A program made the translations under genes and the position numbers. Below, piece by piece: positions 1-64,000 of a DNA stretch of 64,000 nt. The stretch lies in NCBI GenBank assembly GCA_025716815.1, contig JAIXMN010000015.1:248001-312000 (forward strand), written 5' to 3'. A model generated the notes under the pieces. The model ran no database searches. It had not been told where the DNA came from and worked only from the letters and a program-made list of their open reading frames with translations. Positions within the stretch are counted from its first letter, which is position 1; every line of letters starts with the position of its first letter. The stretch is from Dichotomocladium elegans. Lineage: Eukaryota > Mucoromycota > Mucoromycetes > Mucorales > Lichtheimiaceae.

Positions 1-1095
1 CTTTCCTTACAAGAAGATAAAGTTACAGGCAGTGAAAGTGTCAAAGAAAGGACTTGGATGAGTCGGTGATACCTTTCAACGAAGGACGTCGGGCGCAGCT
101 CGCGAGCGCTTTTTTTTGTTCAAAAAAAACTTGATGACGCAGTGTCTCAAATGCCATTGGTCCAAAATGCGGAGCGCACAAATCCTACGGATACTTGATG
201 CCGCTTGCGATTTCTCACACGGCATTGTCCAAGACGTTCACGAAGATTTAATTCATGATCAATATGCCACAAGAAGGAACGGCATACTCATTCTTCATAC
301 TATATGTTTTTGGTCATAGAATGAAGGGCCGGGTGTATCTATCGGATGTTAACACAAACTTTCAATCCCGCAAAGTTCTTGACTATCGCATGCAACCCTA
401 TTCAAAGCTTTTTGCCCCCGATTTTTGTAATGACCGAGGCCAGATGCGCTTATTACTTAAATATATATAATCAGACACACATCAAAGAAAGCGGTGTGCT
501 GTGCATGAGGTAGAATGCACATAATGATATCGTTGTGACGTCTGTGTGTAGTGATAAGGCTATGGAAAGACTCGACAAGGGGCAATCTGAGTCAAGAATT
601 GATGTTTTGGCTACGACACAGACTTGCGTTCCAACGGTGGGCGTGTTAAGAGCGAGAAAGCAAGAACAATGACGGACACTTATAGTAATGGCTATGGCTA
701 GATACAAGAATGATATTCTTGCTTTTAATTTCTCTTGCTGGCTATGTAGGTGGTCCACGGTAGATAAAGGTCTGTGCCGAGTCCAGATGTGAATTTATGC
801 CCTTTGCTGTGCGGCCAACATAGATCCTCTGTCCAAAGAACCATGAGAACGGGAGCACATGCCGAAGAAGACCGATGGTTGTTCTTGGCTCATGTTGAGG
901 AACTCAACCAAAAAGAAATACTTCTCTTTATAGTATTGGCTTGAGCTTTTTATTTGTACCTGTCACGGGCCGATGCAACCCCGTGCGTGCGCTCGGTCGC
1001 GTGTATGGGTATCAAATCTCGGCGAGTAAATTCGTGGTTGGATTTCCATACACTCGTTTTCTTTACTTTCTTCGCCCTACAAAGCGTTATTGCGA
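1..1095. other. intergenic, no gene supported
   Basis: Short open frames occur on both strands, but none has a recognisable domain, a convincing splice pattern or a credible start context. The last ~150 bases lead into the TAPT1-like gene. I see nothing else here. Confidence 0.5.
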
Positions 1096-3474
1096 ATGGA
1101 CAATCACACACAGCCGCGGCGAAGACTTACAACCGCTCGGTCGGCTTCTCTGCCTAATACAAATCCATCTCTCAGAAGTCGCAATAAATTTGAACTGCTT
1201 GATCCAAATTCTTCATCACCCCATTTGCTCTCACCCGCCAGCAAAAAGAGACGGAAGCGAAAGGCGAAGCCCAGCACAGACGAAAATATATTTAACGATA
1301 AAGCGCAGATGGATTCTTTGAACGATCCGACCCAGCCACGAGCGGCATCTCCCCGCCCATTCCTAGCTGCACATGCCCATCGGACTACTGCTCTCAAATC
1401 AGCAGTTACCGCAGCTTCATCAGCATCGCACGCAGCTGGAAAGCGAAACGAAGAAGAGACGGGGAATGGGCCAACAAGCCTCTCCTTCTGGGACTACCTG
1501 CGCGATGAACTTACAGTTTCCGACTTTGATACAACCCAAGAAGTCAAACGGGAACGGATCACCAATTTTTTGGGTGTTCCTGGAGCGGTCGAAAAGTTGA
1601 TGGGATTTGGATTTGTCGTCTGCCTCGATTCTTTCCTTTATACATTCACCATCCTACCGTTGCGTTTCATACTCGCTCTGTATCACTATATCCATTACCT
1701 CTATAACAATCTTCGGGTCAAGATAACTGGTGAAGGCAGGTAAGTCGGCGATCAGCCGGAGGAAATAGGAAGGATATGCCCACCCCACAAAGGACTCATT
1801 ACAGAGATCAGCATGATATGGCTGAGACCATCTCAGAAATGCGACTTGTTGAAGGGCTTCCTGGCAATGATAACCTGCCTTGCCATGTCAACATTAGAGC
1901 CTTCGCGAATATATCACTCGATCCGTGGCCAAGCTGTGCTAAAGCTCTATGTCATCTTTAACTGCCTTGAGGTATTTGACAAACTCTGCTGTTCGGTTGG
2001 AAACGATATCCTGGATGCTCTCTTTTCGAAGTCCACCTTGGGTAACTCTGAAAGTGGTTTTGGGCGTACATCGTATGCAAAACGCCAACTCCGGCCGATT
2101 ACTTTGTTTCTGCTTGCTGCGGGTTACATGAGTAAGCTGGAGAGGGGAGTCCTTGAAAACATGTCGTTATATTGACCAAAAAATCCAGTTGTCCACACAT
2201 CCGTCTTGTTCTTTGAGATGATCACGCTAAACGTTGCCATCAACTTTTATTCAAACGCTTTGCTTTCGCTCCTTATCTCTAACCAATTCGTCGAAATCAA
2301 GCAGTCCGTATTCAAGCGATTTGAAAAGGAAAACTTATTCCAGCTGAGTTGTAGCGGTAAGAGACGGATTAGATCATGAAGCATTTCTTTCTTGTTGACC
2401 AATCATTAGATATCGTTGAACGTTTTCAGGAAGTAACGTTCTTATTGATAATCACATTCCGCAATGTGATTGAACTCTCTGAATCATCCCCGTCTTCCAT
2501 TTTGCCATCCACATTTGTTCCCCTTTTCAAGCTTCCAGCCACGGCGACTGTGAGTGCGATGATGACGCCGGTAGTCATGGTGATTGCATCAGAGCTGATT
2601 GTGGACTGGTTAAAACATGCGTTTATCACCAAATTCAACCAAATTCGGCCGTCGATCTACGGCAAATATATTGACGTGCTCTGCAAGGATCTGGTTGTTG
2701 GAAGTCCGGGCAGAATGAGCGGTCGACAGAATGTAAGCGGCATAGACTTGTTTTGTGTATGATCTCAAATATTCTAATATTTTTTAGGGCTTTGTTGATC
2801 AATCACCGGTAGTTTCACGGCGGATAGGTTTTCCAGCATTGCCACTTGCATGTCTCGTCATACGCATGCTCCAGCAGTTGCTTCCAATGATGTTCGGCAA
2901 CGGTTCCTCGGATTCTGGTGCTTCCTCTGGAGTTGCCTCGTTGGTCGTGCAAGGCATTATAAATAGTCCATTCCTTGATTCTGCTGCCCCATCACGGGTT
3001 TTGTACGTCATAAGAAGTGGCTGGTTGGAAACTGCCTTTGATCATGCTTTCCGGTTTATCAGTCAGATCATTGTTATCGGCATCCTTGTTGTTTGGTAAG
3101 TCCTCTATCACTATCGATAAGCTGTGTTATCTAACAGCCACATCATTCAGTCTGTTAGCACTCAAGGTCTTTGTCGGTATCAGTCTTCTTGGTTTTGCCT
3201 ATCGACGCTATGCCAGCATGACGGCGCGCGATTCTAAGGAAACTGAGAAAGATAAGGAAATGAAGGAGATGAGCAAGGATGAAGAGGTAAGGAAGGCCAA
3301 ACGAAAAATACGAGATACCAGCACGTGACACAACAATTCCATTTGTAGCTCTACAAGAAGCATTTACGTGCATATCTAAACGACCCCGCAGACAACGTAA
3401 TGGGCCAAGGTCCGATAAAATACACTCTGGAGAATGTTGACCGGTTCTCAATGGTGAAAAGCAGGATACCTTGA
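1096..3474 (+). CDS. TAPT1/EMP65-family ER membrane protein
   Basis: The gene reads as seven exons: 1096-1739, 1812-2131, 2189-2356, 2410-2732, 2788-3095, 3151-3286 and 3349-3474. All junctions are GT-AG and keep phase, giving a predicted 674 aa. The N-terminal ~135 residues are basic and low in complexity (serine, lysine and arginine). The family core (DUF747) follows: SFWDYLRDEL, the RERITNFLGVP motif, the IRGQAVLKLYVIFNCLEVFDKL block and FVEIKQSVFKRFEKENLFQ, separated by several hydrophobic helices. A charged Lys/Glu tail follows the last membrane segment. Yeast EMP65 works with SLP1 in ER protein folding and quality control, and human TAPT1 acts in ER/ciliary function. The family assignment rests on the core motifs; the exact cellular role is inferred. 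The first intron acceptor at 1811 was chosen by phase, and a nearer AG would also fit. An exon-1 start at 1096 is the first ATG in frame. Confidence 0.88.
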
Positions 3475-3716
3475 TATATATTGGTCTATACAGATTATTT
3501 TGATAATGATATGCTTCTTTTTAAGGCATGAAACGCAGAAAAATCTCTGACAAAAGAGGCGGACATGTATGCGCTTATGCTTAACGTTTTTTCTTTTTCT
3601 TGCTCATACATATCTAAGCGCTACATGTAGGGAGTGTGGGAGCGTGGTGTGTCATGATAGTCCGTATATACAAGTATATAAAAGGTTGATTTACGTATAA
3701 AGTAAGTATGTTGTTC

Positions 3717-5133
3717 TTACCAGGTCCATCGAGAAGAAGACTTCGTCTGGCATTCTTCGCGGTGATCCTCTCTATAGAATTTGATGGGATCAGAGAAGAC
3801 ACGGCCAAGGCCATCTCTGAAAGCGGGTGCCTCCTTGTATGCCACTGCAGCCTTGATTCCGGCGGCTACGAACACGTATATCGCCTCGGAGGCAAGCTCG
3901 TGAAGATGATATTGCTCGTCCATTTTGAGCATCAATTTGACGCACTCGATTCCCAGATCTTGTACCTTGTTGACGATATGGTATTGGCCGTCAATCCAGA
4001 CGAAAAATTGGACAACGCAGGTAAACATAAAACAGACAATATCTGGTGACAAAGTAATGGTGTATATCAGCAAATCATTTGATCAAATCTACAACCCAAT
4101 GACGCGTGCTATGTGCAGATAAATATAGAATATACTGTACCTGGTAAAGGAGACTGCTTGATGAGGATTGCAAAAGTTACCGTCGTGTTGATGATAACTT
4201 GCATAAGACGCTTGAATTTATCTACACCTTCCGATGATCTGGAAAGGGGAGGTAGTATAGTCTTATGCTGCCGGCTTTGGCGCCGGTCGTGCGTTGAAGT
4301 GGGCATAGGGTGTTGAATCATAGAATGGTCATGATTGCCACCTGCGCCAGACAGTGAGGTCGTATTAGCGATGATAGACATCAGATTTGGGAAGCTAAAG
4401 TACTCAAGAATGGATGGCTTGAGCTCGGCGTCGCACCAATCTCCTTGTTGGATCATCTCTCGTTGGCGATCCTGACCAGCAAAATTCAGGATTCCGACCC
4501 GTTCTTCAACACTTTACAGTAATATTGAATCTATCATTGATCCTGGATGGTGATTGATAGGATGAACTCTTACCTTGTCAACTTGTCACGCAATGCTTGC
4601 TTGGTCATGGGATCTGTCTTGTCTGTTTAACATAAATAAAAGATGGTCATTTGATCAGCTCAAGATAATGAATCTGAGCTAGATTGGCATTATATACATG
4701 GTAAGGCCATAAGAACTTTATCGATGCCGGAAAGATAGATATCGAGCGCGATAGAAGGACTTCCGTTCTCAAATTCATCGGCTGCGACAGCAAATAGTTT
4801 CATGCCCTGGGCAATGCTCTTCCGATCAAGGGAGTTGACTGGGCAGCCGTCAATTGATGCATGATGGTCTTTGATCCTGTCGGCGAGGGCACTCATTTCC
4901 GAGGTCCATGAAGTACTTGGGGTTGGAACGGGGCTATTGGTACTACTGCCGTCATACGGTGGAGGGTTGCTGTTTAAGGAGTAGTCAGTGCTTAGATGCG
5001 TGCGTGGAACAGGAGCGCGAGTGCTGTGAGAGACAGTAGAGGAGGAAGAGTTGTAGGACGGAAGGCGGGATAGGAAGGAGGAGGTAGGAGTGCTGGAGGA
5101 GGATCTTTTCCCAGTAGAGAAGAGAGGGGACAT
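3717..5133 (-). CDS. MIT-domain protein with hydrophobic C-terminal half (uncharacterised)
   Basis: Four exons in transcript order: 5133-4698, 4622-4574, 4511-4141 and 4042-3717. Phases are consistent, giving a predicted 393 aa. Residues 1-90 are Ser/Thr/Pro-rich and probably disordered. Residues ~105-178 look like a microtubule-interacting-and-transport (MIT) domain: a helical repeat with AADEFENGSPSIALDIYLSG, then a helix containing TKQALRDKL and ending VEERVGIL. MIT domains usually bind ESCRT-III tails or act in endosomal sorting. The second half has Ser/His-rich linker sequence, then two hydrophobic stretches around the exon 3/4 junction and an amphipathic C-terminus. I do not recognise the full-length protein. 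It could be a membrane-anchored adaptor, but that is inference. It is convergent with TAPT1 upstream and divergent from COQ8. Confidence 0.75.
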
Positions 5134-5151
5134 ATTGGTTTATACAAAAGA

Positions 5152-5216
5152 GAGATTATAATGGAGAAGGGAGGAGGGTGAGGGAGAAGAGGAGAGGGAA
5201 AAAGAAAAAGAAAAGA
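5152..5216 (-). promoter_or_regulatory. CT-rich core promoter tract (coding strand) of the MIT gene
   Basis: The + strand is almost pure purine here (GA/GGA/AAAG runs), so the sense strand of the adjacent minus-strand gene is a pyrimidine tract ending ~20 bases before its ATG. CT-rich tracts just upstream of the start are common in fungal promoters. Similar tracts precede the genes at 10205 and 31228. Confidence 0.4.
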
Positions 5217-5730
5217 ATCGAGTGGTCAAAGCGAGGGTTCTTTAAAAAGCAAAGTTAGTCTATCATGTGAATTTTAAGGCGATGCCTTGAGTTGTATTGC
5301 ACTGCAATATTAGATGTGTATTGCAGGCGTACAGCTATCCATTGGGATTTCTCCCCAATCGTGGATGCCCCAGGATGATAATCCATTTATGGCTTTCCGA
5401 TGCTCTTAGCTGGTGCTCGCCAGAGCGCGCGCATTTCGGGTTACTTTCTAGGCAAGTACAGCGGCTGGACAAACAGCTTGATAAGCTTTTTATATACATA
5501 CCTATCCATTCCATCATCCCTTGCGTCTATCCATTCAACGCCCCTCCTATCAGTTCGCGGGATCGCCACCCTGCCATCCGCGTTGTACAAGCAGAATCCA
5601 GCTCAACTAAAAAAAAAAAAAAAGAGAAAAATTGAGAGTCAGATTGACCTACCTCCGCCGGTGTCCCCTCCCCCCATTTTGCTTTGATTTTTTTGTGCCC
5701 GTAGTTATCACAGCACGTATTGGACCCTCC

Positions 5731-7809
5731 ATGGCGCGTAATGTCGGTGATCTTTACGGTGTTGCAACTGCTGTTACACGCGTAGGCTGTGCTTTTCTCG
5801 AAGGCCAACGCGAAGCAATTTGGAAACATGTCGTCACCTCCAGTTTGCTCAATCCTACACCTGTCAGTTATTCTGTCAACAAAAGCTCACCCGTTGCACT
5901 TACAGCCACGATTGATTTCAATGAGCCGAGCCCGCGCGCGGAGGTGGGGACAGACTCGGACGAGCATCAATCGTCGACACGAAAACCTGTCACTCCTGAG
6001 ATAGTTATAGAGCCTTGCCAGCGGCCGCCGTCACCAGAAATACCGTCGCTGGCTCAAACAGACGCAGTCAAGCAACCTGTAATCACACCGGAATCGGAAC
6101 AACTCGAAGTATTGTCAAACGAGCAAGTCTTCAACGCTATCGCTGATGAGGTAAGAGGCAGGGGTCAATATGATGATAAACCCGGAAAAGGGGGTTGTTA
6201 ATAAGGGACGTGCTGCCATGTGACAGTATATAAGCTCATAATAGTTCTTATTACAGCCACTGGAAAAACGTAAAATGCTCAAAGAATCCAGGATACCGAC
6301 GACTCGTGCGGGCCGACTGTGGCACTATGGCACCCTGGCCGCTGGTCTGGGCGTGGGTGCCATCCAAGAGTCCGTCAAGCGTGCGACCGGTCTTTCAAAG
6401 TCAAAGCAGGGTACAATCTTACGCAAGGGCACTTGGCCTGAGCTCTCATTGAAATCCCACTCTAATATTTCTGCTTCATTTCGGAAGGATCCGTGATGCT
6501 CAGTGAGGCCAACGTAGACCTTTTGGTTAAGAAAATTTCACGTATGCGTGGTGCGGCGCTCAAGATGGGTCAGATGCTGAGTATTCAGGGTATCCAAGCC
6601 GCGAGTGACAAGGAAAGCTGGATTCCACCCGAAATGGAGCAAATCTTGCTCAAGGTTCATGATAGCGCCAACTATATGCCTCAGCGGCAAATGGAGGCAA
6701 GTTGGTTTCTTTTTCCCTTTCAGAATGCGAGGAGGAAGAGGGGGGGATGGTCTAGTCTGGTTTTCACATGAAAGATCCTGATAATGGATCCGGTACCCCA
6801 CATAACTTAGGCGGTGATGGCAAAGGGGTTGGGCAGTGAATGGCAATCTCAGTTCAGCAAGTTCGACCCTGTACCGATTGCCGCAGCCTCCATCGGACAG
6901 GTGCACGCAGCCACACTTGCCTCGACAGGCGAGGAAGTTGTGATCAAAATCCAGTATCCAGGCGTTGCTAAGGCGATCGATAGTGATCTGAGCAACCTTA
7001 TGGCTATCCTGACATTTAGCAACCTGCTGCCCAAGGGCATGTACCTCGACAACACGGTGCGTGTTACCAAGGAAGAATTGGGATGGGAGTGCGACTATCT
7101 ACGTGAAGCTGCAAACACCAAAAAGTACGGCGAGCTGGTTGGGAACGATGCTCGCTTTAAGGTACCAAGAGTAATTGACGAGTTATGCACACCCAATATT
7201 CTGGTACTTGAGCGTCTGCGTGGTCGAGTATTAAGCAAGGCGATCGACGAGTCGCAGACTCTCCGTAATCATCTTGGTGAGAGTCTGCTTAGACTCTGTC
7301 TCCGAGAGGTGTTTAAATTCAAGTTCATGCAGACCGACCCAAATTGGTCCAACTTCTTTTACAATCCACAAAGCGGCCGGGTGGAGTTGCTTGACTTTGG
7401 CGCCTGTCGACCGTTCGGTGACGACTTTTTATCCCTTTATGGGCGGATCCTCCAATCGGCTGCACAGGGCGATCGGGACGGTGTCTGGACTTACTCAGAG
7501 AAGCTTGGCTTCGTCACTGGCTTCGAAACCCCATTGATGCGGGAAGCTCATATCGATAGTGTTATGGTTCTAGGTGAGCCTTTCAGAAAAGATGCTCCTG
7601 ACAGGTTTGATTTTGGCGTCCAGACCATCACCGGCCGCGTGCGAGACACCATTCCCATCATGTTGCGTCACCGGTTGACGCCTCCACCTGACGAGACATA
7701 TGGCCTTCATAAGAAATTATCTGGTGCGTTTTTACTCTGTACTAAGCTGAGAAGCGAGTTCGATACCAAGGCAGTGTGGCGTGAGGAGGTAGAGAATGTG
7801 TTCAAATAA
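5731..7809 (+). CDS. COQ8: COQ8/ADCK3 (UbiB) atypical kinase, mitochondrial coenzyme Q biosynthesis
   Basis: Four exons: 5731-6150, 6257-6410, 6488-6696 and 6811-7809, predicted 593 aa. The ATG at 5731 gives an N-terminus like other COQ8 proteins (ARNVGDLYGVATAVTR). UbiB hallmarks are in order: the KxGQ motif in AALKMGQMLSIQ, the alanine-rich nucleotide loop AAASIGQVH, the lysine in VIKIQYPGV, ECDYLREA, the catalytic block FKFMQTDPNWSNFFYNP, and LLDFGA. The protein acts on the matrix side of the inner mitochondrial membrane and supports the CoQ biosynthetic complex through ATPase/kinase-like activity. The third intron (6697-6810) begins GCAAGT rather than GT. The nearby GT at 6701 would break the frame, so this is a GC-AG intron. 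An upstream in-frame ATG-like codon exists near 5632, but the extension lacks conservation. Confidence 0.95.
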
Positions 7810-8240
7810 ATAGATACAATACTATAATATAAAAAGAATCCGTCGACCGTAGTCTATCTAGTTGTGAGGTATATTCCCCATAAGGCATCGACTAACTGTT
7901 ATTGGAAGTGCCATGTATGAGTAGAATACCATTAAATCTTTTCTCATGAGCAACAGCTCAACGCACCTGTTACACCTAATTTGGATAGTTAACCACTCTA
8001 CCATAATTCATAGAAACAAGCACCTTTTCTTTCTTCTCTTTTTTACCGACATGAAGCTCAATCGCTGTTGTTTTTGCTTTCCACTGAAGTATGGGAGAAA
8101 TTTAGCTGCATTGAAATGAGAGAAGATTTGGTGACAGATGAGGATCCTTTTTTTTGCTGTATAATATAAGCGGTCCAGGTGTTTTGACCATCGCAATCGC
8201 AACGACTGTAAGACGACCTCAATATTTCTTTGGCCAATGC
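7810..8240. other. intergenic spacer
   Basis: AT-rich spacer between COQ8 and the tetraspan gene. It contains poly-T and TATA-like stretches, but I can support no gene in it. Confidence 0.5.
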
Positions 8241-9141
8241 ATGCTCAATAAGCTTTATAGATTGTCTATGGTGGTGTTTTTATCTGGTTACTTGTGCGAC
8301 ACAGCGGTAAGGAAACCATGCATATTTAGGGTGGCCAGTATCGAGCTAATGCATATGGTTCCTAACAATAGTTATCCTCGACTATTTCCAGGGTGTTAGC
8401 AGCATCGCAACACCATTCTTGTATCTATGTATTGCGATTTCAGGCCTGGCCTGCCTTTGCAACATATTCGGTATTTTCAGCGCAAGTCAGGTATGTGGGG
8501 GACCGTGGAGGGGAGATTTTTGGGGAGATTGTCATGCAGCCCAACCTAGGGTCCCACAGCGTTGGGAAGTTGGGGGGGTTGGGTTGTGCAGGAAGATAAA
8601 CAATGTACAAACCAAAGAAAAATACAGGCACAATTCCAGCAACGCATCAAGGCGATGCAGATCTATAGTGCGTTGTATTGGTTTGTTGCAGCAATAGTGC
8701 TTCCGGTGACGTTTGCATCATGGATCAGCCTTATCGTCAAACGGGACGATGTAGTGGCGAGCTGCAGACTTTTCGCAAACATGGTCCCCGACTTTGACCG
8801 GAGCGGACCACATGACATATACATAGGCGCCTGCGAAGACTCTGTAAAGCATCTTTTAATTGCTGGCGGGTTTATAGTTTTTGTTGGAAATGCTGCCCAG
8901 GTATGTGAACTGGTAGCAAATCTGAAGAAATACATCACACAAAACCGCCTTGTAGATTTACTTGGCAATGGTCCTTGCAGCCGGCGCTCTCAGGCTGAAG
9001 GAAGAGCCGCAGAACCAGCAACACCAACGACAATACAACTACCCTCTCCAAGACCGGCAGTACATGCCTCCGCCACCAGTCTACTACAACAACGACAATA
9101 TCAATAGCAACTACACTTCTAACAAAGGACCTTATTACTGA
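8241..9141 (+). CDS. small tetraspan (MARVEL-like) membrane protein
   Basis: Four exons: 8241-8306, 8392-8490, 8592-8900 and 8956-9141. Exons 1-3 and their junctions are all phase 0, giving a predicted 219 aa. About four hydrophobic segments are visible: residues ~8-20, the ATPFLYLCIAISGLACLCNI helix, the YWFVAAIVLPVTFASWISLIV helix, and KHLLIAGGFIVFVGNAAQ, with a short helix after it. A cysteine-containing extracytoplasmic loop lies between the third and fourth. The C-terminal ~45 residues are Gln/Asn/Tyr/Pro-rich and probably cytosolic. Topology resembles MARVEL/SUR7-like fungal tetraspans, but I see no signature that decides between families. The last intron could end at another AG; 8955 was chosen because it keeps the tail open to the TGA. 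Confidence 0.72.
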
Positions 9142-10204
9142 TGCGGTGCAGTAATCCAATGTATTGTCCGTCATCAAATATGCATATACATGTACCCATC
9201 TTTCTTTCAGTAAAGGTCAGATGCAGCAAACGCACGGTTGCGTGCTTTATTCTTGCTGTTGTCCTTTTTTTAAACTTGTTCATGACATAGCGCACATATC
9301 TCCCTAGTCCCACTGATTGACGTGAAAAAACGTGCATCTGTTGTTCTGACTTCCAAATCCTTCCTGGAAGGTGTCTAAATTGGGAAATCATGTTTTTTTG
9401 CGGTTGACATGCACATGAGACATTGAAATGCCTTCGATAATGCCAGCTAATTTTATATACAGTGGGTTGTTATGGCAATATGCACAGGTGTGAAAAAATA
9501 TTACGAGATTCAAGGAAAATGTGCCGAGTTTAGGATAATTGATTTTGATGGTCAAGTTTGGAGAGACTGAACTGTCCGTGTATTTTAAGATGGCGACAGC
9601 GCCGACATCTTTTTTTTTTTTATTGAGGATGATATGATGACCTCTCGGGGGTTAGGAGAGGAAAAAGGAGGAGAATAAAAAGCAAGGGCCAAGAATAAGA
9701 AATCAGACCACACCAAGTGTGGCGTCTGTATGTATGAATAGAAGGAGACACATGGAAGGGCAGCAAAAATAACGTGGGCATTTTATAAGCTTGTGGCACC
9801 ATGAGGCTATATAGGGGAGGCCATTTTACCAAAGGATGCGCACGCGTACGGCTCGTTAGTGTATAAAAAGGCACCATAAACGGACGATCGGGAAGTGATC
9901 TCACAAGACCAATCCCCACCCCGCCCCGGTCACCTTACGTTCATTCCAGCCTTTTAAAACGTATCAACTCACCCACATTCCTTTGTTCCTTCTCTCTTCC
10001 TCCTCCTCCATCTCTACTTCCTCTTACCTGTTCTGCGGAGGTCTTCGTCATCAGCTTGCAAATCGTCTCATCTTCCCTATTGATTCCTCTAATCAAAATC
10101 CCTCCTCGTTCCTCCCTTTTTTTTGCACTTTTCGAAGACCTCACGCGCGCGCACATACACACTGACGTCCACTGTTCTCCATTGTTGACTCATAGCTTGC
10201 AAAA
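9142..10204. other. intergenic with CT-rich leader of the downstream gene
   Basis: No gene is supported. A TATA-like element (tataaaaag) sits near 9862. The stretch ~9970-10140 on the + strand is a strongly pyrimidine-rich tract (TTCCTCCTCCTCC and similar) that runs up to the gene at 10205, typical of a highly expressed fungal promoter or 5' leader. Confidence 0.45.
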
Positions 10205-10660
10205 ATGAACACATTGAACAACATCGACTTTTCTCAGCAGGAGCAGGAGCAGCACCAGGAGTTCTATAGTCTGGAGGATGACTATGCCCTGATGGAGCAA
10301 GAGCAAGCGTACTTTGCGGAGTATGACCGAGCCATTGCTACTGAAGCGCTCCAAGCTGACTATGCCGATGCTTGCAACTTTGAAGACCATCAAGAAGAAG
10401 AACAGATGGACGATGCGATGGACTACATCCAAGAGCAGCAAGACTGTATTGATGAGAGCACTCTCCCCACAAGCTACGACTATGAGCAAGATTCGCTGCT
10501 CCACTTGATCGTTGGCGTCCAGTCCTACCTGACTGATATGAGCGCGGCTGGTATCGACAGAAAGGATTCGCCTCTGCTCGAACTCCAATACAAAATGTAC
10601 ACCTATCTCAAGCGGCGAGCTTACGAGATGGGTTTCGACACCGAAGGGATGTCAGCATAA
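10205..10660 (+). CDS. acidic Gln/Glu-rich orphan protein
   Basis: A single uninterrupted frame of 151 aa preceded by a CT-rich leader and the start context gcaaaaATG. The first ~90 residues are very acidic and rich in Gln, Glu, Asp, Tyr and Ala (for example QQEQEQHQEF and HQEEEQMDD). The last ~55 residues are more ordered, with an amphipathic helix pattern (DSLLHLIVGVQSYLTDMS, then LLELQYKMYTYLKRRAYEMG). No signal peptide or membrane segment is visible. I do not recognise a family. The compositional order, the isolated intact frame and the promoter-like leader argue that it is real and perhaps well expressed. It could be a transcription co-regulator or a disordered scaffold, but nothing in the sequence decides this. 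Confidence 0.65.
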   Translation: MNTLNNIDFSQQEQEQHQEFYSLEDDYALMEQEQAYFAEYDRAIATEALQADYADACNFEDHQEEEQMDDAMDYIQEQQDCIDESTLPTSYDYEQDSLLHLIVGVQSYLTDMSAAGIDRKDSPLLELQYKMYTYLKRRAYEMGFDTEGMSA

Positions 10661-13600
10661 TGATGAAAAACGCAAGAAAAAAATCACAAACGTCTTTTCA
10701 AACAACAAAAAAAAAATTGAAAAGGAATGAAAAATAGACCTCACCCAAAAAAAAATTCATAGTTCTTTTTTTTTTTTTAACCCATCCCTCTTTTTTTTTT
10801 TCTTTTGTTGTCTTTTTCCCCTTCTTTCTTTATTGGAGGATAAGAGCAAAACCTCTCGTCCTTCCCTTTCTAACTCCTCTCCTTTCTCTTGTCTCCCTTT
10901 TCAGCGATTCTTTATGATCCATTTCGTTCTTGCTTACCGTCCTGCCTTTCTTCCTTCTTTGCACCCATTAGAGATGTGGCGTGAATTAGGATAAATGGAA
11001 GATGCTGTATGCGGTCCATTTTTTTCTTTTAATTATGAAATAAAGAGAAAATGCCCAAGGAGCAGATAACCTGCGTTCCGACATGGCAGCACAAGTGGCC
11101 CGGATGAAGCATCCGTGAGTCGTACAAGACAATGATGTGATATTGTTTGCATTGTTATCCCACCCCGGCGTATTTATAGCGGCAACCACTAACTCTTCTG
11201 TATGATTCAATAAATCAGGGGACCTCAATTCTTCACCAAGATAGGCCATCTCTCATTTCTCGAGAAATTTTCTCCTTATCAGGATCATCCACCAATACAC
11301 CTACCGAGGATCCGATATATGGTTTGGGTCAATGCCAATGGAAGTACATATTCTTGGAGTGTCCCATACACATTGCACTACCGGCAACCGAAGAAAGTCC
11401 GCCAAAACTTTGATATCAGTCGGATCGCCGTCGTACCAGATCCGGGAATACCGTCAAGCGACTCGTGCGAGGACTGGCTTTCAGAGATCATCCTGCTAAT
11501 TATACGACTCCTGCACGTTTCAGCAAGGCCCTTGATCGATTCAACTGGTTTAAGGCACATATGAATAGTTCCAATGTGTGAGAATCCATTCGACGGAAAG
11601 TCGACGAGTGCCAAAAAACTCATTGCAGAAATGGTAAACACTAACCATGATAGTTAATTTTAGGGAAAGTATCATATTTATGGAATCACAATCGTCTTCT
11701 TGCCAAAGAATAACCAGCGAGAAATTCCAGCAGGATGTTATCGAACAGGATAGCAAATTGACGAGAATAGGAGTTTATCCTTCATGGAGAGATTCCAAGA
11801 GGCTACGACCGTAAACTTATGTCTCTGGGGGAGGGCGGCGGTAGGAGAATCGCAAAGGTATCTTTGGCCGGCGGCCAGGTCTGGGAAGGCAGATAACGAG
11901 AAACCAACTGGGCTGTATGCTGGCAAATAGAGACTAATGCAGCAGCTTTTGTTTATCACTGAGGGACAAATGATCACAGTTGACTTCGTATTGTCCTTGG
12001 AGGTTATAGGACGCAGCAGGACTGTACACAGGAACACAGCTCTCGGTGAGGAGTTGAGACAGAAGAGAGTTCAGGTAGGCGGTGCTGCGGGAATTGGAAT
12101 CAGAAAGAAAAAAAAATACGAGATACACTGGAAGAAGTGATAGACACCGAAGAAATAGTGATAGACATCAAGTAGATGCAGGTCAAAATAGAGTGAGGAG
12201 GGCAGAGGGAAGGAGCCGCTTCTCCACAATAAAGTGACCAGAGGTTGCGACAGCATGCAGTCTTATATCTGAACGCTTTCTGGTCCTCTCTCTTTTCTCC
12301 TGTTAACAAACTATGATGCATCTTGCTACTGCCCTTTCAGCGGCAATACAAGAAATGCTATGGATGCCTGATATTAGTTTGACACATTGCTTAGTACCGT
12401 ATCCACACCTACTCACTCAGATATTTGCAGCGCCTCGACTGCTAGGGGACAATATATGTGTTGTATGGCGGTGATGAATGTCCTGTATGGTCTAAGCTCA
12501 GATTTCCACATCACCTATGAAAGATACTCCTACTCTTTTGGACTCTCGACCATAGTCAAAAGAAGACAAGCAATTGACTGACCAATGATTCAGCTGTCCT
12601 GATAGACTTTTCTTAAAATAGGAATTGTTCTGCTACCACTTAATAAACAATCAGTCCTCTATTGAGTCTCACAGAATCTCTCTCTGACTCTTCTCACTAC
12701 TCACCAATCCCTGATTTTGCACTTACCAACAATGTTGACAGACAGGCTAATTTGAACAGTGGACATTTTGGACTTTTGAACATCCAAGGAGCTGGCTATC
12801 GATTAATTGGCTAACCAAATTAATGCAAAAGCATCCCGAGTTAAACAAACGGAACGCGCATTACTGTTTGATGAAAGATGCTGGTGTCGTCAAAGGCCAG
12901 TGTCGTTCTTGGCACGAGTGCTGAGACCGCGATAGACGTTTTTTTTTACAGCAGCTTAAGGTTTATAAAAGGACAGACAATCCAAAACGAATACTTGACT
13001 ATTCTTGTCACAGAGGGCAAACACAGACCCTGCCTCAATCCCCGCAAAGAAAGCGCGTATACAACGTGGACATTCCAGAGGGTCACAAGCATCCTTGTTT
13101 ATATTGTTCCCAGTGACAGGTTGTGGGTTGAGTGTAGACCCAAAAGATCGTCATACAAGAGGAATAGAGAATGCGTATAGTACATGGAACCATCATACAA
13201 GAAGAAACAGGAAAAAGCGTGTATTATATATTGAGGGTTACTAAGGAAGGAGCTTTGTTGACAACCGTCGTGATTGTATCGAGGTCGTCGGCCATACGGA
13301 TGACCCGTCACTGTAGCTACTGCCACAGGGGGCTGCCGATCGATCGAAATGAAGTAGGAGCCTATTGTTTCAAAGTGGTTCACTTTTGTCCAAAGAGACC
13401 AAATATGACTAGAGAGGATGTGCAGAGCCATAGTTCCCACTCTCAGCGGGGGTTGGCACTCGCGTCCACCAGCCAGCCGTCTATGAATGCATGGTTCATA
13501 AAGCAGATGCCAAGCGATCTTTTTTACGGAGAACCTGGTTTTACCATTTACTATCAACCTTCATGTGGTTGTCTCACTATGAAGTCCTGTAACTTGATTG

Positions 13601-13900
13601 ATGTCGCCATCACATTATTTCCTAGTAATTGGAAAAGGTTAGCAATTATTATGCTAGACGTCGATGGAGCTCCTACCTTTTAGGCAGCTGAAAGTACAGG
13701 GTGATCGATTGGTAGAGCAAAAGAGCACCAAACCGCAATCGCCGGAGTCAAAATACGGTCCACACATCCATATCATTTTTATCGATGTACGTACAGAGTA
13801 CGATGTTTTCGGGAAACAATGTCGCTGCGTTCCAGATCTTTACAATACAATTTATACATTTGGGAAACACTATGTATGATAGCGGTTCAAAACCATCCAT
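10661..13900. other. gene-poor intergenic region
   Basis: The first ~250 bases are A/T homopolymer-rich and likely the 3' UTR of the orphan gene. The rest holds scattered short open frames on both strands, none with a recognisable domain. Small direct repeats are visible: two ~17-bp copies around 12136-12172 (gtgatagaca core) and an imperfect ~40-bp tandem duplication at about 13151-13231 (catacaaga core). Confidence 0.4.
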
Positions 13901-15735
13901 TCATTCTATTGGCCGGTAACCTGTAACTAGGGGCATATCTGCTCCGGCACCATCCTCAGACTTCTCTAATACCGATAGGTCAAGCACCAGTTTTGCCGGC
14001 TTTTTGCTCAGTTTCATCGCAAAAGGTTCGAATATCTATAAAGAAAATAAAGTCATCACTCCACTTAGCCACCTATCCATCATTTATTATGGCTATCCTT
14101 ACGTTTTTCTTGATCATGTTAATTCCTTTTTTCTCGGCTTCCTCGAGCACTTGCTCAGCAGTCATCCCGATTTCCTTCGTGATCACCTAGATATAAAGTC
14201 ACATAGGACGCACATACAAACACATATATATATGCACATACGCTCTGCAACACTATACCTCATCGGTGAATATGACCTCGATCTCGTCCGGCGTCTGAAG
14301 GTCGCGAAGGCGAGCACGTATCCGGATTCCCATTTGTGTGATCTTGAGCTTTGAAAGCTTTCTTATTTTTGCATCTGCATGCACAATCTCGTGTTCAAAG
14401 GACCCCTGCCTTAGCAGCTCGCGCACTTCACGGACAGTTATCTCTGGTGGAGGTGGTGGTTGCGCTGCTGCTGCATCCGTCGGCGTAGAAAGGTCCAACT
14501 CAAGCATTCGGCTTTCCTGTTTTACCTTGACAGGATATTCGATTATATTATGTGTTGCGGCCCTTACCGCAGCATCCTCGAGTAATTCGAGTTCGTCGAC
14601 ATCCATATCATCTCCAAACTCATCGAATTCTCTGATATCATCTTTATAATGTTGATGCTGCTGCTGTCGCTGTTGTTGAAGTGAACCGGGCATCTGCGGT
14701 AATGTCGTTAATTGGGCAATTTGAGCAGGTCGTTCCTGACCTGCGACTGGATTTCCTGCTGCTGAAGTCGTCGGAGCAGGTGACTGGATGACGGCATTTC
14801 TTGGTGTCTGTCGAGGGGTGTCAACAGCCCTATTAATATATTCGGCATGAGCCCAGTCATGTAAGAATGCCCAAGATACATCAACTACTCACGGTATGGT
14901 GGGAGTAGGAGAGTTAATGCTACAAGAGATACAGAACGATTTTGGACGTTCAGTCATGCACTGGTCTAACCGCGTCCGTCCGGTGTATACTCACTTAAGC
15001 CGGTGCTTAAAGCGTCTCTCGAGCTCCTTGAGCATATTATTACCATAAAGTGCGGGAACCTGGCCACCCAATACCTTGACGTTGGATGGATCCAGGTACA
15101 AGAGGCCCTTTCTAACTTGGCAATTCTTTATATGAAGCTATCGTCCCAGAAGCAGCCACCCCCACGGGATATATATAATCTGAGCTTCTTTTTTTCAATT
15201 GCACAAACCGCTGATGCATGTGCCCTCTCTCTCTCTTCGAGACAGCACAGTCTTCTATTACCTTGCATCCAAACGGTGTTTTCAGGTCCAAATCTGATAT
15301 CCTCTTCAACTCAATACCGACCACCTGCGAGGTGCCATCGGTCAGCGTCCACCGAAGCATACCACGTGGGAACTTGATGTCCTCCTCCGAAGCACGTTGC
15401 ACATAAACCTGGCGGACAGCAGCAGCCGTGCTCATCTCATTCAGGAGAGACTGCGTCGAATGTGATAAATCGCGCGTGTCAATGATCTGAAGCACTGTAC
15501 CACGCGGCGCATAAATCTCAAGTGACTCCTTGCCGTAATGAGGAGGAATGCTCGGTCGACAGGTGTCGGCCATGTCTTTGTTGAGGAAGTCCTGGAGAAC
15601 AGCAAGATACATCTCTTCACAATCCTTAAATCGATCCGATCGCGATTGCTGCCATGTCGTAATATAATCTTCTCTGGGCTGTATGCCAAGGCGCGATTCG
15701 AATAAACGTAGAAGTGTGTATGTGTGATCGGCCAT
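13901..15735 (-). CDS. RMI1: RMI1, OB-fold subunit of the RecQ helicase-TopoIII-RMI complex
   Basis: Six exons in transcript order: 15735-15262, 15137-14995, 14919-14893, 14829-14259, 14186-14103 and 14035-13901. Phases are consistent, giving a predicted 477 aa. The N-terminal helical domain (residues ~1-70) is followed by OB-fold 1: GTVLQIIDTRDLSHSTQ, EEDIKFPRGMLRWTLTDG, KTPFGCKLHIKNCQVRKG and LYLDPSNVKVLGGQ. A Gln/Pro-rich linker with an acidic patch follows. The last ~130 residues (IRIRARLRDLQTPDEIEVIF onward) resemble the C-terminal OB2 of animal RMI1, which budding-yeast Rmi1 lacks. The protein stimulates dissolution of double Holliday junctions in the nucleus. The third exon is only 27 nt. 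Assignment of OB1 is strong; OB2 is by pattern and less certain. Confidence 0.9.
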
Positions 15736-18700
15736 GGCGGGTTGGTTATATGGCAAAAGGAGACCGAAGAATGGGGAATTTTCGTCCACACACACAAACA
15801 CACGCACGTTCCTCCCAGACTGATCATCCGCCCAATCAATCAACCCTTTCATCAAGCCCGCTAACACTTACCCCACCGCTGCATTCGCAATCCGTAAGAG
15901 GCATATAAAGAAGACAGCCGTTTTTGATTTTACCCCTTGGTTTTTCTTACGGTTAGTCCCACTTTTCCACCGATCAAGATTAGCGTTCAAACCGTTGTGT
16001 CACTTCAGCAGGCGCTGCTCTTAATTGAGTATATTGCACATATCATATCATACATAATTTCAAGACATATGCCATTTTTTTTTTTTGAATCGGCAAATAC
16101 GTACGGCTTGTTCGAAACGACGAGAATTTTCTTCAATAGGCGTGGCTGAAAAGAATTATTAATTGACGCAGTGGTGGCAAAGTATCCGAGTAGATGCACA
16201 AGCTCTATATCATGGCTTATCCTATCATCGTTCACAAGTTGACATTGCTATGGATGGAAGAAAAGCTCGAAGATAGGACCAGACAAATGTTTCTGGTAAT
16301 ACAAGCTTGAAGACAACGGCAAGTTTCGCAGAATCCGGCACTCCGCAAACGTATCCCACGCTGCTCTGCAAACTAAGATTCTTCGACTATCATTGTTCTG
16401 AAGGCTGATGATGGATCAACATTCATGACTCTCATTATTCCTGTATCCAGTCTAGTGTTTGCAAATAAGTGAAGATCCCGGCATACTACATTTTATAGCA
16501 CCTATGGGAAAACGAGAATAGAAGGCAGAGTCATGGCAATAAAGTCGTGAATGAATAAACTGTCAAGTCAATATGCTGCAAGGAAAAAAAAAAGGGAAAT
16601 TCTTAGGCTACTTTAGCATAGTACAGGTTTCTGGTGGGTTGACGCGTAGATAAGCACTTATCACCGATGCTAGCCATGTTTTACGCTCGTGGACTTCACC
16701 TCAAGCAAATTTGTATGTACCTCTTCTAGAGATATACAATTGCCTACAGGAATTCAATCATCTGGAAGTATACCGACAAGCAGCCGATAAAAGAAAAGCG
16801 AGCGCTTCGATGTCTCTTTGGTGCAAGCATTCTTAGTTTTGAAAAGTTACTTCCCTCAATCAGGGTGCCGCAGATGCAGCTTCATTATTTTCAAACATAC
16901 GCAACAACACATTGTCCAAGCGTCACAGAAACTATGCGAGGTTGGTATACTCAACCCAATCTCATCCTCTATGTTCCCTATCAAAATCTTAAATGCCACT
17001 GCCTGGTGCTCCGACAATATCGACTTTCCATTTGGTATCGAATATCCTTTAAAGAGCTGTTATATCCAGGGATGGATGCCTTCCGATCGCACACTTGTAT
17101 ATACGCACTGATATTTTTTACAGTGAATTGGTAAGCTCAATATGAGATAGCAATACATAATTACAAAGGGAGCAGATATCATTGAAAACGATCAAGGCAT
17201 GATTGTATGCAGACACACATCAAACGTGATACACCATCCAAACTCCTAATAATGGCCATTGTTGAAAAGAAGTACGAGAACTAAATCAAGGTGCACGCCT
17301 GCCTTATGGATCCATTTCTATAGGTCATTTCCGAGGACGAGCCTGATTACGTATGATCTATGTGGAAAGAATTGGTTAGAGAGGATAATTGTCGCAGATA
17401 AAACAAGGCCCTTTCATACCGGTTATCCTTGAAAACGTACGTGTGGCAAAATTGTGCGGCTCTAGCTTTGGGTTTGTAGGGCTTCTTTGGTTGGATATCC
17501 TGAGAACAGGCGAACTTGCTTATGTATTCCAGTTTGGTTGACTGGATTTACGGCCTTATATTGATCAGCTTAGTTTTCTTTTCTTTTTTTCTCTCCGTCG
17601 AGTTGGCTCGAGAAAACATGATTTTCATTTTCGCGACTGAATGCCAGCCGTTACATGATAGAAACGTCCAGTAGCGTCTCAGCATGATCCAGCTAGGAAC
17701 ATCACCAAGACCTTTTCAAGCCCAAGTAATTGTAGCTTCTAGTTTTTCTCCTTTTCAAAATTATTACAGCCGCAGCAAAAGGAAAGAGACGATATCAATC
17801 AGGCTAGCAAAAGAATGGGCATCTTACAAATATGCAATAATAACAAAGATCAGCTTCGCAACTCCCCAGACGAGTTTGAGGGTCTGAATCAAATGATAGG
17901 ATGCAATCAGATGCATCCTCTGAAGAAAATATATCTTCGAGTCAAATGTAAACTTCTTTTTTGGTTACTTAGTACGGTAGATAAATGATATATGAACATT
18001 CGTAGCAGCAACTAGCAGACTTCAATAACCTCAAATGATCGGGCTAAATGTAAAACCCCCTTCAGTAATTCTCCGATTGGGCAGAGCCATGCAAGGCCGC
18101 GAGAGGGGTTCCATTTCAGCCAATCCCAGTCCATTCACGCCCAGCAGAGTCGTGCACGATTCGCATTGAACATGTTGATCGAGTATAAAGTCTAATAGGA
18201 TCGATTCACGTCCAGACAAAGATTCTGATTGCAACGAAAAAGGGAAGCCTCGTTGGGGTAATACACTGCAGTGCTACTTTCTGTGTCATTGTACGAACAT
18301 CAGCTGCTTCTCCGACCTTTGATGGACGGGAGGGGGCGCATTTGTGTCCCGGAGGACTGGAATAGAAGAACCACGGCAGCAGAGAGTCGGGTCCGCACTA
18401 AAGGAGTAGTGCACGGGCCTGTGTACGAAGTCGCTGGGGCAATCGACGATGAAGTAGGGTAGAGGATGCTCGGCGTGGTTTCTCAAGCATTTAGAGTTTT
18501 TACATGTATCACGGTTACATTTGTATCCAAATTTATTTTACACAAAAACAAAAAAGAGATGCGACACAAAGAGAGAAAGGAGATAACGAGGGAGAACAAT
18601 ATATAAATACAGTAAGGATGGAGAGAGATATAGTAGAGAGGGCGGAGACCAAGTGAGAGAGAGATATAGAAAGAGAGAGGATGAAATACTAAATCTACAA

Positions 18701-18969
18701 TACACGAGTAAAAGGGGGACAGGAGGGGAGAGCTTATACAAGAATATATATAGAATGGTAGATGCGTTGGCATAAGCATAGTGAGCATGTATACAAGTTA
18801 ATATACTACTTATAGGAGCATGGATAGATACAACAAGAAATAAACAATAAACGGAAAAGCAAGGAGAATCGATAGAGATAAGAGGGGGCGTTTCCAAAAA
18901 CTCAGAGAAGTCTGTGGGTGAAGGAATGTTTTGGTTGGATGGTGATTTCAGCAAAAAAAGACGGGAAAA
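15736..18969. other. gene-poor intergenic region
   Basis: Between the start of RMI1 and the 3' end of the CSL gene I find only short, unrelated open frames with no domain signal (for example at 16818-17134 on the + strand). The last ~430 bases contain the purine-rich tract listed separately. Confidence 0.4.
18541..18735 (-). repeat. purine-rich tract (CU-rich in the CSL 3' UTR)
   Basis: On the + strand this ~195-base segment is dominated by GAGA, AAAG and ATATA steps. It lies ~235 bases past the CSL stop codon, so on the CSL transcript it would be a CU-rich stretch. Nothing shows whether it is transcribed. Confidence 0.45.
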
Positions 18970-21900
18970 TTAAAAGGAGTAGAATTTCCCGGTGCGGTAG
19001 ACGATACCGTCGCCACGTACCAAGAGGATTGGTAATCGCCTTGAGCCATCCTCTTCATCAACAGTAATGACGGGACTTGTGAGCAAATCTGAAAGATCAG
19101 GGGCAGAGCAAGTGATCGATTCGCGTGAACGATAATCTGTACGCGGGCCCTTGATATCGCCAAACCATACCGCTAGATCACGCGTCATGTTCTCTCCTTG
19201 GATCATCAGGTCGCCGTTGCTGTAGGGCGTGATTTGCGATATGACAGGAAAAGGTGTGATAGGCGTGGATGAAGACTGGTCGAATGCCATGAAAGGAGAG
19301 TTGAGACTCTGATTATCTTGGACGAGTGGAGGAGGTGTCCAAAAAGTGTACGTTGCGCAATCAGTACCCACAATGGTCCACACAGCAGCATCAGACACAT
19401 CTTCCGTCCAACAGGCACCGTCTTGCTGGGATGCATGGACAGAGTCCTGGCTACCACGGCGATGATCGGTAGAATTGGTTGAACCTCGTCTGGCTGACAA
19501 CGCAGGCACGTCATTAAGTGAATTGACGCGTCGGCGGTGATGGGCTGCTGCGATGGTGCTGCCATGGAGCTTAGCAGGAAGTGATGCAGGTTTTACAACG
19601 TCGCAGGATACTCGGCGCTTGCGGACCACCTTACCATCGCTCTCATGAGCCACCACGAAGTCATTGTTTTCGTTGCTATTTGCCTCTATCCAAGTTGCGG
19701 GGACATTGATATCCTTTGGCTGTGGTCGGCTAGTGATAATGGCTCGTGCAGTTGTCGTCTTGTGCATACCAACAACGTCGTTCAAGCACGCAAGGTACGT
19801 GATCGGTTGGCATGTCTGGGGTAGGACCCAGTCAGACGTATTGATTTCTGAGACTAGATCATGGCGGAAGTTGGCTTTCTTGCTATGTGCGATGGAAGGA
19901 TCTTGGACGATTTGAAAAGCGACTTTGTGTAATTGAGAAACAGGGTCACCGATGGCCTCGTCGCCACATTCGCCGCCCGTGGTCCCCGAGAGATCGTCTA
20001 ACCTGTTACCACCCAAGACCATGCTGCCCTTGTCCACCTTACGGATGACCATCACTGGAGATACGAGGCCGGTCGTCACGCACTGGAGGACGACAGCCTG
20101 ATTGTAGTGGATAGCAAGGGGCTGCTGAGAGGAATCAATCTGCATGGCGATGGCAGGTGGGGGCGGGTAGCTGGGGTTGGCGGGGTGATGTTTGAGCGGT
20201 GCGGTTGAAATATCCGGTGTGCGTGAGGTATCCACAATCCAGATTACGAAGGGATCCCATGATCCGGTACGAGCGACGAAGCAAGTACCGTTGGTGTTGG
20301 TACCACGTTTGGTCTGATCACCGGTGGAAACACCGAGATACTTAGTTGAGACCGTCTGGGATCGAATGCGATTGAACAAGGAAATGGTCGTGCCGTGGTG
20401 AATGCACACTAGAGGGGAACTAAAGCATTAGTGCCACCGCTCCTACATAAGGGGTATCATTGTAGCATGCTTACACTCCATATTTTTTACGCTCTGGCGC
20501 TTCTTGGAAGGCTTGCTGATAACTTTAATGCCTTTGCTGGCCAAAGCACCAAGCTGAATGCCATTACCAAGTTGCAACTTGACAAGCACTTCGACTCGCT
20601 TACGCTTCTCGTCGGCGTCGTTGATGTGGAGATGTTTGGAAACGCATTTGCCAGACATGGTGGTGTCACCCGAGGCAATTTCATTACTGGCTGCGGCTGC
20701 GGCTGCGGCTGCAGGACCTTCAAGGACGGCTCCATTGGAAGCATACCATTCGAGCACGCCAGGCTGACTTGTTGCTTCGCCTGAAATATGAATTGTTAGC
20801 TTGGGTGGGCTGAGTTTGCCAGAGGTATCTGAGTAAAAATTGTTGATGAGGTTATTGGGCTTGCCGTCCGGAGTCATGACACTAGTAGTCTCGTTAGTCC
20901 ACCAGGACGCACCAGAGAGGATGGTGGTGGGAGGCGGGCACAAGAACCTTAAAAAAAGGATGTTTTTGGTTGAGAAACAAATGGGTTTTCCCAAGTGAAC
21001 TTTCTTTTACCTCTTTTCGGTACCGTAACTCTTTTGCGCGACCTTGCTCGTCAGGATCATAATGGTGCGCTCGCCATTTCCGGAAGGATTGTGACTCATA
21101 AGGTACTGCTGAATATGTGGCTTCAGAACAGTGGCAGTGTTGGCTCCCTGGAGCATGCGTGCCGTGACGAGACTGCTTTTGGATGCACGAATACGTTGAG
21201 CATCTGTGCTGTTATTCCAAAGAGCGGTATTTGTAGAAGGACGAGGAACAGAAACTATTTGCTGAGCACCCCTTGGCAGAGCCATATCTTCGTCCTCCTC
21301 GAGAATGGTGGGATGATGATTCTGCGCATAGCCATGATGGTCATAAGTGGCATAGGTAGGTTGCACAGGCGTGACGGGCGGGGAAGGCGACGAAGAGGAA
21401 GAGGCGTTCGATGGTGAAATCGGCGGAGATTTTCCCCTATGCCTTGGACGAGTGGTGACATGTGTCTTGGCAGTGGGTTGCTCCATCAGCCAGTTGGTAA
21501 TAACAACCGGGGAAACAGTACCAGATACAGCGCCATATGTAGCGGTGTCCTCACACTGCTGTCGATTGTGGTGGAGCAGGTAGTCTGCCGACGAGGCTGA
21601 TGGTGACGAAGAAGCCAGCGTCAGCGGGTCTTCGTGGAACACGAAGGAGGCGTCCTTGTCCTCGTCGGCATTAAGGGCGTCGAGAAAGCTGGGTGTGAAA
21701 AAGGCGGGGGTGTTGGGTGAACCTGTTGAAGAGATAGTTGTGGTCTCGAGCTCTGGTCGTCCAAGTTCTGTGGTCGTCATTTTTTGCTGCTGCTGATGCG
21801 CTAGAGATCTGTCTAAAGGTAGACTGGCATTGCTGCTATTGCTATTTGAGGTGGCACTTGAGGTGGAGGATGACCATGACGAAGGCAGAGCCAGGAGGCG

Positions 21901-22338
21901 TTGTAGATCAACATCAAGTTCCTGCTTGACCGAGTCAACCGGATAGTAGTCCAGCTCACCCACCGCAACTGAATGCCGCCGCGATACGGCGTCAGTGAGG
22001 GGCAAGTGAGCGTCGAAGTTATATCGATCAAAATCAAAGGAATGGTCATAGTGGTGGATAGGTGCTGTCGGTGCTGTCGCGGTTGTCGATATGGGCCCTT
22101 GCTGCGAATACATGGCATCCAGGCGGAAATCAAAGCTCGAACCGGTTGTGGGGTTGTTATTAGGCATAATACAATCAGAAGAAGCATAGATAGATGCAGC
22201 ATTCAATGGTGGACTTGGAGAGGAGTACACATAGTCTGACCACACCGGCTGTGATGACGTTTTCGAAGCATCAGACACAAACTCTTGCTTCCTTTTGCGC
22301 GAATTAGCCAAAGCAGATATGTCGATTATTGAGGCCAT
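18970..22338 (-). CDS. CSL (CBF1/Su(H)/LAG-1 family) transcription factor, long fungal type
   Basis: Three exons in transcript order: 22338-21011, 20947-20475 and 20408-18970, predicted 1079 aa. The first ~390 residues are Ser/Pro/Gln/Thr-rich and probably disordered. The Rel-homology N-terminal domain then begins (RTIMILTSKVAQKSYGTEKR, FLCPPPTTILSG), followed by the beta-trefoil domain with the family signature GTTISLFNRIRSQTVSTKYL, VIRKVDKGSMVLGG and DPVSQLHKVAFQI, and a C-terminal IPT-like domain (WFGDIKGPRTDYRSRESITC). Fungal CSL proteins such as S. pombe Cbf11/Cbf12 bind GTGRGAA-like sites and act in cell adhesion and cell-cycle control without Notch. Inserts relative to animal CSL include a poly-Ala run in exon 2 and acidic loops inside the trefoil. 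The long N-terminus fits the fungal F2 class. Confidence 0.93.
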
Positions 22339-25300
22339 ATCAATGTTCTTCTTTTATCTGCAGAATGTAAAAGATCGCCCGCGATGTGATGAAAGAATGG
22401 TAGGAAGGAGTAGAAGAAGAAAAGAAAGTGGAGACATCGAGCTTTATTTAAAAAAGAAGGTTGCACAGAAGCGGCTGTTGATCTTTGAAGGTTTGAAATG
22501 CCGCGGACGGGGACACAAAAACCAACAAACCCCACATTTACTTTAAACCAATGAACTTCGACCTGTCCCTTTTTTGCCTCTTTTTGCTAAAGAGGGTCTA
22601 AATAGTCCACATCACATAGCCCCGAGTCCGGAAATAGAGCGAAGTGTATGCAATGCACCCCTTGTTAAACGAACCGCCAAAAAAAGGGCGGGAAAAAGCT
22701 AAAGGAATTTTAAAGGAGATGATCTAAAAGAAGGGGAGGAGAACCAACAAGCTGTGGGATGCAGAGTCTCACCTGACTAACAGTGTTGCGGCCGGAAGGG
22801 ATCCCCAGCTCATTACTCAGATGACCCATTGGGTGCACGTCGCACACATTCCAAATCCGGAAACTGCATAGGGAGCAGGAAGGCGGTGAAACAAATTCCA
22901 AGATGTGTCACAAACTACCCATTATTCTATCTTCCCTTTCTATCGTCCTCCATATAGCAGTCAGTGTATACCTCTACATACATTACACAAGACCTTCCCG
23001 TTTCTGGCAACCGCTGCTTGAAGGGAATCGACGCATTCTGCTACATCGACCATAAGATGGAGAACCTGTAGTAAACGTAGGGAACCGACTGGTGCAGGAG
23101 TACGCGGTACTCGGTGGCTGAATAGGACAGGTAGATTCTTCTTTTGGTTTAACAAACATTTCTCATGTTCTATCTTTAGGCCCCTTGGTCTGTTCCGTCA
23201 TTTGTTGCTAGAGATGCGTCCTTCCTTTTTGGATCCTTGGTAACTGGCACATAAGGCAACAGCCAGACATGCATGCATTGATCCGTCTTTTGAACTTGAC
23301 AGCTTGTCTTTGTTAATGTCGTCATCGTGCACTCTACCATTTTTTCCGAGGTCTAATTAAAATCCTCCATGGAGGAAGCTATTCTTGCAATTTTCTATCA
23401 TACCTATAATTATTGTCATCCTCTTATATATAAACATCAGGAATAAGCATGCTATCATCAAGATTCAATCACGTCTGATCCATCGCGCAAACAGAGCCTG
23501 AAACAAAGCGATGGCTTGCTCAGCATTCGTCTACGCAGCAAGGCGCCATCATGTTATTAACGTACCACGACGTCATTGAGAATAGAACTCTTACTCCTTA
23601 AAATGTGTGGTTTTTCCAAATAAGTGGATGTACATCTCCAGCGATGTCCTGGGGTGGAACTGCACAGGTATACACACTCGTACATTTTATACATTGTAAT
23701 TGAAGGAAACATGTATTTGGATGCATCAAGCTTAATTAACCAACTACAAAAGAAGCAATGATCTCTTTAGGGTCATACAGACTTTTGTTCTCAGCTCAGC
23801 ATGGTCATTAATTACACATCCCGCATTATGATGGAACAATGGCTCTCAGCTATTCAATAGCAACATATTAACCATCTGACCGCTCATTCATAGATACATC
23901 GTATGTGTGGATAACCTGCCATGGTCATGATGGTGTTGGCTGAATGACTGAGTCGGTCGTCATCTAATAGCAGTGAGTACCTGATCCGGCGTTGCTGATC
24001 CAAGATAAAAGCCGCTCGATTCGCCGATCTTGTCTCCACGTTAAGAACATTGAAATAACGAGACACAGAACAAGTCATATCCGACACTAGATTTTCGGAT
24101 CCAGCCTCAACTTAGCGGGGCTTTTGCATCAGATCAAGTATTTTCTTACACAAAGGGAAAAAAAGATCGTTGTTGCCTCGTGAGGACTGAGAGACTCGTT
24201 CTACGGACGCAGTCAACATGGCAACCACACCCACGTGGGTCGTGTCAAACAACTCTCGATGCGTACTAAGTGCAAAAACAGCAATATTGAGATAAAGAAC
24301 CATTATAAAAACCACTGTTGATGACTTGGAAAACCCACATTCTCGTCCCTTCCACTTTTGTGCTTAATTACTTAATCCATTCTAGATCCTTTTGCACTCG
24401 TGGAGCCGTTCTATTCAAGAAATAAATTGAGGATCAAATCCAAAAGGCGGGACTTAAACACATGAGAGCGCATACATGTCGCTGCCAATGAAAAACAACA
24501 CCAATGCCTGGCGATTCGCGAGACAGGCAGAGAGTTGGAACCGACTGATTTCACCCGCCAGGACAGCGGAGCAATTGAAGTCTGGTGCAACCATAGCATT
24601 ATGCGCCGTCCTAACGGGGTTCATGGCCTCGAGGCCGCTCATGCCATGCGTTTCTGTCGCGTGGTGCTTTGTGCGTTTGTCGACATGGCGACATGGCGCA
24701 TTGTGTGCTGCCATTAAGGAAGATGTTCTCCCAAAAATGAAAAAAAAAATACAAAAAGAAATACGTGCAAAAAACGTGACTGTTACACATAACAGATCGA
24801 AAGTGATATAGACTCTCCTGCTAGCCCCACCAAAAGAATTCGTCACCATAGAAAAGCGGCCAAAAACATAGCAGAGGGAAGCATAGGGTGAGATTCTCGG
24901 CGTATGCCGATGATGGAAACGGACCTCTTTTTCCATATATTGACTGCGTGGGGAAATATAACCGTCAATTATTTCTCGTTCATCATTGGTGCTCATTAGT
25001 GTGAGTGTGTGTATGTAGTTTGGGGGGATGGTTACGCACTAAAAGCCAGTATATAGAAGTATTTAGTATGACTTGGCGCGGACGTAGTACAATGCGGGGA
25101 AATACCCGCCAGGAAGTCATGTGTGTGTACACTTGCTCATCCACCCCTTTCCCCGTCCCCTGAGGTATGTAATTCGGCGTAAATGCCGCGGTGATACGCC
25201 CCATATTGTCGCAATTAGCGCTTTCAGGAGAATAAAAATGGATACGCGACCCATTTATCAAACCCAACTTCAATTAGAGCATGAAATGTTTGGTGTAAGA

Positions 25301-27342
25301 TGCTTAGTAGTGGATGGAACAAAGCGCTCAAGTATCCCAAAAAGGACGGTTAATTAATGAGGCATGAAGCGGAGGACAGGTGAGAGGATTGACAGGCACC
25401 AGGTGTAAAAAGATGAGCAGGCGGTGGCAAAAAGGCAACATCGCACAAGGTCCAGTAGTAACGCAATGTAGAACGCATGAATGCTTGTTCCTCTGCGCCA
25501 AATCATCCGGGTCCCGATAACAACGACTGTGGCTCATCGACGCATACTTACGCAGATGACAAAATATGCATGAACAAAATGGCCGGCCCAGGTAGTATGC
25601 AATGTCTGCACGGGGGATGCGTATTTTTTTTGCTTCATGTTTTACGCCACAAACGGCGCCGCGCAGCTTTATAATTCCATCTGTTTCCTTCACAGCAGCA
25701 TCGACTTGCCATAGCTAATAGATGAAACATTCTAATTAATTGATAAATACATGAGCCTTTCCAAATATTATTTTTACGAAGCGCAGCCATCATCACCCCT
25801 ATTCCTTCTTACTACCCCGCGTCAGATGAGCGGGAGACGGCGTGTGAGAATATTTTATTGGTGCTACTTGCCTTATGGCGATGTTCCAAGATGAGAAGGT
25901 TTAACACAGTAGTAGTCCTTACCTTGATAAACTCACCTTCCCCTCCGAATCATTACGGTTGTCCTTTCCTTTTTCCGTTGATGATGCAATGATAATCTGC
26001 ACAGATTGCGCCACGAAATTGAACGTCGGACCATCTCCATTATTACTGGTTGTCATCGCATGCTAACCATTCTCTCGGTCTTTCTTTTTTCTTTGCAGTA
26101 TCCGCCGCGCAGACCCAAGCCATCTACGATGACTTCCCCTCTTCCTTGCACTGCTCTCTAAGCTTCTATTTTAGACACTTGAACACAGTTGTGTTACACC
26201 GGTTGCCTCTTTTATCGTCCTCTGCACTGTAGACACTCTTCCGTTGCAAAGCCCTTAATCCTACCATTTCTTTCATAGACTACGATTCATTATTTTTTGG
26301 GGGAGGGGGATCTGCAGATACAAGAACCACCCTTTCCAAAGACAAAGAATTTCGTATACAAGATAGAATAATGTCACATAAATTTGATATGAAATTGTCA
26401 TATCGACAGGTACAAAGGTCCTCGTTGTTCAACGGGAAACATGAAACACTCCACCCTTTAAGCTTATGGCCCACCGCCCTGACTCATACACCAGATGAAT
26501 CCTGATTAGGGTGTGGCAATAACCGTGGCGGAAGGATTGGGTGGTGCTTAGGAGCAGCGACAGGAGCAAGGATAGGCAACGCCAGAGGCAGCGGGCAGGT
26601 GCACAATGCCAAGCGAAAGGCGAGCCATCGGCGGAGGCACGCCGGGGCACAATGGGGTTCGGAGCGGACGGACCACAGGCTGGCGGCAAATTCAATGCAG
26701 AAAGGTCTACAGTGATCATAATGCCGCCAAAGCACTTCATACGGTAGAAGATCTCTCACACGATCCAATAGCAGAAGCGGAAAACCATTCTTCTATTCGG
26801 CTAATCTGCTCTTGTGTGAACAGTCTACGGAGTGCAAGCCAGAGCAAGCAAGGAACGCAGTAAATTGGCTTGATTCAAGGCCGCTGGCAAAGAAGCTGAT
26901 ATGCTTTTTCAGCTCAATCTTAAGCATTTATGCGCCTGTTTCGGAATCACAACACTTCTGCTACATGATCAAAATCGAATTACTGCAGTGCTTTATTTTA
27001 GTTTGTTTTGGGTGAACCTTGGCCATCTTCGATAGTAAACTTTCATCCAATCTCATACAAAATGTGGTAAAGGTGGAAGACTAAATGATCAACATACAGT
27101 ATTTTCGTAGCATGTACGTCCAGATTCACGACAAACATGGCATACTGCCACAATATCCTTCATCATGCCAGACAACACGTTAATGCGGGGGGATGAAAAC
27201 ATCATATTCTATGTCCTTCCTCCAAATAAGATGATGGAGAGACATAGAACAAATAGACGGAATTAAAAAGAAATGATGTAACTTACTGTACAGCTGCGCA
27301 TTCAGCAAGATTTTCTTTTTTATTATCTATAACTTTTCCCTT
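22339..27342. other. large gene-poor region
   Basis: Five kilobases without a supportable gene. The first few hundred bases probably hold the CSL promoter. Open frames up to 180 aa occur (minus strand 24454-24996) but lack domain or composition signals. A locally GC-richer patch at ~26510-26760 carries overlapping frames on both strands; I cannot assign a product. Confidence 0.4.
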
Positions 27343-30270
27343 TTACTTGCTCTCAGCAAAAGTCACCAAACTCTGATTTTCCTCTACAAGATCTCCGACA
27401 TTGTAAAGCACTTGATCGATCACACCCGAGAACGGTGCCTTGATGACATGTTCCATCTTCATCGCCTCGAGAACCACCAGAGTCTGCCCCTTCTCAATTG
27501 CCTGACCAGGCTTAGCAAGTACCTGGGAAATCTTGCAGGGCATCGGCGTTTTCACCGAACCCGTTGCGTCAGCACCCTTTGCACTGGCCGAGATGTAAGC
27601 GGGCGTTGCCAGGGCTGCCTCTGTCCGCCCATAATTATCAAACACAGTGACATGGTCACCACGAAGTACTACGTTGCTCTTGGTCTGCTTGCCATCCAGA
27701 GTGGATACTAGTTCACCATTTGCATCCCAGTGGCTCTCCACGTCCTCAAAGGTCTTGATCGTTGTATTGTCTTTGCTGTTGACAACCTCAAGGTTCACAA
27801 GATCTGGTTGTTTGCTGTTTGAGGTCGGTGTCACAACCACTTTGTACGGCTCGTCGCCGACATTCAGTGGGATTGTGCGACTTTCCTTGTTATTCAAGCG
27901 GAACGGACGACGAATGCTAGACCAGGGGCTATAAGAATCTGTGCTGATTGACTGAGTAAAATGCTTCAATGTGGCATATCTCATCTGATGAATACCTTTT
28001 GGGTTGATCTGGATATTGGCGATCTCATTTAATCGGATCGCATTGGCGGCGACTGCAAGCGTTTCGGGGCTAGGTGGGGAAGGCGGCGGAAGGAGGTCGC
28101 TTTCAAATTGCTAATGGCAGCGAGTGGGTGTCCTGCGATTAGTTAAAGCTATTAGAGGAATGAATTCAATCCACTAACCTGGATGAATCCCGTCTCCACC
28201 TCACCCTTAATAAACTCGGGATGCTCTGCGACACGTTTCACGAATTCGATGTTTGTATGGGGTCCTACGATCTAAAGTGATGTGCAGAAAGGTAAGTAAA
28301 GCTATAACGAACTATCTTTACATGACATATGGTTCTTCTTGGGTTTCTCTCGATCCACATCTTCGTTTTTATCACTGCGTACCTGATACTGTTCCAATGC
28401 ACGTCTGAAACGTCGAAGTGCTTCGTTACGGTCTTCACCGTGGACAACTAACTTGGCAATCATAGGATCGTAATGCACGCTGATCTGATCACCCTGGATA
28501 AAACCGGTCTCGACACGTACGACGTCCGAAGGCTCGGGCGTCTTAACACTGAACAGTTTGCCAGTGTCGGGCAGGAAATGACTGGAAATACAGTGTTAAT
28601 AATAGAATATACGTCGTAATCCCTGTTTCTTACTTTGAAGGGTTTTCGGCATAGATACGGGCCTCAAAGGCATGGCCATGGAGCTTGAGCTGGTCTTGTG
28701 TCATTGGTAAAGGGTTTCCAGCCGCGACCTATCATGAACGACAGCGTTGTAAATTTTGATTTACGTGATCATGCCAAATACACCCATCTTTTCTCTCTTA
28801 CCTCCAACTGCCAATGTACCAAATCAGTTTTGATCACCATCTCTGTAACAGGATGTTCCACCTAAGTTTTCCATGTCTTCATTAGGCATGTTTTCGTTCT
28901 CCCTTTCTTTTTTCCTCTTGAATACATACCTGAAGCCGAGTGTTCATTTCCATAAAGTAAAATTGCTTATTCGTATTATCCATAATAAATTCGACAGTGC
29001 CTGCATTCTCGTAGCCAACAGCTCGCGCCGCAGCAACGGCCTTCGCGCCCAACTGCTCACGGATCTCGGCTGATAGGCCAGGTCCCGGCGCCTCCTCAAT
29101 AACCTTTTGATGTCTGCGTTGGACGGAACAGTCACGCTCAAAGAGATGGACCACATTGTCGTGCTTGTCAGCAAACACTTGGACCTCCACATGTCGCGGA
29201 CGCTCCAAGTATTTTTCGATCAAGACCTTGTCATCTCCGAAAGACTTTATGGACTCGCGCTTGGATGATTCGAGCATTTCCTCGAATTCGGAGGGGGACC
29301 AGACAATGCGCATGCCTTTGCCACCACCGCCCTTGACGGCCTTGATCAACACCGGATAACCGATCTTGGCAGCCTGATCTTTCAGGAACCCGACGTCTTG
29401 ATTTTCACCGTGATAGCCTGGTACCACAGGAACACCGGCACCCTCCATGATGTATTTGCTCTCGCTAGAGAGAACATGGTTATGTGTCTCGCTCGCTTTG
29501 TTTCTTTACCGTCCTGAGTTTACCTTTTCGATCCCATGGACCTCATCGCATTACCAGAAGGACCAATGAATTCCAATTTCTCTGCCTGAACACGATCCGC
29601 GAAGTCGGCATTTTCTGACAAGAAGCCATAGCCAGGATGGATCGCCTATATTCTGACATCAAACACAGGCTCCCTTTCTACTTGAGACCGCCCTTCCCCC
29701 AAAAGCCAATCCTTGAAACATACCTGTGCACCTGTCATTTTTGCCACCCGAAGGATCTTGTCGATGCTTAAATAGCTTTCTGCGGACGGGGCAGGACCAA
29801 TCAAGAATGCTTCGTCAGCCTACATGATCAGGCGATATTGAGCCAAGTGGCTTACATGGACACTCAGATACCAGCCCCTTTTCTGTGCATAATACAAACC
29901 ATCTTGACATGCTGCGCGTGTGCATCAGGCTCGCTATACACAGCGACCGTCTTAATGCCTAACTGCTTGGCGGTCCGCATCACTCGACAAGCAATTTCAC
30001 CTCTTCCGAACGAGTGTAGAAACAATGTTGGTATCTCATCGTTTTGGATTGGCTTCGATACAAATACAAACACAAAAACCAAGTTTACCTATTGGCAATC
30101 AGGATCTTTTCGAACAAAGAATTTCGCACTGTGCGTGTGTATAATATAATATTCAACTGTCAGCAAGGATCTACTTTTAAAAAAAAAATCATCTACTTGC
30201 ACGAATAGAACCGACGCGGCATGGCTGCCTTTGTGGTGGTCGTAACTGTAGAGAGACTGACACGGAACAT
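27343..30270 (-). CDS. MCCC1: methylcrotonyl-CoA carboxylase alpha (biotin-carrying) subunit, mitochondrial
   Basis: Eleven exons in transcript order: 30270-30201, 30128-30089, 30002-29900, 29819-29724, 29645-29524, 29464-28930, 28861-28802, 28728-28634, 28581-28383, 28271-28179 and 28110-27343. The predicted length of 726 aa is close to the human enzyme. The Arg/Ser/Thr-rich start ([16 protein letters not shown]) looks like a mitochondrial presequence. Biotin-carboxylase motifs follow: [37 protein letters not shown], the ATP-grasp loop [12 protein letters not shown], and [20 protein letters not shown]. The C-terminal biotinyl domain carries the biotin site LEAMKMEH. The enzyme carboxylates 3-methylcrotonyl-CoA in leucine catabolism. 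Intron 1 begins GCAAGT; the nearby GT donor breaks the frame, so this is a second GC-AG intron in the window. A propionyl-CoA carboxylase assignment is less likely in a fungus. Confidence 0.94.
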
Positions 30271-31227
30271 TGATGGATTATACCAAGATAGGAGTAATAT
30301 CCGGAAGAAGGAAAAACGGATTGAGGAAAAGGAAAAGAGGTGTGCCGTTGTTGATTTTGCTTTCCCTTGGATTCATCTTTTTTCAAATGCGTGGGAAAAA
30401 TGCATCCTTAGCGGACTTATTGCAAAAGACTTCCCCCCTCCGCCTCTCGCCCTTTGACCTTTCGATGCCCTCCATTTTATTATCTACCGTGTGCACTTTA
30501 TTCATTCCATCTTCTTTTTCTTGAATTCCGCGAATATAAGTCGATTAGCGCTTTCCAATACTATCAGATGTTAGACTTTTTTATAGTAGGATCATTATCT
30601 GGACATCCAGATAAAAAAGCGTGCGAATTCTCGGCTCCATTGTCTCCGTAAGACGTCTTTTTTCAGACTTTTTTATTCCTCTGTAAAGCGTTCCTTCGCA
30701 TCAGTCTTTTTCCGATTTATTTTGTTAGTAATCTTCTGAGACCTCATAAACACTCTAGCAAGGGTGCCCTTGACAACGCGTAGGGTTATCATCGCGTTGT
30801 TCGATAGAAAAAAGCCAAGTCACACATGACATTATAATCACTATGGCATCCAGCAGAGCGTCCTGTTGTCTTATGAGTAGCGAGCGGTCTTTCAGAAACG
30901 GTTGCTGAGAACGATTGACCATCAAAGCAGCCAAACCTTCGTGTCACCATACGTAGGTTGGTAATTCTCCGGCCATACACAACATGGAATATGACGAGCG
31001 ACAATCCATGGCTGAAACATAATCTGGAACAGAGCCTTGCCATCAAGAAAAGAGAAGCGAGAATAATCCCCTTCCGGTGAAGAAAATGCTAAAATGGCTT
31101 GTGACACAAATAAAGCGGAGATCCATTGCAAAGCAGTCCGACCTGTTTTTTTCCCTTTTTACCTTCCCAGACCATTCTTCACGTCTATCGTTCTTTCTCT
31201 TTTCTTATCACATCCATCCATCCTACT
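30271..31227. other. divergent intergenic region, MCCC1 / RPL8 promoters
   Basis: Spacer between the divergently transcribed MCCC1 and RPL8 genes. It holds no supportable gene. Both promoters must lie here; the RPL8-proximal tract is listed separately. Confidence 0.5.
31141..31227 (+). promoter_or_regulatory. pyrimidine-rich promoter/leader of RPL8
   Basis: The ~85 bases before the RPL8 start are strongly C/T-rich (TTTTTTTCCC, TTCTTTCTCTTTTC) and end in CCATCCATCCTACT next to the ATG. Such tracts are usual upstream of ribosomal protein genes in fungi and could form a TOP-like leader. Confidence 0.5.
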
Positions 31228-32327
31228 ATGGTAAGTAAATGACTTGTTTTTTTGATCATCCAGTATGGTATCTGCCATATCGGTTTGAATTTGGTGATCT
31301 CCATCCTTTAACGAGGGCGAGAGAAAGAAGCTTTGCTTCTATCTTTCATTGGGGTTCTGCTGAGGGCAACTCCTTCCCTCATGGGATTGGCTTTTTGCCA
31401 CTTTTTCTCTATTGGCTGAGTTGTGTACCTCTTGGGGGTCCAACTGCTAGAGTGTCGTTTAATCAGAGTTGTGAATTTTGAAAAAAAATTTGAATCTGAT
31501 CAAACATTTTGTACACTCAATGACAGCCTGCCACTCCGAAGAAGTCGACGGGAAAGAAGGTCGCCCCTGCTCCATATCCCCTCAAAAAGTCCGGTCAGAA
31601 GTCCACCAAGGGCAACCCTCTTCTGGAGAGCACTCCCCGCAATTTTGGCATTGGCCAGGATATCCAGCCCAAGCGCGATGTATCTCGTTTTGTCAAGTGG
31701 CCCCACTATATCCGTCTTCAGCGCCAAAAGAAGATCCTCTGGGCCCGTCTTAAGGTTCCTCCAGCTATCAATCAGTTCACCAAGACACTCGACGCCAATA
31801 CCACCAGCCAGTTCTTCAAACTTGCCGCCAAGTATCGTCCCGAGTCCAAGGCTGAGAAGCGCCAACGTCTCCGCGCTGCGGCTTCCGCGAAGGTCGAGGG
31901 CAAGGAGGCCAAGAAGACTGAAAAACCCGTTGTTGTAAAGTACGGTCTTAACCATGTCACTTCCCTCATTGAGAACAAGAAGGCCCAGTTGGTTGTCATT
32001 GCAGGTGATGTGGACCCCATTGAGCTTGTCTTGTGGTTACCTGCACTTTGCCGCAAAATGGGCGTTCCTTATGCCATCGTGAACAGCAAGGCTCGCCTTG
32101 GCAGCGTCGTTCACAAGAAGACTGCTACTGCGCTTGCCTTCACCGAGGTGAAGGATGCCGACAAGGCTGAGCTTGCAAGTCTCGTGTCGGCCTGCAAGAG
32201 CAACTATAACGACAAGTGGGAAGAGCATCGCAAGTCGTGGGGTGGTGGAATCATGGGCGTCAAGTCCAATGCCAAGATGGCTGCACGCGCTGCTGCTGCT
32301 GCCAAGGAGGTCGCTGCTCGTCAGTAA
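31228..32327 (+). CDS. RPL8: 60S ribosomal protein L8 (eL8, L7Ae family)
   Basis: Two exons: the first is only the ATG (31228-31230), followed by a 296-nt intron with donor gtaagt. The second runs 31527-32327, predicted 267 aa. Conserved blocks include the basic N-terminus ([19 protein letters not shown]), [29 protein letters not shown] and the L7Ae RNA-binding core ([32 protein letters not shown]). The protein is a structural part of the large ribosomal subunit. The Lys/Ala-rich C-terminus matches fungal eL8. An intron directly after the initiator codon is frequent in ribosomal protein genes. Confidence 0.96.
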
Positions 32328-32699
32328 AGAAACAGATTTCTTTGTTACCAGTTTATCTTTCTGTCTGTTAAAGGAAAATAAACATCATGACTTTTTATGT
32401 CGAAACTTGTACATAGTTAAAAAACAAGAAAAGCGTAAACTTTTGAAGTGATGAGATCGAAATCGCTTGCATTCCGCAGCAACTGACATTAAGCGAAAAC
32501 ATAGTGCGTCATAAGAAAATGATGTATAGCGAAGATGGCGAGCTGCCTTTTGGTTAAAAGTGTTATTTCGCGAAGAAAAGTTAGTGGTTGTGACACCAGC
32601 AGTGGGGGAATGCGTATGTGTTTATGTGTATGTGAGTGTAAGTAAATGCTGGTAAAAAAGTGGGAGTGGGGTCGATGGGGAAAGGAATGAAGAGGCTGT
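32328..32699. other. convergent 3' intergenic region
   Basis: Short spacer between the convergent ends of RPL8 and SSL1, rich in A and T. It probably holds both polyadenylation regions; no gene is visible. Confidence 0.5.
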
Positions 32700-34273
32700 T
32701 CACACGGCTGGTGTCGTAGTGGTGGTATTGGCTGTCCGGCTCGTTGCCGCCGCAGACGATGCGATTACGCTTGTGCTGCTGTTGTCATGGCCAGCCCAGC
32801 ATCCAGGGCAATTATGAAGGACTTCATGTATAAAGATATCGCAGTCAGGACAGAACTCCTGTTCACACTTGGGGCATTTGAAGACCCCTGTCCCAGGTGC
32901 ACCTGCTTCTTGCTTGTCAAACACTGTCAAGCAAGAAAAGCAGTGTGTGTTTTTTAAACCGCTATATAATTCCGATTCCTCGTCAGTGGCATGATAATAA
33001 CCCATTGAGGTTTCCACTTCTGCATACCTTATCCGGACTTCGTCAAAATTCTCCACTGGAAACAAGTGATGATAGGACCGAGCAAGATGCGGAGACGACA
33101 CAAGAGTCAAACCACAAATGTCGCAATCGCTCGGCAGCTCGCATACCTTGGATCCGCACCGAGGACATATATATCCTGCCGTAGTAAGTTTTGAATGGCT
33201 AGACGATACATTAATTGTCTTCTTTTTTTTTTTCTCGAGTCCAAGTTAGGCTCTTACCATACGCAGAATGTTGGCTGGTTTTCCGTTTGCCGCCTTGGAA
33301 AGCCCATCATGACCAAGTTGGATCTGCTCTTGTTTGGTCCTGTGGCTGGTGGTGGAACAGCCTCAAACATCAGGTCCTTGTAATGTGCCTCGTTCAGCAC
33401 CACACCATAAGTACCTGATGATCTTTATCCTCTTAGCATAATCCTTGTCTAATATTTACCATCCTCGTCTCTTCCTATCTTACCCTTCGTGGCCTTACTG
33501 AGCTCACGACAGATCTGTATCTCAGCAGCCAATCCCACAATATTAACCCTCACGTTTTCGCGCTGCAGCAAGGCGACGGTGTCGTGAATATTGGAAGGAT
33601 CGCACGTAGTCAGCGCACCAAAGACCAGTAGGATTTCCTTGGACCCATGACTCGGGACACCGACCATGCTCGACCGTGCCAGTTGGAGCGCGTTTTGCAG
33701 CGAAGGCTCGCCGCTCGTCTCGATGTTTTTCCGTGTTTCCAGCGCCCGAATGTGGTCGTTTGGGTTTCCACTCAACTCAGTGAGTTTTTCGGCGATCCCA
33801 TCACGGGTGATAACGATCCCAAGCTGGGAAATAGGGTTTTGGTCAAAGTACTCGATCACAAACTGTTTTGCGTAGGAAATAGAGAGTTCTACACGACTCG
33901 GTCGAAGGTCTTTTTCATTCATCGCTTCGGAAAGGTCAATGATTATAAAAAGATGCCGGATAATACCACGCTGAATTACAGCCGTATCTTTTAAGAGCCT
34001 ATCTCAAATGAACCATACGCATGAAAACACAAATGAGAAACGGGGCAAGTGCGCAGAATCAACATGCGGCGTAATTGATTAATACCTTCGCCTTTTTCGT
34101 TGATGCTGCAGTTGAGCGACGACGCTGCTCAAGCGACCTTCTTCGTCTTCTTGAAGAACATCCCAACTACGTTTGTACTCCTCTTCCCAGGCGTAGCCGG
34201 CCTTGCCAGTATCCTCATCCTGTGTGCCGTCCACATCAATATATTCCTCGTCCATATCTCGCCGAGATGCCAT
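32700..34273 (-). CDS. SSL1: TFIIH core subunit SSL1/p44 (GTF2H2)
   Basis: Four exons in transcript order: 34273-34086, 33998-33460, 33414-33258 and 33198-32700, predicted 460 aa. The N-terminus is acidic (MDEEYIDVDGTQDEDTG) and passes into the KRRR block, then the von Willebrand A-like domain: AVIQRGIIRHLFIIIDLSEA, YFDQNPISQLGIVITRDG, EKLTELSGNPNDHI and HGSKEILLVFGALTTCDP. The C-terminus carries the C4 zinc finger (GYICPRCGSKVCELPSDCDI), ARSYHHLFPVENFDE and a RING-like cysteine set (HCFSCLTVFDKQ, FKCPKCEQEFCPDCDIFIHE). SSL1 acts in TFIIH for RNA polymerase II initiation and nucleotide excision repair, activating the XPD helicase. The Ser/Thr/Ala-rich tail is variable in the family. Confidence 0.96.
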
Positions 34274-35447
34274 AACGTAATGCGTGTATATGAGGAAACT
34301 GCAATTTAAAAAAATGAGAAAGTGGGAGAAAGCGCGCTGTGCTGTCAGGTTCCGATCGATCCCCAAGGAATGCTCTGGTCTGTTCAATCGAGAGCCCTAT
34401 GTCGCTTGCCCTCAAAGAATTCGTGGCGTTATCCAATGAAAAATCCGTGTCGCTCTTCCAAAATGGCTGCCCGCCCTTTTTCGCTTTAGAACTTAATAGG
34501 CAAAAAATATATGAACCCATAGGCTAGTCAGATATGCATCCACCGGTGATAATCAACACGGGAGAAAGCAGGAATGAAGGAACGGACAAAGACAGAAGCA
34601 TAGGGACAAGCGACGCCAAAAGTTGGTAGCCGGCAAATCCAGATCAACCCACCTTGGGTGCAAGATGCGAAAGGTCTTTCTGAAAACACTTGCACAACCC
34701 TTCTTCTTCCTATCGATAACTAAGGGAGTCGGATAAGGTGGATACGTACGTATCTCGGTATGAATCCAATATCACCTCCATTTTTGCGATGCATACAGAG
34801 TAATGACTGGTATTTCATTAGTGTGCTTGGCGTTACATAAAACAAATGGATTTAAAATGATGGGACGCCACAGTGATGAAAGAACCACCGTATATACAGG
34901 TTGATTCAAATAACGGCTTTTATATTAGACTATCAAAGCCTGATGAAGAGTATATGCATCATGTTTTATCTTAGAGTAAGCAAACCAAATATGCGGTCAA
35001 GTTGTTTTTGGCAATGTATAATTTGTAGTACACTAAATCACCATAGCATCCTCTTGATATAAGGTTGCAGTGAGGCTCCGATTTGTTCAGGACTTTCCCC
35101 TTGCTTCTTGGGTTGCCTGTGCTTGTCCCTGTTGTCGCTTCGGCGTTGCTTCCACGCCAGATGCTCTCATTTTTTTACTATCCTCTTCCTTGTCCCGCGC
35201 TCACCCGATGTAATTTGCTGATGCCGCGCCTTTTGACCGGCTTCGTGCCCGCCACTGTGCCCTTGCCGTTGCTTCTGGTGTTGCCTGTCCTTGTTCCTGC
35301 CGCTGCACCGGACGCATCACCAATCTCCGCCGTGGCTATTGTCATGCGCACACTGGATACGCCTAGTGTGAGCCGGGTTGGTAAGTCAAAGCATAAAGCG
35401 GACGAACGGAATCTCTTTTTCGTATGACACGTCAATTTCATACTTTA
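34274..35447. other. intergenic, with a GC-richer imperfect repeat next to the Fanzor element
   Basis: SSL1 promoter region followed by an AT-rich spacer. At ~35095-35340 a more GC-rich patch contains two imperfect copies of a ~45-base unit (core cttcttgggttgcctgtg / cttctggtgttgcctgtc), ~170 bases apart. It ends near the proposed 3' end of the Fanzor element. No gene is supported. Confidence 0.4.
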
Positions 35448-35460
35448 TTTTCAAAAATAA

Positions 35461-35556
35461 ATGTCGTAAACAAGATAAATAATGTCGTGCAAAATACAAC
35501 AAAAATGTCGCATAGAATTATATAAATTTGTCGTATCAATAGGTAAAAAGATTTCG
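35461..35556 (-). repeat. ~22-bp periodic AT-rich repeats at the 3' end of the Fanzor element
   Basis: Five degenerate copies of a core like atgtcgta occur at about 35461, 35482, 35505, 35528 and 35549, spaced 21-23 bases. Degenerate versions (atttcgta, atgtcaca) recur at the related end around 55857-55910. The spacing is close to two DNA helical turns, which could mean protein-binding sites. Confidence 0.6.
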
Positions 35557-35599
35557 CATCCATGGATGAAACCCTGTTAGTCAGCAGAAAACATTACGC

Positions 35600-35720
35600 C
35601 TTCTCCAATCCCGTTGACTTACAACACCGTCCTTCCAAAGGAAGGGGGCTTGCCCCGAAGGGCTGTGGTTATCCTGGGTGCGTCAGCGATAACTGACGCG
35701 GAAAATTATTGGTTGGGGTT
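35600..35720 (-). ncRNA. candidate Fanzor guide (omega) RNA scaffold
   Basis: Directly after the Fanzor stop codon there are three successive perfect hairpins. The first is GCGTCAG/CTGACGC at 35680-35686 and 35693-35699 with loop CGATAA. The second is GGGGC/GCCCC at 35645-35649 and 35652-35656. The third is CCTTCC/GGAAGG at 35630-35635 and 35639-35644. In TnpB and Fanzor systems the guide RNA overlaps or follows the 3' end of the nuclease gene, with the guide beyond the element end. The first hairpin is preserved with a different stem at 56003-56020. Transcription from this strand is inferred, and the limits are approximate. Confidence 0.6.
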
Positions 35721-37914
35721 ACGGTCGTCTCGACCCGCCAGAGCGTGCACCTCGTGGCCTTCCTGGCCTTGCCCGTCGCGGTCTCACGCTGCGCTGCTCT
35801 GGTTCAGGTGAGTGTGGTCTTCCACCAGCTGCGGACGCTTGTGCAGGATTTCTTCTCTGGAACCTTGCTGGGATGATACCGTCTTCCCGAAGACCCCGGA
35901 GGATATGATGCATGTTGAGAGCCGCCGCCAGATCCCGGTTCCATAACCTTGGTTGAAAAACACCCTCTGCCATACCTGCTGTACAGTTTTGATTTGTGCA
36001 TCTCTTAAAACATCAAAATATTAAAATCTTTTTGGAAATATAACACAACATGCCCGTCCTTCATACCGTAGCAGGCCATGGCAGATCATGAGCGGATTGT
36101 CGGGTCGTCGATATGGGCGTGGATTAGGTAACCATTTTAAAGGTAGCAAGGTTTTCATTGTCATATATAGGGCAGCACTTGCTTGTCTTGTACTCGTCGA
36201 TCAAATAAATATTGCAATTGTTCTTCTTCAACAGCCGCCGGAAGCCGACACCACGGATAGGCTCGTGATATCTTGTATGCGGCGCAGACCAATTTCCCAT
36301 CACGAAAACGGACCTACTGCCAAACTTCGCGTTCAAAGAGTCGAGAAGCTTTTCATCTGCTTGCTGCTTCTTGTAAAACGCTGACAGGCGAAGTTTTCGA
36401 AAAAGAAATTGTGGGTTCGGGTGGTTCGTAGTGGTTGTCGCGTAGAAAGACTTGAGAACTACAGAGACCCTGTTCTTGGCGGCGAGGTATCCGTCGTAGT
36501 TGCGCACGGAAAGCGTATGACTTTGAAATTGGGATAGATTCTGCTCAGCCAACGCGACCTCGGGTCGCTCTAACTTGAGTCGTTCTCGGAGTCTGCGGTA
36601 CCGTTTGGTCTTGCGTGTATGATCTTGAAGCTGCTTTGTATATCGGAAGGTCTGGTGGTTGTCTGGTGAAGAGTTCTCATGAACGCAATACAACAGGTCC
36701 CTTATGCCAGGATCAATGGTGACCCATTGTCCTCTATAGTCTTCGTTCCGGACTATCTGCGGGGTGACGTACTCGATATCTTCGCTCTGGACGCCAAATC
36801 TCTGTCCGAAACCCGATTGAAGGCCATTTGTCTTCTTGAACACAGTAACACCGACGCCATCAGTGTGAATAGTCCCACGGAATTGGAGCAGCTCGGATTC
36901 TTGGGGTTTGAAAGCTCTTGATTTCAGGTTTACAACACGTCTCCAGTACTCCATATTGCTTGTGTGGGATTCCATTTTGCAGCCCAGGATATGGTAGCAA
37001 AGGATTTTCGTATCAATCTCCATGTAGCATGGTGACCACGAGCGACGAAGTGGAAAACAGTTGAATCTGCGTATTCCGCTCTGTTGACAAACACGTGCAA
37101 GCTGGAAGAAGGCGTTGAAATGCTTAACAGGATTGGCCTTGGCGTCGTAATAGATACTCTGATGTTGGAATTGGTGGCTTCGGGGGTAAGCGTTTAAAAC
37201 AGGCTGTAGGATATCGTATGCTTCCCGAAGAAATCCAGGTTCGGCATTAATGTCTTCCCTCAAAACACCTCGACGGGCAATTGCTAGCTTGAATCCTGTG
37301 GCATGCCGGGTGATGGTTTCATAAAGGTCCTGGCGTACTTGATCGGGGCTTAGGCCCTGTGCGATTAACTCTCGCTTGCAGTCGGCTTTTCGCTGACGAA
37401 GATTCAGGATGACATTGATGACACGCCGAAGGTGTTGGCCGAACCGCATGTGGACATTATTCACGTAAGCAGTATAAATCTTGGTGCCTTCATAAGAAGA
37501 ACATTGCTGGGAATAAGGGAACGCAGGCCTGTCGTATCCGGATATCCGAAGGTACTCATCCTTGTGGCGATTAATTAGTTCTCGGATGCGGGCAGTTTCG
37601 CCTTGGGTGCGGCGTTCGGCTTTGTTAACCATGGAGAGCCAAACTTCTGAAAAGAACTTCTCCGTGATGTTTTCGTGGATGTTAAAATTTGGATCGCGCG
37701 CTGCCTCGTTGATGAAAATATATTCGGCGAACGCGTACGCCTGCGTTGTGGTGTTGTGGACAAGGTCGACCAACTGATACAGACGTTCACGGTACTGCTG
37801 TCGCCAGCCGATGCCCCGTATGGACGATTTCACCCCAATTATACGGCCAGTGCGGTCAATGCTGTGGCCAGTGCGCATGCCTTCGGGAATGACGGGGCGG
37901 TGGGGTTGGGCCAT
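35719..37914 (-). pseudogene. Fanzor (TnpB-like RNA-guided RuvC nuclease), probably recently disrupted
   Basis: The main frame runs from the ATG at 37914 for 596 codons to 36124. The remaining C-terminal zinc-ribbon segment continues in the next frame (NPRPYRRPDNPLM...HGLLR), across an intron at 36066-36002, to a final exon 36001-35719. Family features: RuvC-I WVTIDPGIRDLL with Asp-401; FVMGNWSAPH at ~540 in place of the usual RuvC-II acid; LIDEYKTSKCC with Glu-574; the second zinc knuckle CTNQNC; and RuvC-III RLWNRDLAAALNM with its Asp codon at 35934-35932. Fanzors and their nearest TnpB relatives are known to have a rearranged RuvC-II glutamate, so Glu-574 is a candidate. Defects: one extra base near 36122 gives a stop, and the second Cys of the first zinc knuckle is Tyr (CPIY). 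The Arg/Pro-rich tail has no family counterpart that I know. Total length would be ~710 aa. Confidence 0.85.
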
Positions 37915-38156
37915 TTGGTGGGTGAAGACCTAGGGTATATTATTTCTTAGTATCGCAGAGACGAGTATGAAAGCGGCCGTATTACCTTCAAACGTAAATG
38001 TGGTGCTGTGTTATTTTCTGTAGGCTGTATGGGCTCTAGTTTTGTATGTGGATAATGGAAAGGGACAGTTTGCTTGAGCATCACTATTTGTAGTGTCAGC
38101 AATGATCCATCTCCACAGTGTTTTTCTTTTTCCCACTGGGTTCCTTAATGTGGTTT

Positions 38157-38332
38157 TACAGTGGCCGCTCGTTACAGTGATATTCATTATAATGATAATT
38201 CATTATAGGGATACACTTTATGAAGAACAAAATTGCCAGGTAGGGTTTATTCCAATTTATTATAGTGATAATTCATTATAGTGTTGAGATTTCCTGGAAC
38301 CGAGGGTATCACTATAACGGGCGGCCACTGTA
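38157..38332. mobile_element. 176-bp MITE with 26-bp terminal inverted repeats and TA ends
   Basis: Left TIR 38157-38182 and right TIR 38307-38332 are inverted copies (outer part TACAGTGGCCGC, inner part GTGATA) differing at two positions. TA dinucleotides at both ends fit a TA target duplication, as in Tc1/mariner/pogo elements. The interior repeats gataattcattata twice (near 38194 and 38267) and has no coding frame, so this is a non-autonomous element. A decayed relative lies at 50134-50224. Confidence 0.85.
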
Positions 38333-38764
38333 TCGACGTGAGGGCGATCTGAAATCAACAATGAAATCCCAAACAATTCCAACAAGTAATTCCAAGAGAC
38401 CATCTCAAGAATAATCCGATACATATCCGGCACTTGGGTAGTGTAGGAAGATTGTACTTCTTTTCGTACTCTCTCAGTCTCTTACAACACAACAAAACAC
38501 GAAACTGCTGTCATCCTTATCCATACGTTCAGGAAGTGTAGGTACATAATGAATAATTTCTCTGAATATTACAATGAAAACATTTAAATTTCATAGTGGT
38601 CTCCTGAAAGCCATTACTTCATTTCCATTTGATAACCAGCTTCGGAGTTACAATCCCCAGACTGAATGGTTCATTGACAAAAAGACAAGCACACCCCGAT
38701 AGTTCTTTCTCTTCTCGATATAGGATTCTTTTGAGTACGGCTATTTTTAGTGACAATTGCATTC
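38333..38764. other. intergenic spacer between the MITE and the Tc1-like fragment
   Basis: AT-rich sequence with no open frame or repeat that I can support. Confidence 0.4.
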
Positions 38765-39400
38765 TAGAACAATAAATGCTCTTCATTGAGAATACACGAT
38801 CGGCCCTCTGCTTCTACGTTTCTTAAAATGCTGTCAGGGTCCTTTTCTTACTGTAATGCCCATCGCTATGCTGAACGAACATGGATTGCTAGCTGTTTTG
38901 CTGCAGCTGATGCACTCATTACCTCCTCAAACACCATTTTGAAAAATCCGGCTTTATCTTGGTCAGTGTACGCTGTGTACTGCGCTTGATCCCCGCTTCT
39001 TTTATCCGAATGTCTGGATCCTTTCGCTTGTGAATCTTCGTGGCAGTAAGCTTAGGGTTATCTTTGCACGATATGCTACGCAGATATTCAGTGTAAAAAC
39101 AAACGGATTGAAGTGAGTACATTTCCTCATCAATGACATAGTCCATAGATTCAGGTCAGCCACGCTCATCAACGACATGATCTTGGCCGTCGTTGTAAAA
39201 TAATAGATTGCTCATTTCAGAATGTAAAAGTTTATAAAGAGAAAGAGTCATAAGGATGAGATGGATATGCGACATCTTTCCGTGTATGTATCTGACATTT
39301 GCTTTGTCATCACGCGTAAAGATTTCTGGCAAAAATGCGATTTGTATTTTTGCGATCCTGCGACTTCAGAACTGGCAGGGTGCGACTTTGATTTTGAAAA
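38765..39400 (-). mobile_element. Tc1/IS630-like transposon fragment, 5' part
   Basis: About 630 bases align throughout with 56960-57580. They share, for example, tcattgagaatac, the RIKEAGIKR coding segment, gatatgctacgcagatattcagtg, tcatcaacgacatgatcttg, and a final segment of the type gcgattt...cgacttc.gaactgg. On the minus strand it encodes the N-terminal side of the family transposase (VIDEEMYSLQS...DPDIRIKEAGIKRST), with stops and frameshifts. The catalytic domain is absent. Confidence 0.75.
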
Positions 39401-40517
39401 CGCTCATTCAAGCTCGGGCCATAACTCCGCTACTTGCCATGTGACAAGTCGGAGGATGAGCGGAAACTGAATGGAAGAGTCATGCAGCGAAGCAAGTGGA
39501 GTGATGCAGTGTAGGGTCGCGACAGACAAACAGCCTGCCGGGATCTATTCAGCGAGCAGATGAGTCATGACTCTGCAAACATTAGCATCGATAGTCAAAG
39601 ACGCCGCGCTTGGGCTCCCGGAATTCGTATTGTAGCTATCAAATCGATAAAGAAACATCGTTCTTTATTGGCCGTGCCTCGCTTGGAGCATATCGGTTCG
39701 TATTCTTTATCTTGTCGCCACAAAATAATCAATTTCACAATTTGGGTGGTGGTTAGTCCGAAACTGCTACCAGTACTTCTGTTGCAGCAGGAACACGCGC
39801 AGCTGGGAAGCTTGCTTTGCTGCCCAAATCTAGTCAAACAAACAACATAGAATGAAAAGTTATTTGCAGCTTACATCATGTCAGGTCTGTCCAACATAGT
39901 CCCCTGCCCATATAACAATAACGCTTATACATCGTCTCAAGTGATCACGTACTACGATTGTTTCTTGTCAGTAAGAGGAACAATATGATTTGCCATCATA
40001 CATATTCCGTGCAATGATTCTCACTGCATCGTCAATGTAGCTAATATCAGAAAATTAAGAGCCGCATTCCTTTTGCAGTTTGTAAAATAACTTCACGCAT
40101 ACATACATACATACATACATGTGCGCTCCCTGTTCTCTCTCTTTTACATTTAGTGCGGCTAACGTTTATGTAGACGTGCAGGATCAAGCCATCCGTCAAT
40201 ACTATACGCGCTCTTGAAGAGTGATGCTGCACCAACAGCGCAATCAAGCATCGAAATGCGGCATAGCATCCAAACACAGAGGTGAGAATTCCTTGCATAA
40301 AGCAAGTAAACATATAACAACTCAGATCGTTCACAGTCCATTGATAAACTATTTTTTTTTAAAAAAAAAATAAGCAAGCCAATCTCAAAATAATGCAATA
40401 TGCAAAGGTAGAACTTTTTGAATAGCAATCATCTACCTCAAGGTTGATAAATAGTTTTTTGACCTCTGTAGCTCTCCTTCGTTTTCCCCTCTTTTTCTCT
40501 TTGTCCGATCAACCGTC
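39401..40517. other. intergenic with promoter of the LEA_2 gene
   Basis: No gene supported. It contains the CATA microsatellite, a T9/A10 inverted homopolymer block near 40350-40370, and a CT-rich leader (about 40470-40505) just before the ATG at 40518. Confidence 0.4.
40098..40120. repeat. (CATA)n microsatellite
   Basis: Perfect run of about six CATA units in intergenic DNA upstream of the LEA_2-like gene. Confidence 0.9.
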
Positions 40518-41613
40518 ATGGCTCAGCAGCCATATTACAAGGCACCTCTACCATATGATCTCAACCAATACCCAACACATGAGATAGGCTCGGAGCCGCC
40601 GTTCACCATAAATGATCGGGCTAAAATAGGGTGTGACAGCAAGGCTCGACAGAATGGCAGCTATCGACACTTGGCAGGCAACGAGGATTCCATGTCGCTG
40701 GCGACATCAGGTCCGCTGCCGCTGCCGCTGCCGCCTCCAGCGCCAGCAAACAAATACCGGACGTGTTTTGGAAAGATATGGTGTTGCACTTGCTGCGTAT
40801 GCTTTCCGCGATGGCTCAGGTCCCTGTGTTGTGTTCTGTTTTTGGTGGTCATTGCCATGGCCATTGTAGTAGGTGTCCTTGCAGCAATTTTCAGGGTGCC
40901 GACTGTCTCCTTTAATGGCATCCAAGGCGAGCCCCAGCTCGTCGTCAACGGGGCAATCGCGAACTTTTTTTTCAACCTCAATATCACAGTTGATAATCCA
41001 AACGTTGAGAGTATCACCTTTGATAGCGTAGTGGCCACGGTACATTCTGCGGGGGAAGAGGGAAAGCGTATATCTATGATTGTTGACGTCCTCTGCCATC
41101 CTATAGGCGTACTATCCCGGCCATCCTCTGCCAAGCATCGGCGGCGGCCAGCTCAACAATGTCTATATTGCCCGCTATGCCCTAACACAGATCACATTCC
41201 CGTTCACCCTCTCACTGAATTCAAAGGACAACTCCACGCAGACCATTCTTCTCGATCTCATGGATAAATGCGGTCTCACGGGCGGGGTCGCGGGCGGTGT
41301 TAAAATCAACTACAGCGTTGTTCCAACAGTAAACGTGATCGGCATCAAGGTTTCACCCACCATCACCAATAGTGCAAGCCTGCCATGCAATAGCAACGTA
41401 AGTTTGATCATCAGAAGCGAGGGAGGTTGCCTATGTATGTGTGTGTGTGGGAGGGGGATCCATTCCATCCCAGAAAAGAGGCTTTATACGCGTGTAAAGG
41501 GATGCGTAGCAAGTCCTTTAAGTTGAATTTTGTTTTCGATGATTGTGCTTGTACAGGATATTCCCAACCTCTCGTCCATAACAAGTTTGCTACCCTCTCC
41601 AACTGCGGTTTGA
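40518..41613 (+). CDS. LEA_2 (late-embryogenesis-abundant-like) single-pass membrane protein
   Basis: Three exons: 40518-41039, 41107-41397 and 41557-41613, all phase 0, predicted 289 aa. The N-terminal ~95 residues are cytosolic, ending in a Pro-rich stretch and a Cys-rich juxtamembrane segment (CFGKIWCCTCCVCFPRWLR), likely palmitoylated. One membrane helix follows (LCCVLFLVVIAMAIVVGVLA). Outside it, the LEA_2/WHy-like beta domain reads FFFNLNITVDNPNVESITFD, ATAYYPG, GGGQLNNVYIARY and ITFPFTLSLNSKD, and ends with a paired repeat of the hydrophobic strands. Fungal proteins of this layout (Tag1-like/LEA_2) are vacuolar or cell-surface. The donor at 41040 was chosen over the one at 41060 because only it keeps phase into the conserved AYYPG block. 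Function beyond membrane anchoring is not evident. Confidence 0.85.
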
Positions 41614-41754
41614 TGCAACATAGTTTGATTTGTCTTGTTTTGTACAGTAGCATAAAATTCATACATAAACGTTCTCGAATATGTTGATCACTTTGCTGTT
41701 GTCATGATGACAGTTAGTGGGGTAAGTCGCGAGCCAGACCTAACGGCATGTATT

Positions 41755-42425
41755 ATACACAGTTTACCAAATCAAAATCAGTCCTTGTCCGTTCAGCACA
41801 GCGATGGGCATTACAGTACGAAAAGGACCCTGACAGCATTTTTAAGGAACGTAGAGGCAGAGGTCATTCACGTATGCCCAACGGAGAGCATAAGCGTGCT
41901 ATTTCAGAATGGGGTTGGCGAGGGATCCCGCAGTTGCCCTAGAGCAAATTGCTGCAGAGCTTTTGAGGTATTAAAATACCGAAAACGACGCTCCATCGAT
42001 GTATGACGAGCGAATGCAACCTGTCATTAAAGAGAGCTCGGTTTCAACCTGTAGACAAGAAAGACCCGAGGGCATCTGGATTAACTGCTGCACCGTTCGG
42101 ACCTCTGTAGTAATTACAGTGCCGAAAACAGGAGCGGAAACAACTGCAGTCCTGGGAGCAATTTCGGCATCAGGCACCACCAAGTGCAGCCTGAGGCTTC
42201 TACAACCACCAGCAAAGCAGAGATGAAGGGCGGCCCAACCTGACGTCGCAAGCAGAGGAACTGGAACTGGACTTTATCTCAGCTTCCTCAAGGCTATCAT
42301 GGGCGAAATGGACAAGTTCGAGCATATGAAGGCTCATTATCTCGTAGTGGATGATGCATTTATTCGTAGGGCAGATGCTATCTCCAGATATATTGAAGCT
42401 TGAGGATATCAATGTGCCTATCTTC
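41755..42425 (+). mobile_element. Tc1/IS630-like transposase remnant
   Basis: Decayed coding sequence in several frames: N-terminal SAQRWALQYEKDPDSIFKER, then ITVPKTGAETTAVLGAISAS, KCSLRL, then MGEMDKFEHMKAHYLVVDDA, which contains the second catalytic Asp region of a DDE transposase, and finally AYLHIRLN. The same segments in the same order occur on the minus strand at 56290-57060. Stops, frameshifts and an internal deletion make it inactive. Confidence 0.8.
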
Positions 42426-43059
42426 ATATTCGTCTGAACACGCCCTATTGAATAGTATTGGACAGTTGTGAAGAGTAAAAACGCTATAGTTTCTTGGAAA
42501 TCAAGATGTTGATGGTCTGATTAAGTGAATCATCAAATAGCTTAAAGTTGAACGATTTTGAAGCACTCCCTTCCCTGTTAGGACTTTGTCAGAATGACCA
42601 ATCCTGTCTGACGCTCTCTTCCATGTCCTCATCGGGTATGATCATCACTATAATGCTAAAGTATTACTGTGGAAAATAAAGTATCTCCTGTCCCCTCACT
42701 GCTGCCAGATGGTTCTTAGACGATTTAAACACCCAGTTCTCGCGACCTTGGATTTCCAGGACCAGAAAGTAAAAGCTAGCACCCGACTTGTGCATGTAAT
42801 ATATGCACATACGCATTACCGCGAATCACAGGAAATTACGTGCTTTGTAGCTAAGACAGCCGAAAGTTGACGACCGAGCTATTAGAAGCGCATGTTTTCA
42901 AGAATGGAGGTGTGTTGTATGAAAAAAAATGTATACAAAAGAAAAGGGCTAGGTAATGAAAAAAGAAAGGGGATTGGGGCTGTAAAATGTGCAAAGCAAA
43001 GGGATATAAAGAGATTTGTGCGCGGATGTGTGTGTGGATGGTTGGATATTGCTATAACT
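42426..43059. other. intergenic, 3' side of UFD4
   Basis: Spacer between the transposase remnant and the 3' end of the HECT ligase gene. The last ~150 bases are likely its 3' UTR. No gene is seen. Confidence 0.4.
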
Positions 43060-46000
43060 TTACGAGAGCAAAAAGCTATTCTTGCCTTCCCGCATTGAGG
43101 TAAGGAGTCGTGTACGCATCTTTTCCTTCGAAGAATAGTCGGGCATCTTGAGGTAATTTGCACAGGTCATTACAGACGGTAGGTAATCATCAGGCGATAG
43201 TGATCCTTCCGCCGTCTTGCAAACAACCGTGAACACCGGACGCATGGCTTTCCATCCTGTGATAGAATATTGACACATATGCAAACAATGAATTAAAATT
43301 CTATCCGCCTAACCATCTTTTGTATCTCTTACTGACCTCCAATAGGGAGTCGAGGACTTCCTGTCGTAAATTGTAAGAATTCGCGCCGTTCTTCCTCATT
43401 AAATTCTGAAAGAATGAGCAGGAGATTCTTGAATGAAGGGCTCTCCATCGTGAATCCGTGATCTGCCTTAATGGCATCTGCCAATGCTATAAGAAAAATA
43501 ATCGATCAGCAATGTTATCATCGCATGGCTAGTCTCACACCAGCACTTACTCGCATAGGACCAATCCTCAGATGATACGCCAAATAATGAAACCAATTCG
43601 CTGTACGTCAAGATCTTGAGATCGTCAAGTGCAAATAGCTCGTCAAAGCCTTGTCGGAAAGCGTCTACCTGCTTGGCAACACCAGACCCTACAATCTTAT
43701 CAAGTACAAGGTCGATGTACTCTTCAATGTTGTTGATCGTTACGGGAATATCAGCACCCATTTTCTTGAGTTCAATCTGATCATCGCCAGGTAGGGTAAA
43801 ATCAAGGTAGAGATTCTCAACACGATTGCCATCCACTTCAATGGCTTTGGCGGCTTCAATCTTCTGCTCCATAGTCTATTTTCGGCCTGGTAAGTTATTC
43901 TGCTGTCGATGGCTACGACATAACGCTATATTGGTCATACCAATGATTCGTTTGCATAAATTGCCCGTTTCTGGTCGACAAATGCCTGGAGCTTTTCAAT
44001 GGATTGGGCGAGGACAGGATCAATTTCCTATATTATACCCAGATACACAGAATTCCTTCAGTCAACATGCTCAAATGCTGAATTACGTTCGCGTCTTACC
44101 TTGATCAGAGCAGTACTCGGCTTCTCATGTCCAAGAGCAACCTTGAAGAACGGCACACTGAAAGGAAGGTCGACAATGCGGAAGTCAAGCATGGCCTTAG
44201 CCAAGAACTGACCTAGTGTCCTGAAAAGATCAATAACCTTCGTGCTACCGCGTTTTATGAGTGGACGAGGGAAGAGGCCTCGTTTAGCCACCACATAATC
44301 TCCCTCGCTATCCTTGTCGTCGTCCCGCCACATATTAAGCGATCTTTTGCAAAACTCGCGGGAAGTGGTCGCATAGAATTCAAGCGTAGGACCTAGACCA
44401 GTACCCTCTTCATTGGTGTACTCGATCTCAAGTACTGATTGTGAACTGCCAAACAAGTCCAGAACCTTAATGGCCGATTCCAGCATTTGCGACCGCATGA
44501 TCCGCACTTTCTGTCGCTCCATACGTCCCAGAACCGGCTGCTGATGTTGTTCATGCTCATCGCGCTGGTTGTTATTTCGCATCTGCATGTTTTGCCAACG
44601 TGCAATGAGCCGCGAGTAGCCGAAGGACGTACTTTGAATAAACAGATACCGAGTCTCAAAAGGAAATAGGAACGGAGCTTCCTTCATGAGCCAATATGTC
44701 CATCCTGGAAGACATGAGCTCGCAACAATGAGAGGCTCTTCAAGCTGCCTGTTCATTTTGGCGACCACTTTACGGTTCACAAAGTCTTGCGAAGGAACCA
44801 TGCAATCGCCGGCATCAATGAGCGGTCGCGAAAGATTGAAGATGACAGAGAGGAGCTTGAGAACACGAGTGCACACACTGTCATCCGCCAATACTGGAGG
44901 TCTCTCATACTTGTCTTGTGTTTTGCTGAGTTGCTGAGCAATCTTTCTATCTGACTCGCCTTCTTCCTCTGCGATAAATACACGTTCGTACGTTACAGGG
45001 TAGGAAATGATCCAAATATTGCGAATCGATGACGGCGTACGATCTTTCTCCAACTCATAGCGGTGAACAGCGCCGTAAACGGTCGTGTCATTCGAAATCA
45101 GGGTATCTTTCAAATAGAATCGGATAACCCACTTGCCACGTTTGGTTTCCGGTGTCTGATTTTTGCTGCTACTGCCTGACGATTCTGCAATCGATTCGGA
45201 CTGCTTCTCAAAAACCTGTAGCGACTAACGTTAGGGAGTGACGACATTACTCATAATGATATACGAGCGACGCTTACATCTTCCATCTCTTCATCTTCAT
45301 CAATAGCTTCCTTCTCTTCCATGTCGATTTCTTCAGTCTCCGATCCTTCCTCCTCGTCCTGACTATCCTCGTTCGCTCTGCTTTCCGAACCTGAAGTCTT
45401 CCTTTGCGACCGTGCTGTCGCAGTCGCAATTCGGGTGAGCAAATAGTCCTCAAGAACTTTAAATGTTGCAACAGCATGCGTTGACACTATCAATTGCTGG
45501 TACTCTGCTGGAATATCAGAACCTCTCCCTGTCAGACGCAAGCGGAGTTGTTTAGCTAGCATGTTGGTAGGGTTTCGGACATTGTCGCCAAGAGATGATG
45601 ATTCGAGTGGCATCACAACCTCAAATGGTTCGGAACGACTGAGAATTTCCTGGAGGCGCATGACAAGCACCCGTATAGGACAGATATCCTCAGTTCCTTC
45701 GTTTAATTGGCGATTCAAGAAGAGGCTAATAAAGGATTCTTGTCGTCCGGAAAGTGCGGCCTTGTATATACCATTCTCGTCAGTCAAGTAACCAAGTAGG
45801 GCTTCCAAAAGACCTGAATTCATCAATTCAAAACTGCTGATGCCCATTTTGAACCCTTGGAGATATTTAATAAGCTTCCGCAATGTCTCCCGCGCACATG
45901 GATCGGCTGATGTTCCCATGAGGTTCTTGGCGTATCCTTGGATCTCCTTAAGTGCATTGGTTGACTGGGATCTGCCATCATCTTGGTTCTGATATTCTTT

Positions 46001-49000
46001 CATGATTGCTTGGGCGAGTCGAATGACATAAACCCTTGTCGATCCGCGACCGATACCTTTCTCATTTTCAAGATTAACTGCTTGGCTAGCATTGAAGCGG
46101 CTGCGAAGAAGCGCGTTGAGTTCATTGTGATCAAAAATCCGTCGTCGAAGGAGCGTACTCGGCGGCTTTCGCTGATCCTTCTCCTGTGGTGATCGGGGAC
46201 TCTTCTTTTCAGACAGCGAATTTTCAGCACTGGCATCAGACGATCCAGCCACCTTATCTACTTCGTCGCTTCCCTGCTGTCCTTCGTCATCACTGGTTTC
46301 ATCGTTATCACCGGCACTGTCTCTCATTGTTTCCTGCATTGTTCGCAGTAGATCAAGAGCCGATGTCGATTCTTCTGCATCTTTAGATGGTTCAGGGCTT
46401 TCTTCTTCTGCTTGCTTTGTTCCAGTTTGTGGATCATCCAAGGGAGATGTGCTGGCAATAGTTTCGACCTCGTGAAGCACGCCCTCTCGTTCGAAAAGAA
46501 ATCGATATACTTCAGGGACTTTCTTGAGAAGTAGTTCGACTTGAAAGAGTGCATCGATCATGAGAGTCGAGTGTTCTTGTTGAGCCAATATGCCTGCGAG
46601 GAAGCTGGACATTGGCAAGTCCTTGAGAACACTTTGTAGAGTGCTAGCATCAGAGAAATGCATAAGTTTGACCAAGCTGTGTGTAACCAGCTGACGCATG
46701 CGCAGATTGACGGTAGAGGTATACACTTCAAGCAGCACAGGGACACAGAGCTGGTCAATGTGCCGAAGGAGAGCTTGATTATTTGCCAGAAGCTCCACAC
46801 GCGGATCGGGTTGCATCGATTTCGATAAACTCTTGTCTTTGGGGCTCGTCGGTGTTTCTGCTCCGTCAGTGGAAGACACCCTCTGATCTCTAAATCGTTT
46901 TGAACTAAACATTCGGTCTATCCGCAACATAGAAGTCAGCACTGTGTGTTCATTGATCTTGTAACACCAGAAGTACGTGAGAATGACTTACCCCTCGGCA
47001 ACGATGGAAGCACATCCACGAAAATTCTCAGAATGGAGTACACTGAGTCACGCCATTTGTTGTCTAGCGAAATATCCGTAGAAGTGATACTTTTAGGAAC
47101 ATTAGTTGAGCCGGTGAGGACTTGGTATAGACTGTCGACAATATTCAGTTTGATCAGCTCCAGACCCAGCTTGGGAGACCCGCGGGAGATGACACGGAAA
47201 ATGCGCAATAGGTCGGTGAAAGTAGACGGTCGCACAACATTGGTATTGCCCGGGACAGGGATCAGGGCCATCATCTTTTCCAGAAGGTCCACGTTGATAG
47301 CGCGTTCGAGGAACTCGCTGTTGTTGCGATAAGCCTCTGCAAACTTAACCCACCACAGGCAGGTGAGTTCGACTACGGTTCGATCGGGGTATGAGATGGT
47401 ATTAAACATAGTCGGGACGACCTCCATGACTTGTGGAAACGACTCGGCATCAACACCTCGCATACAGTTGGCGGCGGTCCTCAATGCTGTGCGCTGAGAA
47501 TGAATACTGAAGAAGTCAAAGTACATAAGCGCCGCACTTAGGCCTCCTTCCTGGACCACGGGTCGGGGCATATGGCTTGCAACCTTTTCCAGCGCCTGCA
47601 CAAGATCCTCTTCATTAGTCCTTAATAGCAAAATGTTATTATATAACACGTACATAGAGGGCTTGCTCTGCCAAGTCAATGTATTCAATTGATTTTAGCT
47701 TTTGACACAGGATGCCGATAGCTCCATGGTAAACCACACTATTAACAGCAGTCGGCATTGCGTCCAGCAGATTTGATATACATCGGCAGGCTAGCAGTGC
47801 GAGCTCTGGATTGGCACCACCAAAGCCTTCACTCATTGCGAGGGCCACCATCATATCATCATCTATGTCTGCACCAAATGTATTGCTTGGTCCTTTCATA
47901 ATCTTTACCAACTCCTTGATGAAGCTGTCACTGTTAAAGTACCCAGCCAAATTTTCTTCGTTGCTCACTGACAAAATCTCAGTAAGCTCCTGCAGTGCGA
48001 CAAGCTGCATAGTTGGTTCATCCTTTTTAAGACTTGCTAGAATCGAACGCAATCGTGAAGCCATGTCCGACATCATGCCTCCAAATGAGCTCTGCAAATG
48101 TAACCCAAAGCTGCGTCTGATTCTTTCTAGTTCGTCGTCATCGTCATCATCAATGTCCTCATCGTCTTCTTCTTCGACGTCCATGTCTTCGTGCATATCT
48201 TCATCATCGTCACCCTCATCATTGTCATCTTCGTCGTCGGCATTATGATGTGAGTGTTCCCAGTCTTCCTCATGGTCGGAATCGCCATTATCGTTATCTT
48301 TGTCTAGTACGTCGATATCTCTGTCAGTGTCCATGTTGTCTTCTAAGTATTTGAAGAAAGAAACAGGCGAGTTGCTCTCCAAGTCAGATTCCATGTCATG
48401 TGATTGTAATTCTTCCGGATCTGTCTGTTTCTTCGCCTTCCGTGAGGAAGCCCTACTTCTGAACGACAGGATGCTGTCAGCTGCCACAGTGCTATGCATT
48501 TGCAAGTCATGGTCTACCATTACTTACTTCGAGTGCTCGGGATCCTTCCCCACTTTGTCCTTGCCCTTTTTATCGGTACTGGTTGTTGCTTCTGATTTCG
48601 GCTTTTTAGGTGTTGTAGAACTCGTGGTTCGTTGGTGTTCTTCTCGAAAAGAAGCATTGGAAGATGCTCTAGTCAATTCCTCAGTAGTCGCGGAGTCGTT
48701 TTCCATCTTTCGAAATCCAGGGTAGCCGTTCTGGTGGCGCTTTTTAGAACGGAAAGAAGAGGAAGAAGGTTCCGGTTCTTGTTGGCGTTTCTTGGCTGTT
48801 CGTTTATTGCTAGATATTTAGACATAAATGGCAATCAGCAAAATAAACGGGGACTCTTTTCTACGATGCCGTCCAAATAAAGACTTTTTTTCACCTTCCG
48901 GTAACTGCGGCAGAGGTGGCAACAGCTGATGGTGTAAGCGATGCAGGTGTTTTCGAACGGGCAGTATTGGTTGTTCCACGAGTCGATGTCGACAACACAG

Positions 49001-49199
49001 GTGAATCCAGGCTATTGGAGTTTGTTGAAGACACTTTCCTTCGATCTCTAAGACTGTACCGCTGTTGCTGTTGAGTGTCCGCACTAGCGTCGTCACTAGA
49101 TTGTTGTTGCTGCAATCGGCTGTGCTGAGAGGAAGAATGGGAACCAATATGTCGACCGCTGCTCTTTGATCGTCTAAGCGTCTTGTTCGGATGTTTCAT
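43060..49199 (-). CDS. UFD4: UFD4/TRIP12-type HECT E3 ubiquitin ligase
   Basis: Ten exons in transcript order: 49199-48895, 48809-48528, 48458-47654, 47595-46992, 46941-45278, 45215-44100, 44027-43941, 43875-43551, 43486-43337 and 43256-43060. The predicted length is 1844 aa. The basic, Ser/Gln-rich N-terminus is followed by an extremely acidic stretch (DEDDNDEGDDDEDMHEDMD and onward). ARM-repeat sequence characteristic of TRIP12 follows (IEYIDLAEQALYALEKV, GGLSAALMYFDFFSIHSQRT), then an acidic linker and the HECT domain (LEIEYTNEEGTGLGPTLEFY, FRTLGQFLAKAMLD). The catalytic Cys is in LPSVMTCANYLKMPDYSSKE (residue ~1811), with the usual C-terminal hydrophobic end. UFD4 enzymes extend ubiquitin on ubiquitin-fusion and N-degron substrates. 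The intron at 48527-48459 could alternatively end at 48492, adding 11 residues. Confidence 0.94.
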
Positions 49200-49339
49200 A
49201 TAAACTGATGAACAAGATTCTGGACGTTGATTGCACTTGTCCAAAGCTTCTCCTTTTTAATAGTCGTTTCTGATAAAAAACGAAAAAGAAATTGGAACGG
49301 GGAAACTCCACAGATACGATTGATGAGGGTTGGACTACA

Positions 49340-49965
49340 TTCACCCCGCAGCACCGCATCCGACGACCTCACAAAGCTGAGAGAGAAAATAAAAGGCGGT
49401 GCCACAGATCCTTGTCATAAGGACGAGAATGTCCGTGGATATGGCAAGTACGTCATGATTACGCCCCTTGAGCCTCGGCCTTGTAGATTTCCCTGCCCCA
49501 TTGACTGCTTGCTGAGGGAATCCCAAGTTGCATTTAATGATGCCTGATGCTGGAATTCCACCCAAGATTGTCGCTGTCTTTGCTCTTAGCTTTAGCACCG
49601 TACACTTGCAAACGTCATTTTCTTGGATCACGCTATGCGGTGTTTCATGTTGATATGAAGTCCGGGTCATTTAAGAATTCTCTCTTCTATCCAAAGTCAA
49701 TCCCAGACATGCCCCATCGACAAACACACTCAACGTGCTCTTGGATATCGGCATCACTTTTACGGTCTACGAATCGAAATCAAGTGCTGTATACTGACCA
49801 GTTGCATTGTTTTGCATACTTAGTTCGATGGAGCGCCAGGTAGGAAACTTCTAAGACCCTCGTATCCCTTGAGCATTTCCTCCATAAGTTGCTGTGAACC
49901 AATGGATGGATTCTCATCAGTGGTCTTATGCTCCTCATTGGGAATACGTGGATGATCCACCGGAC
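49340..49965 (-). mobile_element. Tc1/IS630-like transposase remnant (inverted pair, left copy)
   Basis: Read on the minus strand, the sequence has segments of the family transposase: RIPNEEHKTTDENPSI-like sequence, then LHINMKHRIA, and LRAKTATILGGIPASGIIKCNLG. Stop codons and frameshifts interrupt it. From 49965 to ~49540 it is nearly identical to 52565-53000 in opposite orientation, including the same disabling stop in GCTCCATCGAACTAAGTAT. Confidence 0.78.
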
Positions 49966-50133
49966 CCTGTCCTTCTTCATGGAGAAACCGATCACTCATT
50001 TAAAGCGTGGTATGTGTGTAGAAAAGAAAATGATCGACATGAACGGGAAAAAATGGCATATTTTTCTTGAGATGAATTGAGAAGTTGATTATACGTATAG
50101 AATAGATGCATAGAAGACAATCTTGCTGTACTG

Positions 50134-50224
50134 TATAGCAGCTGCCCATGTAACGATACTTCGCCATAATAGCGACATGATTTGGTTGGAACCAAGCGTA
50201 TCACTATAAGTGGCGGCCACTGTA
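50134..50224. mobile_element. decayed short relative of the 38157 MITE
   Basis: Positions 50199-50224 match the right TIR of the 38157-38332 MITE almost base for base, including the core gcggccactgta, and the preceding bases (tggaacc...gtatcac) also match. A weak left TIR can be read at 50134-50159. The interior is shorter, so this is a deleted derivative. Confidence 0.6.
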
Positions 50225-50566
50225 GAAGGAGCGATCACTGTGAACTGATGTATCTTAAGATCTAAGCAACTAAAGGATTGAGTTTTCGGCGTGGATGCGC
50301 TGGACAGTGATGGTAGCTCGGGCAGCGACTTGGTTGGGTCAGAAATGGCGGTCTTTGAAGATCAATTAGCAGGAGGCACGCCAAAGCATAAGCAATGATA
50401 GTTTGGAAGTCGACGGAGAGGGCGGCGTGGACACCAAGGCGGGATCATAGGCCCAATGGAGATTGCCCAATCAAAATCTTACTGCGACTGAAATTATGTG
50501 GGGTCGACTCAGTTTACGCGCGTTTCTTTCCATTCTCCAGCAACTTCACATCACTTTTCGTACGCA

Positions 50567-52265
50567 ATGGTAAATCCTTCAAGCGAGGCCAACAAACAGC
50601 TTTTTGCTTACAACGAACCGCATTTAGGATGAGGAATACGACGTTATTGTTCTCGGCACCGGCTTGACTGAGTGTATCCTATCCGGACTGCTTTCTGTTG
50701 ACGGCAAGAAGGTTCTGCATATGGACCGTAACGACTACTATGGTGGCGAGTCTGCATCTCTGAACCTGACACAGGTAAGACTCCTATATTATGTTCTCGT
50801 CATCTTGATCCTGACATTTTGTTTCTGTAGCTTTTCCACAAGTTCAGACCTGATCAGGCTGTTCCTCAGGAGCTCGGCCGCGACCGGTAAGATACCATCG
50901 TCTGGAGAGCTTAGCTTCATTAACCTGACATCTGTAAATGAAGTGACTGGAACGTAGATCTCATTCCCAAATTTATGATGGCTAATGGCGAGATTGTCCG
51001 TTTTTTGACCTACACCGACGTGGTCAAGTACCTTGAATTCAAGCAAATTTCCGGCTCATACGTATACACTGCCGGCAAGATTGCCAAAGTGCCCTCCAAT
51101 GAAAGAGAGGCTCTTAGTTCATCCTTGATGGGTATCTTTGAAAAGCGACGTATGAAGAAGTTTCTTGAGTGGGTGCAGGGCTGGAAAGACACCAATCCTG
51201 CCACGCATCAGGGCCTGAACATCGATACCGATAACATGGCTACTGTATATAAGAAGTTTGGCTTAGAGCCAGGAACTCAAGGTTTTATCGGTATGTGAGA
51301 AAATTTACCTACTCATTATAATTATTGCATCACAGCTTATTAACGACTTAAAATCGCAAAGGTCATGCTATGGCTCTTCACCTCGACGACGAATACCTGC
51401 AACAGCCTGCCCGTGATACCGTCGAAAAGATCCGCTTGTATGCAGGCTCAGTTCTCCGCTATGGCAAGTCCCCCTATATTTATCCTCTTTATGGTTTGGG
51501 CGACCTTCCCCAGGCATTCGCACGGTAAAAATCAAAGCCGGAACGATTTATAAAATACTCCTGAGCTAAAGACTTATCGGTTTGATTCTTTAGCCTAAGC
51601 GCTGTTTATGGTGGTACTTACATGCTTGACAAGGATGTTCGCGAACTTATTTATGATGAGAATGGAAAGGTTATTGGCGTTAAGGCTGGTGACGAGATCG
51701 TCAAGGCCAAGATGGTTATCTGCGATCCATCCTATGCCTCGAGCAAAGTTCGCACAGTCGGCTCTGTCGTTCGTGCCATCTGTCTCCTGACCCACCCTAT
51801 TCCGAACACCGGTGACATCGACTCCGTCCAGATTGTCATTCCTCAGAATCAGGTTGGCCGCAAGCACGATGTCTACGTGGCTTGCGTTAGCAATGCCCAC
51901 ATGGTCTGTGCCCAAAATTACTATCTTGCTATTGTCTCTACGATTGTCGAAACAGATACCCCCGAGAAAGAGATTGAAAGCGGCCTGAAGCTCTTGGGCC
52001 CAATCCACGACAAGTAAGCTAAGAAAAAGAACTGATATAGTGAAGGGGAAATGCTTATTGTGCTCTTTTTAGGTTCGTGTCGGTCAGTCCCTTGGATGTG
52101 CCGTTGGAGGATGGAACTCGGGACCAGGTCTTTATCTCCAAATCCTATGACGCGACTTCTCATTTTGAGACTGTATGTGACGATGTCCATGATCTCTGGC
52201 GCCGTATCACCGGTGAACCATTAGAGCTCAAGAAGTGTGATGACCAAGAGACTACTGCTGCTTAA
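50567..52265 (+). CDS. GDI1: Rab GDP-dissociation inhibitor
   Basis: Seven exons: 50567-50569 (the ATG alone), 50628-50774, 50831-50886, 50944-51290, 51362-51524, 51594-52013 and 52073-52265. The predicted length of 442 aa equals the family norm. Conserved regions are the N-terminal Rab-binding platform ([38 protein letters not shown]), [62 protein letters not shown] and [12 protein letters not shown] extracts prenylated, GDP-bound Rab GTPases from membranes and recycles them through the cytosol; it is essential in yeast. All phases fit. The gene lies between two inverted transposon remnants. Confidence 0.96.
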
Positions 52266-52564
52266 AGCACGTAAGAAATACGGATTGCGTAGTGATTTCG
52301 TTGGACTTTATTAGATAGCTCATCAGAACTACTTTGTTCATATAAGAAATGGAAACAACGAATTACCTTCGTTTGACTTTTTCAATGGCTCTTCCCGCCA
52401 ATTATGAAGTTATCCAAGGTGTGAATGGATTTAACAAATCAACATGGTGGTTTTGTTACGTACAAGAAGATTGTTCTGCAGCGGAGTTACTTTGAGAGAG
52501 CCAAGTCTTTGGGGAGGGTCCTGTGGCTGATGAATATGGCTGCACTTATAGAAGCGTAGTACCA

Positions 52565-53000
52565 GGGGGATCATCCACGTATTCCCAATGAGGAGCATAA
52601 GACCACTGATGAGAATCCATCCATTGGTTCAGAGCAACTTATGGAGGAAATGTTGAAGGGATACGAGGGTCTTAGAAGTATCCCACATGGCGCTCCATCG
52701 AACTAAGTATGAAATACAATGCAACTGGTCAGCATACAGCACTTGATTTCGACTCGTAGACCGTAAAAGTGATGCCGATATCCAAGAGCACGTTGAGTGT
52801 GTTTGTCGATGGGGCATGGCCGGGATTGACTTTGGATAGAAGAGAGAATTCTTAAATGACCCGGACTTCATATCAACATGAAACACAGCATAGCATGATC
52901 CAAAAAAAATAACGCTTGCAAATGCACGGTACTAAAGCTAAGAGCAAAGACAGCGACGGTCTTGGGTGGAATTCCAGCATTAGGCATCATTAAATAATCT
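52565..53000 (+). mobile_element. Tc1/IS630-like transposase remnant (inverted pair, right copy)
   Basis: Near-identical inverted partner of 49540-49965, starting GGATCATCCACGTATTCCCA and ending around ATTCCAGCATTAGGCATCAT. It encodes the central part of the transposase on the + strand with the same inherited stop as the other copy. It lacks the catalytic C-terminal part present in the 49340 copy. Confidence 0.78.
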
Positions 53001-53429
53001 TGATCGCTGGAACTACTGTGTAAACAGGCTGAATGCGTACAAAAACTTCTCATTGTACTCTGCCTCTGACTTTGCCTGCCCTTTACTTCTGCCATAGCTC
53101 CGCCCTCTCGCTTCCATTATGCTAGTTATTTCCAGTATATACATGGCCAACCAGAGGGATGAGAGTGGAAGTTAAAACATAGGAAGAAGACCATACATCT
53201 TTTGTTGATAGGTGATTTTTTGTTCCAATATATCCCTCTACGTTGATCTTACTCTAAACTGCCATATATGTACCTTGTCCATTTCTATAGTTGTAATGCG
53301 ATGAGAAATATATAGATTGTTGATAAGTGCAATGTACTTTGTTTTTTTCATGTTTAGGTTACATCGTGTAGCGCTAAAACCACCGATCGATCATCGCGTA
53401 TTTTCGTAGTGTACTGTATCAGAGTTATC

Positions 53430-53590
53430 TCTGCAAGATATGGTGCGCAGAGAGTACATTTCTTCATCGACGACATGGCCTTGACCATCGTAGTAAAAAA
53501 ATAGATTGTTCATTTCAGAATGTAAATGGGTAGAGATGGATTTGCCAAGCTTTTTCGTACGACATCTTTCGCCGTGTAAAGTACTATTTT
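53430..53590 (-). mobile_element. short fragment of the same Tc1/IS630-like family (5' leader)
   Basis: Matches 39060-39300 and 57225-57470 through gcaagatatg.t.cgcag, agtacatttcttcatc, gacatg.ccttgaccat and atttcagaatgtaaa. Only the leader/N-terminal side is left. Confidence 0.65.
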
Positions 53591-54002
53591 TCCTTTGCCG
53601 TTAAGTACAGCAATAATAAAGACATCCACCGGGATATGGGCATGACACATCCGCTTCCTTTTCAAGCTATTACTGTCTCATTCCTCTATTTCGGTTTCAA
53701 CCATGCACATATTCGAAGCGCAGCGACATCCAGGTTTGTTCTATTTCTACAAGAAAGACAGATCAGATTCTTTAGCTACTTAGCATCGCTTTGGGCAAAT
53801 TTGTTCCATGCATTCGGGTATACTGTAATTGGAAACACAACGTTGTGTAGGCCTAAATTGGAAAGTAAAATAGGTCGGCTCAAGATATACGTAATAGTGA
53901 TACCTAGTTTATTATCCTCTCTTTCCTTCCTTCTATCCTCCCAGGAATCAATATTTTCTAGAGAAGCATCCTGTCGTTGCTCATAAAATAACGGCGACGC
54001 TA

Positions 54003-55697
54003 ATGGGCTCATCGCAAATTTCAGAACACCAAGACACTCACAGACAGACTGTGAACGATCTTCACGCTGATCAGCAGACTGAGAAACTTGGGCAAAGGAT
54101 CGATTTTCTCTCCCACCTTCCAGAAGGCTTGATACCCCTTATTTTGGGGTCTTGCGATCTTACCGACATGCTTAACGTTATCAAGGTGTCCAAAACATGG
54201 CGTAAACGTGCTTTACAAGCTCCTTTTTTGGATCTGTTTGGTTGCATCCATGATTCTACCGAGGGAGATACTGAACCAACGCTGGAGATGCTATTGCCCT
54301 TGTCGGACAAGATCGGAACTCTCAATATTGTTGATCTGGGCGTGGATGGTTTTACAAAACTTGGACAATCTGTCATTGCTGGCAGGTTCCTTCATTTGAC
54401 GAGCATATACATGCGAGGTAAGCGGACAGACGAAAGAGTGACAGGTTGTGAAGATGTTATGCTACATAACCAACTTGTAAATATAGAATTTAATGACATT
54501 GGCGACGTCAACCTTTTTATTCGGGCACTGAGTCAACTCAGAGACACGCTGGAAGAGATGGAAATCTACTGCAATGAAAGAGTGACACTTCCCTTCCTTG
54601 ATATACTGACTGCTAGCCGAAGCCTCAAGCTGTTTACTTATTGCAGCCCATCGCACTGCGTCGACGATATGCCTGAGATAATCCCTTGTCTGGAGTTATT
54701 AAGTCTCAATATCAACGTCAACTTCATTCCTTTTGATCTTTTTGGAGCGCTGATTCGGTCCTGCGGAAGAGCCCTTCTGAGTGTGAGCATCAGCGGATGC
54801 ACGCCAGAGATAATCTCAGTCATCAATTCTGAGTGCTCTACCATTCTTTATCTTTCCTTTTGTGCACTACCTGTCTCCCTATCCCTCGAGGCGTCAAAGA
54901 AACTTCATAACGACGGCGCAAGTGGCCTTCGATCATTCACATTGAAGGATGTCCAGATTAGCACTGTTGTGCCATTATTTGCTAAACATCATCAGACCCT
55001 CACCAACGCCGAAATCACATTCTCAGACAAAGAAGGACTTCTAGACCAGGTTGATCCATCAGTAATTGATATTCTCGATGCCATCCCCGCGTTGCCTCGC
55101 TTAGAAAGCATTGAGCTTCAAAACTATCCTAATAATATCGATGTCCCGCTAGAGAAATTGGTGGCCCAGTGCAAGAGATTAAAGACCTTTATCTTCGGCT
55201 GCAGGAACGGAGAATCGCCCGAGGTCATTCAAGCAGCTGCTAGAAGCCTTGACCATTTGGAGATGCTGCTTGTCAGAAAACATGCTGACATAGCGTCGGT
55301 AATCCCATTATATAATGCGATTGCAAACAGCGGCAATTTGACCTTAACGAAGATCGAGATCGACTCCTGCAAAGGTATCATCGGCAAGGCATTGGTGACA
55401 CTTTCTGGAATTAAATCAATGGAACAACTCGCCTTGCACAATATCCCGCAGCTTACCACATCAGAACTTGACTGTTTTCTTCGATCACTCTTGGATCATA
55501 ACCTTGTGGATCTGTATGCTACCCAAGTTCCGGCATTCACTGATGAGACTCTCCGGATCTTGTGCGAAATAAGTAGTCTCCAATACGTGACAATCGATGG
55601 TGTTACGGCAGACGTTGACGAAGAAAAACGTATCGGATATCACATGCTCCTGGAGAAGCTCCCAAACGCATATTGCACTTTTACAAGTAGAACATAA
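54003..55697 (+). CDS. F-box protein with leucine-rich-repeat-like region
   Basis: A single intronless frame of 564 aa. After a polar N-terminus, residues ~34-75 form an F-box (LSHLPEGLIPLILGSCDLTD, then MLNVIKVSKTWRKRALQ). The rest shows repeated leucine-rich units (LTSIYMRG, LVNIEFNDIGDV, LESIELQNYPNN, LTLTKIEIDSC, MEQLALHNIPQL) consistent with a solenoid. F-box proteins deliver substrates to SCF ubiquitin ligases through Skp1. The substrate cannot be inferred. It is the only long intronless gene here apart from the orphan at 10205, and it lies among transposon remnants. Large F-box families with few introns are usual in zygomycetes. Confidence 0.88.
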   Translation: MGSSQISEHQDTHRQTVNDLHADQQTEKLGQRIDFLSHLPEGLIPLILGSCDLTDMLNVIKVSKTWRKRALQAPFLDLFGCIHDSTEGDTEPTLEMLLPLSDKIGTLNIVDLGVDGFTKLGQSVIAGRFLHLTSIYMRGKRTDERVTGCEDVMLHNQLVNIEFNDIGDVNLFIRALSQLRDTLEEMEIYCNERVTLPFLDILTASRSLKLFTYCSPSHCVDDMPEIIPCLELLSLNINVNFIPFDLFGALIRSCGRALLSVSISGCTPEIISVINSECSTILYLSFCALPVSLSLEASKKLHNDGASGLRSFTLKDVQISTVVPLFAKHHQTLTNAEITFSDKEGLLDQVDPSVIDILDAIPALPRLESIELQNYPNNIDVPLEKLVAQCKRLKTFIFGCRNGESPEVIQAAARSLDHLEMLLVRKHADIASVIPLYNAIANSGNLTLTKIEIDSCKGIIGKALVTLSGIKSMEQLALHNIPQLTTSELDCFLRSLLDHNLVDLYATQVPAFTDETLRILCEISSLQYVTIDGVTADVDEEKRIGYHMLLEKLPNAYCTFTSRT

Positions 55698-55845
55698 ATC
55701 GTAAACCTAGGCATATCAGACGCCTTGGCTTCCTATATGGTCGCAGGGAATTCAGAGTTTACTAAAAAGACTCTTTCGATAACAGTTGCCTGACACTGAA
55801 ATGTGAACAATTCTATCCATTAATTTTACGTTCGATATAGGCAAT

Positions 55846-56060
55846 TTCAAAAATAAATTTCGTAAGGGAGGAAAATTATGATGCATATAAAGTAAAATAA
55901 AATGTCACATGGATAAAGAAGACCGGAGACATAGCCGTTAGTCAACAGAAAATATCAACCCCCTTCTTATTCTTTAACTTACCCCGAAGGTAGCTAGGTA
56001 TACCATCGCGGTAACGATGGCGGAACAGGGAGGAAGGAAGGATCCGGAGAGGTTGAGCGC
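55846..56060 (-). mobile_element. second copy of the Fanzor-element 3' end, without nuclease
   Basis: Similar to 35448-35720 in the same orientation: tttcaaaaataaat, gttagtcaacagaaaa, and then cttaccccgaagg. A perfect hairpin lies at 56003-56008/56015-56020 (CCATCG/CGATGG) with loop CGGTAA, followed by CGGAA as in the first copy. Beyond ~56025 no Fanzor coding sequence can be recognised. It is either a truncated element or a non-autonomous one that kept the RNA-encoding end. Confidence 0.62.
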
Positions 56061-56289
56061 CGACAGCTGATGCGATGGCGGAAGGAACGGGGAGGGATCA
56101 ACGACAACACCAGCTGCAGAAGCATCGGGGGAAGCAATGGATGAAGCAGACGAAGACAAACGCACGTTGACGAAGCCATGGTGGGAGACCTGCGCGGGTG
56201 CAACCAAAGCACTCTCCCACACAAAACCCACATCCTCTCCTCTCGATTCACTTGAGGTAGGCTGATATCGTTATTGACAGAAGATCGGG

Positions 56290-57600
56290 AATGTTAGAAG
56301 ATTGCGGAATGGAACAAGGGCAACCTATTGCCTTTTACTTTGCTCTTGGCAACTGACCAAAACCACTCAATCGGATTGAGTTCAGGCGAGTATGTTGGAA
56401 GATAAGCACATCGATATCCCCAGCCTTATGGATAGGTGCATCATCCATTAGCAAATCACGGCCCTTCATATGCTCATACTTATCCATCTCCCCTTTCGTA
56501 GCCTTAAGGAAGCTGAGATAATGTCCAGTTACAGTTCCTCTGTTCGCAACTTTAGATTGATCTGTCCTCTTTTATTTCTTGATTGGGGGGTGTGAGAGTC
56601 TCAAGCCACATTTAATGATCTCTGATGCTGAGATTGCTCCCAAGATGGTGGTTGTCTTTGCTCTTGCCTTTGGTATTGTGACCACTGCAGGAGTCCCTTT
56701 CTTGGACCATGCCATGCTGCGTTTCATATTAATAATGGAATCCAGACACATCAAGAAAAATGTAGCTTTTTTCTAACGTTGATGTCGGTCCTGTCCCATC
56801 TGCGCATCCAGTCAAGGCGCTCTCGGATCTTCGCAGCACTATTTTTGTCTGCAGGTTGAAACCGAGCCATTTTCAATGACAAGTTGCATTCGTTTTTTTT
56901 AATACTTTGAGACCCGCCAGCTACTCTAGGACGACGAATGGATTCTCAACAACACGTTTATGCTTTTCATTGAGAATACGCGATGACATCTCGTGTTAGA
57001 TTTCTTAAAGATGCTATCAGGGTCCTTCTCGTACTGTAATGCCCGTCGCTGAGCTAAACGAACTTGGATTCCTAGCAGCTGATGCACTCAAGACCTTCTG
57101 AAACACCCGCTTGAAAAATCAAACCTTGTGTTGGTCAGTGTACGCTGTGCAGGTGCGCTTGATCCCCACTTCTTTTATCCGAATGTCTGTACCCTTTCGC
57201 TTGGGAATGTGTGCGGTAGTTATATTTGCAAGATATGCTACGCAGATATTCAGTGTGAGAACAAAGAGATTGCAGAGAGTACATTTCTTCATCATCAACA
57301 TAGCCATTGGTTAAGGAGAGCCACGCTCATCAACGACATGATCTTGACCATTGTAAAAAAAAAAAAATAGGTTGCGCATTTCAGACTGTAAAAGTATTTA
57401 AAAGAGGAAGAGTCAAAAGGACAAATTTTTGTAGAATGGATTTGCCAAGCGACATCTTCCCGTGTATGCATGTGTCATTCGATTTGTCTTCATGCGTATT
57501 CTGGGCAAAACGCGATTTTATTTTTGTGACCTTGCGACTTCCGAACTGGAAAATAATGTGTGTATCAAATGGACTGAAACACCCCATGTCGTCGTAGGGC
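56290..57600 (-). mobile_element. most complete Tc1/IS630-like transposon copy (degenerate DDE transposase)
   Basis: On the minus strand the family order is visible. The leader/N-terminal region shared with 38765-39400 comes first, then a segment homologous to ALQYEKDPDS of the 41755 copy. The HINMKRSMAWSKKGTPA-type block follows (INMKRSMAWSKKGTPAVVTI, TTTILGAISASEIIKCGLRL), then EMDKYEHMKGRDLLMDDAPI with a catalytic Asp, and the NSIEWFW/KSKVKG end with the last acidic residue. Frameshifts and stops interrupt it. The DD(E/D) layout is that of the Tc1/mariner/IS630 superfamily. Terminal inverted repeats were not resolved. Confidence 0.8.
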
Positions 57601-57835
57601 TATATCAGGATAAGTTTCCCTCACCGGTTTACACGCCTAGGATCTGCGTAAGTTGTTATTGCAGTTTCAAAGAAATATGTAGTGGGAGACGTAATGATGC
57701 TGAGGGAAATAATATGATGGATTGTGGTGACATAAAAAAAAAACGCGGAAGCAAATGCTGGACAAAACCGGGTAAGGTTGTTCCCGCCGCACTGACTTCG
57801 CGCCTAATTTTTCTTTTCTTCTTGCTACAAACGAA

Positions 57836-59381
57836 ATGAGTCAATCGGGATACCTTCCTTACTGTGAACAATCTCCTTCGTATGCTTCGCTTGCATATTT
57901 GGGCTTTGATACCCACCAGAAAGAATGGCAGCGGACTATCATGACACATCCTTTCAACCACAAGGTAAATGGAAAGTTCATTGCGTTTGATCGCACGCGC
58001 GATCGAGTCGATCTGATTCTTCCATTCCCAAAGCTCTCGGTATTCTTACCCTTTTGCGCGGTCGATCAAGCTCGCAACTTCTTTCAGGATGTCCAGCCGG
58101 AGAAGTATTACAAAGTGCAACTCTCCTTGGCCTCGCTTCTTGAGCCTGCATTTTTCACAAAGTATATACATTCTGGTTAGTTGAACAGAATATTTCACAG
58201 GTCGATATAAAATTGACAGTGGTTCTGTGTAGATACACATCAACTGATCCTGCATACTGCGGATGCTCAGCTGGAAACGGATGATGTTGTTGTGTTGGAT
58301 GACCAAGGTAAAGATCATGTTGATCTGAACGTAAAAACAGAAGCAGTTGCTAACTTATTTTCATGCATCAAGGCGATTTGGTGTTCAGTTTGCTCAAGCC
58401 GACCTATCAGATGTTTGGACTTACAACAACCCAAAATAGACAGGATAAACTACACCAGAAATATCGTAAGGATTTCTCGAAAACAAGTACGCGGATGACT
58501 GTGCATTAGCTTACATGTAAAAGTACTCAAGGTCAATCTGCGAGAACTCAAGCCGAACAGCAAGATGTTTATGCGGTTGCAGCAGGGGCTGATGTCGGCT
58601 TTTCCACAGCCGATCAAGATGGTGGCTATGTACATGGATAAAGGTTAATTCCGGAATGAGAGAAAAATCCATTCATAAAACTGACTGACATGAATAATTG
58701 TAAGAGACGGGAGAGACCGCCGAAGTGATCTGGCCAAAGGATGCCGAAACCACAGAGATCCCCATGGAGCTCAGTTATAGTTTCCTTGGTGGTATCAACA
58801 TACCGACGTTTGAACAGCTGTCATGCAATCCCGGGGGCAACGCTGATCTCAAAGTTTGGCAGCAGGATGCACTGAACGCGATTGAATGGGTTGGCCTGGC
58901 AAACATCAGAGCCAAGAGGTAAGTACCCTATATTTAATACACGCCTCAATATCCTAACCGATGTTGCAGAATCCTCACATTAGATACACCACAATCATTC
59001 GTGAGCCTCTATCGATCTCCCACTCCCGTTATAGAATCTCAGCAGGGCGTATTAATACAAGTCCAGGGACTTTTACCGCCCGGTTTCATCCGAAATGTGC
59101 TGGTCACGGTGTGGTAAGGGACTGTCGATTAATCTTGCTGTTATAGAAACATCTTATATAATTCTTTTTCCAGCAAATTGATGCAGAACCGATCCATCAG
59201 ACGGTGGGTGTCTGTGAGTGCATGGGGTTACCGTGATTCTCCCTGTACATGGGGTAATATGCAACATTATTACCATCTTAATGGAGAAAACGATTATACG
59301 TTTCTCATCCTTCCTCCTGCCGGACAAGAGCAAATATCAATGGTTGCATACTGCATGCTCGGTTCAGATCATGTCCAATAG
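57836..59381 (+). CDS. RPP40-like subunit of RNase P / RNase MRP
   Basis: Seven exons: 57836-58175, 58233-58307, 58373-58465, 58524-58643, 58705-58918, 58970-59113 and 59174-59381, predicted 397 aa with all phases consistent. It resembles animal RPP40 in its overall course: an early YYKVQLSLASLLEPAFFTKYI block, GDLVFSLLKPTYQMFGL, VNLRELKPNSKMF, and the family end WVSVSAWGYRDSPCTWGN, YTFLILPPAGQ and GSDHVQ. RPP40 is a protein component of nuclear RNase P and MRP, which process tRNA 5' ends and pre-rRNA. The acceptor at 58523 was chosen by phase. Budding yeast lacks a clear RPP40, so its presence fits an early-diverging fungus. Confidence 0.85.
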
Positions 59382-59775
59382 AAATAAACTGGCTGTCACA
59401 TTCTTTTGCTTGTATTTTTTAACCTTTTATCATGCATTCTCTCCGAAGGCAGGTTCAGCGAGAGGGGTATGCGTGGCTAGTAGCATGTACTTGTGGAGAT
59501 GAAGAACTGTCCCAACGGTGTTTTAAGGAGATGACTCTCGGCGCTCTTCGCTTTCGGGGAAATGAATGCTCCCGAGATGGAATACGCTATGCATTTCACA
59601 TGGGGATTCGCATAACGATAGGACCTGAATATGTAGCTCTTACAGATACTTGATGCAAGTACAACGGCTCGAAGACAAAAGCAATTCCACAGCAGCAATA
59701 CAGTCCATAGATTCCGCGTTGCCACGGTCATTAGCGTCATGGTCTTCTCCCACCCCGAAACAACTTATTACATTT

Positions 59776-60175
59776 TCAACCTTCATAGAAATTTCCGCCA
59801 AAGACAAATGATACTGTGAATTCAAGAATGGTAGAGCCAAGTCGAGCAAGTCCATCAAAGTAAGAGCGTTGAATACCAGCTTTGGGATCGGGACCAGGGA
59901 ATAGGGCAAGGCCACATATTATTTTGCCAGACATTCCATTTGGCGAGGCAGAGAAGAAGGGAATGTGCAGGAGTCTTGACAGACGCGCCACCGAGGCGGC
60001 AGCCTGAAATCCGCTTATGGGTCAGAGCCCATGTGCTTATTGAAGCAATCCCACGTATCAAAAAAAGAGGTGGGCTGTGATAGAGGAGCAAATAGAAATG
60101 AGGATGTGCCTTCTGGAGAATATTGATCACTAGTTGCATCTGACTCATAACTTTTTGATCTCGCGTCGTCTCCAT
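59776..60175 (-). CDS. uncertain coding fragment
   Basis: Two adjacent minus-strand segments look more protein-like than their surroundings. One reads MQLVINILQKAHPHFYLLLY; the next (from ~60002) reads ASVARLSRLLHIPFFSASPN, ending in LARLGSTILEFTVSFVFGG. They are joined only if an intron (branch-like ctgac, acceptor atttcag before 60003) or a frameshift is assumed. I recognise no family. It could be an exon pair of a small gene or a relic. Confidence 0.25.
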
Positions 60176-60246
60176 TTGGCTTGATCATGACTGGATCGAA
60201 ATCGAGTGTTTGGACTACTAGTTACAATGCTAAACCATCACGCGTT

Positions 60247-61039
60247 TCAGTGTTTTGTTGAAGGACCTGCCGCAGTATCGGTGATCGTGTATGTGTAGTC
60301 TTTAACTTGGCTAGGGAAACCGTCCCCAGGGAACTGATATTTTCTCCTCTGTGACCCTTTCTTGTTCGTCCGGGAGATGATCTCTTCCAGGCCTTGCTCA
60401 TCCAAGACACTTGACGCAGCTGTGGAAGAAGAAAGCATAAGGTCGATTTTCCCATAAAAATCAGGCCTGAATTGGATATGAACATACATCAGAGGAATAA
60501 AGTTAGTCTCTGTCTTTAAACCTATCCTATTTCTGTATGTCTGAAGATATTTGGTAATGGATATCGTACTGGAACATTGTGAACGGATGCGATCTGCAGG
60601 CATGGAGTCTTCAAAAGGATTGTCCTCGACAGTGGTCAGCCCTCAAGAAGGCAAGGAAGACTCTTCAGTCTGTTTTTGCCACATCTTTGCGCGCTCGAAC
60701 GCTTGATGACGGGTTACGCGCAATTTCTGTGCATAAATCTTGCTAGCGTCGCTTACTTCCAGTGGGAAATTGAGTGTAGTGAAGCCTACTCCATCAATTC
60801 TTGGAGTTGATATAGTCAACTTTTGACAGGAGTTAGGCCATTCTTGAAAGAAGTTCAGTCCTTGTTGACTGGAGCTCAGCCTTCGGGTTTTCTTTTCCGA
60901 ATATAACCATCTTTACAATACTCGGCGCATATATCTTATGGCGGAACTGGTGTTCACGGTTGGCCATCACAAAAAAATTATGCATATGCATGTTCTCGTC
61001 TAATATGAACATCACCATACTAACTTGTGGTATTGTCAT
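60247..61039 (-). pseudogene. decayed gene of unknown family
   Basis: On the minus strand one continuous protein-like reading can be followed in two frames: VMANREHQFRHKIYAPSIVK, then after a +1 shift PNSCQKLTISTPRIDGVGFT, LNFPLEVSDASKIYAQKLRV and RHQAFERAKMWQKQTEESS. It then crosses a single in-frame TGA and continues as SITKYLQTYRNRIGLKTETN, IPLMYVHIQFRPDFYGKIDL and onward to 60247. Smooth composition over ~250 codons with one shift and one stop suggests a recently broken gene. I do not recognise the family. Confidence 0.45.
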
Positions 61040-64000
61040 TTGATATGCACGCTCCTTTACAGATTGACCAATTGTACCCGTGCTTGATGAGTCATGGACG
61101 AGAGGGGACTCCTGAACGCACCCTCCTCCCCTTCCATCCCTTGATTGTACTTGAAGGGTGTGGAGGAAGGGCTGCTGTTTTCAGCACTCTTGCTTGCTTT
61201 CTTTGGACGCTAAAAATGGGAAGATGGTAACGCAATCCCTGGCTCCACCGACAACGAAAGGATAATGCATGACACTATTCCTCCCCCCCACCCGTGTAGG
61301 CTCGAGGTCTACGTAAACGGGTAGCTTTGTGAGTAGTGGAAGTCACTCATCGGGTCAGCGGGTCAGCGGAGTCCGTGGGCGGTGTGGGGTATCGGAAAGC
61401 AATGGAATTTGGCATGGTGACAACAGATCTACGTGTATTTTCGGAGAAAACGTCAGTTTCCAATTTGTGCGCATGCGAACCAACGCGGGAGAGGATTTTT
61501 GAACGGTCCCAGGTTACGATGGTCTAGCTTGGCTAAGTAAAAAACAAGCTTGCCGGCTTAGAATTGTGGAATGGGTCATCGATGCTTTATCATGGTGTAT
61601 CGCGTGTTGCTGTTGCGTCAGTCATATCACATCCTTAGCAGTCTCGCGGAAATCGCTGATACGTTGGCATAAATCTTCGTAGGAAGCCGATATTTTTAAT
61701 CGTATATCAACGACATTTGTAAAATAAATGCGACTTTGTGACTCAAAGTTCTCCATGTTCAGATGGGGCATGAGCATATTTATCGGACAAATCACATATG
61801 TGTGACGCCGAGGAACATTCATGATCGAAACATGTGTTGTGTATTTAATGCGACGAACGTTGCGAAGTATCCTGTGGAGAAACAAGAACTTGCCAATGAT
61901 AGCATGTAGTCACATATTGTCAGGTAATCTCTTTCCCCATTTGAGAGATATAAAACATAACTGATTTTTTATGGTGACAATGTCCCTCAACCAGTACTGC
62001 CGTCGGAAACGGGACGGTGGATAAGTGAACTATTGTTGGATTGTAAGTATTGTTACTTCAATGGTTTTTGCGATAGAATTCCAGAGATATATGAAAAACA
62101 TGCCTGAAATGCATCTTTCAGCAACTTACATACACCCATTTGTTCAGTGGCTTTTTCTCGACAAAAAGCTACCCATTGGTAAGCTAATATCAACCTTCTG
62201 CATGCAATTCTCACTTTTTCCAGTGAGTAGTTTCAATCTTGTGCTTGATGAACAAGAAACTACCAAAACAAAGTGGATGTTTACAACGCATCAATATGCA
62301 TACACAAAGGGTTATCGCCGCTGTTAACCCATGATTTTTGCAGGGATGCCTGCGAACAATTAAAGTTGGATCATGTCATCAGTTTCCTGTTGGAATTTTC
62401 ATCAATTGTCGATTGTATTGGTTGATAGCAGATCCTCGTATAAATATATAGACGTAGTATAATCAATATTAAAGATGAATCAGTTACCTTGATTCTTTGT
62501 TTCCATACGATTCCTCCTGATTCATTTCTTCTCTTGGTCTCTCTGCTTCTGGCTTGTTGGAAAGAGCCTAACGCCCATCCGAGTCTTTGCCCTTCCTGCC
62601 TGATCGTCCTCCAATCCCTAACACTTCCACTTAACAATGTACATCTTAATCCGCCGGTTGGCCAGATCCTTATCCTCTGCGCCTGCGTCCTTGCAAAAAA
62701 TCGGCTACGTGGATTAGACCTAGGAGGATGAGGCTACCGTCGCTTGCATGTTTGGGTTTGGATTTGGGTTTTGGTATTGAATCTGCCTGCTGTTCTTCTA
62801 GCGACCGAAAAGCCTTGGTAAAGTTTGCGAGCCGATTCAGTTTGACGTGAATAGCGTCTACCCACATGTTGATTTCCGATTCCCTTGAGCGCAACACATC
62901 CTGCTGACAGATGGCCTGCAGTAGCCAGCTTGCTGCCCATGGGAAGACTAAAAATCTCCACTGCTTTGCAGATTAGATGGAAGTCCCGGCATGCCTGATT
63001 TGAACGGTAATTTCCAAGAATTTCCTCTTAAACAGGTGCCCAGCCCGCTGCTTAATCGTCCTCAGATCCCTGATTCAGAAGACTTAAAGCGAGACTCAAT
63101 CTCAGCACGAACGCCTGATGCTATGTATGGTGTCGGGGGAATGGTGTTCAATGCTAAGGTCACCACACCATCCGTTGAAAGCCTGGGCCCGTTCACCTGC
63201 ACATCAACAAGTTGGTCAAACCCGCCACGTCCTGATTGGTTATCCGCAGAGGGTGAGAAAGGACTATGAGTACAGTTTGGTCGTTGAGGAACCTTGCGTT
63301 GGCCTGAACGCAACGCTTGGAGGCTGGGAACATTAAAGTCATGGTCGGTGAGATGAATTATGACTCAAACAGTCGAATGTTGGGTACGATGGGTGTTTTG
63401 AGTTGTGCTTTTATCTTGCCAATCCCAACGGAGACTTTCTGTTGTTTTCTCTTCAACTGTTGTCTCGGTAATATGAAATGCCGGTGATGAAAAAGAAACC
63501 AGGGAACAATTAATGTAGAGAAAATAATGCGCACATTGCGTAAGGCCGTGTACCATTGGGTACTCCTCCTGTTGTAAAGACGAGAAATCGGTAAAACAAT
63601 AGGTGCGGCGCGCAATACATATCTCCAACGATAAAGTTGCAGGATCACAAAAACAATATCTATTGGTGGCCATTCTCGATAGGAATTAACGTACCATCGC
63701 TTACAGATGCCAATCCTATTTGGAATTGGACCCACGCTCACATGACTTCCAAGAGGACGAGATACCTCATGATTTTTCAAGGTCTGGAAAGAAGGAAGGT
63801 GAGACATCCAATAGGGCTAGAATCCTTCATCTGTCAACAGCTACACCACCTGGCCTTCATTTTGCATCGGTCCGGGAAGCATAGATTTCCGAAGGGGGCC
63901 TAGTCCTTCTACAAATTCTGTTGCTGCTGTGCGACAATCAATAAGATATAACCAGGGTAACCCTAATGTCAGCTTAAAACAAGATATTGATTTAAAGAGC
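61040..64000. other. gene-poor end of the window with possible relics
   Basis: No complete gene is supported. A + strand segment at ~62070-62290 reads like a coding relic (MPEMHLSATYIHPFVQWLFL, then an intron-like gtaagc...ttttccag). An open frame of 149 aa on the minus strand at 63358-63807 lacks domain signals. A ~20-base stretch near 63645 resembles a conserved piece of the Tc1-like leader. Confidence 0.35.

Follow-up and report, generated by a model that had tools for sequence, protein, structure and literature searches.

In the IS200/IS605 elements that encode TnpB together with an omegaRNA, the nuclease gene is followed by a guide scaffold that ends at the right end of the element, and homing of the nuclease to empty sites has been proposed. 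An element with a similar arrangement has been identified in the window, the whole stretch of 64,000 nucleotides of Dichotomocladium elegans DNA considered in the current analysis. It differs from the IS200/IS605 elements with TnpB in being eukaryotic, in having a spliced gene and in having DDE-type ends instead of HUH ends.

Fanzor1 genes within mariner-type elements have been described in the survey of Bao and Jurka 2013 (PMC3627910), which reports the same arrangement and a TA target for PUl-1, with a transposase, and for PUl-4, with the Fanzor only. The kind is therefore already known, a Fanzor1 in a non-autonomous mariner-type element, and the new points of the present family are a signature of selection and an odd right junction. 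The Mucorales families ROr-4, PBl-3 and MCi-4 were assigned in that survey to MuDR, with 9-bp duplications, whereas the window family is Tc1/mariner of the DD34E type; among the survey's Mucorales families the comparison covers these three.

The SpuFz1 elements (Spu-1) of Spizellomyces punctatus, as described in PMC10432273, are like the window family multi-copy inverted-repeat elements with a Fanzor1, with no transposase reported between the repeats and with an RNA region between the stop codon and the right repeat. Shortened derivatives are known for them and likewise for the window family, in which the locus L047 is a 1.2-kb deletion derivative. Unlike the SpuFz1 elements, the window family has a Tc1/mariner origin that is visible in a transposase remnant, and its 3' region is longer than the SpuFz1 ncRNA of 88-90 nt. 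The best solved relative of the Fanzor of the window and of a sister copy, L002, is PpFz1 of Parasitella parasitica (PDB 9cf0-9cf3, PMC11423790). The PpFz1 chain has about 90 residues between positions 1001 and 1095 without a counterpart in the window element, and these are probably the FRI cyclophilin-binding insert reported in PMC11423790. The omegaRNA of PpFz1 is 75 nt long, against a region of about 260 nt in the window family. PMC10432273 describes what Fanzor does in nature as unknown.

The first-pass annotation of this DNA had delimited a unit at 35448-37914, consisting of a Fanzor gene and an adjacent structured RNA region. Its position 35448 and the 3' end of the element, at 35441, are 7 nt apart, but the unit is larger, extends to about 39411 and is highly repeated. 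The transposon, its copy number and the transposase remnant are absent from that annotation. The features of the element as a whole are the following.

35441 to about 39411, minus strand: complete repeat unit, a non-autonomous, Fanzor-bearing derivative of Tc1/mariner, from BLAST of 30 loci; the 5' (left) end is the high coordinate
39382..39411, minus strand: left end; TATACACC, terminal in other copies, is unreadable in the window copy
38776..39313, minus strand: N-terminal transposase remnant of Tc1/mariner type, covering residues 1-189 of 475 in several frames and lacking the catalytic part (tblastn with the L082 transposase)
38157..38332, no strand: nested short inverted-repeat element with 26-nt arms TACAGTGGCCGC..., 92%
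35441..35460, minus strand: right end and right terminal inverted repeat (TIR) TTATTTTTGAAAATAAAGTA, which several sister-family elements have as their right end too
35439..35440, minus strand: right junction dinucleotide, TG in the window, where TA is expected for a Tc1/mariner duplication

The element is 3.97 kb long in the window and 3.94 kb in L002 (L002:44-3985), and BLAST matches to the L002 element cover positions 39400-39165 and 39139-35440 of the window. Its ends, TATACACCATTTTTCAAAATC on the left and TTTTTGAAAATAAAGTA on the right, form an imperfect inverted repeat. The 30 aligned loci share one common element and their flanks differ.

The searched genome comprises 39.4 Mb in 122 contigs. 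A piece of an ABC1 kinase from it is 80% identical to Phascolomyces articulosus, its best match with a named organism, which makes the genome Mucorales-like; no homologue came up for an F-box-like protein. The genome contains at least 79 matches to exon 1 of the Fanzor gene (best 73 of 831 candidates), which include pieces of single loci and members of sister families, making the copy number inexact. The 3' end of the element has at least 41 matches, one of them the second piece of a copy, and the 5' end has at least 47, with at least four second pieces (40 candidates scored in each search). Open Fanzor exons, 709 codons in total, are present in 17 of the 30 fetched loci, with introns of the GT...AG type in 15, GC...AG in L020 and a changed donor in L008; the Fanzor is broken or partial in the other 13. 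The family thus has many near-identical copies, a good part of them with open Fanzor exons. The mean exon-1 divergence among the 17 open loci is 0.9%, so the spread of the family is recent. Open exons are no proof of activity, since the DEYKTS string is missing from L016 and L015 has IDPGRRN.

The Fanzor1 gene of the window copy is made up of the following parts.

36067..37914, minus strand: exon 1, broken, 1848 nt, with an extra base near 36121-36133 and a stop at 36124-36126
36163..36174, minus strand: first zinc knuckle, CPIY in the window copy instead of the CPVC of the 14 copies whose reading continues to 709 aa
36002..36066, minus strand: intron, 65 nt, GT...AG
35719..36001, minus strand: exon 2, with the second zinc knuckle, NRD, an Arg/Gly-rich tail and a TAA stop

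The identity of this minus-strand gene as a Fanzor, recognised in the first-pass annotation from the motifs IDPG, GNWSAP, DEYKTSK and NRDLAAALN, is firm. All four motifs are present, and the exon 1 product matches P. parasitica Fanzor1 (PDB 9cf0) with an E-value of 1.2e-106 and S. punctatus Fanzor1 (8gkh) with 1e-37; for the exon 1 product of L002 the match to 9cf0 (PpFz1) reaches 1.9e-118. A total of 118 homologues were found at E<=0.001, the best being 48% identical and the organism names listed being those of fungi. Most of the homologues carry PF26935, which the scans used do not report; a Pfam scan of three window pieces gave no match, and in L002 PF07282 appeared with an E-value of 0.022 only, below the cut-off. 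The NCBIfam scan of the same three pieces gave two weak unrelated matches and no Fanzor/TnpB family. Searches of the window for tRNAs and of the whole window against Rfam were also without a match. A viral source was considered and set aside, as IMG/VR gave two pattern matches and no relative.

The intron at 36066-36002 is as annotated, its length in the 14 copies of 709 aa being 69 nt. Joining two frames across this intron does not restore the protein; three frames are needed, exon 1 being one base too long. Its length of 1848 nt compares with 1847 in 17 of the 18 other measured copies and 1850 in L022, and because of the additional base the reading frame meets a stop at codon 597, so that the open frame at 36124-37914 comprises 596 codons counted from the ATG. 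The Fanzor1 motif D-X(125,275)-[TS][TS]-XX-C4 zinc finger-X(5,50)-RD (PMC3627910) is complete in L002, with IDPG, KTSKCCPVC, CTNQNC and NRD, and incomplete in the window copy, where CPIY breaks the zinc finger, which is also out of frame. The window copy also reads IDPGIRD where other copies read IDPGRRD, and differs from the majority sequence by 15 replacement and 24 silent changes over 1782 nt. With a frameshift and a lost zinc ligand, this copy is unable to make a working protein. The designation as a nuclease accordingly fails for the window copy and is plausible for the sister copies.

The origin of the element is revealed by its left part. The first 600 nt or so are common to L067 (91%), L068 (90%) and L082 (76-87%), all of which have DDE_3 transposase sequence. 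L082 encodes an intact transposase of 475 codons (DDE_3, E=1.8e-30), which is of the DD34E type since its catalytic D, D and E are residues 281, 383 and 418. A genome search with this transposase gave four stop-free matches spanning at least residues 27-475 (best 90 of 3415 candidates), two of them near-identical to L082 (contigs C44 and C57) and two at 59% (C31). In 27 of the 30 Fanzor loci the transposase match stops at residue 204 or earlier; it continues to residue 229 in L024 and to 287, on the opposite strand, in L022, and L025 has none. The second or third catalytic residue is matched in none of the 30. The window family (family A) was thus found to encode only an N-terminal remnant of a DDE transposase, and without the catalytic part it is a non-autonomous derivative at most. 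In a sister Fanzor family (family B), 50-56% identical to the window family, pieces of a transposase, spread over more than one frame, lie upstream of the Fanzor of the locus L069 and on the same strand. The window element descends from a Tc1/mariner element; the catalytic part of the transposase has been lost, and the Fanzor1 has been kept, with a structured 3' region that ends at the right inverted repeat. That the window holds a decayed Tc1/mariner-derived Fanzor element, and that this copy is dead, is almost certain.

The region between the stop codon and the right end at 35441 is 278 nt long, and is followed by the flank.

35680..35699, minus strand: hairpin 1, 7 bp, GCGTCAG/CTGACGC, the proposed omegaRNA stem-loop SL1
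35652..35663, minus strand: hairpin 2, GCCC-TTCG-GGGC; two of its four pairs are lost in family B
35631..35645, minus strand: hairpin 3, CCTTCC-TTT-GGAAGG; none of the five family B rows of the alignment has it
35461..35630, minus strand: AT-rich 3' tail containing short repeats of the CGACAT type; several copies of the alignment lack part of it
35424..35438, minus strand: flank, a candidate guide of about 15 nt, proposed from its position only

The three hairpins noted past the stop codon in the first-pass annotation are real, and hairpin 1 begins 19 nt beyond the stop. They do not lie at the guide junction, since 190 nt separate hairpin 3 from the 3' end of the element, at which a guide would start. 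An alignment of 42 copies, 39 of them distinct (34 rows of family A and 5 of family B), has hairpin 1 paired in 99.6% of 273 cells, compared with 16-59% when the partner is slid. Family A reads GCGTCAG/CTGACGC and family B GTGTCGG/CCGGCAC, two of the seven pairs being changed on both sides, one of them to U-G. Two such pairs were reached by 137 of 500 shuffles and the changes represent one evolutionary split, and the comparative support for compensatory change in hairpin 1 may be called good but not overwhelming. These changes in hairpin 1 support the annotated RNA-like region at the expected place. Hairpins 2 and 3, altered and absent respectively in family B, were discarded as family-wide features. 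Read by eye, a GAUAA close by is complementary to the loop of hairpin 1 (UUAUC) and could pair with it.

Only 5 of 200 shuffles fold as well as the 86-nt hairpin block of the window (z=-2.5), and none of 200 as well as the 286-nt 3' stretch, which includes 17 nt of flank (z=-3.2). The corresponding values in L002 are z=-2.9 for the block and z=-2.2 for the whole stretch, while the block of L069 from family B is no better than shuffles (z=-0.3, 72 of 200). Within family A, 1 shared and 10 private variants fall in the hairpin block, compared with 39 and 111 in the sequence upstream, which is no significant constraint (p=0.29).

Fanzor1 RNAs described in PMC10711439 include the TIR and the target duplication, and no pseudoknot is described for them there. 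In all three solved Fanzor1 RNPs SL1 has seven pairs and the scaffold beyond it varies, the omegaRNAs having published total lengths of 75-150 nt (Xu et al. 2024, PMC11423790); the guide of SpuFz1 is 14-15 nt (PMC10432273). Hairpin 1 would fit SL1 in its number of base pairs, and the RNA predicted here, of about 260 nt plus guide, is longer than those published. It is quite probable that the putative SL1 belongs to a functional RNA. The RNA region of the window copy is unbroken and its protein is dead, so this copy may be at most a donor of guide RNA, which could in principle serve the protein of a sister copy.

If the Fanzor were useless to the element, the ratio of replacement to silent changes would be equal in changes private to one copy and in changes shared between copies. 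The copies used for this comparison are 26 usable loci of 30 picked by the similarity of their 3' DNA, unranked by protein, and the region is the final 1140 nt of exon 1. Shared changes comprise 8 replacement and 24 silent, private changes 90 and 41 (Fisher p=1.2e-5), and the private replacement fraction of 0.687 is near the neutral expectation of 0.714. When the changes are placed on a tree, internal branches have 5/21 and terminal branches 103/63 (p=6.8e-5); a tree built only from the region after exon 1 gives 5:22 and 104:71 (p=1.1e-4). The contrast persists without CpG sites (p=3.8e-4) and with any single locus left out (p<=1.3e-4).

A second set of 30 loci, chosen by protein and overlapping with the first in insertions, has a weaker contrast in simple counts (shared 30/38, private 157/92, p=0.0055) and 13/29 against 201/140 on the tree, for which 29 loci were used (p=8e-4). 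With eight older-looking loci removed the remaining 22 give 9/12 and 51/38 (p=0.33), and L002-L018 alone give 6/11 and 32/32 (p=0.41); in the latter the private replacement fraction of 0.50 departs from the neutral expectation of 0.71, an effect to be expected of a ranking by protein. The transposase remnant of 21 protein-chosen loci has no such shift (shared 6/2, private 36/12), on 8 shared changes only, and its shared changes differ from those of the Fanzor (8/24; p=0.014). We consider it probable that the Fanzor was under selection while lineages spread and that each copy decayed near-neutrally thereafter. Neighbours were apparently unable to compensate in full for a defective gene, which implies some preference in cis. 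TnpB is known to process its own mRNA into guide RNA (PMC10278001); similar self-processing would couple messenger and guide and would give such a preference. No report of a selection test of this kind was found among the matches listed in a search of the open-licence PMC literature on Fanzor.

The same counts have to be weighed against the Fanzor being a passenger mobilised by a transposase from elsewhere, with the deficit of shared replacements inherited from the complete element or produced by the choice of copies. The weaker contrast in the protein-chosen set, and its absence from the 22 younger-looking loci and from L002-L018, are what a passenger would give, and some of the shared variants may be older than the loss of the transposase. 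The contrast is however strongest in the set chosen by 3' DNA, where ranking by protein played no part, and the few shared changes of the transposase remnant lack the shift. The segregating variants most likely postdate the loss, because no locus reaches the second or third catalytic residue. A passenger Fanzor is on this evidence unlikely, though it retains some weight. It is scarcely credible that the Fanzor is a domesticated host gene whose duplicates are kept for the host; the 17 loci with open exons would agree with it, but the loci have two common ends and different flanks, 13 of the 30 are broken or partial, and private changes are near neutral in the DNA-chosen set.

A further alternative concerns the RNA and leaves the selection on the Fanzor aside. 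The hairpins could be structure of the mRNA 3' end or a DNA foldback, with the real omegaRNA a PpFz1-like molecule of about 75 nt from the AT-rich right end. The length of the PpFz1 omegaRNA (75 nt, PMC11423790) and the state of hairpins 2 and 3 in family B point in this direction, and the last 28 nt of L002 and L069 are identical; those 28 nt are, however, also the right TIR, which binding of the transposase alone could conserve. The fold of the right end is divided, that of L069 (81 nt) being somewhat better than shuffles (z=-1.5, 18 of 200) but that of L002 (78 nt, 64 of them from the element) no better (z=+0.6, 147 of 200). Hairpin 1, kept by apparently compensatory changes at exactly the 7 bp of SL1 in the three solved RNPs, argues against a short right-end RNA, which we regard as improbable to about the same degree as the passenger.

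The explanation that we prefer overall, and hold to be probable, is that of a transposase-less element whose Fanzor was selected through the spread of the element itself. A transposase from elsewhere in the genome would mobilise the element, and the 3' end of the Fanzor transcript would form the omegaRNA scaffold, starting with the 7-bp SL1, with host DNA past the right end of the element as the guide. The Fanzor RNP would then cut the empty site left by excision, or an empty homologue, and repair of the cut would copy the element back in. With messenger and guide coupled in this way, selection on the element's own gene would be explained, and the sister copies suggest that the spread of the element itself keeps its cutter functional. 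The cut-and-copy mechanism itself is put forward tentatively, the case for it falling a little short of even.

Tc1/mariner elements are expected to have TA on both sides. The left junctions of the family largely conform to this expectation, with TA in 24 of 24, TA also in L047 and CA in L020. Right junctions are more varied. Forty distinct ones, 36 from family A and 4 from relatives, read TA in 25, TG in 6, TT in 3, CA in 2, CT in 2, TC in 1 and GT in 1, and five further ones (L056, L075, L076, L079 and L081) all read TA, giving TA in 30 of 45. Among the 26 copies with the left junction read, right-side TA is present in 18 (p=0.024). Of 23 joined flank pairs (40 candidates scored) none gave a clean empty site, and L008 alone found a second place in the genome. 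This element-free related site, C35:678140-678284 (GGAATTA...52 nt...CATACCC), is compatible with TA; as it differs by 52 nt, it does not prove a TA duplication. The left flanks have A/T at -2 (23 of 24) and at -1 (21 of 24) before the TA, a preference too weak to name a TAM.

Cleavage by the Fanzor might be a cis-acting need for the spread of a DDE-type transposon without its transposase, copies with a damaged Fanzor leaving few or no daughters even with a transposase supplied from elsewhere. The frequent loss of TA from the right side only (TG, TT, CT and others, 15 of 45) could then be an escape from self-cutting, because in the filled site a duplicated TA would recreate a TAM beside the guide match. 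We offer both ideas as a speculation that is more likely wrong than right.

In a large and young family that has lost its transposase but whose Fanzor is apparently still selected, the two functions are separated. Though ordinary in kind, the family is unusual in that it lets one ask, by a natural genetic experiment, if an RNA-guided nuclease of eukaryotes helps its transposon to spread, and it is a source of candidate nucleases for biochemistry, with a 3' RNA that is new. The nested short inverted-repeat element is also widespread in the family, both of its ends being recognised by a strict pattern in 16 of the 30 loci.

A third Fanzor family of this genome, 51% identical, is represented at locus L071, and an intact transposase gene (C57:1663210-1664634) lies about 0.9 kb from the end of the Fanzor member there, on the opposite strand. 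At locus L067, the same two ends enclose a degenerate element in which the remains of a transposase and those of a different Fanzor, both in pieces, run in opposite orientations.

A broken transposase relative has a 5' region similar to the left portion of the window's Fanzor element; it is listed here with the other transposon-related features (residues numbered after the intact 475-aa DD34E transposase of locus L082).

Transposon-related features in the window
38157-38332, short inverted-repeat element with ends TACAGTGGCCGC, nested upstream of Fanzor
57493-56321 (-), Tc1-like transposase relative, broken but nearly full-length (residues 1-431, in pieces)
41781-42595 (+), transposase fragment, same superfamily
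49948-49512 (-), transposase fragment, same superfamily
52578-52994 (+), transposase fragment, same superfamily
53570-53412 (-), transposase fragment, same superfamily

An end similar to that of the nested inverted-repeat element is found at 50224-50187. The frame 33449-34003 (-) presumably resembles the VWA segment of TFIIH Ssl1/p44.

The TA duplication expected of Tc1/mariner elements appears to be lost asymmetrically, TA being present at the right junction in 30 of 45 insertions as against 25 of the 26 left junctions in copies read on both sides. In the window, the right junction of the Fanzor element lies at 35439-35440. The copies at loci L009 and L024 have right flanks that appear similar by eye (AAAG.CCCATTT.CAGA...GAGAGT.GAATT).
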